The notes under the pieces are model-generated. The model did not search any database and had not been told where the DNA came from. It was given only the letters and a program-made list of their open reading frames with translations. A DNA stretch of 64,000 nt, taken from contig NZ_CP075171.1 of NCBI RefSeq assembly GCF_021379005.1, positions 186,001 through 250,000 on the forward strand, read 5' to 3'. This stretch comes from Leptodesmis sichuanensis A121. GTDB taxonomy: Bacteria; Cyanobacteriota; Cyanobacteriia; Leptolyngbyales; Leptolyngbyaceae. Below are positions 1 to 64,000 of the stretch, piece after piece (position 1 is the first letter of the stretch; each line of letters opens with the position of its first letter). The position numbers and the translations under genes are program-made.

Positions 1-1054
1 TAACAGATATATCTTCACCTATCTCATTAAAGACTCGATTTCTACCAAACCCTCCCCATCCAAAGGCAATACGCTGGCGTGCTTTCAAGCCTAAAATTTC
101 CTCATTATCAAATCTAAATTGAAGGGATTGTACTCTTTCCTCTGGAAAGACTTGTGATATGGTGGCAATAATTTGCTTGTTGGGAAAGTTACCAGAAGCA
201 CCAAGAAAGAGATACAAACAAATTCCCAGAGTGATAAACCATATCATAAGGGAGTTACGAAAACGCCAGGCAATAAATAAAGCTAAGATGCCAAGTAGAA
301 AAAGGTTATAGGCTCCCGTAGATCTTGCGTTAATAAATGTAATTAGGAGAATGGCTATCCACAAACCGATCGGTTGATTCCAGATGCGCTTAATAATTCC
401 CATCCTCCATAGCACAATCCCCATAATACAAGCAGCCATCATCCAGACACCTAACATGAGACCGTGTTCCATAAAGACTTGCGCTCTATATCCTCCTAAT
501 CGGAAAGATTGGGCTAAGTCTCGTCCAGTGTCCATTCCATAAACTGTCACATGAAGGCTTGAAAAAGTACGATTCTCATACCAAATGAAAGGAATGTAAA
601 CCAACCCTCCAACGAAGATTCCGATCGCCAATTGCCTCAGACCAGCAAGATTGTTGAGATAAATCCGGCCTAAGAAATAAGGCACGCCCCAAGTTACAGT
701 TTGAGATAAGGCTCCAGAAATAGCATCATGCATACCCAAATCATTAGTCATTGAAGACATCACTGGAGAAACAATGCCCCAAAATAGTATAGGTATGTCA
801 ATCCAGCTAAATCTAAAAGACCTAAAGCGATCGCTATCATAAACGGCTGTCGCTAATAGAATTCCGTAGGACGTTGCAGTCATCTTACTGTAGTCAGGTA
901 ACCCTGGAAGCTTGATTTCTGCTACTGGAAGAAAAAGCCATGCAAAGATAAAGCTGATAATCACTGCGCGTTGGGCAGGATACCGTAGAAATATATAAAA
1001 CACTACAGGAATCCAACCAAACATTACTATTGGAACTAATGCATTACCACCCAT
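1..1054 (-). CDS. O-antigen polymerase/ligase-like membrane protein (partial, C-terminus off window)
   Basis: The minus-strand frame is open from an ATG at 1054 to the left edge (351 codons, no stop), so the 3' end lies outside. The product starts MGGNALVPIVMFGW and contains many hydrophobic segments separated by short polar loops, the layout of Wzy/O-antigen ligase-type proteins that join exopolysaccharide units at the inner membrane. A larger loop after roughly residue 200 carries charged residues (for example VFPEERVQ). It is divergent from an export protein and a Wzc-like protein, which fits a polymerase of the same exopolysaccharide locus. I read no diagnostic catalytic motif, so another polytopic glycan protein is possible. 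Confidence 0.6.
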   Translation of the reverse strand, partial: MGGNALVPIVMFGWIPVVFYIFLRYPAQRAVIISFIFAWLFLPVAEIKLPGLPDYSKMTATSYGILLATAVYDSDRFRSFRFSWIDIPILFWGIVSPVMSSMTNDLGMHDAISGALSQTVTWGVPYFLGRIYLNNLAGLRQLAIGIFVGGLVYIPFIWYENRTFSSLHVTVYGMDTGRDLAQSFRLGGYRAQVFMEHGLMLGVWMMAACIMGIVLWRMGIIKRIWNQPIGLWIAILLITFINARSTGAYNLFLLGILALFIAWRFRNSLMIWFITLGICLYLFLGASGNFPNKQIIATISQVFPEERVQSLQFRFDNEEILGLKARQRIAFGWGGFGRNRVFNEIGEDISV

Positions 1055-1562
1055 GGCTTTTCAACTCTAACTGTGTTTGCTTCTACATTAATTTTGAAGA
1101 ATATTAAGAAACTGAGAGATTATGATTCCGTTGCCTTAACTTGCATTTTGATTAGGTTTTCCCCAGCTAGACCCTATACGCCATTATTCATCAAGAAACT
1201 GTATGACCCTCATGGATAGCAGCACCCTCAGGGAATCTTCACCTACTCTTTCAAATCGCTGGATCTACTGGGACTAAATATAAATCTTAAGTGAAGTACC
1301 AGTGGATATATTGAGAAGGGATTGGGGAAATCTCTAATAATAGTTCTGATATGCTTTGATTCTAGGCAGCCTGGAGGGGTTACGAGTGGAATCTTGATCT
1401 TTTGGGCAAAGCTTATTTATTGCCTAAAGCCTGACTTTGAATTCACTCTGGGCGATTTGCTGAAGAGGCTATAGTAGAAGCTATCTGTATAGCCAATGGC
1501 ATAGCAGTAACGGCAACCGTTTCCATCTGGGTACTTAATTCCTGACTTTTCCAAGAGATACC
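1055..1562. promoter_or_regulatory. Divergent intergenic region of the exopolysaccharide locus
   Basis: These 508 bases lie between the leftward polymerase-like gene and the rightward export gene, so promoters for both must lie here or upstream of the locus. The stretch is AT-rich with no open frame that looks coded. I could not pick a convincing -35/-10 pair; TATAGT at 1470-1475 is a possible -10 but has no good partner. Confidence 0.35.
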
Positions 1563-2735
1563 ATGATGAGGAGAACCCCACAATCTATCACAGGTTTAGC
1601 TCTGTCAATCGCAATTGGAGCAACCTATTCTTTGCCTGTCTTTGCTCAAACTCCAGAAACTGCACCCCCTGCAACATCGCCCGTCACCCCTGGACAAGCA
1701 CCTGTCGAGCCTGTTCCTATTACGACTGCACCAGGAACCCAGGTTGGTGAAGCCTATACTCTTGGTGCAGGAGACATTATTCGTGCTGATATCTTCGATG
1801 TCGCGCCAGAACTTACGCTAGAGCAACGTTATACAATCCTGCCAGATGGCACATTAAATCTTCCCTGGGTTGGCAGCGTTCCCGTGAATGGTCTAACCCT
1901 TAAGCAGGCTGCTGATGTTTTATCTGCAAGATACAGTCGGTTTATTCGCAATCCAGTGATTACGGTGAGCCTTTTAGCGCCAAGACCCCTTAAAGTTGGT
2001 GTCATTGGTGAGGTCAATCGTCCGGGGTCTTACATCATTAGTGTCATTAGTAATGAAGTAACTCAGCAAAGTCTTAATCAACGAACGGCTTCCGAAGGTG
2101 GGAACCAATGGCCTCGCGTGAGTCAAGCTATTGAGACAGCAGGAGGCATTACCCAAATTGCTAATCTGCGTGAGATTACCATCCGCCGTCCAAGAGTTAG
2201 CGGGGGAGAAGACTTAATTTCTCTCAATCTATGGAAGTTTTTGCGGGAGGGCGACCTGAACCAGGATATTCTTCTGCGAGACGGAGATACGATTGTCATT
2301 CCAAAAGCAACCAAGATGGATGCAGCGGAGATGACTCAAATTGCTACCAGTAAGTTCTCGCCTGCTACTATTTCGGTCAGCGTTGTAGGTGAGGTGACTG
2401 CTCCGGGTACACTGAACCTGAAACCCAGTGCAACTCTTAACCAGGCAATTATGACTGCTGGTGGATTCAGAGGCGGACGAGCCAGTCGCAAGAAGATAGA
2501 CCTGATCCGGCTTAATCCAGATGGAACCGTGACCAGACGACGGCTTTCTGTGGATTTGGATCAGAATTTGAATGACGATAGGAACCCGCCTCTCCGGAAC
2601 AATGACATTGTGGTGGTGAATCCTACCTTTATTGCCAAGGTGAACGACTTCTTAACTACTGCGATCGGAGTTCCATTAACTATTTTTGGCGGTATTTCAG
2701 GCTTCAGAAATATCTTGTTTCCAGGTGGTAATTAG
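1563..2735 (+). CDS. Polysaccharide export outer-membrane protein (OPX, Wza/BexD-like)
   Basis: A 390-residue exported protein. Residues 1-28 form a signal peptide ending VFA before Gln29; there is no lipobox cysteine, so unlike E. coli Wza it is probably not a lipoprotein. A Poly_export domain begins near residue 64 (YTLGAGDIIRADIF) and includes the typical LPDGTLNLPWVG segment, followed by SLBB-like modules (VGVIGEVNRPGSY near 148, VSVVGEVTAPGTL near 275). OPX proteins form the periplasmic and outer-membrane channel for capsule or slime polymers. The next gene is the matching Wzc-like co-polymerase. Two adjacent ATGs (1563 and 1566) could both start the protein; an AAGAGA stretch lies just upstream. 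Confidence 0.9.
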   Translation: MMRRTPQSITGLALSIAIGATYSLPVFAQTPETAPPATSPVTPGQAPVEPVPITTAPGTQVGEAYTLGAGDIIRADIFDVAPELTLEQRYTILPDGTLNLPWVGSVPVNGLTLKQAADVLSARYSRFIRNPVITVSLLAPRPLKVGVIGEVNRPGSYIISVISNEVTQQSLNQRTASEGGNQWPRVSQAIETAGGITQIANLREITIRRPRVSGGEDLISLNLWKFLREGDLNQDILLRDGDTIVIPKATKMDAAEMTQIATSKFSPATISVSVVGEVTAPGTLNLKPSATLNQAIMTAGGFRGGRASRKKIDLIRLNPDGTVTRRRLSVDLDQNLNDDRNPPLRNNDIVVVNPTFIAKVNDFLTTAIGVPLTIFGGISGFRNILFPGGN

Positions 2736-2880
2736 GTGATGTAACAGGTAACTAGGAAAGCATTCTTGAAATATAGAAATTTCAGGTCCCTCTCAACCGT
2801 CAAAGAACAGATAGAATTTTGGCTATTACCAGTCGGGGTGGCATTTTCAGTATCAAGGTTATGAAGTAGGTGAGGTTAGC

Positions 2881-5208
2881 ATGCAGGCTGGACAAAATCT
2901 TCAAAATTTACCCGTGAACGGACACACCCGCTTGGAAGATCCTTCCTTGACGACTAATGACACTGGCGACTCAGGTGAGGGCAAGCGTAAGGGTGGCTTA
3001 AAGTTACGCCCGTTAGTAGCTACAGTTCGGCGCAATATCCCCCTGATTGCTGGTATTACAGCCGCAGCTACCGGGATTGGCTATTTGCTGTATAGCAACT
3101 CTCCTCCCATCTTTCAGGGAAATTTTTCGCTACTTGTTGAGCCAATTACCTCGCAGGCTCGCTCTACGGATCCTTATGCGATTTCCCGTGCTCAGTCAGG
3201 CGATACTACAGGTAGCAGTGTTGATTATCCGACCTTGCTACAGGTTCTTCAAAGTCCTGAACTATTATCTAAAATTGCGGTGCAGGTGCAGGCAGGTGGC
3301 TACAACAAAGTAACGGCGGCCTCACTGGCCAGAGATTTAAGGAATAAGGATCTCACAGTTGAGCGGGTCGGAACAAATCTAATCGACTCTACTCGGACTC
3401 TTAATGTAACTTACCAAGGAACCGATCCCAAACAAGTTCAATTTGTTCTAGAAAAGCTGGCTGAAGGTTATCTCAGGTTTAGTCTTGAAGATCGAAAAAC
3501 CCGAATTGGGGGGGGCGTTGAATTTATTGAAGATCAGCTACCTGCCTTACAACAGCGAGTCAATGCGTTAGAAGCCCAAATCCAATCAATCCGGCAGCGT
3601 TATCGCTTTACCGATCCTTCGATCGAAAATCAGCAAGTAGCTGACCAATTAAAAGAAGTTCGACAAAAGAAGTTGGATGCTGAGACTCTGTTACGGGAAC
3701 AAGCAACTTTATATGCAACCCTACAAAGACAGCTTGGATTAACACCAGAGCAAGCGCTTGCGGCGGCGGCATTGAGCCAGAATCCTCGTTATCAAGATTT
3801 ATTGAATCAACTGAAGAAGGTTGAAAGCCAAATTTCCATTAGTCTTGCCCGTTACAACGAGGACAGCCCTGTTGTTCAGAGATTGCGGGGGCAGCAGAGA
3901 AATTTAACTCGCTTGCTGGGGCAGGAAACTCAGAAGAATTTGACTGAAACTTCTCCTGGCGTACCGGAAACGAGCAGAGTGGTTGCCTATCAGGATCCAA
4001 CCCGGTTGGGGCTAATTCAGCAATTAGTTCAATCGGCAAACCAAACCCGAGCTTTACAAGCAAGAACCAACGAGATTATTCGAACGGAGAATGATCTGGA
4101 TCAGCGGCTAACCCAACTCCCTGCAATTATTCGCCAATACAATGCCTTAACCCAACAGCTAGATATCGCCACTAAAACTCTTAACCAGTTTCTGTTGCAA
4201 CGGGAAACTTTAAGGGTAGAGGCTGCTCAGAAGGAGGTGCCCTGGGAAATCATTTCAAAGCCGAAATTGGTTAGCGATCCGGTTACTGGCAGGATTATTG
4301 CTTCTAGAGGCAAAAAGGCTCAACAGCTTTTATTCATGAGTGTCGGTCTAGGTTTAGCTCTAGGAGTAGCGGCTGCTTTTCTGAGGGAAAAGCTGAGGAA
4401 TGTCTTTGTTACCGCAGAAGATTTACAAGATGCTATCCAGCTTCCTTTTCTGGGAAGTGTGCCACTGCGGGGCGGTATGGGTAGAGAGCAACTTGGAAGT
4501 AAGGGTAGTGATCCTTTTTCTGAAGCCTTCAGCGCTTTGTATACCAACCTGCGTTTTTTGAATCCTGGCTCTGAGGTGCATGCAGTGGCGATCGCTTCTG
4601 CAGAACCTGGGGATGGTAAGACAACGATCGCTTTGAATCTGGCTCAAGCGGCAGCTTCCATGGGACAACGAGTATTGCTGGTAGATGCAAATTTGTGTAC
4701 CCCTCAAATCCATACCCTACTTGATCTACCGAATCAGAAGGGATTGGCGGATATCTTGAGTCAAAAACTGCCTGTGGAAGCGGCAATTCAGAACTCTCCA
4801 TCCAGCGAAAACCTTTCTGTGTTAACGGCTGGTAATACCCAGATAGGGTCTACTAAACTGTTCGCCTCCAATGAGATGCAGCAGTTAATGAAGAATTTGC
4901 GCGGGATGTTTGACTTGGTTATTTATGACACCCCGGCTCTCCGTGGAATCATGGATACGAATTTTTTAACTGCTCAAACGGATGGAGTCCTGATGGTTGG
5001 AGGTGTTAATAAGACAAAGCGGTCAGTCTTTATGCAGGAATTGGAAGGCTTGAATAAATACCGTATTCCTGTGATTGGTGTCATTGCGAATCACCTGGGT
5101 AAAGGACAGGTGACATCGTACCTGTTGAATCAGCAGTCGAGCCAGGGTCAGCAAGTACATCCTGCTTTCTTTGGCAATTTGAAACAGTCTGGAGATGTTG
5201 TGCAATAG
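2881..5208 (+). CDS. Wzc-like polysaccharide co-polymerase / BY-kinase
   Basis: A 775-residue inner-membrane protein that controls polymer chain length and export. A Wzz-type N-terminal domain has a membrane segment near residues 55-75, a long periplasmic region rich in Q, L and R predicted to be coiled coil (about 210-460), and a second membrane segment near 480-500. The cytoplasmic C-terminus is a CpsD/BY-kinase domain with Walker A GDGKTT (Lys580), a second Walker motif VLLVDANL and Walker B LVIYDTP. The C-terminal tail lacks the tyrosine cluster on which most BY-kinases autophosphorylate. It follows the OPX gene by 145 bases. ATG with an upstream GGTGAGG supports the start. Confidence 0.9.
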   Translation: MQAGQNLQNLPVNGHTRLEDPSLTTNDTGDSGEGKRKGGLKLRPLVATVRRNIPLIAGITAAATGIGYLLYSNSPPIFQGNFSLLVEPITSQARSTDPYAISRAQSGDTTGSSVDYPTLLQVLQSPELLSKIAVQVQAGGYNKVTAASLARDLRNKDLTVERVGTNLIDSTRTLNVTYQGTDPKQVQFVLEKLAEGYLRFSLEDRKTRIGGGVEFIEDQLPALQQRVNALEAQIQSIRQRYRFTDPSIENQQVADQLKEVRQKKLDAETLLREQATLYATLQRQLGLTPEQALAAAALSQNPRYQDLLNQLKKVESQISISLARYNEDSPVVQRLRGQQRNLTRLLGQETQKNLTETSPGVPETSRVVAYQDPTRLGLIQQLVQSANQTRALQARTNEIIRTENDLDQRLTQLPAIIRQYNALTQQLDIATKTLNQFLLQRETLRVEAAQKEVPWEIISKPKLVSDPVTGRIIASRGKKAQQLLFMSVGLGLALGVAAAFLREKLRNVFVTAEDLQDAIQLPFLGSVPLRGGMGREQLGSKGSDPFSEAFSALYTNLRFLNPGSEVHAVAIASAEPGDGKTTIALNLAQAAASMGQRVLLVDANLCTPQIHTLLDLPNQKGLADILSQKLPVEAAIQNSPSSENLSVLTAGNTQIGSTKLFASNEMQQLMKNLRGMFDLVIYDTPALRGIMDTNFLTAQTDGVLMVGGVNKTKRSVFMQELEGLNKYRIPVIGVIANHLGKGQVTSYLLNQQSSQGQQVHPAFFGNLKQSGDVVQ

Positions 5209-5348
5209 TTTCTTGGAGTGGAGCCGATTAAATGCACCTGAATAGCCATTGACATGATAGGGAGTAGCCCGGACGGGGATTACTGGTAGGTATCAGACTG
5301 ATCCATCGTACTGCCGAGTCATCCCTAATTTTGGGTTTTGCTTCAGGG

Positions 5349-6623
5349 ATGATGGCTAACTCCTCCACTGCAACCGCTAAAGGAACACAAATTGTGCAAA
5401 CTGCTGAACAACTGTCACTCATTGCAACTGGCCTCTTGCTAGCGCTCGCAATCCTGTTGCTAGTCCCTGGTCTAGTTCTCTGCATTGAATGTCTTGCAGC
5501 ACTCCTTCCTGCCCGATCGGGTAAAGGCCGATCGCCTATCCCCCGCCCCAAAATAGCTGTCCTAGTTCCTGCTCATAACGAGGAAGGGATTATTGAATCA
5601 ACTTTGATAGCCCTGCTTCCAGAGTTGTTACCCCAAGACCAGTTAGTGGTCATTGCAGACAATTGTTCTGATCAAACAGCGGCGATCGCTCGGAGGCTAA
5701 ACGTAACAGTCATCGAGCGGCAAGATGCTGTTCGTCGGGGCAAAGGGTATGCCTTGGATTTTGGTATCAACTTTTTAGCTGCTCATCCACCGGATGTCGT
5801 GGTGGTTATGGATGCCGACTGTGTGGCAGAGCCAGGTACTATTGCAAAAATTGCTGAAATGGCAGCACTGTCCCATCGCCCTGTTCAAGCAACCTATCTC
5901 CTCAAGCAGCCTCCGGTTCCGACTCCCAAGGACGCAATTTCAATGCTAGCCTTTCGGGTCAAAAACTTGGTTCGGCCTGCTGGCTTGAATCGTTTGGGGT
6001 TGCCCTGTCTCTTAACAGGTACTGGGATGGCGTTTCCCTGGTCAATTATCAAAACAGCATCTTTGGCCAGTGGCAACATTGTTGAGGATATGAACCTGGG
6101 ACTAGATCTGGCGATCGCAGGCTATCCTCCCATGTTTTGTAGTAACGCTGAAGTGACAAGCATTTTGCCTCAACAAGAGCGGGCTGCAAAAACTCAACGG
6201 ACTCGGTGGGAACAAGGCCATCTGGCAACAATGGTGACACAAGGGCCGCGTTTATTCACAATGGCTCTTCGGAAAGGGCGATTTGATTTATTGGTATTGG
6301 CCCTCGATCTGTTTATTCCCCCGCTGTCACTGCTTGTTATGCTGTGGCTGGCAGGAATGATGCTGACTCTTGCCGCCACCGTATTTGGGGGGGGATCTTC
6401 CCTACCGGCGATGCTACTGGGTTTGGAAGGTCTTTTGATCCTGGTTGCAATCCTGACTTCTTGGGCAAAATACAGTCGCTCTGTATTGCCTGCCAAAATG
6501 CTACTGGCAATTCCGCTCTATCTTCTCTGGAAAATTCCCCTATATTTCAAGTTCTTGACAAAGCCTGAAAAATCGTGGGTACGGACTGAGCGAGATGTAA
6601 TTCGCGATCAGTCTTCACGATAA
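5349..6623 (+). CDS. Glycosyltransferase family 2, membrane-bound
   Basis: The protein has an N-terminal membrane segment, then a GT-A domain starting KIAVLVPAHNEEG with the DAD metal-binding motif (VVVMDADC), TGTGMAF, VEDMNLG and a QRTRWEQGH motif that resembles the (Q/R)xxRW signature of processive GT2 enzymes. Three or more membrane helices close the protein. It probably adds sugars from nucleotide-sugar donors to a lipid-linked exopolysaccharide intermediate. I chose the ATG at 5349; a TTG at 5331 would add six residues and neither has a strong ribosome site. It lies in the same direction between the Wzc-like gene and a GT4 gene. Confidence 0.87.
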   Translation: MMANSSTATAKGTQIVQTAEQLSLIATGLLLALAILLLVPGLVLCIECLAALLPARSGKGRSPIPRPKIAVLVPAHNEEGIIESTLIALLPELLPQDQLVVIADNCSDQTAAIARRLNVTVIERQDAVRRGKGYALDFGINFLAAHPPDVVVVMDADCVAEPGTIAKIAEMAALSHRPVQATYLLKQPPVPTPKDAISMLAFRVKNLVRPAGLNRLGLPCLLTGTGMAFPWSIIKTASLASGNIVEDMNLGLDLAIAGYPPMFCSNAEVTSILPQQERAAKTQRTRWEQGHLATMVTQGPRLFTMALRKGRFDLLVLALDLFIPPLSLLVMLWLAGMMLTLAATVFGGGSSLPAMLLGLEGLLILVAILTSWAKYSRSVLPAKMLLAIPLYLLWKIPLYFKFLTKPEKSWVRTERDVIRDQSSR

Positions 6624-6735
6624 GCCTAATTTTGAATTAGTGTCTACACCCTTCTGCTGTTTTGAATTGTGATGAGAAGTCGGAGTTCTTCTCTGCCAAT
6701 TAGATTGAGCTTTGTAAATTCGCTAGTCCCCTTTC

Positions 6736-7938
6736 ATGAAAATTGCCTATCTGGTCAACCAATATCCTAAGACAAGCCATAGCTTCATTCGGCGAGAGAT
6801 TTTAGCACTTGAGGCACTGGGCGTTCCCATTACTCGCTTTTCTATCCGCTCCATCAACTCAGAGATTGTCGATGAAGCAGATCAGCAAGAAGCTGAAAAA
6901 ACCCGGTACATTCTGGATGCTGGAATCCTGGGGTTGGTAGGTGGTTTGCTACGGACTTTTGTTCAACATCCCTTGCGGCTTCTAAAAACGGCCTGGTTCA
7001 CTCTAAAAATTGGCTGGCGATCGGATCGAGGTGTACTGTTGAACCTGGCCTATTTAGCGGAAGCCTGTGTATTACGGGGATGGTTAGCAGAAGCGGGTAT
7101 TACCCACATTCATACCCACTTTGGCACCAATTCTGCGACTGTTGCACTATTGTGCCGATTATTAGGTGGGCCAACCTATAGCATGACCGTACATGGGCCA
7201 GAGGAATTTGACAAACCTGCGGCGATCGCTCTTTCCCAAAAAATCAATCATGCGGCTTTTGTGGTTGCGGTTTGCTCATTCGGTAAGAGTCAACTCTTTC
7301 GCTGGTGCGATTATAAGCAATGGGCCAAGATCCATGTGGTTCATTGTGGTGTTGATCAAATGTTTCTGCATCACCCTGATGTTCCACTCCCTGCCGAAGC
7401 CCGGTTGGTATGTGTAGGGCGGTTGAGTGAACAAAAAGGGCACTTGTTGCTGATTGAAGCAGTGAGCCAACTAGCCGCAGAGGGACTGGCCTTTAAGGTG
7501 GTGCTGGTAGGAGATGGGCCACTACGCAGCAAAATTGAGTCCATGATCCAACATTTGAAATTAGAGAACCATGTTGAGATCACTGGATGGGCGACCAATG
7601 CTCAAGTTCAGCAAGAGGTTCTAGCGGCTCAGGCAATGGTTGTTCCTAGTTTTGCAGAAGGGTTACCCGTCGTTATTATGGAGGCATTGGCTCTGTCTCG
7701 GCCTGTGATTAGTACTTACATTGCGGGTATTCCGGAACTGGTGCGCCCTGAAAAATGTGGTTGGTTAGTGCCAGCTGGGTCAGTAGAAGAGTTGGCAACA
7801 GCTTTGCGCTCTGTCTTACAGACTCCTGTGGAAACGTTAGCAGAGATGGGTCGAACCGGAGCAGAAGCAGTACGGCAAAACCACGATGCGGCGATCGAAG
7901 CGGCTAAATTAGTGAACCTGTTTGAACAGTATCAGTAA
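6736..7938 (+). CDS. Glycosyltransferase family 4 (WcaL-like)
   Basis: A 400-residue GT-B enzyme. The N-terminus MKIAYLVNQYPKTSHSF and HTHFG near 130 are typical of the colanic-acid WcaL-like GT4 branch. The C-terminal donor domain has LVCVGRLSEQKGH, VVLVGDGPLR and the E-x7-E type segment PSFAEGLPVVIMEALALS that binds the nucleotide sugar. It is soluble or peripheral, with no clear membrane helix. It closes the rightward exopolysaccharide gene run. The specific sugar cannot be read from sequence. Confidence 0.9.
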   Translation: MKIAYLVNQYPKTSHSFIRREILALEALGVPITRFSIRSINSEIVDEADQQEAEKTRYILDAGILGLVGGLLRTFVQHPLRLLKTAWFTLKIGWRSDRGVLLNLAYLAEACVLRGWLAEAGITHIHTHFGTNSATVALLCRLLGGPTYSMTVHGPEEFDKPAAIALSQKINHAAFVVAVCSFGKSQLFRWCDYKQWAKIHVVHCGVDQMFLHHPDVPLPAEARLVCVGRLSEQKGHLLLIEAVSQLAAEGLAFKVVLVGDGPLRSKIESMIQHLKLENHVEITGWATNAQVQQEVLAAQAMVVPSFAEGLPVVIMEALALSRPVISTYIAGIPELVRPEKCGWLVPAGSVEELATALRSVLQTPVETLAEMGRTGAEAVRQNHDAAIEAAKLVNLFEQYQ

Positions 7939-8026
7939 TTGTCGATACTTCCTTTCATATTCAGGTTTCCGTTAGGTCAACGACATAGCGTCACCGGGGC
8001 TGGCGAGGTGATCAGAAAAGCTTGAA

Positions 8027-8692
8027 CTAAATCTGGCTCTGTACCCAGTGACGTAAGTCTCGCAGGGCAGTGGCTAAACCCAGAGCATCGCTTTGGTCAA
8101 TGAATTGTAGAATCCTACCGGCTGAGAGGAATGGGAAGGCCAGCCCGTAATCTTCCTCGATATAGCGATCGCCCTCCAGATAGTGAATAAACAGATTACC
8201 TTTCAAAAAGGTTTCGCCCGGTTTGCTAATATAACGCCAGACCTCTGGAATCCCCAGGGCTGCATAAATCGCGAATTTATTGAAGGAACTGCGAGAGAGT
8301 TCTACTTCCAGAACTAAATCCGGTGGGGGATCAGTTTCCAGATTAATTCGGGATTTTCCCTGCATTTGCTCCGCGTGCTGAATGTAGTAGGCCGTGTCTG
8401 GTTCCGTCCCCACCTGGCGATCGACCCGTTTCAGGGTAGGCGTTTTGTAAGTCACCAGGGGAATGTCCAGTTCATCGACCAGCACCAGGATCAGGGACTC
8501 AACCAGTTTGTGGCAGCGCTCGTGTTCCTCCAGCGGATTCATCATCTCCAGACGACCGTGATCGTAGGTAAAGCGAGCCGTGCGGTCTGACTCCATTTCG
8601 GCCAGGAGTTGTTCATACTTCTGCCAGTTCACCTTCTGTAAAACCGTCCGGGACTCGCTGGGAGCGGGAGGGGTGCCAAAGGTTTTTTTCAT
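8027..8692 (-). CDS. Uma2 family (DUF820) PD-(D/E)xK-fold protein
   Basis: A member of the large cyanobacterial Uma2/DUF820 family, whose fold is that of restriction-type endonucleases and whose role is unknown. Family features seen are EHERCHKLVESLI, a central EPDTAYYI (acidic residue), PPDLVLEVELS and the pairing with FNKFAIYAALGIPEVWRY. The usual catalytic E-x-K lysine is replaced: the motif reads EVELS, so activity is doubtful. I start the gene at the ATG at 8692 (MKKTFGTPP). A further upstream ATG at 8797 would extend it into heptamer repeats and is unlikely. It is adjacent to, and points the same way as, the small exported protein gene upstream. Confidence 0.8.
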   Translation of the reverse strand: MKKTFGTPPAPSESRTVLQKVNWQKYEQLLAEMESDRTARFTYDHGRLEMMNPLEEHERCHKLVESLILVLVDELDIPLVTYKTPTLKRVDRQVGTEPDTAYYIQHAEQMQGKSRINLETDPPPDLVLEVELSRSSFNKFAIYAALGIPEVWRYISKPGETFLKGNLFIHYLEGDRYIEEDYGLAFPFLSAGRILQFIDQSDALGLATALRDLRHWVQSQI

Positions 8693-8773
8693 GGTGACTG
8701 TCCTTGCGCGATCGCCTGTTCCCATTAACGCATTTTTTGGGGAAATCGCCTTTTCACTTTCCCGGAATCCCCC

Positions 8774-8815
8774 CAACCTCCAATCCCCAATCCTCAATCT
8801 CTAATCCCCAACCCC
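8774..8815. repeat. Heptamer tandem repeat (CAATCCC type)
   Basis: Six near-identical 7-base units in tandem: CAACCTC, CAATCCC, CAATCCT, CAATCTC, TAATCCC, CAACCCC. This is the short tandemly repeated repetitive class known from filamentous cyanobacteria. It occupies the gap before the Uma2 gene and supplies the last codons and stop of the upstream leftward gene. Confidence 0.85.
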
Positions 8816-9229
8816 CAAATTAGGAACCGTCTCTGGCGGAATCACTTGCACTCCTGTAAGACCTGGAAACACGCGACTGGGCAATCCAATCACCTGAACC
8901 GCAGACCTGACCTGACCCTGCCTGCTTAACTGACGACGGCCTCTGTCAGTTCGCTGCACCAGGAGAATGCGATCGCCATCCCGCTCAGCCACGACTTCCA
9001 TCGGCTTCCCAGATTGGTAAAGGAAGTAGGTGTAGTTACGTCCAGTGCGATCGCGGCTATTCACAAGCTCCACTAAATCTCGATACTGGGGTAAGAGCAA
9101 AATTGTGGTGTTATTAAAAACTGTCGTTGGGGAAGGTTGTGGCGGTTCAGCATTGCCAGGAAGAGCCAGGGGGAAACCGATCGCCAACATACTCAAAGAA
9201 GCTATCCATGTAAGAAAGTTACCAGTCAT
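8801..9229 (-). CDS. Small exported protein of unknown function
   Basis: From the ATG at 9229 the product begins MTGNFLTWIASLSMLAIGF and has a signal peptide likely cleaved after GNA (about residue 26). The mature part (about 115 residues) contains LLLPQYRDLVELVNSRD and YTYFLYQSGKPMEVVAERDGDRILLVQ, which looks like a small beta-rich domain. The last residues (NLGVGD) are encoded by a heptamer repeat, so the original C-terminus may have been overwritten. I do not recognise a family. The longer start at 9280 would place 17 polar residues before the signal peptide and is less likely. Confidence 0.65.
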   Translation of the reverse strand: MTGNFLTWIASLSMLAIGFPLALPGNAEPPQPSPTTVFNNTTILLLPQYRDLVELVNSRDRTGRNYTYFLYQSGKPMEVVAERDGDRILLVQRTDRGRRQLSRQGQVRSAVQVIGLPSRVFPGLTGVQVIPPETVPNLGVGD

Positions 9230-9367
9230 AACACGATCCAACCCAAGAACTGAATACCCATTAAATTGCGAACTGGCCAAGTAGCGGCACCCAATTCAAA
9301 ATCGCAAGTCCAAAATCGCATTAAATCTTAGAGTGGTAATGGTACAAGATCGAGACTCTACAGGCTA

Positions 9368-10078
9368 ATGCGGATTCTTCTAGTGGATGACGAAGTGGAA
9401 ATGGCCGATCCTCTGGGTCGCATCTTAGTGCGGGAGGGCTATGAAGTAGATGTGGCCTACGATGGCGATCGCGGCAGTCAACTGGCCCAACAAGCTCACT
9501 ACGATTTGCTGATTCTAGACTGGATGTTACCGCATCAGTCGGGATTGCAGATCTGCCAGCAGTTGCGATCGCAGGGGAATGCCACTCCGGTTCTGTTTCT
9601 GACAGCGAAGGATACAGTGGACGATCGGGTATCAGGGTTAGATGCTGGAGCAGACGATTATTTAGTCAAGCCATTTGAACTACGGGAACTGTTAGCCAGA
9701 GTCCGTGCTCTATTACGTCGTCCCGTTGCACTGGATTCCCCTCCAGCATCAGCTAACAAACGGCTACAGGTGGGCGACCTGGAACTCGATCTTGACAATC
9801 AACTGGCCTATCGACAGGGACGGGAAATTGACCTGTCTGAAAAAGAAGCCCAATTGCTGGAATACCTGATGCGTCATCCCAATCAACTGCTGACCCATGA
9901 TCAGATTCATCAACATCTCTGGGGGGACAGCGCCGAAAAGCCAACCAGCAACGCTCTCGCGGCTCAGATTCGGTTACTGCGGCGCAAAATTGAAACTGAG
10001 GGCGAGCCACCATTGATTAATACGGTCTATGGCAAGGGCTACCGCTTTGGTGCTTCCAGTAGTGGGAGTGTGGAGTAG
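9368..10078 (+). CDS. OmpR/PhoB-family response regulator
   Basis: A 236-residue two-domain regulator. The receiver domain has the acidic pocket Asp7-Asp8, phospho-acceptor Asp51 (LILDWMLP), Thr79 and Lys101 (DDYLVKPFE), so it should be phosphorylatable. The C-terminal winged helix contains LSEKEAQLLEYLMRHPNQL and NTVYGKGYRFG. No histidine kinase lies in the window. Its stop is 5 bases before the next gene, which encodes an SLH/GHL10 protein, so the two are almost certainly co-transcribed. Its target genes cannot be deduced, but autoregulation of this pair is plausible. Confidence 0.92.
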   Translation: MRILLVDDEVEMADPLGRILVREGYEVDVAYDGDRGSQLAQQAHYDLLILDWMLPHQSGLQICQQLRSQGNATPVLFLTAKDTVDDRVSGLDAGADDYLVKPFELRELLARVRALLRRPVALDSPPASANKRLQVGDLELDLDNQLAYRQGREIDLSEKEAQLLEYLMRHPNQLLTHDQIHQHLWGDSAEKPTSNALAAQIRLLRRKIETEGEPPLINTVYGKGYRFGASSSGSVE

Positions 10079-10083
10079 AAGCT

Positions 10084-12072
10084 ATGATGACCTCCGCCTC
10101 ACCTCGCTTTCCAGATATTCAGACTCATTGGGCACGCGCCTTTATTGAGGGATTGGCTGAACGCAATATTGTGCGAGGTTTTCCGGATGGCAATTTTCGG
10201 CCAGAGCAGGGAGTTACCCGCGCAGAATTTGCCGTCATGGCGCAGGCAGCGTTTCCGCAACCGCTCAAGCGGCCCTATGTCCCTTTTGTGGATGTGCCGG
10301 ATCATTATTGGGCTGCTGGTGCCATTCGCTGGGCCTATGAACGAGGGTTTTTGAGTGGCTTTCCGGGGCAACAGTTTCGACCCACTGAAAGAATTCCGCG
10401 AGGTCAGGTGCTGGTCGCGCTGGTCAGTGGTCTGGAACTGACAACGTCGGAAACGGTTCCACTGGACGAGTTATATCGGGATGCAGATCAAATTCCGGGT
10501 TGGGCCAGAAGCGCGATCGCCACCGCCACCGTTCATGAAATTGTCGTCAACTCCCCCTCTCTGCAACGATTGCGACCCACTCAACCAGCGACCCGCGCAG
10601 AAGTGTGTGCCTTTGTCTATCAATGTCTGGTGTCTTTGCAGCAGGCACCCGCGATCGCCTCCAATGCGATTGTCCGCTGGCAACCCCAACCAACAATCGC
10701 CGTCAGTCACCCACGGGAATTTCGTGCTGCCTGGATCACCTCTGTCTGGAATAAAGATTGGCCGTCCCGATCGGGACTTTCCAGCCAGCAGCAACAGGTA
10801 GAATTGACGACTATTCTGGATCAACTGCAAGCGACTAATTTTAATGCTGTAGTGCTGCAGGTAAGGCCAGAAGGGGATGCGCTCTATCGTTCTACCCTGG
10901 ATCCCTGGAGTCACTGGTTGACTGGACAGCAGGGCAAAGCACCGGAGCCGTTCTACGATCCACTGGAATTTGCGATCGCTCAGGCTCATCAGCGCAATCT
11001 GGAACTGCATGTCTGGTTTAATCCCTATCGCGCCCGGACTTCTAAAAATACGGTCAATGCCTTTCCCCACATTGCAGTCACGAATCCAGAGGTGGTTTAC
11101 GCTTGGGGCAATCAGTTATGGATGGATCCTGGCTCAAAAGTGGTTCAGGATCGCACCTATAACGTGATTCTGGATGTGGTTAAGCGCTACGACATTGATG
11201 GAGTCCATCTGGATGATTATTTCTATCCCTACCCGATCGCCGGACAGACCTTCCCTGATCAGAAGACCTATCAGGATTACCGCAATCGCGGTGGCACTCT
11301 GTCTCTGGCCGACTGGCGTAGAGACAACGTGAACCAACTGATCCAGCGCTTGCTCAAGGGAATTCGCGCCATCAAACCGCACGTTAAATTTGGCATCAGT
11401 CCGTTTGGCATTTACCGTCCAGGGCAACCGCCTTCGATTGAGGGGTTAGATGCCTACGATCGGTTGTATGCTGACTCTCTCAAATGGTTACAGCAGGGCT
11501 GGGTCGATTACCTGGCTCCCCAACTTTACTGGCGGATTGACGCTCCCAAGCAAAGCTATCCTGTCCTGATGCAATGGTGGGCCGATAACAATCCCAGACA
11601 ACGCCATCTGTATATTGGCAATAATCTGGCCCAACTGGATGGTAAAGTCTGGGAACTGGCAGAAATCGAACGCCAGATTGAACTCACCCGTCAACTCAAG
11701 TCAAAACAGGTGCTGGGCAATATCTTTTTCAGCATGAGTGCCCTGGCAGAGAACGCCCAGGGAGTTCGCGATCGCTTCCGTACTCTCACCTACCGTTCTC
11801 CCGCCCTGGCTCCCGTCATCTCCTGGCTGTCTGCCCCTGCTCCCCCATTGCCAACTCAAGTGAAATTCAGCAACGGCCAACTGCTCTGGAGTTCCACCAG
11901 CCCCGACATCCGCGCCTGGACTCTGTATCAACAAACTGGCAGCCAATGGGCGTTGCAACGAATTTTGTCAGGGAGCGATCGCTCGATCCGCCTTTCTCCC
12001 GGAACTTACGCTCTGTGTGCCGTAAATCGATTAGCGCAAGAGAGTCTGGGAGTGGTAGTGAAGAGTGGATAG
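10084..12072 (+). CDS. SLH-domain protein with glycosyl-hydrolase-like 10 (GHL10) domain
   Basis: A 662-residue protein. Three SLH repeats lie at about residues 8-50, 60-110 and 120-185 (FPDIQTHWA, FVDVPDHYWA and a weaker third). They would bind peptidoglycan or its secondary polymer. A GHL10 TIM-barrel-like domain follows from about 212 (REFRAAWITSVWNKDW) with NFNAVVLQVRPEGDALY, ELHVWFNPYRA, DGVHLDDYFYP and KFGISPFGIYRP; family members are putative glycan hydrolases. A short beta-rich tail ends the protein. No N-terminal signal peptide is visible (MMTSASPRFPDI), which is odd for a wall-binding protein. A GGAG about 8 bases upstream supports the start. Confidence 0.88.
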   Translation: MMTSASPRFPDIQTHWARAFIEGLAERNIVRGFPDGNFRPEQGVTRAEFAVMAQAAFPQPLKRPYVPFVDVPDHYWAAGAIRWAYERGFLSGFPGQQFRPTERIPRGQVLVALVSGLELTTSETVPLDELYRDADQIPGWARSAIATATVHEIVVNSPSLQRLRPTQPATRAEVCAFVYQCLVSLQQAPAIASNAIVRWQPQPTIAVSHPREFRAAWITSVWNKDWPSRSGLSSQQQQVELTTILDQLQATNFNAVVLQVRPEGDALYRSTLDPWSHWLTGQQGKAPEPFYDPLEFAIAQAHQRNLELHVWFNPYRARTSKNTVNAFPHIAVTNPEVVYAWGNQLWMDPGSKVVQDRTYNVILDVVKRYDIDGVHLDDYFYPYPIAGQTFPDQKTYQDYRNRGGTLSLADWRRDNVNQLIQRLLKGIRAIKPHVKFGISPFGIYRPGQPPSIEGLDAYDRLYADSLKWLQQGWVDYLAPQLYWRIDAPKQSYPVLMQWWADNNPRQRHLYIGNNLAQLDGKVWELAEIERQIELTRQLKSKQVLGNIFFSMSALAENAQGVRDRFRTLTYRSPALAPVISWLSAPAPPLPTQVKFSNGQLLWSSTSPDIRAWTLYQQTGSQWALQRILSGSDRSIRLSPGTYALCAVNRLAQESLGVVVKSG

Positions 12073-12076
12073 TGGG

Positions 12077-12985
12077 TCACGGAATTGCCACGGTATTTAA
12101 CAACCGCTCCACGATCGCCCGCGCACTTCGTCCTCCAGCGGCAATCATCCGATGAGTCAATACATAGGGAGCCAGATATTTCACATCGTCGGGAATAGCA
12201 TAATCCCGACCTTCTAAAAAGGCCAGGGCTTGAGTCGCTCGCTGGAGGGCAACTGTGCCTCTAGGACTGATTCCCAGTGTGATTTCTTCATCTTCCCGTG
12301 TGGCCCGCACCAGATTCAGGATGTACTGTTGCAGCGATGTCTCCACCTTAACCTGGGTACTCAGACGTTGCAGTTCCTTCACTTCTTCCAGGGAAATGCA
12401 GGGTTGCAGTTCCTGAGCGATCGCCTGATCTTGCAAGCGTTGCAGCATTTGTAGCTCCTCGGCTTCAGTCGGGTATCCTAGCGACAGGGAAAGGGCAAAC
12501 CGATCCATCTGGGCTTCTGGCAGCGGAAATGTTCCCTGGTATTCCACGGGATTTTGAGTGGCAATCACAAAAAAAGGACTGGGCACAAACCGGGAAATGC
12601 CATCTACGGTCACCTGTTGCTCTTCCATCACTTCTAACAAAGCAGATTGGGTGCGGGGGGTGGCCCGATTGACTTCATCCGTCAGCAGTACGTTGGCAAA
12701 GATTGGCCCTGGCAGAAACTCAAATTCGCCGCTGCGCGGATTCCAGATGTTGGTTCCAGTAATATCGGTGGGCATCAGGTCAGGGGTACATTGAATGCGC
12801 TGAAACTTGCCGTCGATCGATCGGGCCAGGGACTTTGCCAGCAAGGTTTTGCCTACACCCGGAACATCTTCTAGCAAGGTATGGCCGCCGGACAAGAGCG
12901 CGACTAATACCAACCGAATCGCATCCTGTTTGCCCACAATCACTTGTCCCAGGTTATCTGTTAAACGCTGAATTCGATCTCTCAT
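12077..12985 (-). CDS. MoxR-family AAA+ ATPase
   Basis: AAA+ ATPase of the MoxR group, chaperone-like enzymes often paired with VWA or DUF58 proteins. Visible motifs are Walker A VPGVGKT, the TPDLMPTDITG loop, Walker B VLLTDEVNRA, sensor 1 FFVIATQNPVE and LPEAQMDRF. The length of 302 residues from the ATG at 12985 (MRDRIQRLTDNLG) is normal for the family, and GATGGAG precedes it. An upstream ATG at 13135 would add 50 residues of unclear origin. No DUF58 or VWA partner is adjacent. It is convergent with the SLH protein gene, 4 bases apart. Confidence 0.9.
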   Translation of the reverse strand: MRDRIQRLTDNLGQVIVGKQDAIRLVLVALLSGGHTLLEDVPGVGKTLLAKSLARSIDGKFQRIQCTPDLMPTDITGTNIWNPRSGEFEFLPGPIFANVLLTDEVNRATPRTQSALLEVMEEQQVTVDGISRFVPSPFFVIATQNPVEYQGTFPLPEAQMDRFALSLSLGYPTEAEELQMLQRLQDQAIAQELQPCISLEEVKELQRLSTQVKVETSLQQYILNLVRATREDEEITLGISPRGTVALQRATQALAFLEGRDYAIPDDVKYLAPYVLTHRMIAAGGRSARAIVERLLNTVAIP

Positions 12986-13159
12986 GCTGGCTCCATCTCG
13001 TTGGCGAACCCATTGAAGTACTCCTTCCAGTTTGCCCAATAATTTCCTCGTCTTGGGGGCCAAAATTTCCGGGAAAATCCCATTCTTCAAGCGATGTTCA
13101 GTTATTAAACTGCGGTCAAGAGGCAAATTGCTCAAATTTCCATCAGGTTTTCCCCCGCC

Positions 13160-14359
13160 ATGTCATCTACATCCATTGCTTATGTAAATACCGCCCGCAC
13201 CTTAGCCTCAGTCAGTCAGCAACGGGCGACTGGGGAGTTAACGCTGGCAAATGGAGAGCACCGATGGCGACTGTATTTTTTTCAGGGTCGGCTCGTCTAT
13301 GCCACTGGCACCTTACATCGGGTGCGTCGCTGGAATCGGGCCATTCAGCGGTACTGCCCAGCCTTTCATGCTGCTCAAGCGCCTCCCGGCGAACCCTGGG
13401 AGTACCAGTTGCTCAGTCAAAGTGTAGCCCAGCAGCAGGTGAAAGTTTCCCAGGCAGAAGGCATTATCAAGACGAGTCTGGAGGAAGTGTTATTTTCCTG
13501 GGTGAGCAATCCGGCGTTGAGCACCAATTGGTCAGCCGTGCAGCGATTTTCGTTCAAGGATAATTTGGCCTTAAGTCTGTTGTTATCTGCCGCTGAGGTA
13601 GAGGAGGTTTTAGAGCGAGCGCAGCAACTCTGGAAACACTGGAAAACCTTGGAATTGGAATCCCTGAGTCCTTACAAGTCACCCATCCTGAAACAGCATC
13701 TGCAAACTGACGCTGCCATTGCCGCTTCTCCCCTGGCAAATCTCAGTTCGTTTTTAACAGGCCGATACACCTTATGGGACATTGCCTGTCATGCCCAACG
13801 ACCTGTCACTACTGTTACCCGCTTTTTACTGCCGTGGGTACAACGAGGGGCGATCGCGCTGGAGGAAATCGCTGACCTGCCCAACCCCCTGAAGCTCCCC
13901 CCACCCGTCAAGCCCGTCGCGGCCCAGCCTGTCCGCCCAACCATTGCCTGTATTGACGATAGCTCCACCGTGACTCAGGCGTTAGCCAGTATTTTGGAAC
14001 CAGCAGGCTATAAAGTCTTGAAAATTCTGGATCCACTCACAGGAATTGCTACCTTAACGACCAGTAAACCCGATCTGATTCTCATGGATTTGGTCATGCC
14101 CAATGTGAATGGCTACGACCTGTGCAGCTTTTTACGCAAAACTCCCATCTTCCAGAATACTCCCATTATTATCCTGACCAGTCAGAACGGAATTATCGAT
14201 CGCACCCGCGCCCGCCTATCCGGAGCCTCCGATTTCCTCACCAAACCCCCAGATCCGCAAGCACTGCTGAATTTGGTAAGGAATTACTTAAAAGCGATGA
14301 TGTCTGGTACTCCCACGGTGAATTGTCAGTGTTGGGAGGATGAGGAGGTGGAGGGGTGA
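13160..14359 (+). CDS. PatA-like response regulator (DUF4388 + receiver)
   Basis: A 399-residue protein with the PatA layout of filamentous cyanobacteria. An N-terminal DUF4388-type domain (about 10-110, with ATGELTLANGEHRWRLYF and GRLVYATG) is followed by a helical linker and a C-terminal receiver domain (about 264-385). The receiver keeps the phosphorylation residues: IDDSS, LMDLVMPNVNGYD, IILTS and FLTKPPDP. PatA-type proteins act in pattern formation, phototaxis or pilus-related signalling, usually without a DNA-binding domain. It is divergent from the MoxR gene. The adjacent downstream gene is an ABC exporter 57 bases away with no evident functional link. Confidence 0.88.
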   Translation: MSSTSIAYVNTARTLASVSQQRATGELTLANGEHRWRLYFFQGRLVYATGTLHRVRRWNRAIQRYCPAFHAAQAPPGEPWEYQLLSQSVAQQQVKVSQAEGIIKTSLEEVLFSWVSNPALSTNWSAVQRFSFKDNLALSLLLSAAEVEEVLERAQQLWKHWKTLELESLSPYKSPILKQHLQTDAAIAASPLANLSSFLTGRYTLWDIACHAQRPVTTVTRFLLPWVQRGAIALEEIADLPNPLKLPPPVKPVAAQPVRPTIACIDDSSTVTQALASILEPAGYKVLKILDPLTGIATLTTSKPDLILMDLVMPNVNGYDLCSFLRKTPIFQNTPIIILTSQNGIIDRTRARLSGASDFLTKPPDPQALLNLVRNYLKAMMSGTPTVNCQCWEDEEVEG

Positions 14360-14416
14360 AGGGGTACGTTACAGTGAGAAAGCGAATCCTTTAATGCGGC
14401 AGCTTGCTCAGGAACC

Positions 14417-16240
14417 ATGACTGGCTCAACGACTCACCCTTCGACCCAATCCTACCGTTCTAAGCGGGAAACAGACTGGCGTTTGTTTAAGCGGCTGATT
14501 CCCTATGGGTTACGAAATGGTCGGGTGTTCCTGTTTTCCATGCTGCTGCTGATCCCGGCTGCGATCGCCGGAGCCGTCCAACCGATTCTGATTGGGGATG
14601 CGATTTCCATCATTCGACAGGAACCTACCCGGCTTTCCTTTCTCAACCAATTGCCGTTAACTACAGGAATTAATCTTGTTGCGGGCCTGCTGTTGCTGAC
14701 CTTAGTGGCCCGTACCCTGCTGGATGCATGGCAGGGCTATCTGGTGCAGGAAGTGGGGCAGGGCATCACGGCAGACATTCGGGATGATTTATTCCATCAC
14801 GTTACGTCGCTGGCCATGCGCTTTTTTGACCGCACTCCTGTCGGTCGATTGATTACTCGCCTGACCAGTGATGTAGAGTCGTTGGGAGATGTGTTTTCTA
14901 CGGGCGCGATCGGCATTATTGGCGATTTGTTCTCCATCCTGGTGATTGCGGTAGCCATGTTCTTATTGCAGTGGGAACTGGCTCTGTTACTGGTGATCAT
15001 GCTGATTCCCGTGACCATTTTGATCGTTTACTTCCAGCAGCAGTACCGCAAAGCCAATTATCGGGCCAGGGAAGAACTGTCTGCCTTAAATTCAATGCTA
15101 CAGGAGAATATTGTCGGCATTGGCGTGGTGCAGTTGTTTCGGCGGGAACAGTTTAATGCCCAGCAGTTCCAGCAAATTAACAAACGCTACATCAAGGAAA
15201 TCGATCGCACTATTTTCCATGACTCGGCTATTTCTGCCACCCTGGAATGGATTTCCTTAGTGGCGATCGCGGGGGTGCTCTGGTTAGGCGGAGTGCTGGT
15301 TTTAGGGAATCACTTAAGCATTGGGCTATTGTCGGCTTTCATTCTATTTGCTCAGCGGTTATTCGACCCCCTGCGGCAGTTTGCCGAAAAGTTTACAGCG
15401 ATTCAGGCAGGATTGACGGCGATCGAGCGGGTCAGTGACATCATGAGTGAGCCGATCGAAATTCGGGATGCGGAAGTGACTCAAACCCTTTACGCCGATC
15501 CTGCCGCCGCTACGGGAGAAATTCGCTTTGAGCACGTCTGGTTCGGCTACAAACCAGGGGAATACGTGCTGAAAGATTTGAACTTTACTATTCGTCCAGG
15601 GGAAAAAGTGGCGCTGGTTGGCCCCACGGGAGCCGGAAAAAGCTCGATTATTCGGCTGCTGACCCGACTCTATGAAGCCAGCGAAGGCCGAATTTTGGTA
15701 GATGGCATCGATGTGCGGGAGTTGCCGCAAATAGAACTGCGTCGCCACATGGGAGTGATTCTGCAGGACGGCTTTGTCTTTGCTGGAGATGTGAAAAGCA
15801 ATATTACTCTGGGAGAGGAGTACTCCTTCGAGGAAATTCGATCGGCAGCGGAACGCACCAATGTGGCGGATTTAATTGAACGCCTACCGGAAGGATACGA
15901 CACTCCCCTGCGAGAACGGGGCACCAATCTATCCGGTGGGCAAAAGCAACTGCTGGCCTTTGCGCGGGCGGCCATCCGCGATCCCAAAATTCTGGTGCTG
16001 GATGAAGCGACAGCCAGCCTGGATGTCGGCACGGAAGCCCAAATTCAAGAAGCCCTGGAGCGACTGCTAGCAGGCCGTACAGCAATTATTATTGCCCACC
16101 GTTTATCGACGATTCGCAATTGCGATCGCATCCTGGTCTTGAAGCGCGGCCAACTGGTGGAATCCGGTAGCCATGAAGAACTGCTTGCCCAGCAAGGTCT
16201 GTATGCCAGCCTCTACCACCTGCAGATGTTGGAAGTTTAA
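14417..16240 (+). CDS. ABC exporter, fused membrane and ATPase domains (MsbA/MDR type)
   Basis: A 607-residue half-transporter. Six membrane helices span about residues 30-330, then a nucleotide-binding domain with Walker A GPTGAGKSS (Lys408), Q-loop VILQDGFVFAGD, signature NLSGGQKQ, Walker B ILVLDEATASLD and H-loop IIAHRLSTI. It would work as a dimer in the inner membrane; the substrate (lipid, drug or peptide) is not predictable. Its stop overlaps by 4 bases the stop of a convergent ABC-2 permease gene. Confidence 0.93.
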   Translation: MTGSTTHPSTQSYRSKRETDWRLFKRLIPYGLRNGRVFLFSMLLLIPAAIAGAVQPILIGDAISIIRQEPTRLSFLNQLPLTTGINLVAGLLLLTLVARTLLDAWQGYLVQEVGQGITADIRDDLFHHVTSLAMRFFDRTPVGRLITRLTSDVESLGDVFSTGAIGIIGDLFSILVIAVAMFLLQWELALLLVIMLIPVTILIVYFQQQYRKANYRAREELSALNSMLQENIVGIGVVQLFRREQFNAQQFQQINKRYIKEIDRTIFHDSAISATLEWISLVAIAGVLWLGGVLVLGNHLSIGLLSAFILFAQRLFDPLRQFAEKFTAIQAGLTAIERVSDIMSEPIEIRDAEVTQTLYADPAAATGEIRFEHVWFGYKPGEYVLKDLNFTIRPGEKVALVGPTGAGKSSIIRLLTRLYEASEGRILVDGIDVRELPQIELRRHMGVILQDGFVFAGDVKSNITLGEEYSFEEIRSAAERTNVADLIERLPEGYDTPLRERGTNLSGGQKQLLAFARAAIRDPKILVLDEATASLDVGTEAQIQEALERLLAGRTAIIIAHRLSTIRNCDRILVLKRGQLVESGSHEELLAQQGLYASLYHLQMLEV

Positions 16241-17019
16241 CTCGACGCACTGGTGTAGAAGCGCAGGGCAAATTTCCAGAAAGCATTGGAGGCCCAGAAT
16301 AAAAATAGAGCCAGCAGTCCGGCTCCCAGTGTCCAGATCCATTCCCCCCGTCCCAAAATCACCTCTGATGGAACGGTGGTGAGAAACGCGACTGGAACGA
16401 TGAATGTGAAAAAGAAGCGGTAGGCCGTTGGGTAAGCCGCCATGGGAAATCGTCCTGCCTCCAGCAAGCCTCTCAGCACCTCTGTCACATTATAAATTTT
16501 AACAAACCAGATACTCATGGCTCCCAGCATGAACCAGAGGCTGTAGAGGATGAGAAACCCACAGGCGATCGGCACCAGACTGAGCAAATAAGCACTGACA
16601 GGAAGACTCAAATGACTGCCAGCGTAAAGAATGATTACACAGCCAAACAGTAGATCAGGCAATCCCCAGGGAGACAGAGTGTGGGCTGACAGCCAGAATT
16701 GAGAACTGATCGGTTTCAGTAAAACAAAATCCAGGGTGCCTTGTTGAATGTGTCGTACAATTCGATTCAGGTTAGGAGCCAGGAATGTAGCCGAAAATCC
16801 CTGTAATACCGTAAAGACTCCCAAGACGATCAGCGCCTGCTGCCAACTCCAGTTTTGAAACGTGTAGCCAGTCCGATAGAACAGGAACAGACTAAATAAA
16901 CTCCCTGCCAGCCCCCCTAAGCTGCTCAGCGCTGCAATCAGAAAATTCACCCGGTACTCCAATTCAGCCGCCAGAGCTGTCGTCCAGAATAGCTTTAGTA
17001 CTCTCAGGTAGCATTTCAT
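16237..17019 (-). CDS. ABC-2 type permease (DUF990-like), first of two
   Basis: A 260-residue protein with about six membrane segments, beginning MKCYLRVLKLFWTTALAAELEYRVNFL. This start and the internal FLLKPISSQFW segment are typical of ABC-2/DUF990 permeases found beside a NatA-like ATPase. The matching ATPase and second permease lie at 19224-20222 and 18322-19227 on the same strand. A ParA-fusion gene on the opposite strand sits between, so this permease is separated from its probable partners and needs its own promoter or read-through. The substrate is unknown. Confidence 0.85.
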   Translation of the reverse strand: MKCYLRVLKLFWTTALAAELEYRVNFLIAALSSLGGLAGSLFSLFLFYRTGYTFQNWSWQQALIVLGVFTVLQGFSATFLAPNLNRIVRHIQQGTLDFVLLKPISSQFWLSAHTLSPWGLPDLLFGCVIILYAGSHLSLPVSAYLLSLVPIACGFLILYSLWFMLGAMSIWFVKIYNVTEVLRGLLEAGRFPMAAYPTAYRFFFTFIVPVAFLTTVPSEVILGRGEWIWTLGAGLLALFLFWASNAFWKFALRFYTSASS

Positions 17020-17179
17020 GGATGGTGTCCTGCGATCGTTCTCAGTTCTATCTTCCTTTTATCAGAAGACTTGTGAGCAAAACATTTCCTCGGTACTCAC
17101 AATTTACAGGACGGGTTTACGATAAGCTCTATAAGGCAGGTCTGTAATCCCTCAGGCTGATTTTGCTTAACTAGCCCCT

Positions 17180-18289
17180 ATGTCACAGTTCGATCCCCCG
17201 TCCGACTTTGAAAAGGTTTTAATCAGCCTCTTTGAGCAAGAGGGATGGAAAGCAACCCTGGCTCCTCCTGGCTCAAAAGGGTATGACATTGAGTTGGAGC
17301 GCGATGGCGAGTGCGTCGCTGTCCAGGTCCGTCAACAACGGGCTAAAACTCATGCGGGTCAATTGGAAAAGTTTATTGATTTTTTAGAACAGCCGATGTC
17401 GGCCCGGTTTACCAAAGGGTTTTTGATTTCTGCCTCTGGCTTTACTCCTTCTGTATTCACGTTTATGCGTACAGAAGAAATCATTGATGTCGCCCTGGGC
17501 AGCTTTCAGAACAACCAGATTGTCTGGGAGGATGGTGAAATTCCCCCACCTCCGCCGCGTCCGCACGTAACTTACATTGGGGTGTTTACCTGTAAGGGAG
17601 GCGTTGGGAAAACGACGATCAGCGCTCACCTGGCTGGAGCCTTTGCCTTGAATGGGTATGATGTTGTCCTGATTGACCTCGATCGCCAGAGTAATTTGCG
17701 AAAACTGTTGGGAGATGGCGTTTACCTTCCTGGCCCCAAAGGACAGTTAGGCGCAACCATTACGGTACTTAATTACAACGAATGGGACGAGCAAGAGTAC
17801 CCTGACGCTCGGATTGTTATTTGCGATTGCAGTCCAGAATACGATGCCAACCCGGAGGAATTTCTGGAGCGATTCGACTACTGCATCATTCCTACTACCC
17901 TCAATCCTCTGGGAATCAACAAAAATGCGGATGTGATTAAGCGGACGTTTGCGGCGATTCGGCGGGTGAATAAAGAGGCAGAGTTGTTTGTCTTAATCAA
18001 CAACTACCATAGCGACGAAGATCGACGGAATCATATTTTGAATGACCTGTTGAAGACAGAATTCAAGTCCATGATTGCGGATGATGTCCACTGTCATTAC
18101 ATCGATCCAGAGGACGTGGCTATTCGCTACAGCAAACAGTTGTTGTACTGGGGCTACCACATTGTCGAAAATGGCAAACCCCAACTCGCCTTTCGCGAAA
18201 TTGGCGGACGATCGCTCCCCCGCACCGATTTCTTAAAGCTGCTCGACTACCTGGAACACCACTCGGACATTGAAAAAGTGAAAAGTTGA
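17180..18289 (+). CDS. Mrr-like nuclease-fold domain fused to a ParA/MinD-type ATPase
   Basis: A 369-residue fusion. Residues about 8-110 resemble the Mrr restriction endonuclease fold: FEKVLISLFEQEGWKA, then GYDIELERDGECVAVQVRQ, with Asp36 and Gln49-Val50-Arg51 in the positions of the PD-(D/E)xK motif (usually D...QxK). Arg51 replaces the catalytic lysine, so cleavage is doubtful and DNA binding may remain. A proline linker (EIPPPPPRP) leads to a deviant Walker A ATPase domain, KGGVGKTT (Lys139 and Lys144), with VVLIDLDRQSN and IVICDCSPEYDA. ParA-type ATPases position DNA or protein complexes. No ParB gene is adjacent. It sits between two ABC-2 permease genes on the opposite strand. Confidence 0.85.
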   Translation: MSQFDPPSDFEKVLISLFEQEGWKATLAPPGSKGYDIELERDGECVAVQVRQQRAKTHAGQLEKFIDFLEQPMSARFTKGFLISASGFTPSVFTFMRTEEIIDVALGSFQNNQIVWEDGEIPPPPPRPHVTYIGVFTCKGGVGKTTISAHLAGAFALNGYDVVLIDLDRQSNLRKLLGDGVYLPGPKGQLGATITVLNYNEWDEQEYPDARIVICDCSPEYDANPEEFLERFDYCIIPTTLNPLGINKNADVIKRTFAAIRRVNKEAELFVLINNYHSDEDRRNHILNDLLKTEFKSMIADDVHCHYIDPEDVAIRYSKQLLYWGYHIVENGKPQLAFREIGGRSLPRTDFLKLLDYLEHHSDIEKVKS

Positions 18290-18318
18290 GAGTTGTTACA
18301 ATTCTCAACTTTTCACTT
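18276..18318. terminator. Perfect 16-bp inverted repeat, probable bidirectional terminator
   Basis: The arms AAGTGAAAAGTTGAGA (18276-18291) and its exact complement (18303-18318) flank an 11-base loop. The left arm contains the final codons and TGA stop of the ParA fusion gene; the right arm ends 3 bases before the stop of the convergent permease gene. A/T tracts within the stem give short U-runs in both directions. Position and symmetry point to termination of both transcripts. Confidence 0.75.
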
Positions 18319-18321
18319 CAC

Positions 18322-19227
18322 CTACGCTCCCATACCGGAATATTGACGTAAGCCTTTTTTCCAGAGCCAACGGCAAAGCAGGTAAAACAAAATCCCCCAG
18401 CCCAGAATCACCAGGATTCCCTGAGTCATGTTGACAGGGAGGCCAACCAGCAGACTGGCGGGAAAGTTGATCAGGTAGGGGAAGGGAGTCCAGAGAGCGA
18501 TCGTCCGTACTGCAGGCGGAAACACACTCAGAGGGGCAATCAGCCCCGAAAGAAACAGGTAGAACAGGAACCAGAATTGTTCCAGGGCACTGGCTCGTTC
18601 AGTCCAAAAGGCAAACATCGACAGGGTGTACTGCATCAGAAACCGCAGCCCGAAGGCCAGGGCAGAGAAGAGCAGAAATAGCACAATTTGGCTCAGGCTG
18701 GGCACCCAGAATGCCTGGGGATACAGCAGGAAAAAGAGGCCAATCAGCAGCAAAGCAAAGGGCAGGCGGGCCAATCGTTCCGCTTGATGGGAGGCCAGAT
18801 AGTGCCAGACCGGAGATAGGGGCTGCAACAGTCGGAAGGACAGGCGACCCTCGACGATTTCCTTCTCAAACTCCCAGATCACCCAGACGATCGTAAATTG
18901 CCGGACTAGAAAGGTTGCCAGAAAGTAGCGGGCAAACTCTACTGGAGATAAGCCAAACTGTCCCGTCGCTGCCGCCTTTGACCAGATCCCCATCAGAATA
19001 AACGGCAAGGAGCCAGCCAATACCCACAGCACCAGTTCCGCCCGGTACTCCACCATGTAAGCGTAGTAGACCGAGAGCAGCGTAGAGGTGATTCTACCGA
19101 TTCTCTTTAGGGAGTGGAGGAAGAGGGGGATGGGGGATGGGGGATGGGGAGTTGGGAAGGGGAGTCTTTCTCCTGATCTCTGATCCCTGATCCCTGATCT
19201 CTGATCCGCATTTCTCTTGTCTTTCAT
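18322..19227 (-). CDS. ABC-2 type permease (DUF990-like), second of two
   Basis: A 301-residue permease with about six membrane segments. The conserved part starts near residue 42 (RIGRITSTLLSVYYAYMVEYRAEL) and includes LSFRLLQPLSPVWHYL. The ATG at 19227 overlaps the stop of the ATPase gene in an ATGA arrangement, which supports translational coupling and this start. The first ~35 residues (QRSGIRDQRSGERL and following prolines) are encoded by heptamer repeats and have no counterpart in the family, so they look like a recent N-terminal addition. It probably pairs with the ATPase and with the permease at 16237-17019. Confidence 0.85.
   Translation of the reverse strand: MKDKRNADQRSGIRDQRSGERLPFPTPHPPSPIPLFLHSLKRIGRITSTLLSVYYAYMVEYRAELVLWVLAGSLPFILMGIWSKAAATGQFGLSPVEFARYFLATFLVRQFTIVWVIWEFEKEIVEGRLSFRLLQPLSPVWHYLASHQAERLARLPFALLLIGLFFLLYPQAFWVPSLSQIVLFLLFSALAFGLRFLMQYTLSMFAFWTERASALEQFWFLFYLFLSGLIAPLSVFPPAVRTIALWTPFPYLINFPASLLVGLPVNMTQGILVILGWGILFYLLCRWLWKKGLRQYSGMGA
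19125..19207. repeat. Two heptamer arrays inside a permease gene
   Basis: Three units of GGGGGAT (19125-19145) and five units of CTGATCC/CTGATCT (19173-19207) lie within the first codons of the ABC-2 permease gene. Because each gene frame stays open, the repeats are translated as a basic, proline-rich N-terminal tail. Confidence 0.85.
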
Positions 19228-20222
19228 GAGATAGCCCCCGATCGCAAAACTCGCCCAATCACCTCTTCAATCGGAGGTTCCGTCACAGCTAAATCAACTA
19301 CTTCTAAGTCAGACAAAATCTTGGCAACGGTTTGGGTTAACTGCTCTTGAGGGACTAAAAACTTTGCCATCGCGCCTTCAACGGTTTCTAAATCGCCGTA
19401 TAGAGCCAGCTTTTCTGGTGGACAGGGATGAGCAAGTTCCACTTCAACTTCTCGACAGGGGGCAAAGCGATCGACCAGTCCTTCTAAACTGCCGTCATAA
19501 ATCAGTTCTCCCTGGTGAATTACAATCACTCGTGGGCAAAGGGCCGTAATATCAGCCATATAGTGACTGGTGAGCAGCACCGTGGCTCCATACAACTGGT
19601 TGTACTCCCGCAAAAACTCCCGCACACTGGCCTGAGCATTGACATCCAATCCCAGAGTTGGCTCATCTAAAAACAACACCTGGGGACGATGGATGAGAGC
19701 GGCCAGCAGTTCTGCTTTCATGCGCTCTCCCAGGGACAGTTTACGCACGGGTTGGGATAACTTCCCTTCCAGGGAAAGCATTTCGCTGAGGGTGTCCACC
19801 TGCTGATGAAAGTCGCGATCGCTAATGCCGTAAACTGCCGCATTAATTCGCAGCGAGTCCAGGGCCGGAAGATCCCAGATCAACTGTTGCTTTTGCCCCA
19901 TGACCAGCGTAATTTTCCGGAGAAAAGTGGCTTTGCGTTGAAATGGCACATGACCCGCGACTAGCACCTTTCCCTCAGAGGGATGAATCAAGCCGGTGAG
20001 CATTTTTAAGGTCGTGGTTTTTCCGGCTCCATTCGCCCCCAAAAAACCCACAACTTCTCCAGGTTCAATCTGGAAGGAAATGCTTTGCACCGCTTTAACA
20101 TTGCGATAGGTGCGGCGCAGCAAGTGTTTTGCCGTTCCCAGCAGGCCAGGTTCTTTAATGGCAACCGGGTAAACCTTGGTTAAGTTTTCAGCCAGAATTG
20201 CAGGCATCGATCGTTTGGGCAA
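19224..20222 (-). CDS. ABC transporter ATP-binding protein (NatA-like)
   Basis: A 332-residue ATPase. Walker A is FLGANGAGKTT, the signature region is KLSLGERMKAELLAAL (an LSLGER variant typical of this ABC-2 subgroup), and Walker B is VLFLDEPTLGLDVNAQ followed by an H-loop LLTSHYM. A C-terminal regulatory extension of about 90 residues follows. It is translationally coupled (ATGA) to the downstream permease gene. With the two permeases it should form a polytopic ABC-2 transporter at the inner membrane. The substrate is unknown. Confidence 0.92.
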   Translation of the reverse strand: MPKRSMPAILAENLTKVYPVAIKEPGLLGTAKHLLRRTYRNVKAVQSISFQIEPGEVVGFLGANGAGKTTTLKMLTGLIHPSEGKVLVAGHVPFQRKATFLRKITLVMGQKQQLIWDLPALDSLRINAAVYGISDRDFHQQVDTLSEMLSLEGKLSQPVRKLSLGERMKAELLAALIHRPQVLFLDEPTLGLDVNAQASVREFLREYNQLYGATVLLTSHYMADITALCPRVIVIHQGELIYDGSLEGLVDRFAPCREVEVELAHPCPPEKLALYGDLETVEGAMAKFLVPQEQLTQTVAKILSDLEVVDLAVTEPPIEEVIGRVLRSGAIS

Positions 20223-20281
20223 ATTATCCTTATCGTCCTAGCCTAATCCTGACATTTTTTGAACACCCCTTTCTTTCAGAT

Positions 20282-20354
20282 TAAACCAAGTCCAGCGAGA
20301 GAACAGTTGTTTTCCGATCAGAGAAACTCCGATTCTGGACGTGGACAAGGGTTA
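20282..20354 (+). repeat. Palindromic element, copy 1 of 5
   Basis: This copy begins TAAACCAAGTCCAG and ends TTCTGGACGTGGACAAGGGTTA. The ends are inverted copies of each other and can fold into a stem. It lies between two divergent genes and is the most diverged copy (CGAGAGAACAGTT in the left inner part). Confidence 0.85.
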
Positions 20355-20427
20355 TTTTTGTGTGTCCTGTACTTGACCTGACCGCGCTCCTCCTTTAATG
20401 TAATTCCACATCTACGGAGGAATAACA

Positions 20428-20805
20428 ATGAGTTTTTTAATCCCGTTCATTATAGGTGTGATCATCACTGCCATCAGTCTGTTAATCATTTCAAAAATTC
20501 CGTTCCTGGGTATTGAGGTAGATGGAGTCGGCAAAGCCCTCCTCTCAGGGGTTGTGTTTGGGGTACTGAGTTGGCTGCTGGGCTGGATGGCTGGTTCTAA
20601 AATCCTGAATGTTCTAACGCTGGGGCTACTGTGGCTGGTTGTAAACACAATTATCTTTGGCCTATCTGCCTGGATTGTTGAAGGTTTCCGGCTACGGAAC
20701 GGCATTTTAAGCGCCATTTTAGGCGCGATCGCCCTCACCTTTGTCAACTCAGTTCTGTTCAAAATACTGAGCCTTGTATTTCCTACCGTTGTACCTGCAA
20801 TTTAA
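20428..20805 (+). CDS. Phage-holin-family IV type membrane protein
   Basis: A 125-residue protein that is almost entirely membrane segments (four predicted), starting MSFLIPFIIGVIITAIS. It matches the layout of the four-helix holin superfamily IV proteins that are common in cyanobacterial and actinobacterial chromosomes outside prophages, where their function is unknown. A strong ribosome site (CGGAGGAATAACA before ATG) supports the start. No lysin or other phage gene is near, so a prophage origin is unlikely. Confidence 0.8.
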   Translation: MSFLIPFIIGVIITAISLLIISKIPFLGIEVDGVGKALLSGVVFGVLSWLLGWMAGSKILNVLTLGLLWLVVNTIIFGLSAWIVEGFRLRNGILSAILGAIALTFVNSVLFKILSLVFPTVVPAI

Positions 20806-20873
20806 GGTTGATTGGCCAAGACGGGTAAAGGGAAGTACAAACAGGGTAGGGAAGCTAGCCGATACCTGCTGAC

Positions 20874-21662
20874 CTAATACCCGTCTCCCCGATACTGAAT
20901 CTGATTGTTTTGCAAAATGAGCAGAACTCTCTGCCCTCGATAATCTTCACGAGCCTGCACCGTTGCTTTGCCGTCATAGCGGTAAATCGTTCCTGCGCTA
21001 CTTTCAACTCGTACTACAGGCACCTGCTTTAACTCTGTAACCCCTTTACTTTGGTTGTAAAGGTTCATATACAATCGGTTTTTTTGACGGTAAACCCGTA
21101 CTGTATACTCCCCAGTTTGAAAGCTGAGCAAGGTGGCATCCTGTTGAGGTGGGGCAGGGCGATCGGGCTGTTGCTGAAGAGCAGTGGTCGCATACTCTTG
21201 CACAATTCTTTGGCCCACCTGACTTACTTCGATCATCCTTTCCCCCCCTGCTCCGACTCGCACGATCGCCGTGTAGTCCCCCGAATTAGCGGTATAAGTT
21301 GTCCACTGATCATTAATGCCTCTAGCAGATAAAATCCGGGCTGGGGCGTTGACAATCACACGAAAGCCATTATTGCTAACCGACATTAAGGGCTGGCCGC
21401 GTCGCCAGATAATCTCGACAACGTAGCGCTTCGTTCGGAAAAAAATGGGACGCTGTTCGGTTTCAACGGTTTGAGTCAGTTGCGTCTGGGCGATCGCCGG
21501 AGGTTCAACCAATCCACCAACCCCCAGCCCAGCACTAAGCATCCCAACTGAAAATATCAACTGGGCCGATCGAAGACTGGAATTACCTTTCACTAAATGC
21601 TTTGCAATCCAAAATCGCAAATCCAAAATCCAAAATGGTAGGAGCCGAATTAAGCGGTTCAT
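20874..21662 (-). CDS. Exported protein of unknown function
   Basis: From the ATG at 21662 the product is 262 residues. A hydrophobic stretch and AIA-Q (GLVEPPAIAQTQ) indicate a signal peptide, but about ten residues before it (PFWILDLRFWI) are encoded by a heptamer array, so the true start could be the internal Met in SVGMLSAGLG. The mature part has RYVVEIIWRRGQPLMSVSNNG, GDYTAIVRVG and RLYMNLYNQSKGV, which look like two related beta-rich units. I do not recognise a family; it resembles in style the small exported protein at 8801-9229. It is divergent from the SIMPL gene. Confidence 0.65.
   Translation of the reverse strand: MNRLIRLLPFWILDLRFWIAKHLVKGNSSLRSAQLIFSVGMLSAGLGVGGLVEPPAIAQTQLTQTVETEQRPIFFRTKRYVVEIIWRRGQPLMSVSNNGFRVIVNAPARILSARGINDQWTTYTANSGDYTAIVRVGAGGERMIEVSQVGQRIVQEYATTALQQQPDRPAPPQQDATLLSFQTGEYTVRVYRQKNRLYMNLYNQSKGVTELKQVPVVRVESSAGTIYRYDGKATVQAREDYRGQRVLLILQNNQIQYRGDGY
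21607..21634. repeat. Heptamer tandem repeat (ATCCAAA type)
   Basis: Four 7-base units (ATCCAAA, ATCGCAA, ATCCAAA, ATCCAAA) lie at the 5' end of the leftward exported-protein gene and are read there as aromatic residues (WILDLRFW). Confidence 0.8.
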
Positions 21663-21803
21663 CGTGGATCCCTGCCCATGCCATTCTTTGTAAGCCGAGA
21701 TACACCCCGGTTCAGTCAAAGAGTTTCTAAAACTGTAACCGATCGCCCTTCCCTTGTGTGCAATGGCACAGTGGATATATTCGTTTCTGTGAGGAGGTTT
21801 CCC

Positions 21804-22553
21804 ATGAATTTTTCCTGGTTTGGGTCAGACTCAACCCATCAAAATTACTGGCCAGCAGTAGCTGCTGGAATTGCCATGGTGGGAATTCTGCTGGCTGCCC
21901 ATCCGGTGCTGGCGCAAGAAAAACAGTTACGAACCTTAACCGTGACGGGGCGAGGGACTGAACGAATTCCCACTACCCTAACTCAAGTGCGGCTGGGAGT
22001 GGAGGCCCAGGGAAAAACAGCAAATGAGGTACAGCAGGAGGTCGCGCGTCGCTCCAATACCGTGGTGTCTTTACTGCGATCGCGGCAGGTCGAGCGGTTG
22101 GAAACAACGGGAATTAACCTCAGTCCGACCTATCGCTACGACAATGGAGTGCAAACGCTGACAGGCTATACAGCTAGCAATATGGTGAGCTTTCGGATTC
22201 AAACTCAGAAAGTCGGGACATTACTGGACGATGCGGTGAAAGCTGGAGCTACCCGCATTGATGGGATCAGTTTTGTGGCCTCTGATAGCGCGATCGCCAG
22301 TGCTCAAAAGCTGGCCCTACAAGCAGCCACTCAGGATGCCAAATCTCAAGCTAATGCCGTCTTTAGCACGCTGGGTCTGACCGCTCGGGAGGTTGTGAAT
22401 ATTCAAATTAATGGAGCCTTCACTCCACCACCTCGACCACTACCAGCCGATGCAATGCAAGGAAAAACCTTTGCCGCTGCACCTGCCCCTACTCCTGTGT
22501 TGGGAGGTGAACAACAGGTAGAAGCTGCCGTTACGCTTCAGATTAGCTACTAA
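21804..22553 (+). CDS. SIMPL domain (DUF541) periplasmic protein
   Basis: The ATG at 21804 follows an excellent ribosome site (GAGGAGGTTTCCC), which fixes the start. The 249-residue product has a signal peptide (ending VLAQ near residue 37) and a SIMPL/DUF541 domain: LRTLTVTGRGTERIPTTLTQ, GINLSPTYRYD, LTGYTASNMVSFRIQ and ATRIDGISFVASD. Family members form oligomeric periplasmic or outer-membrane-associated assemblies; their exact role is unclear. The last four bases overlap the stop of the convergent ssb gene. Confidence 0.9.
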   Translation: MNFSWFGSDSTHQNYWPAVAAGIAMVGILLAAHPVLAQEKQLRTLTVTGRGTERIPTTLTQVRLGVEAQGKTANEVQQEVARRSNTVVSLLRSRQVERLETTGINLSPTYRYDNGVQTLTGYTASNMVSFRIQTQKVGTLLDDAVKAGATRIDGISFVASDSAIASAQKLALQAATQDAKSQANAVFSTLGLTAREVVNIQINGAFTPPPRPLPADAMQGKTFAAAPAPTPVLGGEQQVEAAVTLQISY

Positions 22554-22915
22554 AACTCATCATCATAGCCGCCATCCGACATCGGGGCTTCATTATCTCG
22601 TTTGGAACCCAGCAGTTCCATACGGTCTACCCGGATGACTGGTTTAGAGCGGTTTGCCCCCGTATTTCGATCTTTCCAGGTTTCCAGTTCCAGAGCACCT
22701 GTAACTCCAATGAGGCTGCCTTTCCGAACATAGTTAGCTGCTATCTCGGCTGTTTTGCCCCATAGCTTCAGGTTGAACCAATCTGGTTGATCTGTGTTAC
22801 GGCTCTGACGGTTAACGGCCAAGGTCAGATTACAAACCACACTACCGGATTCAAAGTACTTGACATCCGGATCGCCACCCACACGTCCAACCAGAGTAAC
22901 TACATTAAGACTCAT
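22550..22915 (-). CDS. ssb: Single-stranded DNA-binding protein
   Basis: A 121-residue SSB. The OB-fold shows MSLNVVTLVGRVGGDPDVKY, LAVNRQ, DWFNLKLWGKTAEIAANYVRKGSLIGVTG and LELETWKDRNTG. The C-terminal tail is short and acidic (YDDEF), a variant of the DDDIPF tip that recruits replication and repair proteins. Many cyanobacteria encode two SSB-like proteins of this short size. It is preceded by a long non-coding region that must contain its promoter. Confidence 0.93.
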   Translation of the reverse strand: MSLNVVTLVGRVGGDPDVKYFESGSVVCNLTLAVNRQSRNTDQPDWFNLKLWGKTAEIAANYVRKGSLIGVTGALELETWKDRNTGANRSKPVIRVDRMELLGSKRDNEAPMSDGGYDDEF

Positions 22916-23764
22916 ACGCTTCTACTACAACCACTTTTTACACGACATTGTTCACACACTGACTTACGCAACCTCCTACAGCGGGCATTTTACAGCAGCC
23001 CGAATAGCATCTTGCTCAGCTCAATGATGAATCACGTTGATCTCTTTTACAAGAACTTTAAGAAAAGGGCGAATGTAACCGAAACCAGAAGACCGGATTC
23101 ACTGCTTTTTAGTACGCATGATCTTATCATACCTTGCGTCCTTCTTCTACCATTGTGATTTTCTATAAAAGAATAACCAATACAATTCACCTAACTACGT
23201 AAGATCCATTAACGATGTAAATCAACCCTGTCCAAGTCCAGAACCGTAGTTTCTCCCATAGGAAAACGACCGTTCTCCATCTGGACTTGGCTTATTTTGA
23301 ATAAAACAGGCTCTTCCTGCAGAAAATCAATAAATACGTCAGTGACAAAAATTACCAGCCAGATTAAAATGCTTCATCATCAGCAGGCATCGCTTCATAC
23401 TCAATTGAAACTCCAACTGAATTGGCCGGATTTTATAACAGTCCGTGAGGAGAGTAATGAGTTGTACAGAATTTTCAAGGATTTTTTCAGAAGTGCAGGT
23501 TAAATTTTTTTTATTGGGAATAATGGTTGGCATAGGAAAATCCGACTAAGAGCCAGTCCTTTGATAGTTGCCAACGAAACGATCAGAAATCACGATAGTT
23601 GTTGGTGTAGCTACTGAGTGATGAGTATCGTCTGTTACACAGATCTAAAGTGATTGAACTAGCACAACTTAAAATTGACGTTTTAGGGTATGCTTCCGCG
23701 ACAGGAATGCTTATGCCTTAATGAGGTCACAACCCGAATATTCAGATTGGGCTACTTGACACCG
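22916..23764. other. 849-base region without a convincing gene
   Basis: The region between ssb and the GGDEF gene is AT-rich and carries one palindromic element (23224-23294, reverse orientation). A 68-codon frame at 23297-23503 has no ribosome site and an unprotein-like composition. Promoters for ssb and for the GGDEF gene must lie here. A small RNA cannot be excluded, but no known cyanobacterial sRNA motif was recognised. Confidence 0.5.
23224..23294 (-). repeat. Palindromic element, copy 2 of 5 (reverse orientation)
   Basis: Read on the minus strand this is TAAGCCAAGTCCAG ... GGAGAACGGTCGTTTTCC ... GTTCTGGACTTGGACAGGGTT, matching the other copies. It lies in the long gap between ssb and the GGDEF gene. 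Confidence 0.85.
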
Positions 23765-24781
23765 ATGGATGCTTCGATTCTGTTGATCGGAGGTGATGAC
23801 TTTCTCTCAACACTTCTGGATCGAGTCCACAATTTGTTGAACTGTGCCGTGGAGGTTGCATCAAATCCAGGTGAGGCGGTGCCGCTGATCCAGGCTCAAC
23901 AACCTGACTTAATTATTCTGGAAGAAAATCAGCTTGGTAGTCTGAAACTATGTTGTGAGATTAAAGAGCAAGCTAAGCTGGCCTGGATCTATTGCATTTT
24001 GATCGAAACTCCTGCGCAGGTGCTGGATGAACCCTGGCTAGACTATATCTGGGATTTAGAGTCCAAAACGATCGCGTTAGAGGGTGGGGCAGATGCTTAT
24101 CTCCGGCTACCTTTGGAAAGAACGGATGGCAAACCCCTGAGTCCTGAGATATTGGCAAAACAGGATCAGTTGTTGCGATCGCAAATCTTAGTGGGCCTCA
24201 GAACGGTGAAAAATCACCGTGAGTTGATGCGAACCAATGACATTCTTTCAGCGATCGCCCTGTCTGATCCTCTGACTGAATTGAATAATCGTCGTGCTCT
24301 GGACTGGGAACTGCCTCGACAGATTCAAAATGCCCGTACTCGCTCTGAGGTGCTGAGTCTGGTCATGCTAGATGTCGATTACTTCAAGCGAATTAATGAT
24401 CTGTACGGTCATCCTGTGGGCGATCGTGCTCTGCAACTGGTTTCCAGTCGCCTGCGTCATAATTTAAGATTTCGGGATACTCTGTTTCGTTACGGAGGCG
24501 AGGAATTTGTCATTATCCTTAGCAATACGGATCAGAAGGAAGCTTTGCTGGTTGCCCGTCGTTTATGTCGATTAATTGGCGAACAACCCTTCGATATTGA
24601 TAGTGGTTTAGAGTTGAATATTACGATCAGTGCAGGTACAGCTACCTTAGATGCGAAGGATGATGCACGAGGGAGCAGTTTACTGAAACGAGCCGATAGG
24701 AATCTTTTACGGGCAAAGTCCTCCGGTCGAAATCGGGTTGTGGGTAGTATTGATGCCTTACAAGATATGGATTCCGAGTAA
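23765..24781 (+). CDS. Diguanylate cyclase with degenerate receiver domain
   Basis: The product has an N-terminal receiver-like domain (MDASILLIGGDDFLS) in which the phospho-acceptor aspartate is replaced (PDLIILEENQ: Glu where Asp is normal), then a linker and a GGDEF domain. The catalytic motif is GGEEF (residues 244-248) and an RxxD inhibitory site (RFRD) lies five residues before it, so it should make cyclic di-GMP under product inhibition. The Glu may mimic a phosphorylated state. The frame is open from an ATG at 23690; I prefer 23765 because the receiver fold begins there, though the longer form is possible. A strong terminator follows. Confidence 0.85.
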   Translation: MDASILLIGGDDFLSTLLDRVHNLLNCAVEVASNPGEAVPLIQAQQPDLIILEENQLGSLKLCCEIKEQAKLAWIYCILIETPAQVLDEPWLDYIWDLESKTIALEGGADAYLRLPLERTDGKPLSPEILAKQDQLLRSQILVGLRTVKNHRELMRTNDILSAIALSDPLTELNNRRALDWELPRQIQNARTRSEVLSLVMLDVDYFKRINDLYGHPVGDRALQLVSSRLRHNLRFRDTLFRYGGEEFVIILSNTDQKEALLVARRLCRLIGEQPFDIDSGLELNITISAGTATLDAKDDARGSSLLKRADRNLLRAKSSGRNRVVGSIDALQDMDSE

Positions 24782-24806
24782 GTGATGAGAGCATCCCAAT
24801 GGCATG

Positions 24807-24835
24807 AAAAGGCGCTCCCGTGGGAGCGCCTTTTT
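24807..24835. terminator. Rho-independent terminator shared by the GGDEF gene and psbA
   Basis: A perfect GC-rich stem (GGCGCTCCC/GGGAGCGCC, two-base loop) is flanked by AAAA on the left and TTTTT on the right. It lies between the convergent stops of the GGDEF gene and psbA and should work in both directions. Confidence 0.93.
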
Positions 24836-24859
24836 AATCACTCAGAGATGAGCTAAGGA

Positions 24860-25942
24860 CTAACCGTTGATTTGAGGAGCGGTCAGCGCTACGGGAGTCG
24901 CTTCACCTGCCGCCAAATCGAGCGGGAAGTTGTGAGCGTTGCGCTCGTGCATCACTTCCATCCCCAGGTTCGCCCGGTTCAGCACATCCGCCCAGGTGGA
25001 CACCACACGACCCTGAGAGTCGATGATGCTCTGGTTGAAGTTGAACCCGTTCAGGTTGAACGCCATCGTGCTGATGCCCAATGCCGTGAACCAGATCCCA
25101 ATCACAGGCCATGCACCCAGGAAGAAGTGCAAGCTGCGGGAGTTGTTGAAGCTGGCATATTGGAAGATCAACCGACCAAAGTAGCCGTGAGCCGCCACGA
25201 TGTTGTAGGTCTCTTCTTCTTGACCGAACTTGTAGCCGTAGTTCTGAGACTCGGTTTCGGTGGTCTCACGCACCAGACTGGAGGTCACCAGAGAACCGTG
25301 CATCGCACTGAACAAGCTGCCGCCAAACACCCCAGCAACCCCCAGCATGTGGAAGGGATGCATCAGGATGTTGTGCTCTGCCTGGAACACGAACATGAAG
25401 TTGAAGGTACCAGAGATCCCCAGGGGCATCCCATCGGAGAAGGAGCCTTGTCCAATCGGGTAGATCAAGAACACCGCTGTCGCCGCTGCCACAGGGGCAG
25501 AGTAGGCCACGCAGATCCAGGGGCGCATCCCGAGTCGATAGGACAATTCCCATTCCCGGCCCATGTAGCAGAATACGCCGATCAGGAAGTGCAGCACGAT
25601 CAACTGGTAGGGGCCACCGTTGTACAGCCACTCATCCAGGGATGCCGCTTCCCAGATGGGGTAGAAGTGCAAACCAATGGCGTTGGAGGAAGGCACAACC
25701 GCACCGGAGATGATGTTGTTGCCATACAGGAGTGAGCCTGCTACGGGTTCCCGGATGCCGTCGATGTCAACGGGGGGAGCCGCGATGAAGGCGATGATGT
25801 AGCAGATGGTGGCTGTCAGCAGGGTGGGGATCATCAGGACGCCGAACCAGCCTACGTAGAGGCGGTTGTTGGTGCTGGTGACCCACTCGCAGAAGTTCTG
25901 CCACACGTTTGAACGCTCTTGGCGTTGTAAGGTCGTGGTCAT
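24860..25942 (-). CDS. psbA: Photosystem II reaction-centre protein D1
   Basis: A 360-residue D1 with all cofactor ligands in place: Tyr161, Asp170, Glu189, His190, His198, His215, Ser264, His332, Glu333, His337, Asp342 and Ala344, followed by a 16-residue C-terminal extension removed by CtpA. Position 130 is Glu (GREWELSY), the form associated with high-light D1 isoforms rather than the Gln130 low-light form. The ribosome site is ACGGAAC. Codon use is strongly biased, as expected for a highly expressed gene. Cyanobacteria normally carry several psbA copies; only this one is in the window. Confidence 0.98.
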
Positions 25943-26007
25943 AGTTCCGTAATAAGTGCTTGATGTAGCTTGGAATAATGTGGGCGGTTTTCACCGCTTG
26001 CCAGTAG

Positions 26008-26035
26008 TTTAAACTTCTTCATTGCTTTTTGTAAA
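26008..26035 (-). promoter_or_regulatory. Candidate psbA promoter
   Basis: On the minus strand TTTACA (26035-26030) and TTTAAA (26013-26008) are separated by 16 bases, a reasonable sigma-70-type pair. Transcription would start near 26000 and leave a leader of about 60 bases before the psbA ATG. Confidence 0.5.
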
Positions 26036-26183
26036 GCGGTAAATTAAGTTTCCTCTCATTTTTCCAGGAATGACTCAATTACGAGCCGACAGGCTGCTTG
26101 AGCAGTTCTCTGTGTCGAAAGAAAAGCTGACCCAGATCCTTGTATAAAGAAATGTAAACTAATCTCACTTGTCGATCGCGGCC

Positions 26184-27263
26184 TTAACTTCTGGGTGTGT
26201 GGGCCAATTGGAAGTTGGTGAGCGCTTGTTCAATATCCAGAGCCAGGTAGCGATCGAGGGAAAGATAGGCCCAGTAGAAAGGCATTCGGTCTTCACAGGT
26301 TTTTTGAAACCCCAGGGCAATTCTTAACTCTTCGTAGAGGGGGTGAATCACTGGCGAATACAGATCGCAAAGGTTGGGAAAATCTGCCTGCATTTGCGTT
26401 AATGTCTGCTGGGTGTCGCGCAGGAATTCGCAAATATACTGATGCTGTAGGAACGTTGGGTCGATGATCCAGGCCCGGATATAAACAGACAAACAATTTG
26501 GATCGCCGGGATGAGCCATTTTGACCGGATCGACTTCCAGATTCGAGGTGAGATAAAAGCTTTTGCTGGGTGGACGGGAAAATATCTCCTCTGAGTCATA
26601 CGCGGTGGGATAGAGGATTGCCACTCCAACAGGATTTAGATTGTCGCAACGACGTAGCACTCGCAGGCCCAGAGAGTACTCCTGCGCCCATTGCCGCAGA
26701 ATCCGGGCAATGCGTTGAGGACTGGCAGGCGTATCTTCGGCGGCCATTGCATAGGTTTGTCGGATTAGCCCAGCAACGGGAATTGCATCGGTTCGGGGGT
26801 TAAAGCGATCGGGCTTGAGGATAATGGGTTCCGTGCGTTTACTGGAAACCTTCAGCTCAGGGAGCGGACGAATTTTAAGACAGAGGGTTTGGCCATCAAA
26901 CCGTTTTTCCAGCAATCCCAGGGCTACTAATTGATCAATCATCATGCCCGCAGCCCGATCGCTCCCCCGGTTTTGATTTCCATAAAACAGTTCCGACGCT
27001 TCCCGGTGGGTACAGGAGATCAGGTTATCCGTTGGATGAAGTTGAGTCAGTGGGGATAAAGTTGATTGGGGCGATCGCAGGTTTTGCTTCAACAATAAAT
27101 AAGCCCACAACCGCACGAAGCACTCAGCCCGACGACGGGTTAGACCACCCCGCTCTAGTAAAGCTGAGACGTATTCCTGTTGATGTTCAGGAGAAAAAAA
27201 TTGATCCAGATTTTCTGGCTCTAGGGCAAGACTCAGATCAGAACTCGGTTGAAAGGATTTCAT
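26184..27263 (-). CDS. Conserved-looking protein of unknown function, possible winged-helix regulator
   Basis: A 359-residue soluble protein. The N-terminal half (about 30-130) is helical, with GGLTRRRAECFVRLWAYLLL and a segment that looks like a winged helix (RAAGMMIDQLVALGLLEKRF followed by a hairpin TLCLKIRP). The C-terminal half has GVAILYPTAYDSEEIFS and CLSVYIRAWIIDP, which could be an acetyltransferase-like or other alpha/beta fold. No family is recognised with certainty. It lies upstream of psbA in the same direction, 241 bases away, so it is probably transcribed separately. Confidence 0.7.
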   Translation of the reverse strand: MKSFQPSSDLSLALEPENLDQFFSPEHQQEYVSALLERGGLTRRRAECFVRLWAYLLLKQNLRSPQSTLSPLTQLHPTDNLISCTHREASELFYGNQNRGSDRAAGMMIDQLVALGLLEKRFDGQTLCLKIRPLPELKVSSKRTEPIILKPDRFNPRTDAIPVAGLIRQTYAMAAEDTPASPQRIARILRQWAQEYSLGLRVLRRCDNLNPVGVAILYPTAYDSEEIFSRPPSKSFYLTSNLEVDPVKMAHPGDPNCLSVYIRAWIIDPTFLQHQYICEFLRDTQQTLTQMQADFPNLCDLYSPVIHPLYEELRIALGFQKTCEDRMPFYWAYLSLDRYLALDIEQALTNFQLAHTPRS

Positions 27264-27676
27264 TCAAGTGTTTGCAAGGAGATGTAAAAACGCAGCAGGC
27301 AAGAAGGAACGATAGTAATTTATTTAATAGACGTGAAAGAAAAGTTGCCTCAAACGGGTGAGTACTTTTCAGAGATTTCAGATGAGAATCCGAAATGTAG
27401 AGACCAAACGTGAATTTAAAGAATTTCCTTTGCCTCTCACCACTGGATTGAGGTTGAAGGGAGTATCTTCGCTACAAATTAGACATCATTATTAACTACC
27501 TCTTCGCTCAAGGGGAAGGCGGGAAAACAAAAACTTCACTCTACTTCACCCTGTTTCATCTTTCTGCATCTGCAATGATCCCTCTTCATTCCCTTTGGGC
27601 CAAGTGCGGAGCGCTCATTGTGCCTTCATGGGAACAAGCTTCACAATAGTCTCAGTTTGCTAGGAGATTATTGGTT
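27264..27676. promoter_or_regulatory. Divergent intergenic region, 413 bases
   Basis: It separates the leftward unknown gene and the rightward LuxR-type gene. It is AT-rich at the left and contains the ribosome site (TAGGAG) of the LuxR-type gene at its right end. No hairpin, repeat element or convincing small open frame was seen. Confidence 0.4.
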
Positions 27677-28480
27677 ATGACAGCCCCCGTTTTTGCCCCC
27701 TCTTCCGAGTCCTATTCCTCAGTTGGTTCGTTGTTCGGTTATCAAGCCTCCCATCGACTGATCGACAGTAAGACTCCCCGGCTTGCAGCCCGTCGTTCTT
27801 CCAGTTATCTGTCTGGACAGAAAGCCTTTGCCAGTTTTCCCGCCTGTCCTCCTACGGTTCCCCCTGATATGGGAGCCATCTGGAGCAGTTTGCTGGAATT
27901 GTTACCTCAGGGTGTGATGGTTGTGTCCCGCAGTCTGAAACCGATTTACTGGAATTCCAAGGCGAAGGAGTTATGTCAGGCTCACATGGGTGTAGACCTG
28001 ACTACTGCTAATGTGCCAGACTCGGTTTCTGAGGCTTGTTATCGCTTAATTCGAGATAGTGCTCTAAACCCGGCTGCTCTTTTTATTAGAGACGAACGGT
28101 CTGGGAATGTCTCCCTACGGATCAGTGCTCGTTGGCTGGCATCCGTTTCAATGCCACAATCCCTATCTACCGTCAATTCACTTTCCCCAGCGCAAGAGGC
28201 AAGCGGAACCCCAACTGGATTTTCTGTTGACCAATCCTTCATTGTGGTATTCCTGGAAAATTGTGATGAGGTGATGGAACAAGAGATGCGGATCCAGCAG
28301 AAAAAATATGACTTGACGGAACGTGAAGCTGAGATTTGGATGCTGTTACGTAAGGAATATACGTATCAGGATATTGCCAGGATTCTGCAAATTAGCCTGA
28401 ATACCGTGAAGACTCACGTCAAGAATATCTATGCCAAACGCAGAAGCTATCAAGGAGAGGAAAAGATTCTGGTGCTTTGA
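27677..28480 (+). CDS. LuxR-family transcriptional regulator with PAS-like region
   Basis: A 267-residue protein. The C-terminus is a LuxR-type helix-turn-helix: LTEREAEIWMLLRKEYTYQDIARI then ISLNTVKTHVKNIYAKR, ending KILVL. The middle (about 80-190) has LLPQGVMVVSRSLKPIYWNSKAKEL, which resembles a PAS sensor. The N-terminal ~60 residues are low in structure (many Ser and Pro). The ATG at 27677 lies ten bases after AGGAG; a TTG at 27671 is closer to it but rarer. There is no receiver domain, so it is not a classical NarL-type regulator. Confidence 0.85.
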   Translation: MTAPVFAPSSESYSSVGSLFGYQASHRLIDSKTPRLAARRSSSYLSGQKAFASFPACPPTVPPDMGAIWSSLLELLPQGVMVVSRSLKPIYWNSKAKELCQAHMGVDLTTANVPDSVSEACYRLIRDSALNPAALFIRDERSGNVSLRISARWLASVSMPQSLSTVNSLSPAQEASGTPTGFSVDQSFIVVFLENCDEVMEQEMRIQQKKYDLTEREAEIWMLLRKEYTYQDIARILQISLNTVKTHVKNIYAKRRSYQGEEKILVL

Positions 28481-28484
28481 AGGA

Positions 28485-28512
28485 GAATTATGAGTTATGA
28501 ATTATGAATTGG
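28485..28512. repeat. Heptamer tandem repeat (GAATTAT type)
   Basis: Four 7-base units (GAATTAT, GAGTTAT, GAATTAT, GAATTGG) fill the short gap between the LuxR-type gene and cofG. Confidence 0.8.
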
Positions 28513-28543
28513 GTTCTGTCGTTCATGATTCATTGTTTTCCTG

Positions 28544-29575
28544 ATGTCTGCTCAGGTTTCTGCAAGTGTGGGTTGTCGAACTGTAACTTACAGTCCGGCC
28601 TACACGCTGGTTCCTACCTATGAGTGTTTCAATCGCTGTGCCTATTGTAACTTCCGTCGAGATCCGGGAAAGGATGCCTGGTTAACGATTCAGGCTGCAG
28701 AGGAAGCCCTACGATCGCTGCAACATCAGGGATCGGGGATCGGGGGGCAGGGGGCAGGGATTGGGATGATTGAGATCTTGATCCTGAGCGGTGAGGTGCA
28801 CCCTCAGAGTACTCGTCGGGCTGCCTGGTTTGAGCATATTTATGCCTTATGTGAATTGGCACTTTCCCTGGGATTTTTGCCTCATACGAATGTGGGGCCG
28901 CTCAGCTTTCAGGAAATGCAGCGCTTGAAAGCCGTCAACGTCTCAATGGGATTGATGCTGGAGCAGATCACCCCCATGCTGCTGGACACTGTTCACCGAT
29001 TTGCTCCCAGCAAAGTACCGGAACTCCGGTTGCAACAATTAGTCTGGGCTGGAGAATTACAGATTCCGTTTACTACGGGGCTGCTGGTAGGAATTGGGGA
29101 AACAGCCGCCGATCGCCTGGAAACTCTGAACGCGATCGCCCAAATTCATCAACAATGGGGACACATTCAGGAAGTGATCATCCAACCTTACAGTCCCGGA
29201 CAGGAGGAGGCATGGCATCACAAGGAATGTAGCCCGGAGGAACTCATCGAGGTGTTAGCGATCGCTCGCCAGGTGCTGCCAGAGGATATTACCTTACAGG
29301 TGCCGCCGAATTTGGTTCAGAATTCCATTCATTTGCTGGCTTGCCTGGATGCTGGTGCCAGAGATCTGGGAGGAATTGGCCCCAGAGATGAAGTCAATCC
29401 CGACTATCCGCATCCAGTGGAGGCAGAGTTAGCCAGCATTTTACAAACGGCAGGCTGGCAGCTAGCCCCACGTTTACCAATTTATCCTCAGTACGATCGC
29501 TGGTTAGCGGAACCCTTGAGAAATCGAGTGATGGAGTGGCGCTTGCGAATTCAGCCAGCCTATTCTATGAGTTGA
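28544..29575 (+). CDS. cofG: 7,8-didemethyl-8-hydroxy-5-deazariboflavin synthase subunit CofG
   Basis: A 343-residue radical SAM enzyme. The cluster motif CFNRCAYC (Cys28, Cys32, Cys35) follows YTLVPTYE, which is typical of CofG. With CofH it makes the deazaflavin FO from tyrosine and a flavin precursor; in cyanobacteria FO serves mainly as a photolyase antenna. Other family features are TNVGPLSFQEMQRL and GIGPRDEVNPDYPHP. About 12 residues near position 62-74 (QGSGIGGQGAGIG) come from a heptamer array and interrupt the conserved region just before IEILILSGE. CofH is not in the window. Confidence 0.93.
   Translation: MSAQVSASVGCRTVTYSPAYTLVPTYECFNRCAYCNFRRDPGKDAWLTIQAAEEALRSLQHQGSGIGGQGAGIGMIEILILSGEVHPQSTRRAAWFEHIYALCELALSLGFLPHTNVGPLSFQEMQRLKAVNVSMGLMLEQITPMLLDTVHRFAPSKVPELRLQQLVWAGELQIPFTTGLLVGIGETAADRLETLNAIAQIHQQWGHIQEVIIQPYSPGQEEAWHHKECSPEELIEVLAIARQVLPEDITLQVPPNLVQNSIHLLACLDAGARDLGGIGPRDEVNPDYPHPVEAELASILQTAGWQLAPRLPIYPQYDRWLAEPLRNRVMEWRLRIQPAYSMS
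28727..28761. repeat. Heptamer array inside cofG
   Basis: Five 7-base units (CAGGGAT, CGGGGAT, CGGGGGG, CAGGGGG, CAGGGAT) lie in frame inside cofG and encode a Gly/Gln-rich loop. Confidence 0.85.
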
Positions 29576-29614
29576 TGCTCAATTAGCTCTATTGACTCTA
29601 TTTGTCAAGAAATC

Positions 29615-30718
29615 TTAATCCTGACAAGGGAAAATCTGCAAAGCCGATGCTGCCACGCTAAGTTTAACGCGGGTCCCCACAGGCAACAAGTGTTGATGAG
29701 TGGCACGAGCATGAAGTTCCTGTCCGGAGGGCGTTAGTAAACAATAGCGATGCTCCCGACCTAAAAATTGGCGATCGCGAATGACCACAGGGGCAGCATC
29801 GTCGGGTTCCAGGTGGAGGTCTTCCTGGCGAATCATCAAGTCGGCGCGTGTACCATTTTGGATTTTGGATTTTGGATTTTGGATTTGCGAACCGTTTGGA
29901 ATTGCAAAGGAGCCGACTTCGGTTTCTAACACTTCGCCTTTGAGAAAGGCGGGCAAGAAGTTGGCTTGGGTCACAAATTCAGCAACAAAGCGGGAGGCGG
30001 GATGCTGATAAAGAGTCTCCGGAGAGTCTAACTGCTCAATCCAACCGTGGCGCATGACGGCAACGCGATCGGCGATCGACAAAGCTTCTTCCTGATCATG
30101 GGTGACGAACACGGCTGAGGTGCCAGTGGCTTTCAGGGCTGTCCGAATTTCTTCTCGTAATCTCAGCCGCACTTGAGCATCCAGATTACTCAAGGGTTCG
30201 TCCAGTAAAATCAGGGCCGGACGGGGAGCCAGAGCACGGGCCAGAGCGACTCGCTGTTGCTGCCCACCTGATAGTTGATGGGGGTAGCGGTCTTCCAGTC
30301 CCTGCAAGCCGACGAGAGCGATCGCCTCCCCGACCAGTTCCCGCAGTTTTTGTGGCAAATAGCGCGTGTGACCACCCCGGCGTGGCTGGGTCAGCCCAAA
30401 GGCAACGTTTTTGGCGACGGTCAGATGAGGGAACAGAGCATAGTCTTGAAACACCATCCCCACATCCCGATGTTCTGGAGGAACCCACTGCCCTTGACCC
30501 GCAACCACCTGACCATTTAACTCAATGGAGCCGCTCTGAGGCTGTTCAAATCCGGCAATCAGGCGCAGCAGAGTGGTTTTACCACAGCCCGATTCTCCCA
30601 GTAAGGCCAGGATCTCTCCCGCTTGCAGGGTGAAGGAAACCTGATTAACGGCGGGAGACAGATGTTTTGAGAATTGTCTGGTGACGGTGTCCAGACGCAA
30701 AATTTCAGATTGCCCCAT
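29615..30718 (-). CDS. Iron/spermidine-type ABC transporter ATP-binding protein (FutC-like)
   Basis: A 367-residue ATPase of the Fe3+/polyamine class. Motifs are Walker A GESGCGKTT, VFQDYALFPHLTV, signature LSGGQQQRVALARAL, Walker B LILLDEPLSNLD and VFVTHDQEEALS. A C-terminal TOBE-type domain begins near residue 280. Five heptamers encode an inserted NPKSKIQ segment near residue 283-291, at the start of that domain. It is divergent from a FutB-like permease gene, 170 bases apart. FutC symbol is likely but the substrate (ferric iron) is inferred from the pair. Confidence 0.9.
   Translation of the reverse strand: MGQSEILRLDTVTRQFSKHLSPAVNQVSFTLQAGEILALLGESGCGKTTLLRLIAGFEQPQSGSIELNGQVVAGQGQWVPPEHRDVGMVFQDYALFPHLTVAKNVAFGLTQPRRGGHTRYLPQKLRELVGEAIALVGLQGLEDRYPHQLSGGQQQRVALARALAPRPALILLDEPLSNLDAQVRLRLREEIRTALKATGTSAVFVTHDQEEALSIADRVAVMRHGWIEQLDSPETLYQHPASRFVAEFVTQANFLPAFLKGEVLETEVGSFAIPNGSQIQNPKSKIQNGTRADLMIRQEDLHLEPDDAAPVVIRDRQFLGREHRYCLLTPSGQELHARATHQHLLPVGTRVKLSVAASALQIFPCQD
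29856..29890. repeat. Heptamer array inside the ABC ATPase gene
   Basis: Four exact TTTTGGA units and one diverged unit lie in frame in the C-terminal part of the ATPase gene. On the coding strand they read TCCAAAA and encode residues such as QIQNPKSKIQN. Confidence 0.88.
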
Positions 30719-30887
30719 GAATGTCAGTGTCGTTATGACAGATCTCTTTATTGCGATTAGTCATCAATAATCCTGGCCTCATAGTACAGTAAATATCGGA
30801 ATAATTCTCAATTAGAGACGGGAGAGGGTGGAGGAGTGAAGGGATGAAGGGGTGGGTGGGGCGGTGAGTAGGTGGGTGGAAGAGGGA

Positions 30888-32609
30888 ATGGGTGAAGGGA
30901 CAGATTACAGGTTAGGATTGGCACGATCGCGGGTGAAGCTAGGGAAATTCAGTGGATGGATGGGGTTGGTGCTGGCGATCGCGGGGGTGATTGCGGCTCC
31001 GGTGTTGGTGGTATTGGCAGGGTTATTGACAAACTCTACAGCTACCTGGAATCATCTGGCAGCGACGGTACTGCCAACTTATCTGGCGAACTCTTTGGGG
31101 TTAATGCTAGGAGTCGGGGTTGGGGTCATTGCGATCGGGGTGAGTACGGCCTGGTTGGTAACGATGTGCCGCTTTCCTGGTCGGCGCATATTTGAGTGGG
31201 CCTTATTGTTGCCCCTGGCGGCTCCGGCTTATTTACTGGCCTACGTCTATACGGAGTTGCTGGCGTATTATGGGCCAGTACAAACCGCTCTCCGTCAATG
31301 GTTTGGCTGGCAGGATATGCAGGATTATTGGTTTCCCAATGTGCGATCGCTGGGGGGTGCGATCGTCATGTTGACCTTAACCCTGTACCCCTACGTCTAC
31401 TTGCTGGCCCGAACGGCTTTTCTATCGCAGGCCGTATGCACTTTGGAAGCAAGCCGCAGTCTGGGTTGTAGCCCGTGGCGGAGTTTTTTCACCATTGCCT
31501 TACCGTTGATTCGGCCTGCCATGACAGCAGGATTGGCGCTGGTCTTAATGGAAACCCTGAATGACTTTGGCACGGTGCAGTTTTTTGGCGTGGATACCTT
31601 CACCACAGGCATCTACCGTACCTGGTTTGGGTTAGGAGACCGGCCAGCCGCGATGCAACTCTCTGCTCTGCTGCTGTTATTTGTGTTGAGTCTGATTGGT
31701 CTGGAACGGTGGTCACGGGGGCAGGCCCGGTATTATCAGACAGCCAATACCATTCATCAGCTACCGGGTTACCAATTGGGTTCCTGGCGAGCGATCGCCG
31801 CTTTTCTGCTCTGCTTGCTGCCCGTCACTGTGGGATTGCTGATTCCAGGAGGAGCGTTATTGATGATGGCCCTGGAACCTGCTACATCCAACTCAGATCA
31901 AGATTTTCCGACCACCAACCTGGCAGGCTCTCAAGCTCAGTTAGGGAGTTTTGCGGCTCACAGTATCACTCTGGCGGTGTTGGCGGCGGCGATCGCGGTG
32001 TTCCTATCGGTGCTGTTAGCTTATGGTTTGCGGTTGCATCCCACGCGGAGAATGCGGTTAGCGACTCAGGTAGCGGTGATGGGGTATGCCGTCCCCGGAT
32101 CGGTGATTGCCGTGGGGATTTTAGTGCCGTTAGGCGCGTTGGATGGAGCAATCAGTACAGCAATGCGATCGACCTTGGGCCTTTCCACCGGATTGTTGCT
32201 AAGTGGGACGATCGCCGCCCTGATTTATGCCTATCTCGTCCGCTTTCTGGCTGTGGCTTTTAGCAGTGTAGAAGCCAGTCTCACGGGAATTAAACCCAGT
32301 CTAGATGATGCCGCTCGCAGTTTGGGTCATAGTCCACTGGCAACTTTATGGCGGGTTCATGCGCCGCTATTGAGGGGAGGGGTGTTGACAGCAGCCATGC
32401 TGGTATTTGTAGATGTCATGAAGGAACTTCCTGCCACGCTGATCATTCGTCCATTTAATTTCGATACATTGGCGATTCGGGTTTACAACCTGGCCTCTGA
32501 TGAACGACTCGCTGAAGCGGCTCTACCAGCCTTGCTGATTATTCTGACAGGGCTAATTCCAGTGATGCTTCTGAGTTGGCAAATTGCGCGATCGCGCCAT
32601 ACCCTCTAA
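30888..32609 (+). CDS. Iron-type ABC transporter permease (FutB-like)
   Basis: A double-length permease of about 573 residues with two repeats of the binding-protein-dependent permease domain, each with a cytoplasmic EAA loop: EASRSLGCSPWRSFFTIALPLIRPAM (first) and DDAARSLGHSPLATLWRVHAPLL (second). This arrangement and length match FutB/HitB-type ferric permeases. I start it at the ATG at 30888 preceded by GGAAGAGGGA; a GTG at 30852 would extend into low-complexity G-rich sequence. The periplasmic iron-binding protein (FutA) is not nearby. Confidence 0.88.
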   Translation: MGEGTDYRLGLARSRVKLGKFSGWMGLVLAIAGVIAAPVLVVLAGLLTNSTATWNHLAATVLPTYLANSLGLMLGVGVGVIAIGVSTAWLVTMCRFPGRRIFEWALLLPLAAPAYLLAYVYTELLAYYGPVQTALRQWFGWQDMQDYWFPNVRSLGGAIVMLTLTLYPYVYLLARTAFLSQAVCTLEASRSLGCSPWRSFFTIALPLIRPAMTAGLALVLMETLNDFGTVQFFGVDTFTTGIYRTWFGLGDRPAAMQLSALLLLFVLSLIGLERWSRGQARYYQTANTIHQLPGYQLGSWRAIAAFLLCLLPVTVGLLIPGGALLMMALEPATSNSDQDFPTTNLAGSQAQLGSFAAHSITLAVLAAAIAVFLSVLLAYGLRLHPTRRMRLATQVAVMGYAVPGSVIAVGILVPLGALDGAISTAMRSTLGLSTGLLLSGTIAALIYAYLVRFLAVAFSSVEASLTGIKPSLDDAARSLGHSPLATLWRVHAPLLRGGVLTAAMLVFVDVMKELPATLIIRPFNFDTLAIRVYNLASDERLAEAALPALLIILTGLIPVMLLSWQIARSRHTL

Positions 32610-32682
32610 CCCTTGGCTCTCCTAAAGGGTGTGTACTAGAACCCCTGAAAGGCTTATTTTTCACAGGCTCTATAGGGCCTAC

Positions 32683-32755
32683 GGGACTGGCGCGATTCGA
32701 ACGCGCGGCCTAGCGCTTAGGAGGCGCTCGCTCTATCCATCTGAGCTACAGCCCC
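32683..32755 (-). tRNA. trnR-CCU: tRNA-Arg (anticodon CCU)
   Basis: A complete 73-base cloverleaf on the minus strand: acceptor stem GGGGCTG/CAGTCCC, D-arm GCTC...GAGC, anticodon loop CTCCTAA with anticodon CCT (reads AGG), and T-arm with GTTCGAATC. The CCA end is not encoded. It stands alone between the FutB-like gene and the peroxiredoxin gene. Confidence 0.96.
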
Positions 32756-32981
32756 AAGTGAAGGAGGTAGGTTACGAGTCCAATGATAACAGGGGATAGG
32801 GAAGGAGAGTTCTAAGTTCTGAGTATAGAGAATAAATCATGGTATTTTCTCGAATTTTATTAGGTGATTATAAATAGATCTAAAGTCCGACCGGGTAACC
32901 GGGATTCTATGGCATCATTAAAAATGCATTTTTCAGTGCAACTCTTGCAACCTGTAAAGAAGTATAAGGAATTAACCGGTT

Positions 32982-33617
32982 ATGTCTCTTCACCTTGGTG
33001 ATACCGTTCCAAACTTTACTCAACAGTCTTCCGAAGGCGAAATTAATTTTTATGATTGGGCAGGTGATAGCTGGGTTGTGTTGTTTTCTCACCCGGCTGA
33101 CTATACTCCTGTTTGCACTACTGAACTGGGTGAAGTAGCAAAGCTCAAACCAGAGTTTGACAAGCGCAACGTTAAAGTGATTGCCCTCAGTGTTGATGAT
33201 GCAGATTCTCATGCAGGCTGGATTGGTGACATTAACGAAACTCAGAATGTAACGGTCAACTATCCAATCCTGGCAGATGCAGACAAGAAGGTATCGGATC
33301 TCTATGACATGATCCATCCCAATGCCAATGCACAAGTGACGGTTCGCACCGTGTTTGTGATCGATCCTCAGAAGAAGCTACGGCTGACGATTACCTATCC
33401 CCCCAGCACCGGGCGCAACTTTGAAGAAATTCTACGAGTGATTGATTCTCTACAATTAACTGATAAGTATAGTGTCGCTACTCCTGTGAACTGGAAAGAT
33501 GGAGATGATTGCGTGGTAGTTCCTTCTATTCCTACGGAGGAAGCGAAGCAGAAGTTTCCCAAAGGGGTTACGGAGATCAAGCCTTATCTGCGGATGACTC
33601 CTCAACCCAATAAATAA
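32982..33617 (+). CDS. 1-Cys type peroxiredoxin (AhpC/TSA family)
   Basis: A 211-residue peroxidase. The active site is PADYTPVCTTELG with peroxidatic Cys45; the conserved Prx6 features ALSVDD, VRTVFVIDP and the C-terminal domain (NWKDGDD...PYLRMTPQP) are present. The resolving Cys of typical 2-Cys enzymes is absent; a second cysteine (Cys177, DDCVVVP) lies in the C-terminal domain where many relatives have a non-cysteine. It removes hydroperoxides in the cytoplasm. A terminator follows within 30 bases. Confidence 0.93.
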   Translation: MSLHLGDTVPNFTQQSSEGEINFYDWAGDSWVVLFSHPADYTPVCTTELGEVAKLKPEFDKRNVKVIALSVDDADSHAGWIGDINETQNVTVNYPILADADKKVSDLYDMIHPNANAQVTVRTVFVIDPQKKLRLTITYPPSTGRNFEEILRVIDSLQLTDKYSVATPVNWKDGDDCVVVPSIPTEEAKQKFPKGVTEIKPYLRMTPQPNK

Positions 33618-33642
33618 CATCCAATTAATTCAGGATGTAAGC

Positions 33643-33670
33643 TGGGTGGGCAGTCACCCACCCAATTTTT
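33643..33670. terminator. Terminator after the peroxiredoxin gene
   Basis: The perfect 8-base stem TGGGTGGG/CCCACCCA with a six-base loop is followed by TTTTT. It lies between the peroxiredoxin stop and the convergent radical SAM stop. Confidence 0.88.
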
Positions 33671-33679
33671 GTAGATGAA

Positions 33680-35293
33680 TTAGCGAGCCTGAGCGGTCAA
33701 TTCGGCTGCGATCGCTCCAGGAACCGCACGTTCCCGATTTTCTATATCCTCTTCAAGTTGCTTCTGCTGCATCGCCTTGAGATTTTCCAGTTGCTGCTCC
33801 AGTTGTGCTCTCACCTCATAGCGGTAGTTGAAGAAGTGCTCGCCAATCCCCAAAGTCGCCAGGTATTCCACCAGCAAGCGGGGTTTCAACAGGGCGATCG
33901 CCACCATTTGCCACCAGAAGCGGAATCGCACCGAGCGCACAACGCCTTGCCGCCATAGCAATTTCATGAATAGTTTCCACTCGGCTCTGGTAATGCGGCG
34001 ATCGCTCTTACCCCGCCAGCCGTTCATCATCATGAAATGGCGGAAGGTGCGCTTCAGGTACGGTTCCGGTTCATAAATTTCCCAGAAGGCATCAATGTAT
34101 TCGCGGGTAATTTCCTCTACGGGGCGGGTAGGCACAAAGTTCATAATCGCTCCCTGGTGGAATGTGCCCAGTCCATCCTGTAAGCGTCCCTCCTGCTTCA
34201 GGCGAGTCCACATGGCGGTATTTTGTAAGGCTTGCAGCAAACTGAATTGGCCTTGAGGAATCCCCGTATCTTGGATGAAATCTCGGATGCGATCGCCAGC
34301 TCCCGGTTGCTCGCCGTCAAAGCCCATGATGAAGCCAGACATAATTTGCAGTCCTGCTTTAGTGATTTTATGGCAGGAATCAATCAGAGATTGGCGCGTA
34401 TTTTGCAGTTTGTTAATGCCCACCAGACTGTCTACATCGGGGGTTTCAATGCCCATGAAGACCAGCACAAACCCCGCTTTCACCATCAGTTCAATCAGTT
34501 CATCATCCTCGGCCAGGTTAAGCGAGGCTTCGGTGATCAACTTGAAGGGATATTTGTGCTGCTCCATCCAGGGGATCAGTTCTCGCAAAAAGACTTTGGC
34601 ATTGCGTTTGTTGCCAATAAAGTTATCGTCTACGACAAAAATGTAACGTCGCCACCCCATCTCATATAGCCGCTCAAATTCCTTCAGCATCTGCTCTGGG
34701 GTTTTGGTACGAGGCTTGCGACCGTACAGGTTGATAATGTCGCAGAACTCACACTGGAACGGGCAGCCCCGAGAGAATTGGACGGTGATTGCCAGGTAAG
34801 CATCCAGATCCAGTAAGTCGAAGCGGGGGATCGGGGTTTGGGTAACATCGGGTTTTTCAGCCGATCGGAAGATGCCCGTTTCATCACCCCGCTCCAGGGC
34901 TTCTAGAAACATGGGAATGGTGTGTTCTCCTTCGTCCAGGATCAGGTAATGGGCACCGGATTCCAGCGCAAATTCAGGAACGGAAGTGGGGAAAGGCCCG
35001 CCAACGGCCACCTTTTTGCCTAATGCAACCCCTTTTTGAATCAGTTCTCGGAAGTCCTGGCGCTGGATAATCATGGCTGAGATCAGGACTAAGTCGCACC
35101 AGTCCCAATCCTCATCGGTTTCAAAGCGAACATTGCGATCGACAAAGCGAATTTCCCAATCGGTCGGCAACATCGCCGCTACGGTAATCAAGCCCAGAGG
35201 CGGATTGGTAGAGCGAATCCCTGCCATGTCCAACGTTTCTTGATAGGACCAAAACGAGTTCGGCATAACGGGCCAGAGCAGCAAAGCTTTCAT
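33680..35293 (-). CDS. B12-binding radical SAM protein (HpnP-like architecture)
   Basis: A 537-residue protein. The N-terminal cobalamin-binding Rossmann domain (about 1-140: MKALLLWPVMPNSFW, PPLGLITVAA, DLVLISAMI, KKVAVGGPFPT) is followed by a radical SAM domain with Cys177, Cys181 and Cys184 (GCPFQCEFC). A C-terminal DUF4070-type region ends in a charged coiled-coil tail. Such enzymes use methylcobalamin and a SAM radical to methylate unreactive carbons; hopanoid C-2 methylase (HpnP) is the closest known type by layout, but several cyanobacterial paralogues of unknown substrate exist, so I leave the symbol out. There are no hopanoid genes nearby. Confidence 0.87.
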   Translation of the reverse strand: MKALLLWPVMPNSFWSYQETLDMAGIRSTNPPLGLITVAAMLPTDWEIRFVDRNVRFETDEDWDWCDLVLISAMIIQRQDFRELIQKGVALGKKVAVGGPFPTSVPEFALESGAHYLILDEGEHTIPMFLEALERGDETGIFRSAEKPDVTQTPIPRFDLLDLDAYLAITVQFSRGCPFQCEFCDIINLYGRKPRTKTPEQMLKEFERLYEMGWRRYIFVVDDNFIGNKRNAKVFLRELIPWMEQHKYPFKLITEASLNLAEDDELIELMVKAGFVLVFMGIETPDVDSLVGINKLQNTRQSLIDSCHKITKAGLQIMSGFIMGFDGEQPGAGDRIRDFIQDTGIPQGQFSLLQALQNTAMWTRLKQEGRLQDGLGTFHQGAIMNFVPTRPVEEITREYIDAFWEIYEPEPYLKRTFRHFMMMNGWRGKSDRRITRAEWKLFMKLLWRQGVVRSVRFRFWWQMVAIALLKPRLLVEYLATLGIGEHFFNYRYEVRAQLEQQLENLKAMQQKQLEEDIENRERAVPGAIAAELTAQAR

Positions 35294-35605
35294 GATTAAC
35301 CCTCCGGTTTTATAGGCTTTTTCTGTCCATTCAGTTCAATGAACTGGCCTTGGATGGGGTGCGTTCCCAATGGCCCCTGGGTTGCCAATTGATTGAACTG
35401 GAGCGATACGCAGATGTGCGATCGCAACAAAGTGAGAAATCACTTGCACACCTGAGACAACGCGGAATGCCAGTGAGGTGTTCTCTTATGCGAAAGTTAA
35501 AAAATCTATTGCGGTGAGTATACAACAGTCAGAGGGACAGCGGGGTAGAGAAGTAATTCAGAATTCTCTATAAGAGTTATGGAAAAGATCTACATCATGC
35601 CCTCT
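35294..35605. promoter_or_regulatory. Upstream region of the radical SAM gene with a compact palindrome
   Basis: The 312-base gap has a 15-base inverted repeat (CAGTTCA-A-TGAACTG, 35332-35346) about 40 bases upstream of the radical SAM ATG. A related half-site (TTGAACTGG) lies about 50 bases further upstream. This is the layout of an operator. No gene is supported in the rest. Confidence 0.4.
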
Positions 35606-36304
35606 CTATCCATTTTGGATTTCATCTAGCTTTTTGCGTACAGCCTGGATATCTTGCCACATAAGCCATTTGGGACTGCCCTGCTCACGGGAAGGGTTCC
35701 GCAGTAAATAGGCGGGGTGAAAGATCGGCATATAAAAGCGGCCATCTCGCTCTACCCATTGTCCCCGTACTTTGGTGATCCCCTGCTTAATGCCCAACAG
35801 TCCTTTTAAAGCTGTGGCTCCTGTCAACAAAATGATCTTGGGATCAATCATCCGGATTTGTTCCAGCAGATAACCTTTACAAGCCTCGGCTTCATCGGTA
35901 GTGGGCGTGCGGTTTTCGGGAGGACGGCATTTCACCACATTACAGATGAACACATCCCGTTCTCGCGTCAGCTTTACTGAAGCCAGAATTTTGTCGAGCA
36001 ATTCCCCCGATCGCCCCACAAACGGTCGCCCGGTTTCATCCTCTGTTTGCCCTGGCCCTTCCCCTACAAGCATGATCTGGGCGTGAACGTTGCCTTCGCC
36101 AACCACGGCATGAGTGCGGTTATGGCCCAAATCACAGCGAAAACAGCGATCGCAATGGGCTTTCATTTCCTCCATGCTGTGGTAAGTCCCAGGTGGAATG
36201 GGAATGGTTGCAGAGGTAGGAATCAGATCGGGATCCACCTTGGGGTCAGCAGCGGCTCCAGAGTCAGATAAATCGAACAAGTTAATTTGGTTTTCAGCAG
36301 ACAT
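35606..36304 (-). CDS. Family 4 uracil-DNA glycosylase (4Fe-4S)
   Basis: Removes uracil from DNA in base-excision repair. From the ATG at 36304 (MSAENQINLFD) the product is 232 residues. The family signature is clear: CDRCFRCDLG (two cluster cysteines), GEGPGQTEDETGRPFVGRSGELLD, then CNVVKCRPPENR and a cysteine 16 residues later (EAEAC), completing four iron-sulfur ligands. The C-terminal FHPAYLLRNP motif is also conserved. A longer frame from 36373 is possible but the upstream 23 residues look unrelated. Confidence 0.92.
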   Translation of the reverse strand: MSAENQINLFDLSDSGAAADPKVDPDLIPTSATIPIPPGTYHSMEEMKAHCDRCFRCDLGHNRTHAVVGEGNVHAQIMLVGEGPGQTEDETGRPFVGRSGELLDKILASVKLTRERDVFICNVVKCRPPENRTPTTDEAEACKGYLLEQIRMIDPKIILLTGATALKGLLGIKQGITKVRGQWVERDGRFYMPIFHPAYLLRNPSREQGSPKWLMWQDIQAVRKKLDEIQNG

Positions 36305-36453
36305 GGGCTTGCAGGAATGGAAACTCGATAGAAGCGGATTTACCCTCTGCGATAGCGTATGACAGCTCTGCAAATTTTTCTAGTGTAATTGGGTAGATCC
36401 AAAAAATTTCAGGCATGATCAAGGTGATCCCACTGCATGATGCTGGGGGAATT

Positions 36454-37179
36454 ATGTCACCTGCTTCACCGTCTCAAAGCTTTGATGCCAAAGTTTGCTT
36501 TACAAATCGTCTAGAGGCTGGAGAAAAGCTGGCCAGGGCGATCGCTGATGAACTGCAGTCGCGTCCTGGAGAAACGGCTGCGTCTGTGATTGTCTATGCG
36601 CTACCGAGAGGTGGATTGGAGATTGCAGAACCGATCGCCCGCTTACTGCACTGTCCACTGGATGTGGTAGTTGCGAAAAAGATCACCCGGGTGGAAAATC
36701 CGGAGCTGGCGATTGGTGCGGTGACTGCAGATGGCCATATCCTGTGGCTGTCCCCGCCGCGATCGCCTAGTTTTCCGGAAGCCTACGAGTTAGCCTTACA
36801 GCGTGCTCAAAAACGTGCCCAGGTTCAATGGCAACAGTTGGCCCCTTATCGACCGTCAGTGACTCCTCTGGGACGAATCGCCCTGATTGTTGATGATGGA
36901 ATTGCCACAGGCATGACCATGGCGGCAGCGGCTCAGGCTTTAAGAGCAAAACACCCAGCGGAGATCTGGATTTGCGTTCCTGTAGCTCCCCCCGATATGT
37001 TGAGGTATCTGCGATCCTGGTGCGATCGGGTTGTAGTCCTGGCTACTCCCAGCCCTTTCTACAGCGTCAGCCGCTTCTACCAACAGTTTCCGCAAGTGGA
37101 AATGGAAGAGGCGATCGAGTGCTTACAACGGGCAAATAGTGGTCAGGAAGCAGGCACTTCCCAAAATCTCCAAGGCTGA
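36454..37179 (+). CDS. Phosphoribosyltransferase family protein
   Basis: A 241-residue protein. The PRPP-binding motif is at residues 146-153 (VDDGIATG) in IALIVDDGIATGMTM, and YALPRGGLEIAEPIARLL and VVAKKITRVENPELAIGAVT are typical of the ComF/orotate-type PRTase-like proteins found in many bacteria. The substrate base is unknown. The start at 36454 has GGGGGA five bases upstream; an earlier ATG at 36415 is less likely. It is divergent from the uracil-DNA glycosylase gene. Confidence 0.87.
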   Translation: MSPASPSQSFDAKVCFTNRLEAGEKLARAIADELQSRPGETAASVIVYALPRGGLEIAEPIARLLHCPLDVVVAKKITRVENPELAIGAVTADGHILWLSPPRSPSFPEAYELALQRAQKRAQVQWQQLAPYRPSVTPLGRIALIVDDGIATGMTMAAAAQALRAKHPAEIWICVPVAPPDMLRYLRSWCDRVVVLATPSPFYSVSRFYQQFPQVEMEEAIECLQRANSGQEAGTSQNLQG

Positions 37180-37213
37180 ACTATCCTAACAAGTAGCTTT
37201 GGAGAGCTGGCTG

Positions 37214-37522
37214 ATGAGACGCTTGCGGTTTTGGTGGCTTGGAATTGTGTTGGTGAGCCGATATAACCCACCTCAGGTGGTGGCGGCAACCATGCTGCTG
37301 CTGGCGATGATTTTGTGTGTGGTCTGGTGGGTTAATCAGGGATGGCCCTACCTGGCCTTATGTTTGAGCTATATTTTGGGAGCGATCGCGGCCATTCTGG
37401 CGAGTGAAGTGGTAGCCCCCTCTCCCCAAACTCATCGGGTTCGCCTGACTGCCGTAGCTTCTCTTATCGTTCTGCTATCAGCGGCTAGCTTCTATTTGGT
37501 TCGCACCTTGCACTGGGCCTGA
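37214..37522 (+). CDS. Small membrane protein of unknown function
   Basis: A 102-residue protein with three predicted membrane segments (about 20-45, 50-65 and 78-96), starting MRRLRFWWLGIVLV. It follows the phosphoribosyltransferase gene by 34 bases and is preceded by GGAGAG, so the two may share a transcript. I do not recognise a family. Confidence 0.65.
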   Translation: MRRLRFWWLGIVLVSRYNPPQVVAATMLLLAMILCVVWWVNQGWPYLALCLSYILGAIAAILASEVVAPSPQTHRVRLTAVASLIVLLSAASFYLVRTLHWA

Positions 37523-37561
37523 GATGCTGTTGTACCGATACCACCAAGGTCGTAATCAGCT

Positions 37562-38365
37562 TTATCGTAGTAATCCTAGCCAGGTCTCTGATCCAACCAC
37601 TCCATCGGCTTCCAGTTTCAGGACTCGTTGGGCTGCTTTTACTGCCGCTTGCGTTTCCGGGCCGAATATGCCATCCACACCTCCCTTCAGATATCCCAAA
37701 GCTCGTAATCGTTCCTGTAATCCAGAGACAGCTGGCCCCTTCATGCCTAATCGCAGGATGGGTAATGTGGCTATCTCTGTTGCAGTCCGTTCACTATTCT
37801 CCAAATTGGCAGGTTTAGTGGTTGAGGCAGTTGCTGCAGTGGGTTTAGCCGTCGTGGCCGTACCAGGGGTTGGAAAAGCTCCACTGTTGGCTGTTGGGGT
37901 GGTTGGTTGGACAGGGTTCTCTGAAGCTTGGGGGGATGCAGTGACAGAACTAAGAGGGGGGGAGGGAGGCAATAACCGACTCCAGGTATCGGTTCCAACA
38001 ATACCATCGGGGCTTAAACCTGCGGCTTTCTGAAATTGAAAAACGGCGTTGGCTGTGCTCTCTTCGTAGACTCCGTTAATGGCTCCAGTGTAGTAGCCCA
38101 GTAACTTCAACAGGGCTTGTACTTCTGTGACTTCTGTGCCCTGGCTGCCTAGCTTGAGAAAGGGCTTGCCTGTACCTCTGTTAGCAGAGGTTTGGGATGG
38201 AGTCGTGGAAGTTGCTGGGGGAGGGGACTTGGCAGGCGATCGAGATGATTGGCCCAGAGCAGAATTTGTTTGATTCAGTCCCACCAGACTACAAGCCACG
38301 ATCGTGACTAACCAGGGTTGCCAATCCCTGGGGAACAGAGAGGTTAATCTGGAGTTGCTACGCAT
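37562..38365 (-). CDS. Exported peptidoglycan-binding protein (two PG_binding_1 domains)
   Basis: A 267-residue secreted protein. A signal peptide (about 1-38, ending ALGQ) precedes a Ser/Pro/Thr-rich stretch, the first PG_binding_1 domain (LKLGSQGTEVTEVQALLKLLGYYTG...GIVGTDTWSRL, about 71-135), a second linker rich in Pro, Thr and Ala, and a second domain (LRLGMKGPAVSGLQERLRALGYLKGG...GVVGSETWLGL, about 202-265). These domains bind peptidoglycan. No catalytic domain is present, so it may anchor or organise the wall. Confidence 0.9.
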   Translation of the reverse strand: MRSNSRLTSLFPRDWQPWLVTIVACSLVGLNQTNSALGQSSRSPAKSPPPATSTTPSQTSANRGTGKPFLKLGSQGTEVTEVQALLKLLGYYTGAINGVYEESTANAVFQFQKAAGLSPDGIVGTDTWSRLLPPSPPLSSVTASPQASENPVQPTTPTANSGAFPTPGTATTAKPTAATASTTKPANLENSERTATEIATLPILRLGMKGPAVSGLQERLRALGYLKGGVDGIFGPETQAAVKAAQRVLKLEADGVVGSETWLGLLR

Positions 38366-38443
38366 GATGCAAATCCTAAAAACTAGGTCATTACTATACG
38401 GGACTGGAGGGGGAATGCAAAGAGCAACTTTCTTGGATCTATT

Positions 38444-39481
38444 ATGAAGTACTCACTTTTGAGCCGATTTCAGGGCTGTTTCGAAGGAATGGTGCTCGCT
38501 GACCAATTGAGTTTCTGGATCAGCCAACGTATCCAAACTGCCACTCCATCCTCAACCCAGGCTGGCTGGAGAGAACACACCGATCGGTTCCATTCGTTCT
38601 CCCCCAAATTGCACCATTGGCATCCCAGCATCCTGTCTTTAGCAGATCTGGCTGAATGGCAGGCTTCACCTGGGGTAGATTTGGCCATTCAGGTGGCAGA
38701 AGCTCTAATTAAAGAAAATGACTGGCCGCTGCAGTTCACCCCGTTAGACACAAGTCGGCTGTTAGCGTCTGGAGCAAACAATGGGATGCTGGCGATCGCA
38801 ACCCTTCCCATTGCTTTTTTCTTTCATGATGATGTATTGCTGCAGCAACAGCATCTGCGGCAAACAGTGCGCTCCTGGGGAGGGACAACCAGCGCACAGG
38901 ATTGGGTTGCTATTTTTGGCTATGCGATTGCTCAGGCGATGAAAGAAAGGCTCAATCCCTGCCAATTCATCACCCACCTTTTGTCCTACTGGAGTGGCAT
39001 AGAGCCTGACACAGGGCAACGTTCCCCCCAGGTTCTGGCAGGTTTAGAATTGCTGAACAACCTGATAGAACAGGGAGTCGCTTATAGAACGATGATTTTA
39101 AAGTTAGAGCAATTTTTGCCTCAGGAGGAGAGCACGATCGCCCTGGCGTTGTACTGTTTTCTGTACACCCCCGATGACTGGCATCTTTCTGTACTTCATG
39201 CTGCCCGATTTTTACCTGCTCATCCCGTATTATGTGCTTTAACTGGCTGCCTATCAGGAGCTTACAACAGCTACAGTAGTTTACCTTTGACCTGGAAGGC
39301 TGCTTCCCTGCAACCTGCTTCTGCTAATCAGTCTTCTCCCTCCGTCCGCATCTCCTGTACAGACCTGGCCACTCACCTGGTGGCTTCCTGGTCTGGCATA
39401 TTTGATGCTTCTCCCTATCCCTTGTCGGCCAATATGCTTCCCGTTGCTTCCCCTCGGATTTCTTCTGCTCGCTGGCCATGA
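38444..39481 (+). CDS. ADP-ribosylglycohydrolase-like protein, probably inactive
   Basis: A 345-residue protein. The fold signature of ADP-ribosylglycohydrolases is recognisable: N-terminal RFQGCFEGMVLADQLS (like RFRGALLGLAVGDALG) and a C-terminal ALYCFLYTPDDWHLS...LTGCLSGAYNSYSSLP. The catalytic metal-binding aspartates are missing: the usual GGDTDT position reads LPAHPV, and no DDT motif is seen. It may have lost hydrolase activity and serve as a binding protein, or the assignment may be a distant homologue. It sits 76 bases upstream of the HD phosphohydrolase gene, same strand. Confidence 0.65.
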   Translation: MKYSLLSRFQGCFEGMVLADQLSFWISQRIQTATPSSTQAGWREHTDRFHSFSPKLHHWHPSILSLADLAEWQASPGVDLAIQVAEALIKENDWPLQFTPLDTSRLLASGANNGMLAIATLPIAFFFHDDVLLQQQHLRQTVRSWGGTTSAQDWVAIFGYAIAQAMKERLNPCQFITHLLSYWSGIEPDTGQRSPQVLAGLELLNNLIEQGVAYRTMILKLEQFLPQEESTIALALYCFLYTPDDWHLSVLHAARFLPAHPVLCALTGCLSGAYNSYSSLPLTWKAASLQPASANQSSPSVRISCTDLATHLVASWSGIFDASPYPLSANMLPVASPRISSARWP

Positions 39482-39557
39482 ATCCTTGCCAGAACTGGTG
39501 ACTCATGCAAAAAATGGATACGCTGGAATTCCGCTGCTCCCTTAGAGGTAGTGCTTT

Positions 39558-42050
39558 GTGAAGAGAGTATTTCAGGCACTGGAACGGCAACTGAAAGAGA
39601 CCTATGGCCACTATCGTCGCCGTCTGAGTGAATCGGTTGGGGGATTGGATAGATATAGGCTGCTCTTTCAGCGATCGCCCTTTAGTGATCGCCCTTCAAG
39701 ATGGAGTACTTATCAAACCCGTTTGAGGCGCTCAACAACATGGCGGACGGTATCTCGTTCTCCATTAGTATTAGGAGTGGCTGTCATTTCTCTCACTAGC
39801 GTTTTGGGTTATCGGTTTTACACCACCCCTAAATTAGACATTGGTAAAGCCGCTCCTCAAACGATTTATGCTCCTGCCAGCGTCACGATTGAAGATCAGA
39901 AAGCAACCGAAGAACAACGCAAAACAGCTCGTAAAGATGCCATTTCGGTTCTGAAGCTGGATCAAGCAGTCAATCAACAAGCTCAGCGGTTATTGCAACA
40001 ACAACTTCAGCAAGGAACCGAGCTACGGCAACTTGCAGGGGCATTTCCTTTCACCAAAACGGCCTATCTATCCTTCAAAACTCAGGTTTATTTACGGAAG
40101 CTGCCGGATAGGGACTGGCAAGCTCTGTTGACGACGGTTGACCCCAAGTTACCCCAAACCTCTGAAAAGGCGGGGCTAGAATCGGCCAATCAACCCCCCT
40201 TACTAGAAAATGATCGCAAGCAGGCGATCGCAGAGCTACGTGCCCTGCGTCGCTCAGTTGATCTGGGCACCTACTTAAGGGTGGTTCAGGAAACTGCCCA
40301 GGCTCGCTTACGATATGCAGCAGCCCTGACTGCTATGGTGCAGCCGGCTGTCCCGAACTTGTCTCAAGCGTTTAATTGGGCGGTGCTGGATTTGTCCAAT
40401 AACGACTGGCGGCAGATCCAAACCCACCTTCCCAACATTGCTGAACAAATTCTGGTTCAGGGTATTGCACCGGGTTTGCCTGAATCCCTGCTCAGTGAGG
40501 CGATTAAATTACAGGTGAAAGGACTTGGATCGCCAGAGTCCCAGGCGATCGCTAGCCAGTTATTGATCAACATCCTGCAACCGAATTTAGTTAAGGATGA
40601 GGAACAAACCCGTTTGCGGGCCGAGCAAGTGGCTCGAGGAATTCAGCCTGTTATGGTTTCTGTTCGCAAGGGGGAGTCCATTGTCAAATCCGGTCAGATT
40701 ATTTCCTCGGCCAATTTCGCTTTGCTCGATCATTTCGGGTTAAGTCGCCGCGAAATTGATTGGGTCGGCTTGATTGCGTTTGGTAGCCTGGTCAGTGGTG
40801 CCGTCACGATTGTCTGGTTCGTTAAACAACGGTTTTACCCCAGCTTGCGTAAACGAGATGGCATTTTGTTGTGGTTACTGAGTTTGAGTACCCCCTTACT
40901 GGTGGCTCTGCGGCTACCTTCAACCAATCTACCGGCTGTGGGGCTATTGATTGGTAGCTTTTATGGTGGCCCCTTAGGTGTGACCGTCGCTGGATTGCTG
41001 GCGCTATTGATGGCAGTGGGATCTGACCTGCAATTGAATGAGCTTCTATCTAGTGCGATCGGAGGTCTAGTCTGTGGGTGGCTGGGCGGACGACTGCGAT
41101 CGCGGGAAGAGTTAGCCATTTTAGGGGTTGGCATTGGAGTCTTGCAAGGAACCTTGTATCTATTGCTCACGGCGGCCTCTGGAATTGTCTGGTATACCCT
41201 GCTGGGAGCCAGTGTGGTCCAGGGGCTAATCGGACTGACCTGGGTAATTGTCGGCATGGGAAGCAGCCCTTATCTCGAACAACTGTTTGATCTCATCACA
41301 ACCATTCGCCTGGTAGAACTGGCCAATCCCAATCGGCCTCTGCTGAAGCGACTGGCATCTGAAGCTCCAGGCACCTTTCAACATACGCTATTCGTCTCTA
41401 CCCTGGCAGAAGCAGCCGCCCGTGCCCTGGGATGCAACGTGGAATTGGTAAGAACGGGTACTCTGTATCATGACATTGGCAAAATGCACGACCCTCTCAG
41501 CTTCATTGAAAACCAGATGGGTGGCCCCAACAAGCACGATATCATTGATAACCCTTGGGAAAGTGCAGAGATTATTAAAAAGCACGTCACCGAGGGGTTG
41601 GTGATGGCTCGCAAGTTTCGCTTGCCCAAGGCGATCCAGGCATTTATTCCAGAACATCAGGGCACGATGGTAATTGCCTACTTCTACCACCAGGCTCAAC
41701 AACGGCTCCAGCAAACTTCTACCAATGGCAGCACTCCTGTGCTGAACGACGAGGACTTTAAATATGACGGCCCCATTCCCCAGTCTCGCGAAGCGGGAAT
41801 TGTCATGTTGGCAGATTCCTGTGAGGCGGCCCTGCGATCGCTGAAAAATGCCACCCCAGAAGAAGCCCTCTCGATGATCAACAAAATTCTGCGCGCCCGC
41901 TGGCAAGAGAACCAATTGGTGGACTCTGGCCTCACGCGTGACGAAATGACCCAGATCGCCAACGTCTTTGTCCAGGTTTGGCAGCAATTCAACCACCAAC
42001 GCATCGCCTACCCCAAATTAACCCCAGCATCTCAGCCTTCAAAAGGATGA
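39558..42050 (+). CDS. 7TM-HD phosphohydrolase (PgpH-like)
   Basis: An 830-residue membrane enzyme with the PgpH plan: an N-terminal membrane segment (about 70-90), a large extracytoplasmic 7TMR-HDED region (about 95-400), seven membrane helices (about 410-585) and a C-terminal HD domain with HDIGKM (His638, Asp639), HVTEGL and EHQGTM. PgpH homologues hydrolyse cyclic di-AMP, so this is a candidate c-di-AMP phosphodiesterase controlling potassium and osmotic balance. The start is GTG at 39558, with AGAGGTA upstream. Confidence 0.93.
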   Translation: MKRVFQALERQLKETYGHYRRRLSESVGGLDRYRLLFQRSPFSDRPSRWSTYQTRLRRSTTWRTVSRSPLVLGVAVISLTSVLGYRFYTTPKLDIGKAAPQTIYAPASVTIEDQKATEEQRKTARKDAISVLKLDQAVNQQAQRLLQQQLQQGTELRQLAGAFPFTKTAYLSFKTQVYLRKLPDRDWQALLTTVDPKLPQTSEKAGLESANQPPLLENDRKQAIAELRALRRSVDLGTYLRVVQETAQARLRYAAALTAMVQPAVPNLSQAFNWAVLDLSNNDWRQIQTHLPNIAEQILVQGIAPGLPESLLSEAIKLQVKGLGSPESQAIASQLLINILQPNLVKDEEQTRLRAEQVARGIQPVMVSVRKGESIVKSGQIISSANFALLDHFGLSRREIDWVGLIAFGSLVSGAVTIVWFVKQRFYPSLRKRDGILLWLLSLSTPLLVALRLPSTNLPAVGLLIGSFYGGPLGVTVAGLLALLMAVGSDLQLNELLSSAIGGLVCGWLGGRLRSREELAILGVGIGVLQGTLYLLLTAASGIVWYTLLGASVVQGLIGLTWVIVGMGSSPYLEQLFDLITTIRLVELANPNRPLLKRLASEAPGTFQHTLFVSTLAEAAARALGCNVELVRTGTLYHDIGKMHDPLSFIENQMGGPNKHDIIDNPWESAEIIKKHVTEGLVMARKFRLPKAIQAFIPEHQGTMVIAYFYHQAQQRLQQTSTNGSTPVLNDEDFKYDGPIPQSREAGIVMLADSCEAALRSLKNATPEEALSMINKILRARWQENQLVDSGLTRDEMTQIANVFVQVWQQFNHQRIAYPKLTPASQPSKG

Positions 42051-42412
42051 GTAGTTTTAAGTTTTGAGATTTAAGCTCTAAAACCAATTCTTTTTAAGGG
42101 CGCATAGAGCTAAGCAGAAAATTCTTACCCCCTTCAAACCAGAGAGGGCTGAGTACCTCAACCACTAGCTTGTAACGGGTTACGCCGACCCATGCAAGCC
42201 CAAAATTAGCATGAATAAAATTTTTATGCCTATAAAATAGGCATCAATAAAGGATCTGGCGGATGACGGGTTCCCCATCTTGTGTTAAATCCTGTGGGCA
42301 GTGTCAGGTTTGGATCTAAGCTAGGGAAATCTTACAGAGTATAGATGGTTTAGCCAGACATATCGTAATTTCGGTCAAGATAGCAACGAACCCAAACTTT
42401 AATTAGGTATCC
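42051..42412. promoter_or_regulatory. Intergenic region upstream of the secretion cassette
   Basis: The 362 bases contain an AT-rich inverted repeat (ATGCCTAT-AAA-ATAGGCAT, 42226-42244) about 170 bases upstream of the isomerase gene. It could be an operator or part of a terminator of the preceding gene. A T-run lies before rather than after the hairpin in the rightward direction, which argues more for an operator. No gene was seen. Confidence 0.45.
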
Positions 42413-43174
42413 ATGGACTCGAAAGCACTTCTCATTGTTGATGATCAGCCCCTTTCCTTACGGCAGTGTCTAAGATACCTGCAGGCAACTGGCAAACTGC
42501 AAGGTTTTATTGGCGATATCCTGCGGCAATACGTTCTAGAACGGGAAATAGAAACCCGCACCGATCTGGATGTGCCTTCAGCTTTGGTGGAGCAAGCTGT
42601 CGTGGACTTTCGTTTGCAAAATCAACTCACGGATGCTAAAGCCTTTCAAGATTGGCTGATCCGCAACGGTACGAATTACGAACTCTTTCACAACCAAATT
42701 ACCAACAGTTTCAAGCTGGAGAAGTTGAAAGCGCAGATTGTAGAAGCCCGCTTGCAGGAGTACTTTATTGAGCGGAAGCTAGTTCTCGATCGAGTGGTCA
42801 TCTCCCGAATCGTGGTTGACAGTAAGGAACTGGCGGAAGAACTGCATAGTCAGATTTCTGAAGGAGCCAGTTTTGAGCAGTTAGCCCGAGAGTACTCTAA
42901 AGCTGATGAACGAATTGCCAACGGCATGATGGGAGCCGTTAGTCGGGGTACCATGCCAGATGTCTTACGAGCCGCGATCGATTCTGCACATCCCGGTGAT
43001 TTGGTCGGGCCAATGCAAATTGAGAATTACTGGGCCATCTTCCGCGTGGAGCAATTCATTCCCGCTACGTTGGAGGATAACCAGTTAAAGCAGGCTCTGC
43101 AGAATGAATTGTTTGAACGTTGGATAGCAGAAAAAATTCAGGCGATGACCGTTAAATTGCAGGTAAATGAATAA
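42413..43174 (+). CDS. Parvulin-type peptidylprolyl isomerase
   Basis: A 253-residue protein. The N-terminal helical region (about 1-120) resembles the SurA-type chaperone part, and a parvulin PPIase domain follows (about 128-215: VVISRIVVDSKELAEELHSQISEGASFEQLAREYSK then MMGAVSRGTMP). No signal peptide is present, so it acts in the cytoplasm unless exported another way. It starts 89 bases before an ABC transporter gene of the type I secretion kind. A role in preparing the cargo for export is inferred from this order. Confidence 0.87.
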   Translation: MDSKALLIVDDQPLSLRQCLRYLQATGKLQGFIGDILRQYVLEREIETRTDLDVPSALVEQAVVDFRLQNQLTDAKAFQDWLIRNGTNYELFHNQITNSFKLEKLKAQIVEARLQEYFIERKLVLDRVVISRIVVDSKELAEELHSQISEGASFEQLAREYSKADERIANGMMGAVSRGTMPDVLRAAIDSAHPGDLVGPMQIENYWAIFRVEQFIPATLEDNQLKQALQNELFERWIAEKIQAMTVKLQVNE

Positions 43175-43263
43175 ACTTTAATCAGGCAACGCTTTTCCTC
43201 TAGAAAACCTCTAAATCCCAGCTGGCCCCCAGACCCTGACCATTCAGCATTATTAGGAAGCCA

Positions 43264-45837
43264 ATGATTGCTAACGACCTTGCCACTGATTTACCGTGGA
43301 ACATTCCTCCACTCAGCCTGCTAAATCCAGAACAACAAGTGCAGTTCAAGCAACAGGCTGAAATTCGTCGGTTTAGCCTGGGAGAAATGATTTGGGCTAC
43401 GGATCAACCGGGAATGCAGGCAATGGTCATGGCCGGAAAAGTCCGGTTGGTACCTGAAGAAGGACAATCTGTTATCCTTAAATCCGGCGATTGGCTGGGA
43501 GATTTGCTGCATCTTCCTGGCTTCTGGAAGGCGAGAGCAGCAGATAAGGATGTAGTAGTGGTCGTTTGGCGATCGCATCTGTGGACAGCAATCTCATCGA
43601 CCGAACTCGAACGATTTTGGACGGCTCAACGGTTTCGCTGCCTCCCCAAAACGGCTGATACTCCTCAGCCAGTCACTGGGTTCCCGTTTGTCGCTGGCGT
43701 AAATACGGGAGCGGCCTGCTTAACCATGGTGGCCAACCATCTCCAGAACTCTACTCAGTTGGAATGGGTACAGCGCCAACTCCGAAGCCAGAGTTCATCC
43801 GATGTGATGGAAGCGGCAGAGAAAGTAGGTCTCCAGTTACGTCACATCAAAATTGATTGGTCGGAATTGCGCCTTCTGGGACTGCCGGCCCTGATGTTGT
43901 GGCAGGATACTGAGGATGGCTCTCAGGAAAGACCCGTGGGCAACGGTACTCGTGCCTCTCGACACTGGGTCGTTGTCTATGCTGTCAAGGGCGATCGGCT
44001 GATCATTGCGGATCCCCTGAATCCCAATCAAACCTGTGAAAGTATTCCCAGAGCCATAGTAGAAGCCAGTTGGGATGGTCAACTGTGGCAGGCCGAAACG
44101 ATTCAGAAACAGGATCGGTTCAGTCTCGCCTGGTTCTTACCTGCTGTCTGGAAATACCGCCTCCTACTGAGTGAAGTTTTACTGGCTTCCTTTACCCTGC
44201 AAGTGTTGGGATTGGCCAGCCCCATCATCACTCAAGTGGTGATTGATAAAGTGATGGTTCAGGGTAGCCTCTCAACTCTGGATGTGATGGCTTTTGCACT
44301 GCTAGCAGTCGCCTTCTTCGAGGCCATTCTGGGAACTCTGCGCCTCTTCATCTTTACCCATACCGCTCGGCGTTTGGATCTGAGTCTATCGGCTCAACTA
44401 TTTCGGCATCTAATGCGGTTGCCCCTGTCCTACTTTGAGTCCCGCCGGGTAGGAGATACCGTCGCCCGTGTTCAGGAGTTGGAAAATATTCGCCAGTTTC
44501 TGACAGGTACGGCGATGACCGTTGTTCTGGATGCCATCTTTGCGGTCGTCTACTTGACGATCATGTTCTACTACAGCGTTCCATTGACCTGGGTTGCTTT
44601 GGCGGTGTTACCTTTGTTTGCACTGCTTACCCTGATCGCCACTCCCATTCTGCGAGGCTGGCTGAATGAAACCTTCAACCGGAGTGCGGATAGCCAATCC
44701 TTCCTAGTTGAAACAGTAACGGGCATTCATTCGGTCAAAGCCCATACCGCAGAGCAAGTCTCACGAGAACGCTGGGAAGGCTTGTTTGCCCGATTTGTTC
44801 GCACTGGCTTCAAAGCCTCTACCACCTCAAATATCAGTAACAACATCGCCGATTTCCTGACGCATCTTTCGTCCCTGATTATTCTTTGGTTTGGAGCGAA
44901 ACTTGTCATTGAGCAGAAGCTCACGATCGGCCAACTAATCGCCTTCCAGATGCTATCCAGTCGGATGACTGGGCCGCTCTTGCGCCTGATTCAACTTTGG
45001 CAAAACTTGCAACAGGTGCTATTGTCCGTCGATCGCATTGGGGATATTTTGAACACAGCTCCCGAAGCTGAAGCAGGCAGTGGCCTGGTATTGCCCCCCC
45101 TGAGAGGACAAATTGAGTTTGATCAGGTTTTCTTCCGCTATCACCCCCAACAGGAGCCTGTGTTACGAGGCATATCGTTCTCCGTTGAACCAGGGATGCT
45201 GGTGGGTGTTGTGGGACGTAGTGGCTCTGGAAAAAGTACCCTATCTAAACTGATTCAACGCTTATATCCCGTGGAATCTGGTCGCATCCTCATTGATGGG
45301 TTTGATATCAAGAGTGCTGATTTGGCTTCTCTCAGACAGCAAATTGGGGTCGTTTTGCAAGAAGACTTTATGTTTAACGGCACCATCTTTGACAACATCA
45401 GTCTTGGCCATCCTGATGCCACGGCTGAAAAAGTGGTTGAAGCCGCTCGCTTGGCGGCTGCTCATGATTTTATTAGTGAACTCCCTCATGGCTACGAAAC
45501 CAACATTGGGGAGCGGGGTACGGCCCTATCGGGTGGCCAGCGCCAACGCCTAGCTCTATCTCGCCTATTTCTTTCTCAAGCTCCAATTTTATTGCTGGAT
45601 GAGGCCACCAGTGCGCTGGATAGTGAGACAGAACAGCAAGTCCTGCAAAGCTTGCAACGAGTTTCAAAAGACCGGACGGTATTCCTGATTGCTCACCGCT
45701 TTGCGCCTTTAAAGAAAGCCGACCTGATTGTTGTGCTGGAAAAAGGAGTGTTAGTGGAAAAGGGAACTCACGATGAATTACTCCGTAGTAAGGGATTATA
45801 CTACTCGCTTTATCAACGCCAGCAGGCGGCGGTGTAA
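43264..45837 (+). CDS. Type I secretion ABC transporter with cNMP-like and inactive C39-like domains
   Basis: An 857-residue fusion. Residues about 18-125 resemble a cyclic-nucleotide-binding fold (IRRFSLGEMIWATDQPG). A C39-like domain follows (about 140-265): the usual DCGAACL reads NTGAACL, with Thr148 in place of the catalytic cysteine, while His234 and Asp250 remain, so it should bind but not cleave, as in HlyB. Membrane helices lie at about 300-570. The ATPase has Walker A GRSGSGKST (Lys657), signature ALSGGQRQRL and Walker B ILLLDEATSALD. The neighbours suggest it exports the protein encoded at 45970-48372. No membrane fusion protein (HlyD) is adjacent. Confidence 0.9.
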   Translation: MIANDLATDLPWNIPPLSLLNPEQQVQFKQQAEIRRFSLGEMIWATDQPGMQAMVMAGKVRLVPEEGQSVILKSGDWLGDLLHLPGFWKARAADKDVVVVVWRSHLWTAISSTELERFWTAQRFRCLPKTADTPQPVTGFPFVAGVNTGAACLTMVANHLQNSTQLEWVQRQLRSQSSSDVMEAAEKVGLQLRHIKIDWSELRLLGLPALMLWQDTEDGSQERPVGNGTRASRHWVVVYAVKGDRLIIADPLNPNQTCESIPRAIVEASWDGQLWQAETIQKQDRFSLAWFLPAVWKYRLLLSEVLLASFTLQVLGLASPIITQVVIDKVMVQGSLSTLDVMAFALLAVAFFEAILGTLRLFIFTHTARRLDLSLSAQLFRHLMRLPLSYFESRRVGDTVARVQELENIRQFLTGTAMTVVLDAIFAVVYLTIMFYYSVPLTWVALAVLPLFALLTLIATPILRGWLNETFNRSADSQSFLVETVTGIHSVKAHTAEQVSRERWEGLFARFVRTGFKASTTSNISNNIADFLTHLSSLIILWFGAKLVIEQKLTIGQLIAFQMLSSRMTGPLLRLIQLWQNLQQVLLSVDRIGDILNTAPEAEAGSGLVLPPLRGQIEFDQVFFRYHPQQEPVLRGISFSVEPGMLVGVVGRSGSGKSTLSKLIQRLYPVESGRILIDGFDIKSADLASLRQQIGVVLQEDFMFNGTIFDNISLGHPDATAEKVVEAARLAAAHDFISELPHGYETNIGERGTALSGGQRQRLALSRLFLSQAPILLLDEATSALDSETEQQVLQSLQRVSKDRTVFLIAHRFAPLKKADLIVVLEKGVLVEKGTHDELLRSKGLYYSLYQRQQAAV

Positions 45838-45969
45838 TCCACGGTAAAACTACTTAGAGTACCCATTACCAGGAAAATCATTTGCAAGAATTCAATAAAT
45901 TTACCGCTTCCTGCTTGGAAATTAGCTCAAGCGGGGAAACCTATTGGGGCGAATGTAGAGGGTTTCACA

Positions 45970-48372
45970 ATGGCTGATAATGGTATTTTCGATAACACGG
46001 CTTCAGGTACTCAGCGCATTATTAATGCAACTACAGGCATTCAAATATTCTCCAATAGCGTCACAGATAATAGTTTTTCGCTGGGGCCAGGGGATACAGA
46101 TGACTACTACAAACTGACGGTGAGCCGCAGTAGTAATGTCATTATCAAACTGAATTCTGATGGCGGTAATGCCAATGTTTCTTTGCTGACCTCTGCAGGT
46201 GACCCAAATACCACGGTTGTACCCAGCAGCAACAACCCAAATTCGCTAGCGGATGCGATCGTGACCGATCCGGCAGCGCCTTTACAAGCAGGGCAAACCT
46301 ACTATATCAGGGTCTTTGCCAATAATCCTGCTACCACCATCAACTACACCTTATCGGTTGAAACCATTCCCACAACCCGTGCTGACCTACTATGGCGCAA
46401 TTATGGTTCCCTGGCGCAAGGTGGGGGATTGACTGGCATTTGGTACATGGATGGTACCCAGGTGATTAGGACTGAGCTTCTTAATCCCAGTTATGTTGAT
46501 ACATCCTGGTTTGCCTACGGGATCGGGAACTTTGACGGAACTGGCAACCCCAACTACATCTGGCGGAGTGAATCTACAGGCACCAATGGTATTTGGTTGA
46601 TGGATTCCACAGGCACTTCTCTACAAGGTAGCGTGCTTTTACCTGGGTTCTTTGGCAACGGATGGTTCCCTGGTGGAATAGCAGATTTTAATAACGATGG
46701 TCAACAGGATATTTTATGGACTAATGCGCTGGATGGTACCCAGGTCGGCTTATGGTTTATGAATGGAACCAGTGCTGTCTCGTTCCAAGCCATTGATTCA
46801 ATGGAAGATCCGAATTGGCTGATTGAAGCGGTAGCTGACTTTAGTGGGGATGGTAAGCCCGATCTCTGGTATCGAAATTTTGCAACCGGAGAAAACTTGA
46901 TTTGGTTGATGAATGGAACCCAGTATCAAGGCCAGATCGGTATGCCCTCTTTGGATGCTAATTTTGATGCGAGAGGAGCAGGTGACTTTAATGGAGATGG
47001 CAAGCCGGATGTCATCTTTCGTAATAGAACTACTGGGCAAGTCGATGTGTGGTTTATGAATGGAACCAGTTTTCTATCCTCTACCACCATTACCACCATC
47101 GACCCTATCTGGGATATTAGCGGGATTGTTACAACGTCCCAAAAAGTAGATCTAGCAGGTGATAGTGCCAGCACAGCCTTTTATATTGGCAAGCTAGATG
47201 CAACTGCTAATTACAGTAATATCCTTGGCCCCTCTAATACCAACGATTACTACTCTTTCACCTTAGACGCACAGTCTAAGGTTTCTGTCACCACAACAGG
47301 AACTGGACTAGCTGCTAGAACACAGATCCAAATTGAAACGGCAGATGGTACGGTTCTGGGAACTTCTACCGCCAATGGCGCGGATGAACAAAAGATTACC
47401 GATCAAACGCTTGATCCTGGAACTTACTTTGTTCGTATTATTTCGTCCGGATCAAGCTCCATCAAGTACAACATTAGTATTGGAGCAGCACCGCAATTGC
47501 CGGTAAATCTTTTCCTGCCAACCACTCCTGCCCCCCTTCAGTTGCAAACATTGACTGGTTCTCCGATCACACCAAGTACACCTGTCAGCGTCTTAAACCC
47601 CTATACCTTAAACGTCAATTACAACGTTGAATATACAGGTAGACCGTTAAGTTCGTTCAAGTTAGCCTTTTTCCTGTCCCAAAATCCGGCTGGTACACCG
47701 AATGACTACCGCTTTGACTTAAATAATGATGGACAGCGCAACAGCAACGACTTTATCACTATCACCAACCAACCTCCCGGTACGGTAATTTCACGCACAA
47801 CCCAGCTAACCTTACCCAGCAAAGATGATCCGTTCTGGGTTCAAGATGGGGTTTACTATATTCGCATTGTCTTAGACCCAGAAAATGAAATTCCCGAGGC
47901 CGACTTGCAGGGTGTTCCCAGGGAAGATGACAATCAGGCTTCTGTTGCCATCCGGGTACGCGATGCCAGATTACCGGATTTACGTCCCGACAACTTCACT
48001 GCCCCCACTGCGGGCACCAAGGGAGGCCAGCTTACAGTTTCAGGCAATATCAGCAATATTGGAACGGCGGCCTCTGATACTCAAAATCCACCTGGCACTA
48101 CCTTTGAGGTTAGATTCTACCTATCCAAAGATAATCAACTTTCTGGAGCAGATTTCTTCTTAGGCAGTTCAACCTTGAATCCGATCGCGGCTGGTGCCCA
48201 AACTCCCTTCAGTCGATCCGTCACCCTACCAACAAGCTGGGGAGGCTATACTCAAGCTCCATTAGACAACAATTACTATCTGATTGCGATCGTGGACGAA
48301 GATCTGGAGTTGAATGAACTGACAGGTGGCATCGCCAACAATGTGACCAGCAGACTGATCAGCATTGTTTAG
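45970..48372 (+). CDS. Large multi-domain extracellular-type protein (PPC, FG-GAP-like, CARDB)
   Basis: An 800-residue protein without a classical signal peptide. In order: a pre-peptidase-type beta domain (about 30-135, DTDDYYKLTVS); five ~50-residue repeats (about 138-390) with the pattern DLLWRN...GIWYMDGT and acidic DFNNDGQQD/DFNGDGKPD loops that resemble calcium-binding FG-GAP repeats of a beta-propeller; a second PPC domain (about 395-505); and two CARDB-like immunoglobulin domains (about 530-665 and 670-800). The last residues (TSRLISIV) are hydrophobic. It follows the type I transporter gene by 132 bases and is the likely cargo; adhesion or matrix roles are inferred. Confidence 0.82.
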   Translation: MADNGIFDNTASGTQRIINATTGIQIFSNSVTDNSFSLGPGDTDDYYKLTVSRSSNVIIKLNSDGGNANVSLLTSAGDPNTTVVPSSNNPNSLADAIVTDPAAPLQAGQTYYIRVFANNPATTINYTLSVETIPTTRADLLWRNYGSLAQGGGLTGIWYMDGTQVIRTELLNPSYVDTSWFAYGIGNFDGTGNPNYIWRSESTGTNGIWLMDSTGTSLQGSVLLPGFFGNGWFPGGIADFNNDGQQDILWTNALDGTQVGLWFMNGTSAVSFQAIDSMEDPNWLIEAVADFSGDGKPDLWYRNFATGENLIWLMNGTQYQGQIGMPSLDANFDARGAGDFNGDGKPDVIFRNRTTGQVDVWFMNGTSFLSSTTITTIDPIWDISGIVTTSQKVDLAGDSASTAFYIGKLDATANYSNILGPSNTNDYYSFTLDAQSKVSVTTTGTGLAARTQIQIETADGTVLGTSTANGADEQKITDQTLDPGTYFVRIISSGSSSIKYNISIGAAPQLPVNLFLPTTPAPLQLQTLTGSPITPSTPVSVLNPYTLNVNYNVEYTGRPLSSFKLAFFLSQNPAGTPNDYRFDLNNDGQRNSNDFITITNQPPGTVISRTTQLTLPSKDDPFWVQDGVYYIRIVLDPENEIPEADLQGVPREDDNQASVAIRVRDARLPDLRPDNFTAPTAGTKGGQLTVSGNISNIGTAASDTQNPPGTTFEVRFYLSKDNQLSGADFFLGSSTLNPIAAGAQTPFSRSVTLPTSWGGYTQAPLDNNYYLIAIVDEDLELNELTGGIANNVTSRLISIV

Positions 48373-49064
48373 GAATTATGCTTTTGCATTTGTGGGCCAG
48401 TCCAGACACTGTTCAGGACTTGCCCATAAATCAGGGGACGATCGCCCACAGCCCGTGTGGTTTGCCCATGCACGTCAACCGTCCACTGAGGCCAATACTC
48501 TTCTCCCAGGGTGCCAGCTCGGAACAATACTCGTTCAGGATAAAGCTGGCTCCAACCGAGCAAAACAGCATTGGTATATTGAATCCGGGTAGGAGCTACG
48601 GTATAAACCTGATCCCCATGACGGTCTACAATCACGGCATAGTCAGAGGCAAGGTCTGAGCCAAAGAGCGATTCAAATTCACGGGCTAATAAGCGATCGC
48701 CCGAAGCAGACCAGGAAACAGGAATGACCATAGAAATTCTTCCTAACAGATCTATCCCGGTATCCAGGAAGGGATTATCTGCCAGGGGAGCAGAGGGAGT
48801 AATCGCTTGTAAATCCCCTGTCCGCAAATTCTCTAGAAACAGCACACTCGTCACGCAACTCCGAAAATATTCCGGCTCCACCCGAATCTGAATTCGACTG
48901 TAGGCTGCATAATCCTGATCTGGAGAGATCAAGGACTGACTGCGATAGTAATACAACCTGGAAAGATTACCCGAACTACCAGCCGTTATAGTGGCCAGTA
49001 CCCAACCCCAGGGGATTGGATGGGGGCTATCCAAAGGATCGATTTGCCTGGACTGGTAAGACAT
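48369..49064 (-). CDS. Unknown protein, conserved-looking
   Basis: A 231-residue soluble protein from the ATG at 49064 (MSYQSRQIDPLDSPHPIPWGWVL). It is rich in beta-type sequence, with SRIQIRVEPEYFRSCVTSVLFLENL, RISMVIPVSWSASGDRLLAREFE and DYAVIVDRHGDQVYTVAP; the SWSASGDRLLARE and DYAVIVDRHG parts look like WD40/TolB-type propeller blades. No signal peptide. Its stop overlaps the end of the secreted multi-domain protein gene, convergent. Function unknown. Confidence 0.65.
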   Translation of the reverse strand: MSYQSRQIDPLDSPHPIPWGWVLATITAGSSGNLSRLYYYRSQSLISPDQDYAAYSRIQIRVEPEYFRSCVTSVLFLENLRTGDLQAITPSAPLADNPFLDTGIDLLGRISMVIPVSWSASGDRLLAREFESLFGSDLASDYAVIVDRHGDQVYTVAPTRIQYTNAVLLGWSQLYPERVLFRAGTLGEEYWPQWTVDVHGQTTRAVGDRPLIYGQVLNSVWTGPQMQKHNS

Positions 49065-49486
49065 AAGGGAACCGGAAGACAAGAACCAATTAGATGCAAA
49101 AGGGCTACCTGAAGTAATTTCGTTCAGGAAATGGGGAACACATCATTTTATTGACTAAAAATCCCAGCGATTTTTAGAGTTCGGGAGAAATTTTCTAAAG
49201 CCTACCCTGGCGGCTGGGCAACTGTACTTTCCGAAACCGCTTCAGAACGAGATACCCTGTCTGAATCTGAGGAAATAACCAGATAGGCTTTGGAGAAAAC
49301 TTCAGCAGGAAAGCTTACCTCATGTATAGCAAGCATTATTGACGAATTACGACCTTGTGGCCTAAGTTTCCAAGAGATTTAAGCTTTAAAGATCAGAAGC
49401 AAATTATCTGCTGCAAGTCAGCAAGCAGACCATATTTAGTCAAGTAAAGCTTTTTAGTCTCAGAAGACACCAAGTGAGGGAAGTAG
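49065..49486. promoter_or_regulatory. Divergent region upstream of fmt
   Basis: 422 bases between the leftward unknown gene and fmt, AT-rich, without repeats from the families described elsewhere and without a supported gene. The fmt ribosome site (GAGGGAAGTAG) is at its right end. Confidence 0.35.
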
Positions 49487-50512
49487 ATGAAAATTGTGTT
49501 CTTTGGCACGCCTGAGTTTGCTGTTCCCAGTCTTAGCAAACTGCTGGCTCATCCAGCCTTTCAAGTGCTGGCCGTGGTGACTCAACCCGATAAGCGTCGG
49601 GGACGAGGCAACCAACTGATGCCTTCTCCCATTAAAGCTTTAGCCCTACAGCATCAATTGAGTGTCTGGCAACCCAAAAGTGTCAAGAAAGATGAGGAAA
49701 CATTAACCAAACTTCAGGAACTCCAGGCAGATGTCTTTGTTGTCGTGGCTTATGGTCAGATTTTGTCCCAATTCATTTTGGATATGCCGCGTTTGGGATG
49801 TGTCAATGCTCACGGCTCTATCTTGCCTAAGTACCGGGGTGCTGCACCGATTCAATGGAGTATTTATCACGGTGAACAGGAAACAGGTATCACCACTATG
49901 TTAATGGATGCCGGAATGGATACTGGGCCAACGTTGCTGGAAGCTCGCACCCCTATCTTGCTTCTAGAGAATTTTTACGATTTAGCAGGCCGTTTAGCAG
50001 AATTGGCGGCTGATTTATTAGTTGAAACACTTCTGCAGCTAGAGCAAGGAACTCTGCAACCTGTTCCCCAGGATAATACTCAGGCAACTTACGCGCCCCT
50101 GATTCAAAAGACAGATTATGAGTTGGATTGGAGCCGTACCGCGATCGCTCTCCATAACCAAATTCGGGGATTTTATCCAAACTGTGTGACCCAATTTCGG
50201 GGAGAACCCTTAAAAATCATGGCAACGGCTCCCTTAGGGCCAACCTACTGGCCTCAGTTACCTGCAGAAATCAGCAGCTTAGAGACAGAGTGGGAGAAGT
50301 GGCAGGAGAAACCCGCTCAGCCTGGAGAAGTGGTTGCGATCGCAAAAGGGGTAGGCCCGATCGTCCAAACGGGAAATGGCCTTTTGCTATTGCGTGAGGT
50401 GCAACTTCCTGGCAAACGCCCCCAGTCGGGTACAGATTTTGCCAATGGCAACCGCTTGATGCTGGGAGAGCGATTAAACACAGATAAAGCCCGTGAAAGT
50501 ACGGAGTCTTAA
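49487..50512 (+). CDS. fmt: Methionyl-tRNA formyltransferase
   Basis: A 341-residue enzyme that formylates the initiator Met-tRNA using 10-formyl-tetrahydrofolate. The N-terminus [16 protein letters not shown], the active-site segment [18 protein letters not shown] and [16 protein letters not shown] are diagnostic. The C-terminal domain has the normal IRGFYPN and GEVVAI segments. The length is usual. The gene stands alone here, without the def gene that often accompanies it. Confidence 0.97.
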
Positions 50513-50928
50513 TTAGAAACAGAGAAGTATCAATACGGTAAATGCTGCTTGTCTTAATACTTCTTTCATAAAGCTAATCAGTATCTTTACGGTTTCTTCG
50601 CGCAATTCTCTAGGGGACACAGCCGACAAACGATATAACAATTACATGAATTCCAGTCAGTTCCTCCGGTTTTTTTAGCAGCAGAATGAAGAGAGAATAT
50701 CTTGTTGTACTCCAGCCAGGGCATAGATGTGACCCCTATTTAATCTATCTATAGGTTCTGTAGTTTTTAATGGAAAACTGTTAAAAACGGGCACACTACT
50801 AACGCCAGCATCGCTAGTCTGCTCTAAATTCCTAGAAAGAGATATCTATCTGTAAAAACAGTGGAAGTTCAATTACCAAGTACGAACCATTGTGCCTAGC
50901 CAACCAGACGTATGGGTGAGAGTGATTG
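50513..50928. promoter_or_regulatory. Intergenic region before the flippase gene
   Basis: 416 bases. The only structure seen is an AT-rich inverted repeat (GTTTTTAA...TTAAAAAC, 50763-50788) with a 10-base loop. It may mark a terminator or an operator; there is no GC-rich stem. No gene is supported. Confidence 0.35.
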
Positions 50929-52278
50929 ATGACCGAAGCTCAATTCAATTCTGAGACAGAAAGACCGGATCAAAAGTCCTCTTTAACCCTCAAACAGCGA
51001 GCCATCCGGGGTTCTTTATGGACATTATCTGGTCATGCCTCCAGTCAGCTCTTGCGATTGGCGAGCAATTTAATCCTGACCCGACTGTTATTTCCAGAAG
51101 CCTTTGGATTAATGGCTCTGGTACAAACCTTCATCATTGGCCTGGAAATGTTTTCCGATGTGGGTATTCGGCCCAGCATTATTCAAAATCATCGGGGCAA
51201 AGATCCAAACTTCCTCAATACAGCCTGGACTATCCAGGTGATGCGTGGATTTCTGCTATGGCTGGGCGCTTGTTTAATGGCAATTCCAGCAGCCAATTTC
51301 TTTAACCAACCCATGCTGGTGTATTTGTTGCCTGTGGTTGGGATAGGGTCAGCGATCGCAGGTTTCAACTCCACAAAACTCGCTACCGTTAATCGTGATT
51401 TAGACCTGGCACGATTAACGATCCTCGAATTAGGGAGCCAGATCATCGGAATCGTTGTCATGGTGACTGCCTCCTGGCTGACTCGCTCTGTATGGGGATT
51501 GGTGATCGGCGGATTAGTTGGGTCTTTCACCACGATGATCCTCAGTCATCTGGCTCTTCCTGGCCCCCGCAACTCCTTTCACTGGGATCGGGAATGCTTC
51601 CAGGAACTGCATCGCTTTGGCCGTTGGGTATTTATTAGCACCCTGTTGACCTTTTTGGCTGGACAGGGCGATCGCCTGCTCATCGCCCGGTTCTTAGATG
51701 TTCGTTTTCTGGGAATTTACACCGTGGCGCTCAGTTTATCTAGAGTCACTGCAGAAGTGATCAATATGGTGGGAGATCGCGTATTGTTTCCCTCCTACGC
51801 CGAAATTATCCGTGAGCGGCCCGACCGTCTATATGCGGTGCTGCGGCAATCTCGACTGTTGCTGATTCTCATTAGTTGGGCAGGTTCCCTGTTTTTTATT
51901 GTATTTGGCAAAACTCTGATCGGTATTTTGTACGACGGACGCTATGCCGAGGCTGGCTGGATTTTGCAGACCCTGGCGATCGGGGCTTTGGTTGCCCGTG
52001 TGGGCCACACTTACGACAATGTGTTGTTAGCCAAAGGTCATACCATGACGATCTCTGGCTTACTTGCAACTCAAACGGTAATTCAACTCAGCGCCATGGT
52101 TTTAGGCAATTACTGGGCTGGGCCTCACGGAGTGATCATTGGCATTGCAGTAACAGGATGGTTGATGTATCCCTTTATTGCCATCTGTCATGCTCGCCAA
52201 TCTGTCTGGCAACCTGAGCTAGATTTGCCGCTTATTGCCGTCGCTATTGGCATTGCAGCTTTAGTCATGCCTCATTAG
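50929..52278 (+). CDS. Wzx-like polysaccharide flippase
   Basis: A polytopic protein of about 449 residues with some 12 predicted membrane segments. Its sequence pattern (LKQRAIRGSLWTLSGHASSQLLRLASNLILTR near the start, FPEAFGLMALVQTF, FSDVGIRPSIIQN) is that of the oligosaccharide flippase (MATE/MVF superfamily, Wzx) proteins that move lipid-linked sugar units across the inner membrane. GGTGAGAG lies upstream of the ATG. Three GT2 genes follow, so this is a second glycan locus. Confidence 0.9.
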   Translation: MTEAQFNSETERPDQKSSLTLKQRAIRGSLWTLSGHASSQLLRLASNLILTRLLFPEAFGLMALVQTFIIGLEMFSDVGIRPSIIQNHRGKDPNFLNTAWTIQVMRGFLLWLGACLMAIPAANFFNQPMLVYLLPVVGIGSAIAGFNSTKLATVNRDLDLARLTILELGSQIIGIVVMVTASWLTRSVWGLVIGGLVGSFTTMILSHLALPGPRNSFHWDRECFQELHRFGRWVFISTLLTFLAGQGDRLLIARFLDVRFLGIYTVALSLSRVTAEVINMVGDRVLFPSYAEIIRERPDRLYAVLRQSRLLLILISWAGSLFFIVFGKTLIGILYDGRYAEAGWILQTLAIGALVARVGHTYDNVLLAKGHTMTISGLLATQTVIQLSAMVLGNYWAGPHGVIIGIAVTGWLMYPFIAICHARQSVWQPELDLPLIAVAIGIAALVMPH

Positions 52279-52311
52279 TTAAGTTCTTTTGTCGAATATT
52301 GATGTAAAGCT

Positions 52312-53256
52312 ATGTCGCTCTCACCTGTTGTTTCAGTATTAATTTCTGTTTTTAATGCTAAACGATATTTAAGACCTGCTATAGACAGCATTTTGAATCA
52401 AAGTTTTCAGGATTTTGAATTATTGCTACTGGATGATGGTTCAGTTGATGGCTCCTGGAAAATTTTGCAGGAATATGCTGTCAGGGATCCTCGAATCCGG
52501 ATAACTCGTCGTGAAAATCGAGGTGTGCCTAAATCTCGCAATGAACTGCTGGCCATGGCTAAGGGTGAATTTGTTGCCGTGATGGATGCAGATGACATTG
52601 CCCTTCCCGATCGCCTTATTCGCCAGGTCAAGTTTTTGCACCATCATCCTGAGGTAGTCTGTGTTGGGGGTAGCTACCAACTGATTGATGAAGCAGGGCG
52701 GTTGCTATTAAGCCGATTTGCTGTTCCTGAGACGGATGCTGAAGTTCAGGCTCAGTTACTGGCTGGATTTGGGGGAATGCATCATCCCTGTTTGCTGATC
52801 CGGCGATCGGCCATACTACAGGTTGGTGGCTATACCGAAACGATGATTACCGGATCTGACATTGATCTGTGTCTCAAACTAGGCGAGGTCGGTCAGCTCG
52901 TTAATTTGAGAGAGCCTGTGCTGCAATACCGGGTTCATAGCCAGTCTCTCACAGAGCGTAATTATACCCGTCCCAGGGAAGAAGTGAGGGCGGCCTGTGA
53001 ACGAGCCTGGCAACGGCGGGGAATTGCAGGTGAATTTAAGGCTGTAGGGCCACGTCGTCCCGGTAGCGATCGCCAATCTCAGGAAACCTATGCCCTACTC
53101 TATGGTTGGTGGGCCTTTAACAGTCGGCAGCGGAGAACCGCCATTCATTATGGGTGGCGAGCAGTTCAGTTAGCACCGTTCAACCTTAAAGCCTGGAAAT
53201 TGTTCGCCTGTGCTCTACTTAAACCCCTACCAGACGCAGAGGAGCAAACCGTATGA
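52312..53256 (+). CDS. Glycosyltransferase family 2 (first of tandem pair)
   Basis: A 314-residue GT-A enzyme without membrane helices. Motifs are VSVLISVFNAKRYL, LLLDDGSVDGS, the metal-binding VMDADDI and RIRITRRENRG. The C-terminal part (KAWKLFACALL) is closely similar to that of the next gene. Its stop codon overlaps the next start (ATGA), so the two are translationally coupled. Confidence 0.92.
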   Translation: MSLSPVVSVLISVFNAKRYLRPAIDSILNQSFQDFELLLLDDGSVDGSWKILQEYAVRDPRIRITRRENRGVPKSRNELLAMAKGEFVAVMDADDIALPDRLIRQVKFLHHHPEVVCVGGSYQLIDEAGRLLLSRFAVPETDAEVQAQLLAGFGGMHHPCLLIRRSAILQVGGYTETMITGSDIDLCLKLGEVGQLVNLREPVLQYRVHSQSLTERNYTRPREEVRAACERAWQRRGIAGEFKAVGPRRPGSDRQSQETYALLYGWWAFNSRQRRTAIHYGWRAVQLAPFNLKAWKLFACALLKPLPDAEEQTV

Positions 53257-54194
53257 CCCCAACACCCCGTGTGTCTGTCCTCATGCCAGTCTACAATGCG
53301 CAACGCTATGTGGCTGAAGCGGTTGAAAGTATTCTGCAACAAAGTTTTGGTGACTTTGAGTTATTAATTACAGATGACGGTTCTTGCGATCGTTCCTTAA
53401 AAATTCTGCGATCCTATGCCTGTAAAGACTCCCGCATCCGGCTCCGGAGCCAGATCAATCGAGGATTAACCCCTACTCTCAATGCCATGATTCAGGATGC
53501 ACGCGGGGAGTACATTGCCATCCTAGAACATGACGATGTGGCCCTCCCAAATCGATTAGCCGATGAAGTGGCCTTTTTAGACCAGCATCCAGAAGTTGTT
53601 TGCGTTAGTGGGGCGCAGGACTTAATTGATGAAGCCGGACGTTTTCTCACCTGCTTACAGTTACCTCAAACAAATACCGAGATCCAACAGGCGGCTTTGG
53701 CAGGGCATGGTAGTATGTGCCATCCCGGCGTAATGATGCGGCGCTCTGCTCTCTTGAAACTCGGTGGTTATAACGAATCAATGGGATTAGCTCACGATCT
53801 CGACCTGTGGCTACGACTGGGTGAAATTGGAGAACTGGCAAACCTACCCCAACCCGTTGTCCGGTATCGCCTCCATAGCGCCTCCCTGAGTGAACAACAC
53901 TGTGGCAAACAGCGGCAGGAAGCGTATTTGGCGTGTGAGCAAGCCTGGAAGCGGCGCGGCATTGAGGGGCATTTTGAAGCCAGAGAACCCTGGAGACCCG
54001 GAAAAGACAGACGTTCTCGCCATAAGTTTATGCTGCAGTATGGTTGGTGGGCGTTTACCAATGGTCAAAAGCGAACCGCTTTGATTTATGGATTTCGTGC
54101 AATCTATGCATTACCATTTACTCCTGAAGGTTGGAAGTTGCTAATTACAGCGGCATTCAAAAGCGGTGCAGATTTTTCCCAGGCAAAACTCTAG
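53253..54194 (+). CDS. Glycosyltransferase family 2 (second of tandem pair)
   Basis: A 313-residue paralogue of the preceding protein, aligned along its length (VSVLMPVYNAQRYV, ITDDGSCDRS, PEVVCVSGAQ, GWWAFTNGQKRTA). The usual D-x-D metal motif reads EHDDV instead of DADD, which may alter metal or donor preference. The pair probably arose by tandem duplication. It starts in an ATGA overlap with the first gene. Confidence 0.92.
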   Translation: MTPTPRVSVLMPVYNAQRYVAEAVESILQQSFGDFELLITDDGSCDRSLKILRSYACKDSRIRLRSQINRGLTPTLNAMIQDARGEYIAILEHDDVALPNRLADEVAFLDQHPEVVCVSGAQDLIDEAGRFLTCLQLPQTNTEIQQAALAGHGSMCHPGVMMRRSALLKLGGYNESMGLAHDLDLWLRLGEIGELANLPQPVVRYRLHSASLSEQHCGKQRQEAYLACEQAWKRRGIEGHFEAREPWRPGKDRRSRHKFMLQYGWWAFTNGQKRTALIYGFRAIYALPFTPEGWKLLITAAFKSGADFSQAKL

Positions 54195-54231
54195 TTTTGT
54201 ACATTCACCTAGCACGATTTATCCGGTAGTT

Positions 54232-55275
54232 ATGCAATATCCCAGTCCGGCTTCTGTCAATTCTGCCCTACTGAAACCGCCGATCGTCAGCATCATCATG
54301 CCAATGCGGAATGCAGGGGCTTTTGTGGATCGTGCCCTGGCTTCTATTTTGCAGGAATGTGAAATTCCTCTGGAAGTGATGGTAGTGGATGATGGGTCTA
54401 CGGATGGTTCAGCCAATCGGGTAGGCACGATCGCGGATCCTAGAATCCACCTGATTTCTGGTCCTCAGCAAGGAATTGCTGCGGCTCTCAATGCTGGGTT
54501 AGCTCAGGCTAAAGGTGACATTTTCATGCGCTGTGATGCTGATGATCTATATGCTTCTGGCCGCATCCAGCAACAGGTGATGTGGTTGATGAATCATCCT
54601 GACTTTGTGGCAATCTGCAGCAGTTATACCGCCATTGCTCCAGCGGGCTGGGAAGTGATTTCCTTTCCCTGCGGCTCTAAAGCAGAGGAGATTACGAAAG
54701 AGTTGCAACAGGGAGTAACCCGTACCCACCTCTGTACTTATGCCATTCGTATGCCTGCCATTCAAGCTCTAGGTGGTTTTCGGCCTTACTTTGGCACCGC
54801 AGAAGATATTGATTTCCAACTGCGTTTGGCAGAGTTTGGCAGAGTTTGGTATACCCCCACGACCTCCTATTACTACCGCTTGCACAATACTTCAATTACC
54901 CATACTCAGAGCCTGTCGGAACAAGAATTCTTTAAATCTGCTGCCCAGGAATTCCAGCGGCAACGGCTCACGAGGGGAAGTGATGATTTACAACGAGGCT
55001 GTCCGCCTGTTCTAACTGCTCCGCTTCCTGGTCCTATTTTTTCTTCAGAGGAACATATTCATGGGCTATTACTTGGTTCCGCCTGGAGTAAACACGCTGA
55101 GGGACAGAAATTTCAGGCAATAAAAATTGGTCTGAGAACGACCATGACCTATCCCACTTATCTTGAAAGTTGGCGAAGCCTGCTCTTGCTGTTGCTAAAG
55201 CCAGTGCCTAAACCATCCTATTCCCCCGTCAAAGACTTGGTGGCTGAGCCTTGTGGTGCCAAGCGATCGTCTTAA
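54232..55275 (+). CDS. Glycosyltransferase family 2 (third in the locus)
   Basis: A GT2 enzyme of about 347 residues, less similar to the preceding pair. Motifs are VSIIMPMRNAGAF, MVVDDGSTDGSANR and MRCDADDLYA. A GTG at 54166 would start it inside the previous gene; I prefer the ATG at 54232, 38 bases after that gene's stop. It completes the flippase/GT2 run. Confidence 0.88.
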   Translation: MQYPSPASVNSALLKPPIVSIIMPMRNAGAFVDRALASILQECEIPLEVMVVDDGSTDGSANRVGTIADPRIHLISGPQQGIAAALNAGLAQAKGDIFMRCDADDLYASGRIQQQVMWLMNHPDFVAICSSYTAIAPAGWEVISFPCGSKAEEITKELQQGVTRTHLCTYAIRMPAIQALGGFRPYFGTAEDIDFQLRLAEFGRVWYTPTTSYYYRLHNTSITHTQSLSEQEFFKSAAQEFQRQRLTRGSDDLQRGCPPVLTAPLPGPIFSSEEHIHGLLLGSAWSKHAEGQKFQAIKIGLRTTMTYPTYLESWRSLLLLLLKPVPKPSYSPVKDLVAEPCGAKRSS

Positions 55276-55289
55276 ACTGAGTAGCTACT

Positions 55290-55362
55290 TAAACCAAGTC
55301 CAGCTAGAGAACGGTCGTTTTCCGATCAGAGAAACTCCGGTTCTGGACTTGGACAAAGTTTA
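55290..55362 (+). repeat. Palindromic element, copy 3 of 5
   Basis: A nearly consensus copy: TAAACCAAGTCCAGC at the left and CTGGACTTGGACAAAGTTTA at the right. The 10-base arms CCAAGTCCAG/CTGGACTTGG pair perfectly. Its right end coincides with the TAA stop (minus strand) of the next gene. Confidence 0.92.
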
Positions 55363-55854
55363 ATTCACCTTTCCAGCAAGCATTTCATAGAATCGACAAT
55401 TTCCACACGGCCCTTCTGGGCTGACGGCACAGCGGATGAGTTCTGAACGCGCATTAAAGCGGCAACTGGCATCACCAAGCACCCAATGACCATTGACTAA
55501 ACTCCGTTCTGAAGGTCGAGGAACCGACTGAACGTAGAGAGAAATTTGGTGTAATCGGTAGCGACCTGCTCTGAGCTGGTAACGGTGACGGCGCTCCAAA
55601 ACTGTATAAGTACATCCTTCCAACTCCAGAAAAGAGCCTGGTTGCGGCATCCAATCTAACTGAACACTACCCAAAGAGCGTTTCGGGTGAGTTAAAATCA
55701 CCTCTGTAGAAAGGTTCAGTGCTTCCATAGCCGTTCTAGTAAATACGCATGGTTTGATGGTATCGCACTCTGGATTCTGGCCGGGTTCCTCCCACGTCAT
55801 GGCACGGTTCAACTTTGTGTTTCGATATACTACCCCCTGGAGTGTGTTATACAT
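55360..55854 (-). CDS. Conserved cyanobacterial protein (DUF6464-like)
   Basis: A 164-residue protein. The C-terminal part has GDASCRFNARSELIRCAVSPEGPCGNCRFYE, in which four closely spaced cysteines may bind metal; I believe this is the DUF6464 family, known only from cyanobacteria and without assigned function. Upstream ATGs at 55854, 55800 (MTWEEPG) and 55728 (MEALNLS) are all possible starts and none has a clear ribosome site; the family-like part starts near 55728. Its stop lies in the palindromic element. Confidence 0.75.
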   Translation of the reverse strand: MYNTLQGVVYRNTKLNRAMTWEEPGQNPECDTIKPCVFTRTAMEALNLSTEVILTHPKRSLGSVQLDWMPQPGSFLELEGCTYTVLERRHRYQLRAGRYRLHQISLYVQSVPRPSERSLVNGHWVLGDASCRFNARSELIRCAVSPEGPCGNCRFYEMLAGKVN

Positions 55855-56091
55855 AGTGAGGTTTTATTGAGGTTTTTTAAGAAAATCTTTGCAGCTTAAT
55901 TACCTACCTGAGGCGGTGAGCCTGTGGCAGGTTTTTTTGTTGCCTGACCATCGGGTACCTGTCGTCCCTTGTTCCACAAGAACTCAGTTGCAGATAACCA
56001 GTGTTTGGAGATTAGGCGCTGTGTACTTCTGACCTCAAGCAACTGTTCATCATTCTGAGCTCATCTGAAATTCAGGAGAAAAACATCCTAC

Positions 56092-57132
56092 ATGACCGTT
56101 TCATCCCCGCCTCCCAGAGATTTTGCTGTTCGCCCCGATCCAGAAATGCGCTTGCGCGATATTCTAAAAACTTTGCCAAAAGAGTGCTTTCAAAAAAATC
56201 GTTGGAAAGCCTGGACAACTGTACTCATTAATATTTGCATGGTAGCTTTGGGCTATGTTGCGATCGCCGTAGCTCCCTGGTTTCTGCTACCCCTGGCCTG
56301 GATTTTGACAGGAACAGCCTTAACCGGGTCTTTCGTCATTGGTCACGACTGTGGCCATCGTTCCTTCGCGAAACGTCGTTGGGTCAATGATCTGGTAGGG
56401 CACAGTATGATGTTACCGCTGATCTATCCGTTTCATAGCTGGCGGATTTTGCACAACAAACATCATGCTCATACAAACAAGATGGATGTGGATAATGCAT
56501 GGCAACCTTTAAGACCGGAGGTTTATGCAAGCTTGCCTGCCCCCTTACAGTTTGGCTATCGCCTGCTGAGAAAATGGGGATGGTGGCTTGCGTCTATTGT
56601 GCATTGGGTCGAGTTGCACTTTGATCTGAATAACTTTGAGCCAAAGGATCGACAAAAGGTTAAGTTATCGATCGCGGTTGTGGTAATTTTTGCGGCGATC
56701 GCCTTCCCGCTCATGATTGCCACTGTTGGCCTTTGGGGCTTCGTGAAGTTCTGGCTGATGCCCTGGCTGGTGTATCACTTCTGGATGAGTACCTTTACCC
56801 TGGTACATCACACTGCGCCACATATTGCATTTCAGGAACCAGAGGACTGGAATGCAGCCAAGGCCCAGCTTTGCGGCACTGTTCACTGCACTTATCCAGG
56901 CTGGGTAGAATTCCTGTGCTACGACATCAACGTCCATATTCCGCACCACCTTTCCACCGCTATTCCTTCTTATAATTTGCGGATGGCCCACCGCAGTTTG
57001 CAGCAAAACTGGGGGAGCTATCTGAATGAAACCCGTTTCTCCTGGCCGTTAATGCAGCAAATTGCAGGTCAGTGTCATCTCTATTCCCCCAAGGGCGGGT
57101 ATCAGTCCTTCCAGGAGTTCCACAATCAGTAA
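56092..57132 (+). CDS. desA: Acyl-lipid delta-12 desaturase
   Basis: A 346-residue membrane enzyme that introduces the delta-12 double bond into membrane-lipid acyl chains, important for growth at low temperature. The three histidine boxes are HDCGH (85-89), HNKHH (121-125) and HIPHH (282-286). The opening [21 protein letters not shown] and the segment [19 protein letters not shown] closely match DesA of Synechocystis. About four membrane segments are present. The electron donor is ferredoxin by analogy. Confidence 0.97.
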
Positions 57133-57485
57133 GTGGGTTGGTGGGAATCATCCTTGCTCAGACAGTCATCTCGTCATCAGTCATTGATCCTTGGCATCAA
57201 GGCGCTGGAAGAGTTTTGAGTTTTCAGTTGAGCTTTTAGCTGAACACTGGCAATTTAAAACCTTTGCCTCGTGCCAGCCATTCATATCAAGTCCGCTTGA
57301 TTAGTGATCGCATCCCACGTAGGGGCGAACGGCCGTTCGCCCCTACAAGGAGTAATCGTATCAGCGGATTTCATATCACCAGTAACGAATAACCGATGGC
57401 GAATGACCAAAAACTTAGTGCGTCATAATCAAAAATCAAGGCTATCCTGGGGCTAGGTTGAAGCGTAAGTAGGGAGTTGCCAGCG
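57133..57485. other. 353-base intergenic region with a perfect palindrome
   Basis: It lies between desA and the lipoprotein gene and holds a 28-base palindrome (57319-57346, described separately), plus the ribosome site of the lipoprotein gene. Short T/G-rich stretches (57215-57235) resemble decayed heptamer repeats. No gene is supported. Confidence 0.5.
57319..57346. repeat. Perfect 28-base palindrome
   Basis: GTAGGGGCGAACGG followed immediately by its exact complement. I recall this type of palindrome as widely dispersed in filamentous cyanobacterial genomes. It has no loop, so it would form a cruciform or a tight hairpin. It is about 190 bases after desA. Confidence 0.9.
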
Positions 57486-58217
57486 ATGAAAGGGCAAGTA
57501 TGGCTTAGTTTTCTCGGCATCGCCGCTCTCTTGGTGGGCTGTTCCGACAGCCCTGGGGGAGATCAGGTTCAGTCTCCACCAACGGTGGAACCAGCCAAAT
57601 CTCAGCAGTTTGCCAATCCCGTCGTGACTCAGGCTCCGGTGAGAACTAATCGAACTGCACCTGTTCCAGGTCTGTTACAGCCTACCAATGCTGCAGCTCG
57701 GATGCCCAGTATTGTTGTGGGTCGCCGCGATCCCTTTGCGATCGTTCCCAGTTCAGGATCGCCGATTGTGGTTGCAACAGCCACCCCTGCAGCTCCCAAA
57801 GTTGCCGTCGCGCCTTTGCCTGCTCCTACTGCGGGCAAGTTGCCCCCTGCAGCTAAGTTGCCGCCTATTGTCTTGCCACCTCTGGCCGCTAGATCTCCTC
57901 TGGGTGCCTTGCCAACTCTTCCTAACTCAGCGGCCTTGCCTCCCGTTAGTGTGCCAGCAGTTCCAACAACTCCAGTCAAACCGCCTTCACGAACATCTTT
58001 AGCTGATGCGATCGAAGTCAGTGGTGTAGTGCAGGTTGGGGGCAAATGGAATGTGATTGTTAAGGAGCCAAACGCTGGCAGTAGCCGTTATGTAGCGGTG
58101 GGAGATTATTTAGAAAACGGCAAGGTTCTGGTTAAGCAGATCGTGGCTACAGGGAATTCAAGTCCTGTGGTGGTTCTCCAACAAAACGGGGTTGAGATTC
58201 GTAAGTCTGTGGTCTAG
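57486..58217 (+). CDS. Lipoprotein with PilP-like C-terminal domain
   Basis: A 243-residue protein. The signal ends in a lipobox (ALLVGCSDS) with the lipid-bearing cysteine near residue 19. A long Pro/Ala/Val-rich low-complexity region (about 35-170) includes a RRDPFAIVP motif, and a compact C-terminal domain (IEVSGVVQVGGKWNVIVKEP...RYVAVGDYL) resembles the type IV pilus assembly protein PilP, with DPF followed by a short beta domain. That similarity is only of pattern. GGGAG lies upstream of the ATG at 57486; the TTG at 57477 is less likely. Confidence 0.65.
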   Translation: MKGQVWLSFLGIAALLVGCSDSPGGDQVQSPPTVEPAKSQQFANPVVTQAPVRTNRTAPVPGLLQPTNAAARMPSIVVGRRDPFAIVPSSGSPIVVATATPAAPKVAVAPLPAPTAGKLPPAAKLPPIVLPPLAARSPLGALPTLPNSAALPPVSVPAVPTTPVKPPSRTSLADAIEVSGVVQVGGKWNVIVKEPNAGSSRYVAVGDYLENGKVLVKQIVATGNSSPVVVLQQNGVEIRKSVV

Positions 58218-58255
58218 GCTTGAAAAAAGCTTTATGCACCCTGGCTGTTGGAACA

Positions 58256-58762
58256 ATGAATGAGCCGAAATCGAATGCTTATGGCTCTGAACGCCATAGT
58301 TTAAATTACCAGGATACGTATGTATGCCCTGTATGTCGGCATGGACACATTTCGGCGATCGCCTTGATGGATGCCTTTGCCTGTAGTTTTTGTCGTCACA
58401 TTTTCACGGCCAATCTACGGGATCAGTCAATTCGGGTAGAGGATAGCTCTCAGCCGATGACCTGGCACTGGAATGGGCAGTCCTGGCAAGCGGCTAATCG
58501 AGTCGATCAAGATTTGGCGTTTATCGTCTGGTTGGTGGGAGTAGCGCTCGTTGTCTTGCCGCCGACTCTAATCTGGCTCTCGTCCCATACTTTTCCCCCC
58601 ATGCGAGGCAGTGCCTGGTACTGGTTCCCAACGGTTTGGGTAAGTCTCGCGTTTTTCTCCCATTTCTCTTTTGTCGCGTGGTTGTTAGTAGAGCATTACC
58701 AACTGCCCATTTATGTGGCAGGCAAGGTGAGGTTGCAAAGGTGGTTGAGGAGACGAGCTTAG
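58256..58762 (+). CDS. Zinc-ribbon membrane protein of unknown function
   Basis: A 168-residue protein. An N-terminal CPVCRHGH...CSFCRHIF arrangement (two CxxC pairs) looks like a zinc ribbon, followed by two membrane segments (about 85-110 and 120-145). It follows the lipoprotein gene by 38 bases on the same strand. A TTG at 58220 is the alternative start. No family is recognised. Confidence 0.7.
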   Translation: MNEPKSNAYGSERHSLNYQDTYVCPVCRHGHISAIALMDAFACSFCRHIFTANLRDQSIRVEDSSQPMTWHWNGQSWQAANRVDQDLAFIVWLVGVALVVLPPTLIWLSSHTFPPMRGSAWYWFPTVWVSLAFFSHFSFVAWLLVEHYQLPIYVAGKVRLQRWLRRRA

Positions 58763-58831
58763 TTTGGCACGAAGGAAAGAAAAGGGACAGGAGTTAGTAA
58801 CTGGGGTAAGGGTAGTTTTTTAGAGCCATCT

Positions 58832-60358
58832 CTAATACCCTGATTCCCTGGACGTTTGTTCTAAGCGCTTGATTAAAGTGGTGATCGCTAACCGATCTTT
58901 GGGAGTTAACTTTTGCTGCTTTAAACCAGCGATCGCGGCTCCTGGATTTTGTTGTGCGGCTATCAGCAAGGAATTCCAGGTCATGAGTTCTGTTTGAGCC
59001 GGATGTAATTGCAGGGCTGTCTTCACTCGTTTTGCCAGGCGCCCTGGATCGCCTTTCAAAATAGCCGCCGTTTCCTGGATGGCTGCCGCAGACGCTTGAA
59101 ATGCCAACAGCGCAGATTGCCAGCGTCCATCAATCAAGTTGGCCATCACCTGTTGTCCCGGACTGGCCCATGATCCCTCAGCCTGTACTTTTGTTACCTG
59201 GGCGTGCCAGCGAACGACATCCATCTGAGCCTGCACTGCTACTGTCCATTGTTTTTTGGGTAGTTGCTGTTTCAGTGCTTGCAATTCCTCCAGGCTGGTT
59301 GACCATAACCCATTCCGGGCTAATAGCATGGCATCCCGGTAAGCCGGATTTTGCAGTACCGGATCAGCCAGGGACACTTCTTCCAACTGAACGGGACTGG
59401 AAATAAATTTGAATGGCTTCACCTGATAGATTTCAAACTGAGGTTCCAGGCCCAGGGTGTGATTCACAATTAACTCTGGATTACTATTGCCAGTGACCTG
59501 TTTCCAGATGGGTGCTTCTCCTGTTGGGCTAGTCCATTGCAGTTTGACTGCTAGATGGTGATGTTTTGGATAGTAATGAATGATTTGCCCATAGGCGATC
59601 GTGTCATTGCCCCACTGCCGCCGCCCACTTAAATTCAACCAGATTCCCTGCGCCGGAACTTTCCCCTCAAATCGACTGAGATGGGCCAGGGGAAGCGCAT
59701 GACTGGAGCCTTGACTATCGGAATGAGCATCTACCAGGGGAGCAACCACAAAGGATTCTTCTGGGCCTTTCACAGCCAACTGGCTGACTAGATAGTAAGC
59801 ACTTTCTCCTTGGGGAGTCTGGCTACCAGGGGAGGTTTGATAAACCCGCAACTCCACGACACGATCGCAGTCGGCCTGACAATTCACCTGAGATTTCAGA
59901 ACCGGCAGCAACAGATCCGTAGCGGCTGATTTACCGTCCAAAAAACTGACTCCTTTGCCTAAGGGAATCACTTCTCCAGTCCGCTGGCCTGCTTTTTTCA
60001 GATCATCCCGGATGTCATGCAAGGTTTTGGGGGTGGCCTCGGTAACTCGTAACGTAATCCAGCCTGGGATCCAGCGATTTACCCAACTAAAGGATTGAGG
60101 ACTCAGCAGCAGATGCAGACCCACTTGCCCCATCCTAACCAGGCCCGCGATCGCAAATCCGCACAAAGCGATCGCCAGCAGTATTTCCCAGATGGCTCTA
60201 CGAGAAAATCGTTTTTTCGGTGGAGCCGCTACTTTGGGAGTCGCAACCCGTTTTGGCACCGACGTTGAACGAGACGAAGCTGAGGTTGGTAATTGCTTGG
60301 GAGCAGAGTGACCATCCTGGTGACGATTGGGAACCGAACTTGACGGACGGATTGCCAT
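58832..60358 (-). CDS. Large membrane-anchored protein of unknown function
   Basis: A 508-residue protein (from the ATG at 60358). It has a Ser/Pro/Lys-rich cytoplasmic N-terminus, one membrane segment (about 55-75, IWEILLAIALCGFAIAGLVRM), and a large extracytoplasmic domain that starts WIPGWITLRVTEATP and has two nearby cysteines (CQADC). The C-terminal ~150 residues are helical (tetratricopeptide-like rhythm but no exact repeats). It seems a single-pass membrane protein of the cyanobacterial type; I do not recognise a family. It is convergent with the zinc-ribbon gene. Confidence 0.7.
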   Translation of the reverse strand: MAIRPSSSVPNRHQDGHSAPKQLPTSASSRSTSVPKRVATPKVAAPPKKRFSRRAIWEILLAIALCGFAIAGLVRMGQVGLHLLLSPQSFSWVNRWIPGWITLRVTEATPKTLHDIRDDLKKAGQRTGEVIPLGKGVSFLDGKSAATDLLLPVLKSQVNCQADCDRVVELRVYQTSPGSQTPQGESAYYLVSQLAVKGPEESFVVAPLVDAHSDSQGSSHALPLAHLSRFEGKVPAQGIWLNLSGRRQWGNDTIAYGQIIHYYPKHHHLAVKLQWTSPTGEAPIWKQVTGNSNPELIVNHTLGLEPQFEIYQVKPFKFISSPVQLEEVSLADPVLQNPAYRDAMLLARNGLWSTSLEELQALKQQLPKKQWTVAVQAQMDVVRWHAQVTKVQAEGSWASPGQQVMANLIDGRWQSALLAFQASAAAIQETAAILKGDPGRLAKRVKTALQLHPAQTELMTWNSLLIAAQQNPGAAIAGLKQQKLTPKDRLAITTLIKRLEQTSRESGY

Positions 60359-60501
60359 ACAGCGCAGAAAATACAAAGATGCGCCTTAATTTAGCGGCAA
60401 TCGATCGGAATGTCACAGGAAATCTGAAAATATTTTGGATTTGCGATTTTAGATTGGGAGAGATTGAATGGTGGATGGTAAAGCACTCAAAACTTAGAAC
60501 T

Positions 60502-60574
60502 TAAACCAAGTCCAGCTAGAGAACGGTCGTTTTCCAATCAGAGAAACTCCGGTTCTGGACTTGGACAAGGTTTA
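60502..60574 (+). repeat. Palindromic element, copy 4 of 5
   Basis: A near-consensus copy: TAAACCAAGTCCAGCTAGAG at the left, CTGGACTTGGACAAGGTTTA at the right. It lies 36 bases after the stop of the leftward gene at 60611-61033. Confidence 0.92.
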
Positions 60575-60610
60575 AAACTCAAAACTGCCTCCCATCATCC
60601 CGCCATCCCA

Positions 60611-61033
60611 TCACTGCTTGGACAAGTGTTCTAGTTCTTTCAGTAAATGCTGACCCCATTTGGCTGCCAGGGAGGGTTCGGTAAAGGGTATGGAACGGGG
60701 AGAGGGGCGATCGCGACAGATAAATTCCAGTTCTGCCCGTCCTTGAGCGGGGGGATTTTCCAGGGAAGCAGGTTGGCCATTGACTCGAAAATTGATCGAC
60801 GCTACGGATTGCAGAGAGAAGGTTTCCAGGTCGATTGGACCTCGGCGAGTTGGTTTGCCCCAGGTGAGGTCATCGCCTTTTTGTCCCAGTACCGCGTAAA
60901 TATCATATTTGGCGCGATCGAATTGTTTGGCCCAGGTTTGATACGCTTCCACTTTTTGAAATTCACGCCAGCCAATCCAGGCCAATCCAATAAAAAAGGC
61001 TAACAGGGGCAACCAGAGAAGACCGCGTTCCAT
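60611..61033 (-). CDS. Small single-pass membrane protein of unknown function
   Basis: A 140-residue protein from the ATG at 61033 (MERGLLWLPLLAFFIG). One N-terminal membrane segment is followed by a soluble domain of about 115 residues (AKYDIYAVLGQKGDDLTWG, RRGPIDLETFSLQSV). AAGAG lies just upstream. A TTG at 61048 would add five residues. It has no recognised family, and is divergent from the subtilase gene. Confidence 0.65.
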   Translation of the reverse strand: MERGLLWLPLLAFFIGLAWIGWREFQKVEAYQTWAKQFDRAKYDIYAVLGQKGDDLTWGKPTRRGPIDLETFSLQSVASINFRVNGQPASLENPPAQGRAELEFICRDRPSPRSIPFTEPSLAAKWGQHLLKELEHLSKQ

Positions 61034-61136
61034 ACTCTTAGCTTTCAACTCTTAACTATCTGAAACATGACCATGGCTTACAGAGGGGAAGGGTGTGAGC
61101 TATGGTGGTAAGCAGTCCTAACCGTGGGCAGATGTT

Positions 61137-62921
61137 ATGAAAAAGGTTTTGCTGCTAGTTTTATTTTTAATTGGGTTGGGTTGGGCGTTGTCCAACTTTC
61201 AGGGATTGGCGGCTAAAGGTAATTATGACTCGATTATTCTAAATTTTCGCGAGGATGTGGGAGCCGCTCAGGTAGAGAATCAACTGGAAGCGATCGCCCA
61301 CCAGTTTAATACCTCCGCCCATTACAATAGTGAATTTTCGTTTAACGATCGCATTTTCATCATGCGGGGTGATGAGCAAACCCTGAAAGCCCTGCGGCGA
61401 TCAGAAGTAGCCAAATACACCGAGTTTATTGAGCCAGATTACGTTTATCACGCCTATTCCATCCCCAATGACCCGGACTACAGCAAACAGTGGAATTTTC
61501 GCAGTATCAATATGGAACCTGCCTGGGAACGCACGCGGGGCAAGGGAATTACCGTAGCAGTGATTGATACAGGGATCAGTGCCGTTCCGGATCTGAGCAA
61601 GACGAAATTTGTAGATGGCTATGACTTTGTGAACGATCAGGTCGAGGCCAAGGATGATAACGGGCATGGCACCCACGTCGCCGGGACGATCGCCCAATCT
61701 ACCAACAATAGCTTTGGGGTCGCTGGCATTGCTTACGAAGCTGCTCTCATGCCCTTAAAGGTACTCAGTTCCAGTGGTGGAGGCACCGTTGCCGATATTG
61801 CCGAAGCCATTCGCTTTGCCGCCGATCACAAAGCCGACATCATCAACATGAGTTTAGGCGGTGGTGGGGAAAGTCATTTAATGAAAGAGGCGATCGACTA
61901 CGCTCACAGCAAAGGGGTGGTGGTCATTGCAGCGGCGGGAAACTCTGCCCGCAATGCGGCTGAATATCCCGCTCGTTATCCCCATGTAATTGGGGTGGCG
62001 GCTCTGGATCCATCGGGAAACAAAGCGCCGTATTCTAACTATGGGGCAGGCGTGGATATTTCTGCCCCCGGTGGCCTGATTGCAGGTGACGATAAGACAG
62101 GCGGCATTCTGCAAAACACTCTCAATCCTCAAACGGGTGAATCAATTTTTGAGGCTTACCAGGGAACCAGTATGGCGGCTCCCCACGTAGCTGGTGTGGC
62201 CGCACTGATCAAGGCAGCCGGTGTGACCGATCCCGATGAAATTGAAACGGTACTGAAAAAATCTGCCCTGCCTGTAACGGATGACAACCTGAATCACTAC
62301 GGGGCGGGCAAATTGAACGCAGCAGAAGCAGTCACACTGGCTCTACGCGGCAAAATTACCTTTGAAGATTTCTTCCAGTGGCTGCGGGATAATGGCTACC
62401 TGAATCCCCGCTTCTGGATTGATGGAGGAGTGATTGCCCTCTGGCCCAAGCTGATTATGGTGCTTGGCTCCTACCTGCTGGCCTGGTTCTTAAAGAACTA
62501 CTTCCCGTTCACCTGGACATGGTCTTTATCCACGGGGCTGGTCGCGGGTAGCTCTGGACTATTCTTTTTGAAAGGAGTTTACCTGTTTGATGCCCCCCAA
62601 TGGCCATTCCGATTGGCCGGAAGTTCCATTCCCGAATTGGGCAATGCGTTACAAGCCAGCAATGGACTGAATCCGTTCTTTGCCAGTGTCCTGATTCCTG
62701 CCATCCTGGTGGTGCTGCTGCTTGGTCATGCTCAGTGGAAATGGTTCGCTGTGGGCACCACGATCGGTGTTGCCGTCTGTCTGACCGTCAGTTCAATTAC
62801 GGCCCCCGCCGTTTTCTGGTTGGGGGATGGCGCGATCGCCCGCACTTTCCTGGGTGTGAATGCTCTGCTGTGCTTAGGTCTGGCCTATCTTGTTCTAAAA
62901 CCGGAGGTTCGCACCCCATGA
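61137..62921 (+). CDS. Subtilase (S8) with C-terminal membrane domain
   Basis: A 594-residue serine protease. An N-terminal hydrophobic segment (1-22) is followed by an inhibitor-like I9 propeptide region (about 30-100) and a peptidase domain with Asp144 (VAVIDTG), His177 (GHGTHVAGT), Asn269 (AAAGNS) and Ser345 (GTSMAAPHVAG), all intact. A C-terminal region from about 430 has four or five hydrophobic segments, which would anchor the enzyme in a membrane with the active site outside. That C-terminal membrane part is unusual for a subtilase. The gene overlaps the next one (ATGA). Confidence 0.92.
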   Translation: MKKVLLLVLFLIGLGWALSNFQGLAAKGNYDSIILNFREDVGAAQVENQLEAIAHQFNTSAHYNSEFSFNDRIFIMRGDEQTLKALRRSEVAKYTEFIEPDYVYHAYSIPNDPDYSKQWNFRSINMEPAWERTRGKGITVAVIDTGISAVPDLSKTKFVDGYDFVNDQVEAKDDNGHGTHVAGTIAQSTNNSFGVAGIAYEAALMPLKVLSSSGGGTVADIAEAIRFAADHKADIINMSLGGGGESHLMKEAIDYAHSKGVVVIAAAGNSARNAAEYPARYPHVIGVAALDPSGNKAPYSNYGAGVDISAPGGLIAGDDKTGGILQNTLNPQTGESIFEAYQGTSMAAPHVAGVAALIKAAGVTDPDEIETVLKKSALPVTDDNLNHYGAGKLNAAEAVTLALRGKITFEDFFQWLRDNGYLNPRFWIDGGVIALWPKLIMVLGSYLLAWFLKNYFPFTWTWSLSTGLVAGSSGLFFLKGVYLFDAPQWPFRLAGSSIPELGNALQASNGLNPFFASVLIPAILVVLLLGHAQWKWFAVGTTIGVAVCLTVSSITAPAVFWLGDGAIARTFLGVNALLCLGLAYLVLKPEVRTP

Positions 62922-63142
62922 GTATTCACGTTGAAGGTAAGGTTGAACGCAAAGGGTTTGGCCCCGGCACCTGGGCCTTAGTCAGTCCCAATGGGGACAC
63001 TTACGAATTGCACCAAGCCCCGCACGATTTACAAAAAGATGGCCTAAAAGTAAAAGTTCGGGGCCAAATTCGCGACGACGTGATGACCTTCGCCATGATT
63101 GGGCCAGTGCTGGAAGTGCAGAGCTTTGAGTTGATGGAATAA
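62918..63142 (+). CDS. Small OB-fold-like protein coupled to the subtilase
   Basis: A 74-residue protein starting at an ATG that overlaps the subtilase stop (ATGA). Its sequence (HVEGKVERKGFGPGTWALVSPNG, LKVKVRGQIRDD) resembles the DUF5818-type or bacterial OB-fold small proteins. The start is supported by CCGGAGG upstream. It is co-translated with the protease, so a role as regulator or partner is plausible but not shown. Confidence 0.75.
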   Translation: MSIHVEGKVERKGFGPGTWALVSPNGDTYELHQAPHDLQKDGLKVKVRGQIRDDVMTFAMIGPVLEVQSFELME

Positions 63143-63144
63143 CC

Positions 63145-63217
63145 TAAACCCAGTCCAGCTAGAGAACGGTCGTTTTCCGATCAGAAAAACTCCAGTTCTA
63201 GACTTGGACAAGGTTTA
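63145..63217 (+). repeat. Palindromic element, copy 5 of 5
   Basis: The copy begins TAAACCCAGTCCAGC and ends TAGACTTGGACAAGGTTTA. Its last three bases are the TAA stop (minus strand) of the following gene. It starts three bases after the stop of the small OB-like gene. Confidence 0.9.
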
Positions 63218-63532
63218 GTTTGTCTCAGCCAATACGGCCTGGAGGCGGCTTCTGAATTCTCCTTTCGGATGGCCGCCTTTGACTTCACCTAAAATCTTGA
63301 AATTGTCGGTTTCAGGAGCGTCACACACAATGTAAGTGGGCCAGCCCATCTCAGATTTGTCAGGGTATTGAGTCAACAAAATTTTGCGATATTTGCGATA
63401 GGTGGCGGTGTCTTGCATTTTGCAGTCGATAAACTGTAGCCCCAGTTCTTCTACAACTTTCTGGTCATAAAACGACATCTTGTGGCAAATTCCGCAGTCT
63501 TCTGAAGAAAATTTGATGACGGCTCGATCCAT
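63215..63532 (-). CDS. Thioredoxin-fold protein
   Basis: A 105-residue protein beginning MDRAVIKFSSEDCGICHKM. The CGIC (residues 13-16) is the redox CxxC of the thioredoxin fold, and WPTYIVCDA has the cis-proline site typical of the family. An extra cysteine (FIDCKMQD) is present. It may reduce protein disulfides in the cytoplasm. The stop is provided by the end of the palindromic element. Confidence 0.87.
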   Translation of the reverse strand: MDRAVIKFSSEDCGICHKMSFYDQKVVEELGLQFIDCKMQDTATYRKYRKILLTQYPDKSEMGWPTYIVCDAPETDNFKILGEVKGGHPKGEFRSRLQAVLAETN

Positions 63533-64000
63533 AACACTGATTGCTCCCGAAGCAGTTCGATCAAGGGGTTGGCTTGAAAATGGCGATCGCCCCGGTGTCG
63601 CGATCGCGATTCTTAAACCACCCGCTCTCTATTTGTATTCTATGCTGGCTAGCAGAAAACCCCGACCCATTGATGAGCCGGGGTACCAAATCAGGGTGCA
63701 TCTACCATTAATGCTTTCGTATAAAAGATAACCAGCTCCGGAGGATTTAGACGAAAATCCTTTGAAGCAAGCCTCCTGGTTTTGAAGTTTCGGTAATGTT
63801 TTGATGATTTGGGCCTTCGTAAAGACAGCCCATGCCAGAATTTATGAGAATTTAATTAATATTGATAGTTCCTCTCGTTAGATTTGCTGAATCGTCTCCC
63901 TGGCTCCACAGTAGCCAGTGCTGCTCCACACCCTGATCTAAATTTCTCTATGATGAAGAGGTGGTGTTGCTCTCGTTATTTGTGGGCAAACTGAGAGTAC
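63533..64000. other. Right-end region without a supported gene
   Basis: The 468 bases carry one stem-loop (ACCCCG...CGGGGT, 63659-63684) with no T-run, and short frames that stop quickly. A neighbouring gene probably starts beyond the window. The promoter of the thioredoxin-fold gene lies at the left end. Confidence 0.4.

Follow-up and report, generated by a model that had tools for sequence, protein, structure and literature searches.

A 73-bp palindromic repeat of Leptodesmis sichuanensis A121 is most probably an orphan MITE of the IS630 superfamily

The copy of a palindromic element found at positions 55290-55362 raises the question of whether this repeat is a non-autonomous mobile element (MITE), a REP-like palindrome or a hairpin fixed at its place. 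The window, i.e. the whole 64-kb stretch that was analysed, corresponds to positions 186001-250000 of the single contig (5.35 Mb) of the host Leptodesmis sichuanensis A121. The five copies listed in the initial annotation were all recovered by a profile search of the window (E = 6.6e-18 to 7e-24), and four of them were correctly delimited: copy 1 (20282-20354, + strand; E = 7.8e-21), which measures 73 bp including the TA on both sides and has GGGTTA as its right end, copy 3 (55290-55362, +), which is 99% identical to the consensus, copy 4 (60502-60574, +), which lies within a AAAACTTA-type tandem array, and copy 5 (63145-63217, +). The inverted copy 2 spans the full 73 bp at 23222-23294 (- strand; E = 6.6e-18) and does not begin at 23224; it is an older copy, in which one end TA has changed (TCAACC/GGTTGA). 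The intergenic position ascribed to all five copies holds overall, except for end overlaps in two of them: the terminal TTA of copy 3 serves as TAA stop for the ORF 55854-55360 (-) and that of copy 5 for the thioredoxin-like ORF 63532-63215 (-). Just upstream of this thioredoxin-like gene, a stretch at 63652-63707 (-), similar in the relatives G005 and G013, scores 53.2 bits with the Rfam family NsiR1 (nitrogen stress-induced RNA 1), for which the gathering score is 39.

The family extends over the whole genome. Its consensus is TAAACCAAGTCCAGCTAGAGAACGGTCGTTTTCCGATCAGAGAAACTCCGGTTCTGGACTTGGACAAGGTTTA (73 nt), and a search with this sequence retrieved at least 41 places (40 of the 302 first-look candidates being scored), with 100% identity at five of them. 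Across the whole genome, 169+158 occurrences of the arm CCAAGTCCAG compare with 8+11 of the reversed control, far more than chance would give. In the 2.44 Mb (46%) of the genome that were read for copy counts, 167 copies are present, including 153 full-length ones; 119 of these 153 are exactly 73 nt long, and 92 copies have an identity of 90% or more with the consensus. Extrapolation from these 167 copies gives approximately 370 copies genome-wide, and a covariance model run on the whole host genome counts at least 117. The occurrence of identical copies across the genome shows that the family expanded recently in the host. The grouping of three copies within 8 kb, previously taken as a sign of recent spread, is unremarkable at this density, since 167 copies per 2.44 Mb correspond to about 4.4 expected per 64 kb. 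Viral contigs (searched by exact pattern) and plasmids contained no copy of the element.

The mobile unit is 71 bp long (AACC...GGTT), has TA on either side and has no coding capacity. Its arms are imperfect inverted repeats that reach almost to the centre. In copy 3, the left arm (55290-55325, +) and the right arm (55327-55362, -) are the putative counterparts of the left and right terminal inverted repeats (~36 bp each) of an IS630-family parent, and the dinucleotides TA at 55290-55291 and 55361-55362 (both unstranded) are the left and right copies of the duplicated target, as indicated by the count of copies with TA at both ends and by the empty sites. In 21 diverse copies taken from the host genome, from relatives and from one named contig, columns 5-14 and 54-63 pair in 89.2% of cells, and 24 cells are changed on both sides versus 11.2 in shuffles; an alternative pairing register near the ends (GTCCA/TGGAC) was rejected on its weaker covariation (0.131 vs 0.181). 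This covariation fits equally well a hairpin and two ends kept alike by one transposase. In one copy (G000:C1:378903-378975), the 19 nt at the centre are inverted (GTTTCTCTGATCGGAAAAC) and the arms nearly unchanged, as a hairpin template switch would leave. The commonest end variants among the 153 full copies are TC..TA and TA..GA, with nine copies each, which represent the same A-to-C change at either end.

Insertion takes place at TA. Both ends carry TA in 107 of the 153 full copies, and the target duplication whose search had been suggested is a duplication of this dinucleotide, as deduced from orthologous, in-repeat and nested empty sites; since all targets are TA, a TA duplication is indistinguishable from a unit that carries its own TA and lands beside a TA. 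At an orthologous site, a copy of the relative G009, inferred to be Leptolyngbyaceae cyanobacterium RU_5_1, (L129:4335-4406) reads GACC..GGTT between CTATTCTA and TAGAGCATGAATTC, and the host has CTATTGTAGTGCATGAACTC. A second empty site is provided by the L128 copy, which interrupts another repeat of which an unoccupied relative is present in the host. The empty sites carry a single target dinucleotide at the insertion point. Furthermore, when 71 bp are taken out of copy 4, ...AGAACTTAAAACTC... is restored; the same operation, carried out by eye, leaves unbroken the short AAAACTTA-type arrays that harbour copies at L022, L025, L030 and L034, and removal of a MITE nested in another copy leaves a 73-nt outer element. 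Short tandem arrays with units of the AAAACTTA/AAAACTCA type occur commonly in intergenic regions, where they often harbour MITEs (window ~60480-60600 and many flanks). The target preference is palindromic, ANYTARNT: among 153 copies, G occurs at -1 in two and C at +1 in one, while A is found at -3 in 82 and T at +3 in 99. The enrichment of these bases over intergenic TA sites has p values from 3e-4 to 2e-9 (50 copies).

The midpoints of 53 of 58 copies are intergenic, although intergenic sequence accounts for only 18% of the total. The convergent, tandem and divergent gaps hold 8, 26 and 19 copies versus 9.6, 27.6 and 15.8 expected from gap length; the genes behind these counts were called by a simple script, which may have introduced small errors. 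In several copies, the TAA of TAAACC serves as the stop codon of a gene, hence an overlap of 1-3 nt; a stop codon hit at its TA is still a stop codon after the insertion, because the element brings TAA at its ends.

The syntenic comparison covered the three copies near the end of the window. The gap corresponding to 55290 is without the element in G009, G013, G005, G012 and G011, the gap corresponding to 63145 is without it in G009, G005 and G012, and no copy is present at the position of 60502 in the relatives read. A G009 copy near the latter site was considered as a possible shared position and rejected: it falls on the stop codon of the adjacent gene, whereas the host copy lies 37 bp from that gene, and the G009 copy is thus most likely a separate insertion. 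Together with the RU_5_1 copy opposite an empty host site, these gaps are the empty positions in relatives that had been proposed as a check; the family is neither confined to the window nor found at conserved positions, as fixed hairpins would have been. Compared with the window at 55-63.5 kb (L167, L168), the gene order of G009 is rearranged near 55290 and 60502, where segments of opposite orientation meet next to a copy of the element, and G013 has one inverted gene. A covariance model applied to 42 genomes of the order, with stricter filters by which weak copies may be missed, detected the family in eight: the host (at least 117 copies), G009 (at least 117), G022 (88), G013 (57), G039 (16), G051 (4), G050 (1) and G043 (1). 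This distribution is patchy, with presence and absence even within genera.

A full-length transposase copy with the same ends, another of the proposed checks, was found in the relatives G003 and G019 and not in the host. Genome G051 carries a 123-bp version of the element, the ends of which led to a full-length insertion sequence (IS) bounded by TAAACC and GGTTTA, of 1203 bp in G003 (L291:334-1536) and 1201 bp in G019 (L292:1501-2701). In the G003 copy, an IS630 transposase is encoded in two frames, namely a short helix-turn-helix ORF and a 284-aa DDE ORF; the coding region is further interrupted in a second G003 copy (L293) and in the G019 copy. The transposase matches the NCBIfam IS630 model NF033545 (154.6 bits, cut-off 100) as well as Pfam DDE_3 (PF13358) and PF13592. 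The left arm of the family consensus is identical to the left IS end at 27 of 36 positions (gapped) and the right arm to the right end at 28 of 36, values reached in 0 of 500 shuffles in each case; the G022 right arm reaches 30 of 36. Handedness is kept in these matches and cross-comparisons are mostly lower, and the most divergent copy compared (G039) has no significant match to the IS ends. An end identity of ~75-83% is enough for common descent, without proving that this same IS moves the MITE. In the Nostocales, a plasmid of Aulosira laxa NIES-50 encodes a transposase that is 66% identical and has a similar right end (TAAACCTCGTCTAGGTTGAAACCCGTAGTTTTT). The MITE-rich genome G009 contains a lone IS-type end (L290, G009:C238:6125-6170) that aligns with the G003 IS over 42 nt at 93% identity and is possibly a remnant of the parent IS.

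In the host, no transposase of the parent IS subgroup was detected by a protein search of the whole genome at E <= 1e-15, and no long element with MITE ends was found in 0.84 Mb, nor in 2.44 Mb (46%) of the genome. The multi-copy repeats of at least 500 bp in the host have other ends. The IS630 families of the host, examined through the best 30 of 63 PF13358 matches, were rejected as parents, the ends read beginning with TATAGCC, TATTGCC, CTAGTAG or TATAGCNATCC, unlike TAAACC. In one MITE copy, the terminal TA is the precise insertion point of a different IS630, with TATAGCC ends (L078 1023-1978; G000:C1 near 5016133-5017088). Among the 42 genomes, those in which transposases of the parent subgroup were found are G003, G014, G019 and, with a fragment, G054, and no MITE-bearing genome is among them; as such a non-overlap is expected by chance in ~40% of cases (34 choose 4 / 42 choose 4), it was given no weight. 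The MITE population is therefore an orphan one: neither the host nor the other MITE-rich relatives yielded the parent IS.

Taken together, these data indicate, with a probability of about 0.9, that the 73-mer is a MITE of the IS630 (Tc1/mariner-like) superfamily, made of the two ~36-bp ends of a ~1.2-kb IS and orphan in its host; its palindromic look would result from two IS terminal inverted repeats joined almost back to back. The element has moved in the past, it targets TA, and a matching full-length IS is present in relatives. As in other MITEs, it is short (within 50-500 bp), lacks a transposase gene, has terminal inverted repeats and is associated with target duplication and empty sites; its ends are common to an autonomous element, the 1.2-kb IS of G003 and G019, which are genomes other than the host. 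The parent encodes a DDE transposase of the IS630 type, and insertion at TA with TA duplicated is that of the IS630/Tc1-mariner group. The MITE option of the initial annotation is therefore borne out by the genome-wide family, the TA empty sites and the IS630-family IS with the same ends.

The other option of that annotation, a REP-like palindrome, would make the element a REPIN, i.e. an inverted pair of REP hairpins moved by a RAYT transposase (Y1 family) via a single-stranded intermediate. The element is indeed small, intergenic and hairpin-forming, its arm pairs covary, it is present hundreds of times, each genome having a single lineage-specific consensus, and the host has one Y1 transposase. 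However, this sole Y1 gene (G000:C1:1409564-1409908, L072) has no copy of the element at its locus and is followed by tandem copies of another hairpin repeat (CCCGTCCGCGCAGGCGGACATTGACC.. with GCGATTTCAATCGC), the two together looking like a separate RAYT/REP-like system. The host consensus, ending in TAAACC/GGTTTA, contains neither the GTAG nor the CGTC tag of REP hairpins. A palindromic TA target is a signature of TA-targeting DDE transposases of the IS630/Tc1-mariner type, not of RAYT; insertion at TA in ANYTARNT, unlike single-strand Y1 insertion, and arms that match the ends of an IS630-family IS make a REPIN extremely improbable.

An equally slight probability is given to a fixed, non-mobile feature conserved at gene borders, be it a regulatory hairpin, a terminator or a structured RNA family. 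The intergenic location of most copies, a folding better than that of shuffles (z = -3.75) and the compensatory changes in the arms would all suit such a feature, but gap types are occupied in proportion to their length without context bias, no terminator-like site was found at copy 55290-55362, no Rfam family matched the element, and its positions are not common to relatives and have TA empty sites. It is also very unlikely that the MITE belongs with a different DDE family whose targets contain TA, for example an IS of the IS5 group, and resembles the IS630 ends by convergence. YTAR-like targets are known for IS5-type elements too, and no partner IS was found in the host; against this, the match to the IS630 ends spans ~36 bp with handedness kept, and the two IS5-type DDE_Tnp_1_2 loci of the host are without paired TAAACC/GGTTTA ends.

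As an IS630-type MITE, the element can be likened by description to RUP (Repeat Unit of Pneumococcus), a 107-bp MITE present in 110 copies with ends like those of IS630-Spn1 (PMC3049150): both are non-coding, abundant and able to fold into a hairpin, with IS630-like terminal inverted repeats and a target duplication. They differ in length (73 vs 107 bp), in copy number (~370 vs 110) and in phylum, and the presumed helper IS of RUP is common in the same species, whereas that of the 73-bp element was not found in the host genome. Nezha, as cited in PMC3049150 and PMC3733652, is a cyanobacterial MITE with ISNpu3-like elements as proposed movers; it is also tied to an IS by its terminal repeats, a likeness drawn from its description. 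The Type II MITEs of Anabaena sp. 90 (77-541 bp; PMC3542288) are likewise short, mostly intergenic, hairpin-forming and without a matching IS in the same genome; no parent was identified for them, in contrast to the 73-bp element, for which an IS with the same ends is present in relatives. REPIN/RAYT systems (PMC3116915, PMC3733652) share with it short intergenic inverted pairs, a high copy number and a lineage-specific consensus, and differ from it by its lack of an adjacent RAYT, its TA target and its IS630-type ends. Elements of this kind are thus known, and the 73-bp family looks unreported in the literature searched, which did not include ISfinder.

In the mechanism proposed by analogy with the IS630 family, a DDE transposase acting in trans would bind both arms and excise the 71-bp unit, which inserts at a TA within the palindromic ANYTARNT and duplicates it, as the empty sites show; copies would persist where they do little harm, nearly always between genes. 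The recent expansion could have been driven by a transposase since lost, by one present in a diverged form or by another IS630 enzyme. The MITE occurs in several genera, with a genus-specific consensus and a constant length, and it is conceivable, though rather doubtful, that the lineage outlived its parent, persisted and diversified by switching helpers, using in each host the transposases of other IS630 subgroups present there.

This identification would explain hundreds of puzzling hairpins in one cyanobacterial lineage and avert their annotation as regulatory RNAs or REPs. With parent and derivative known and clean empty sites available, the family could be a tractable case of the amplification of a 71-bp MITE without its own IS in the genome, and the MITE/IS pair may also suit the question of how IS630 enzymes recognize their ends.
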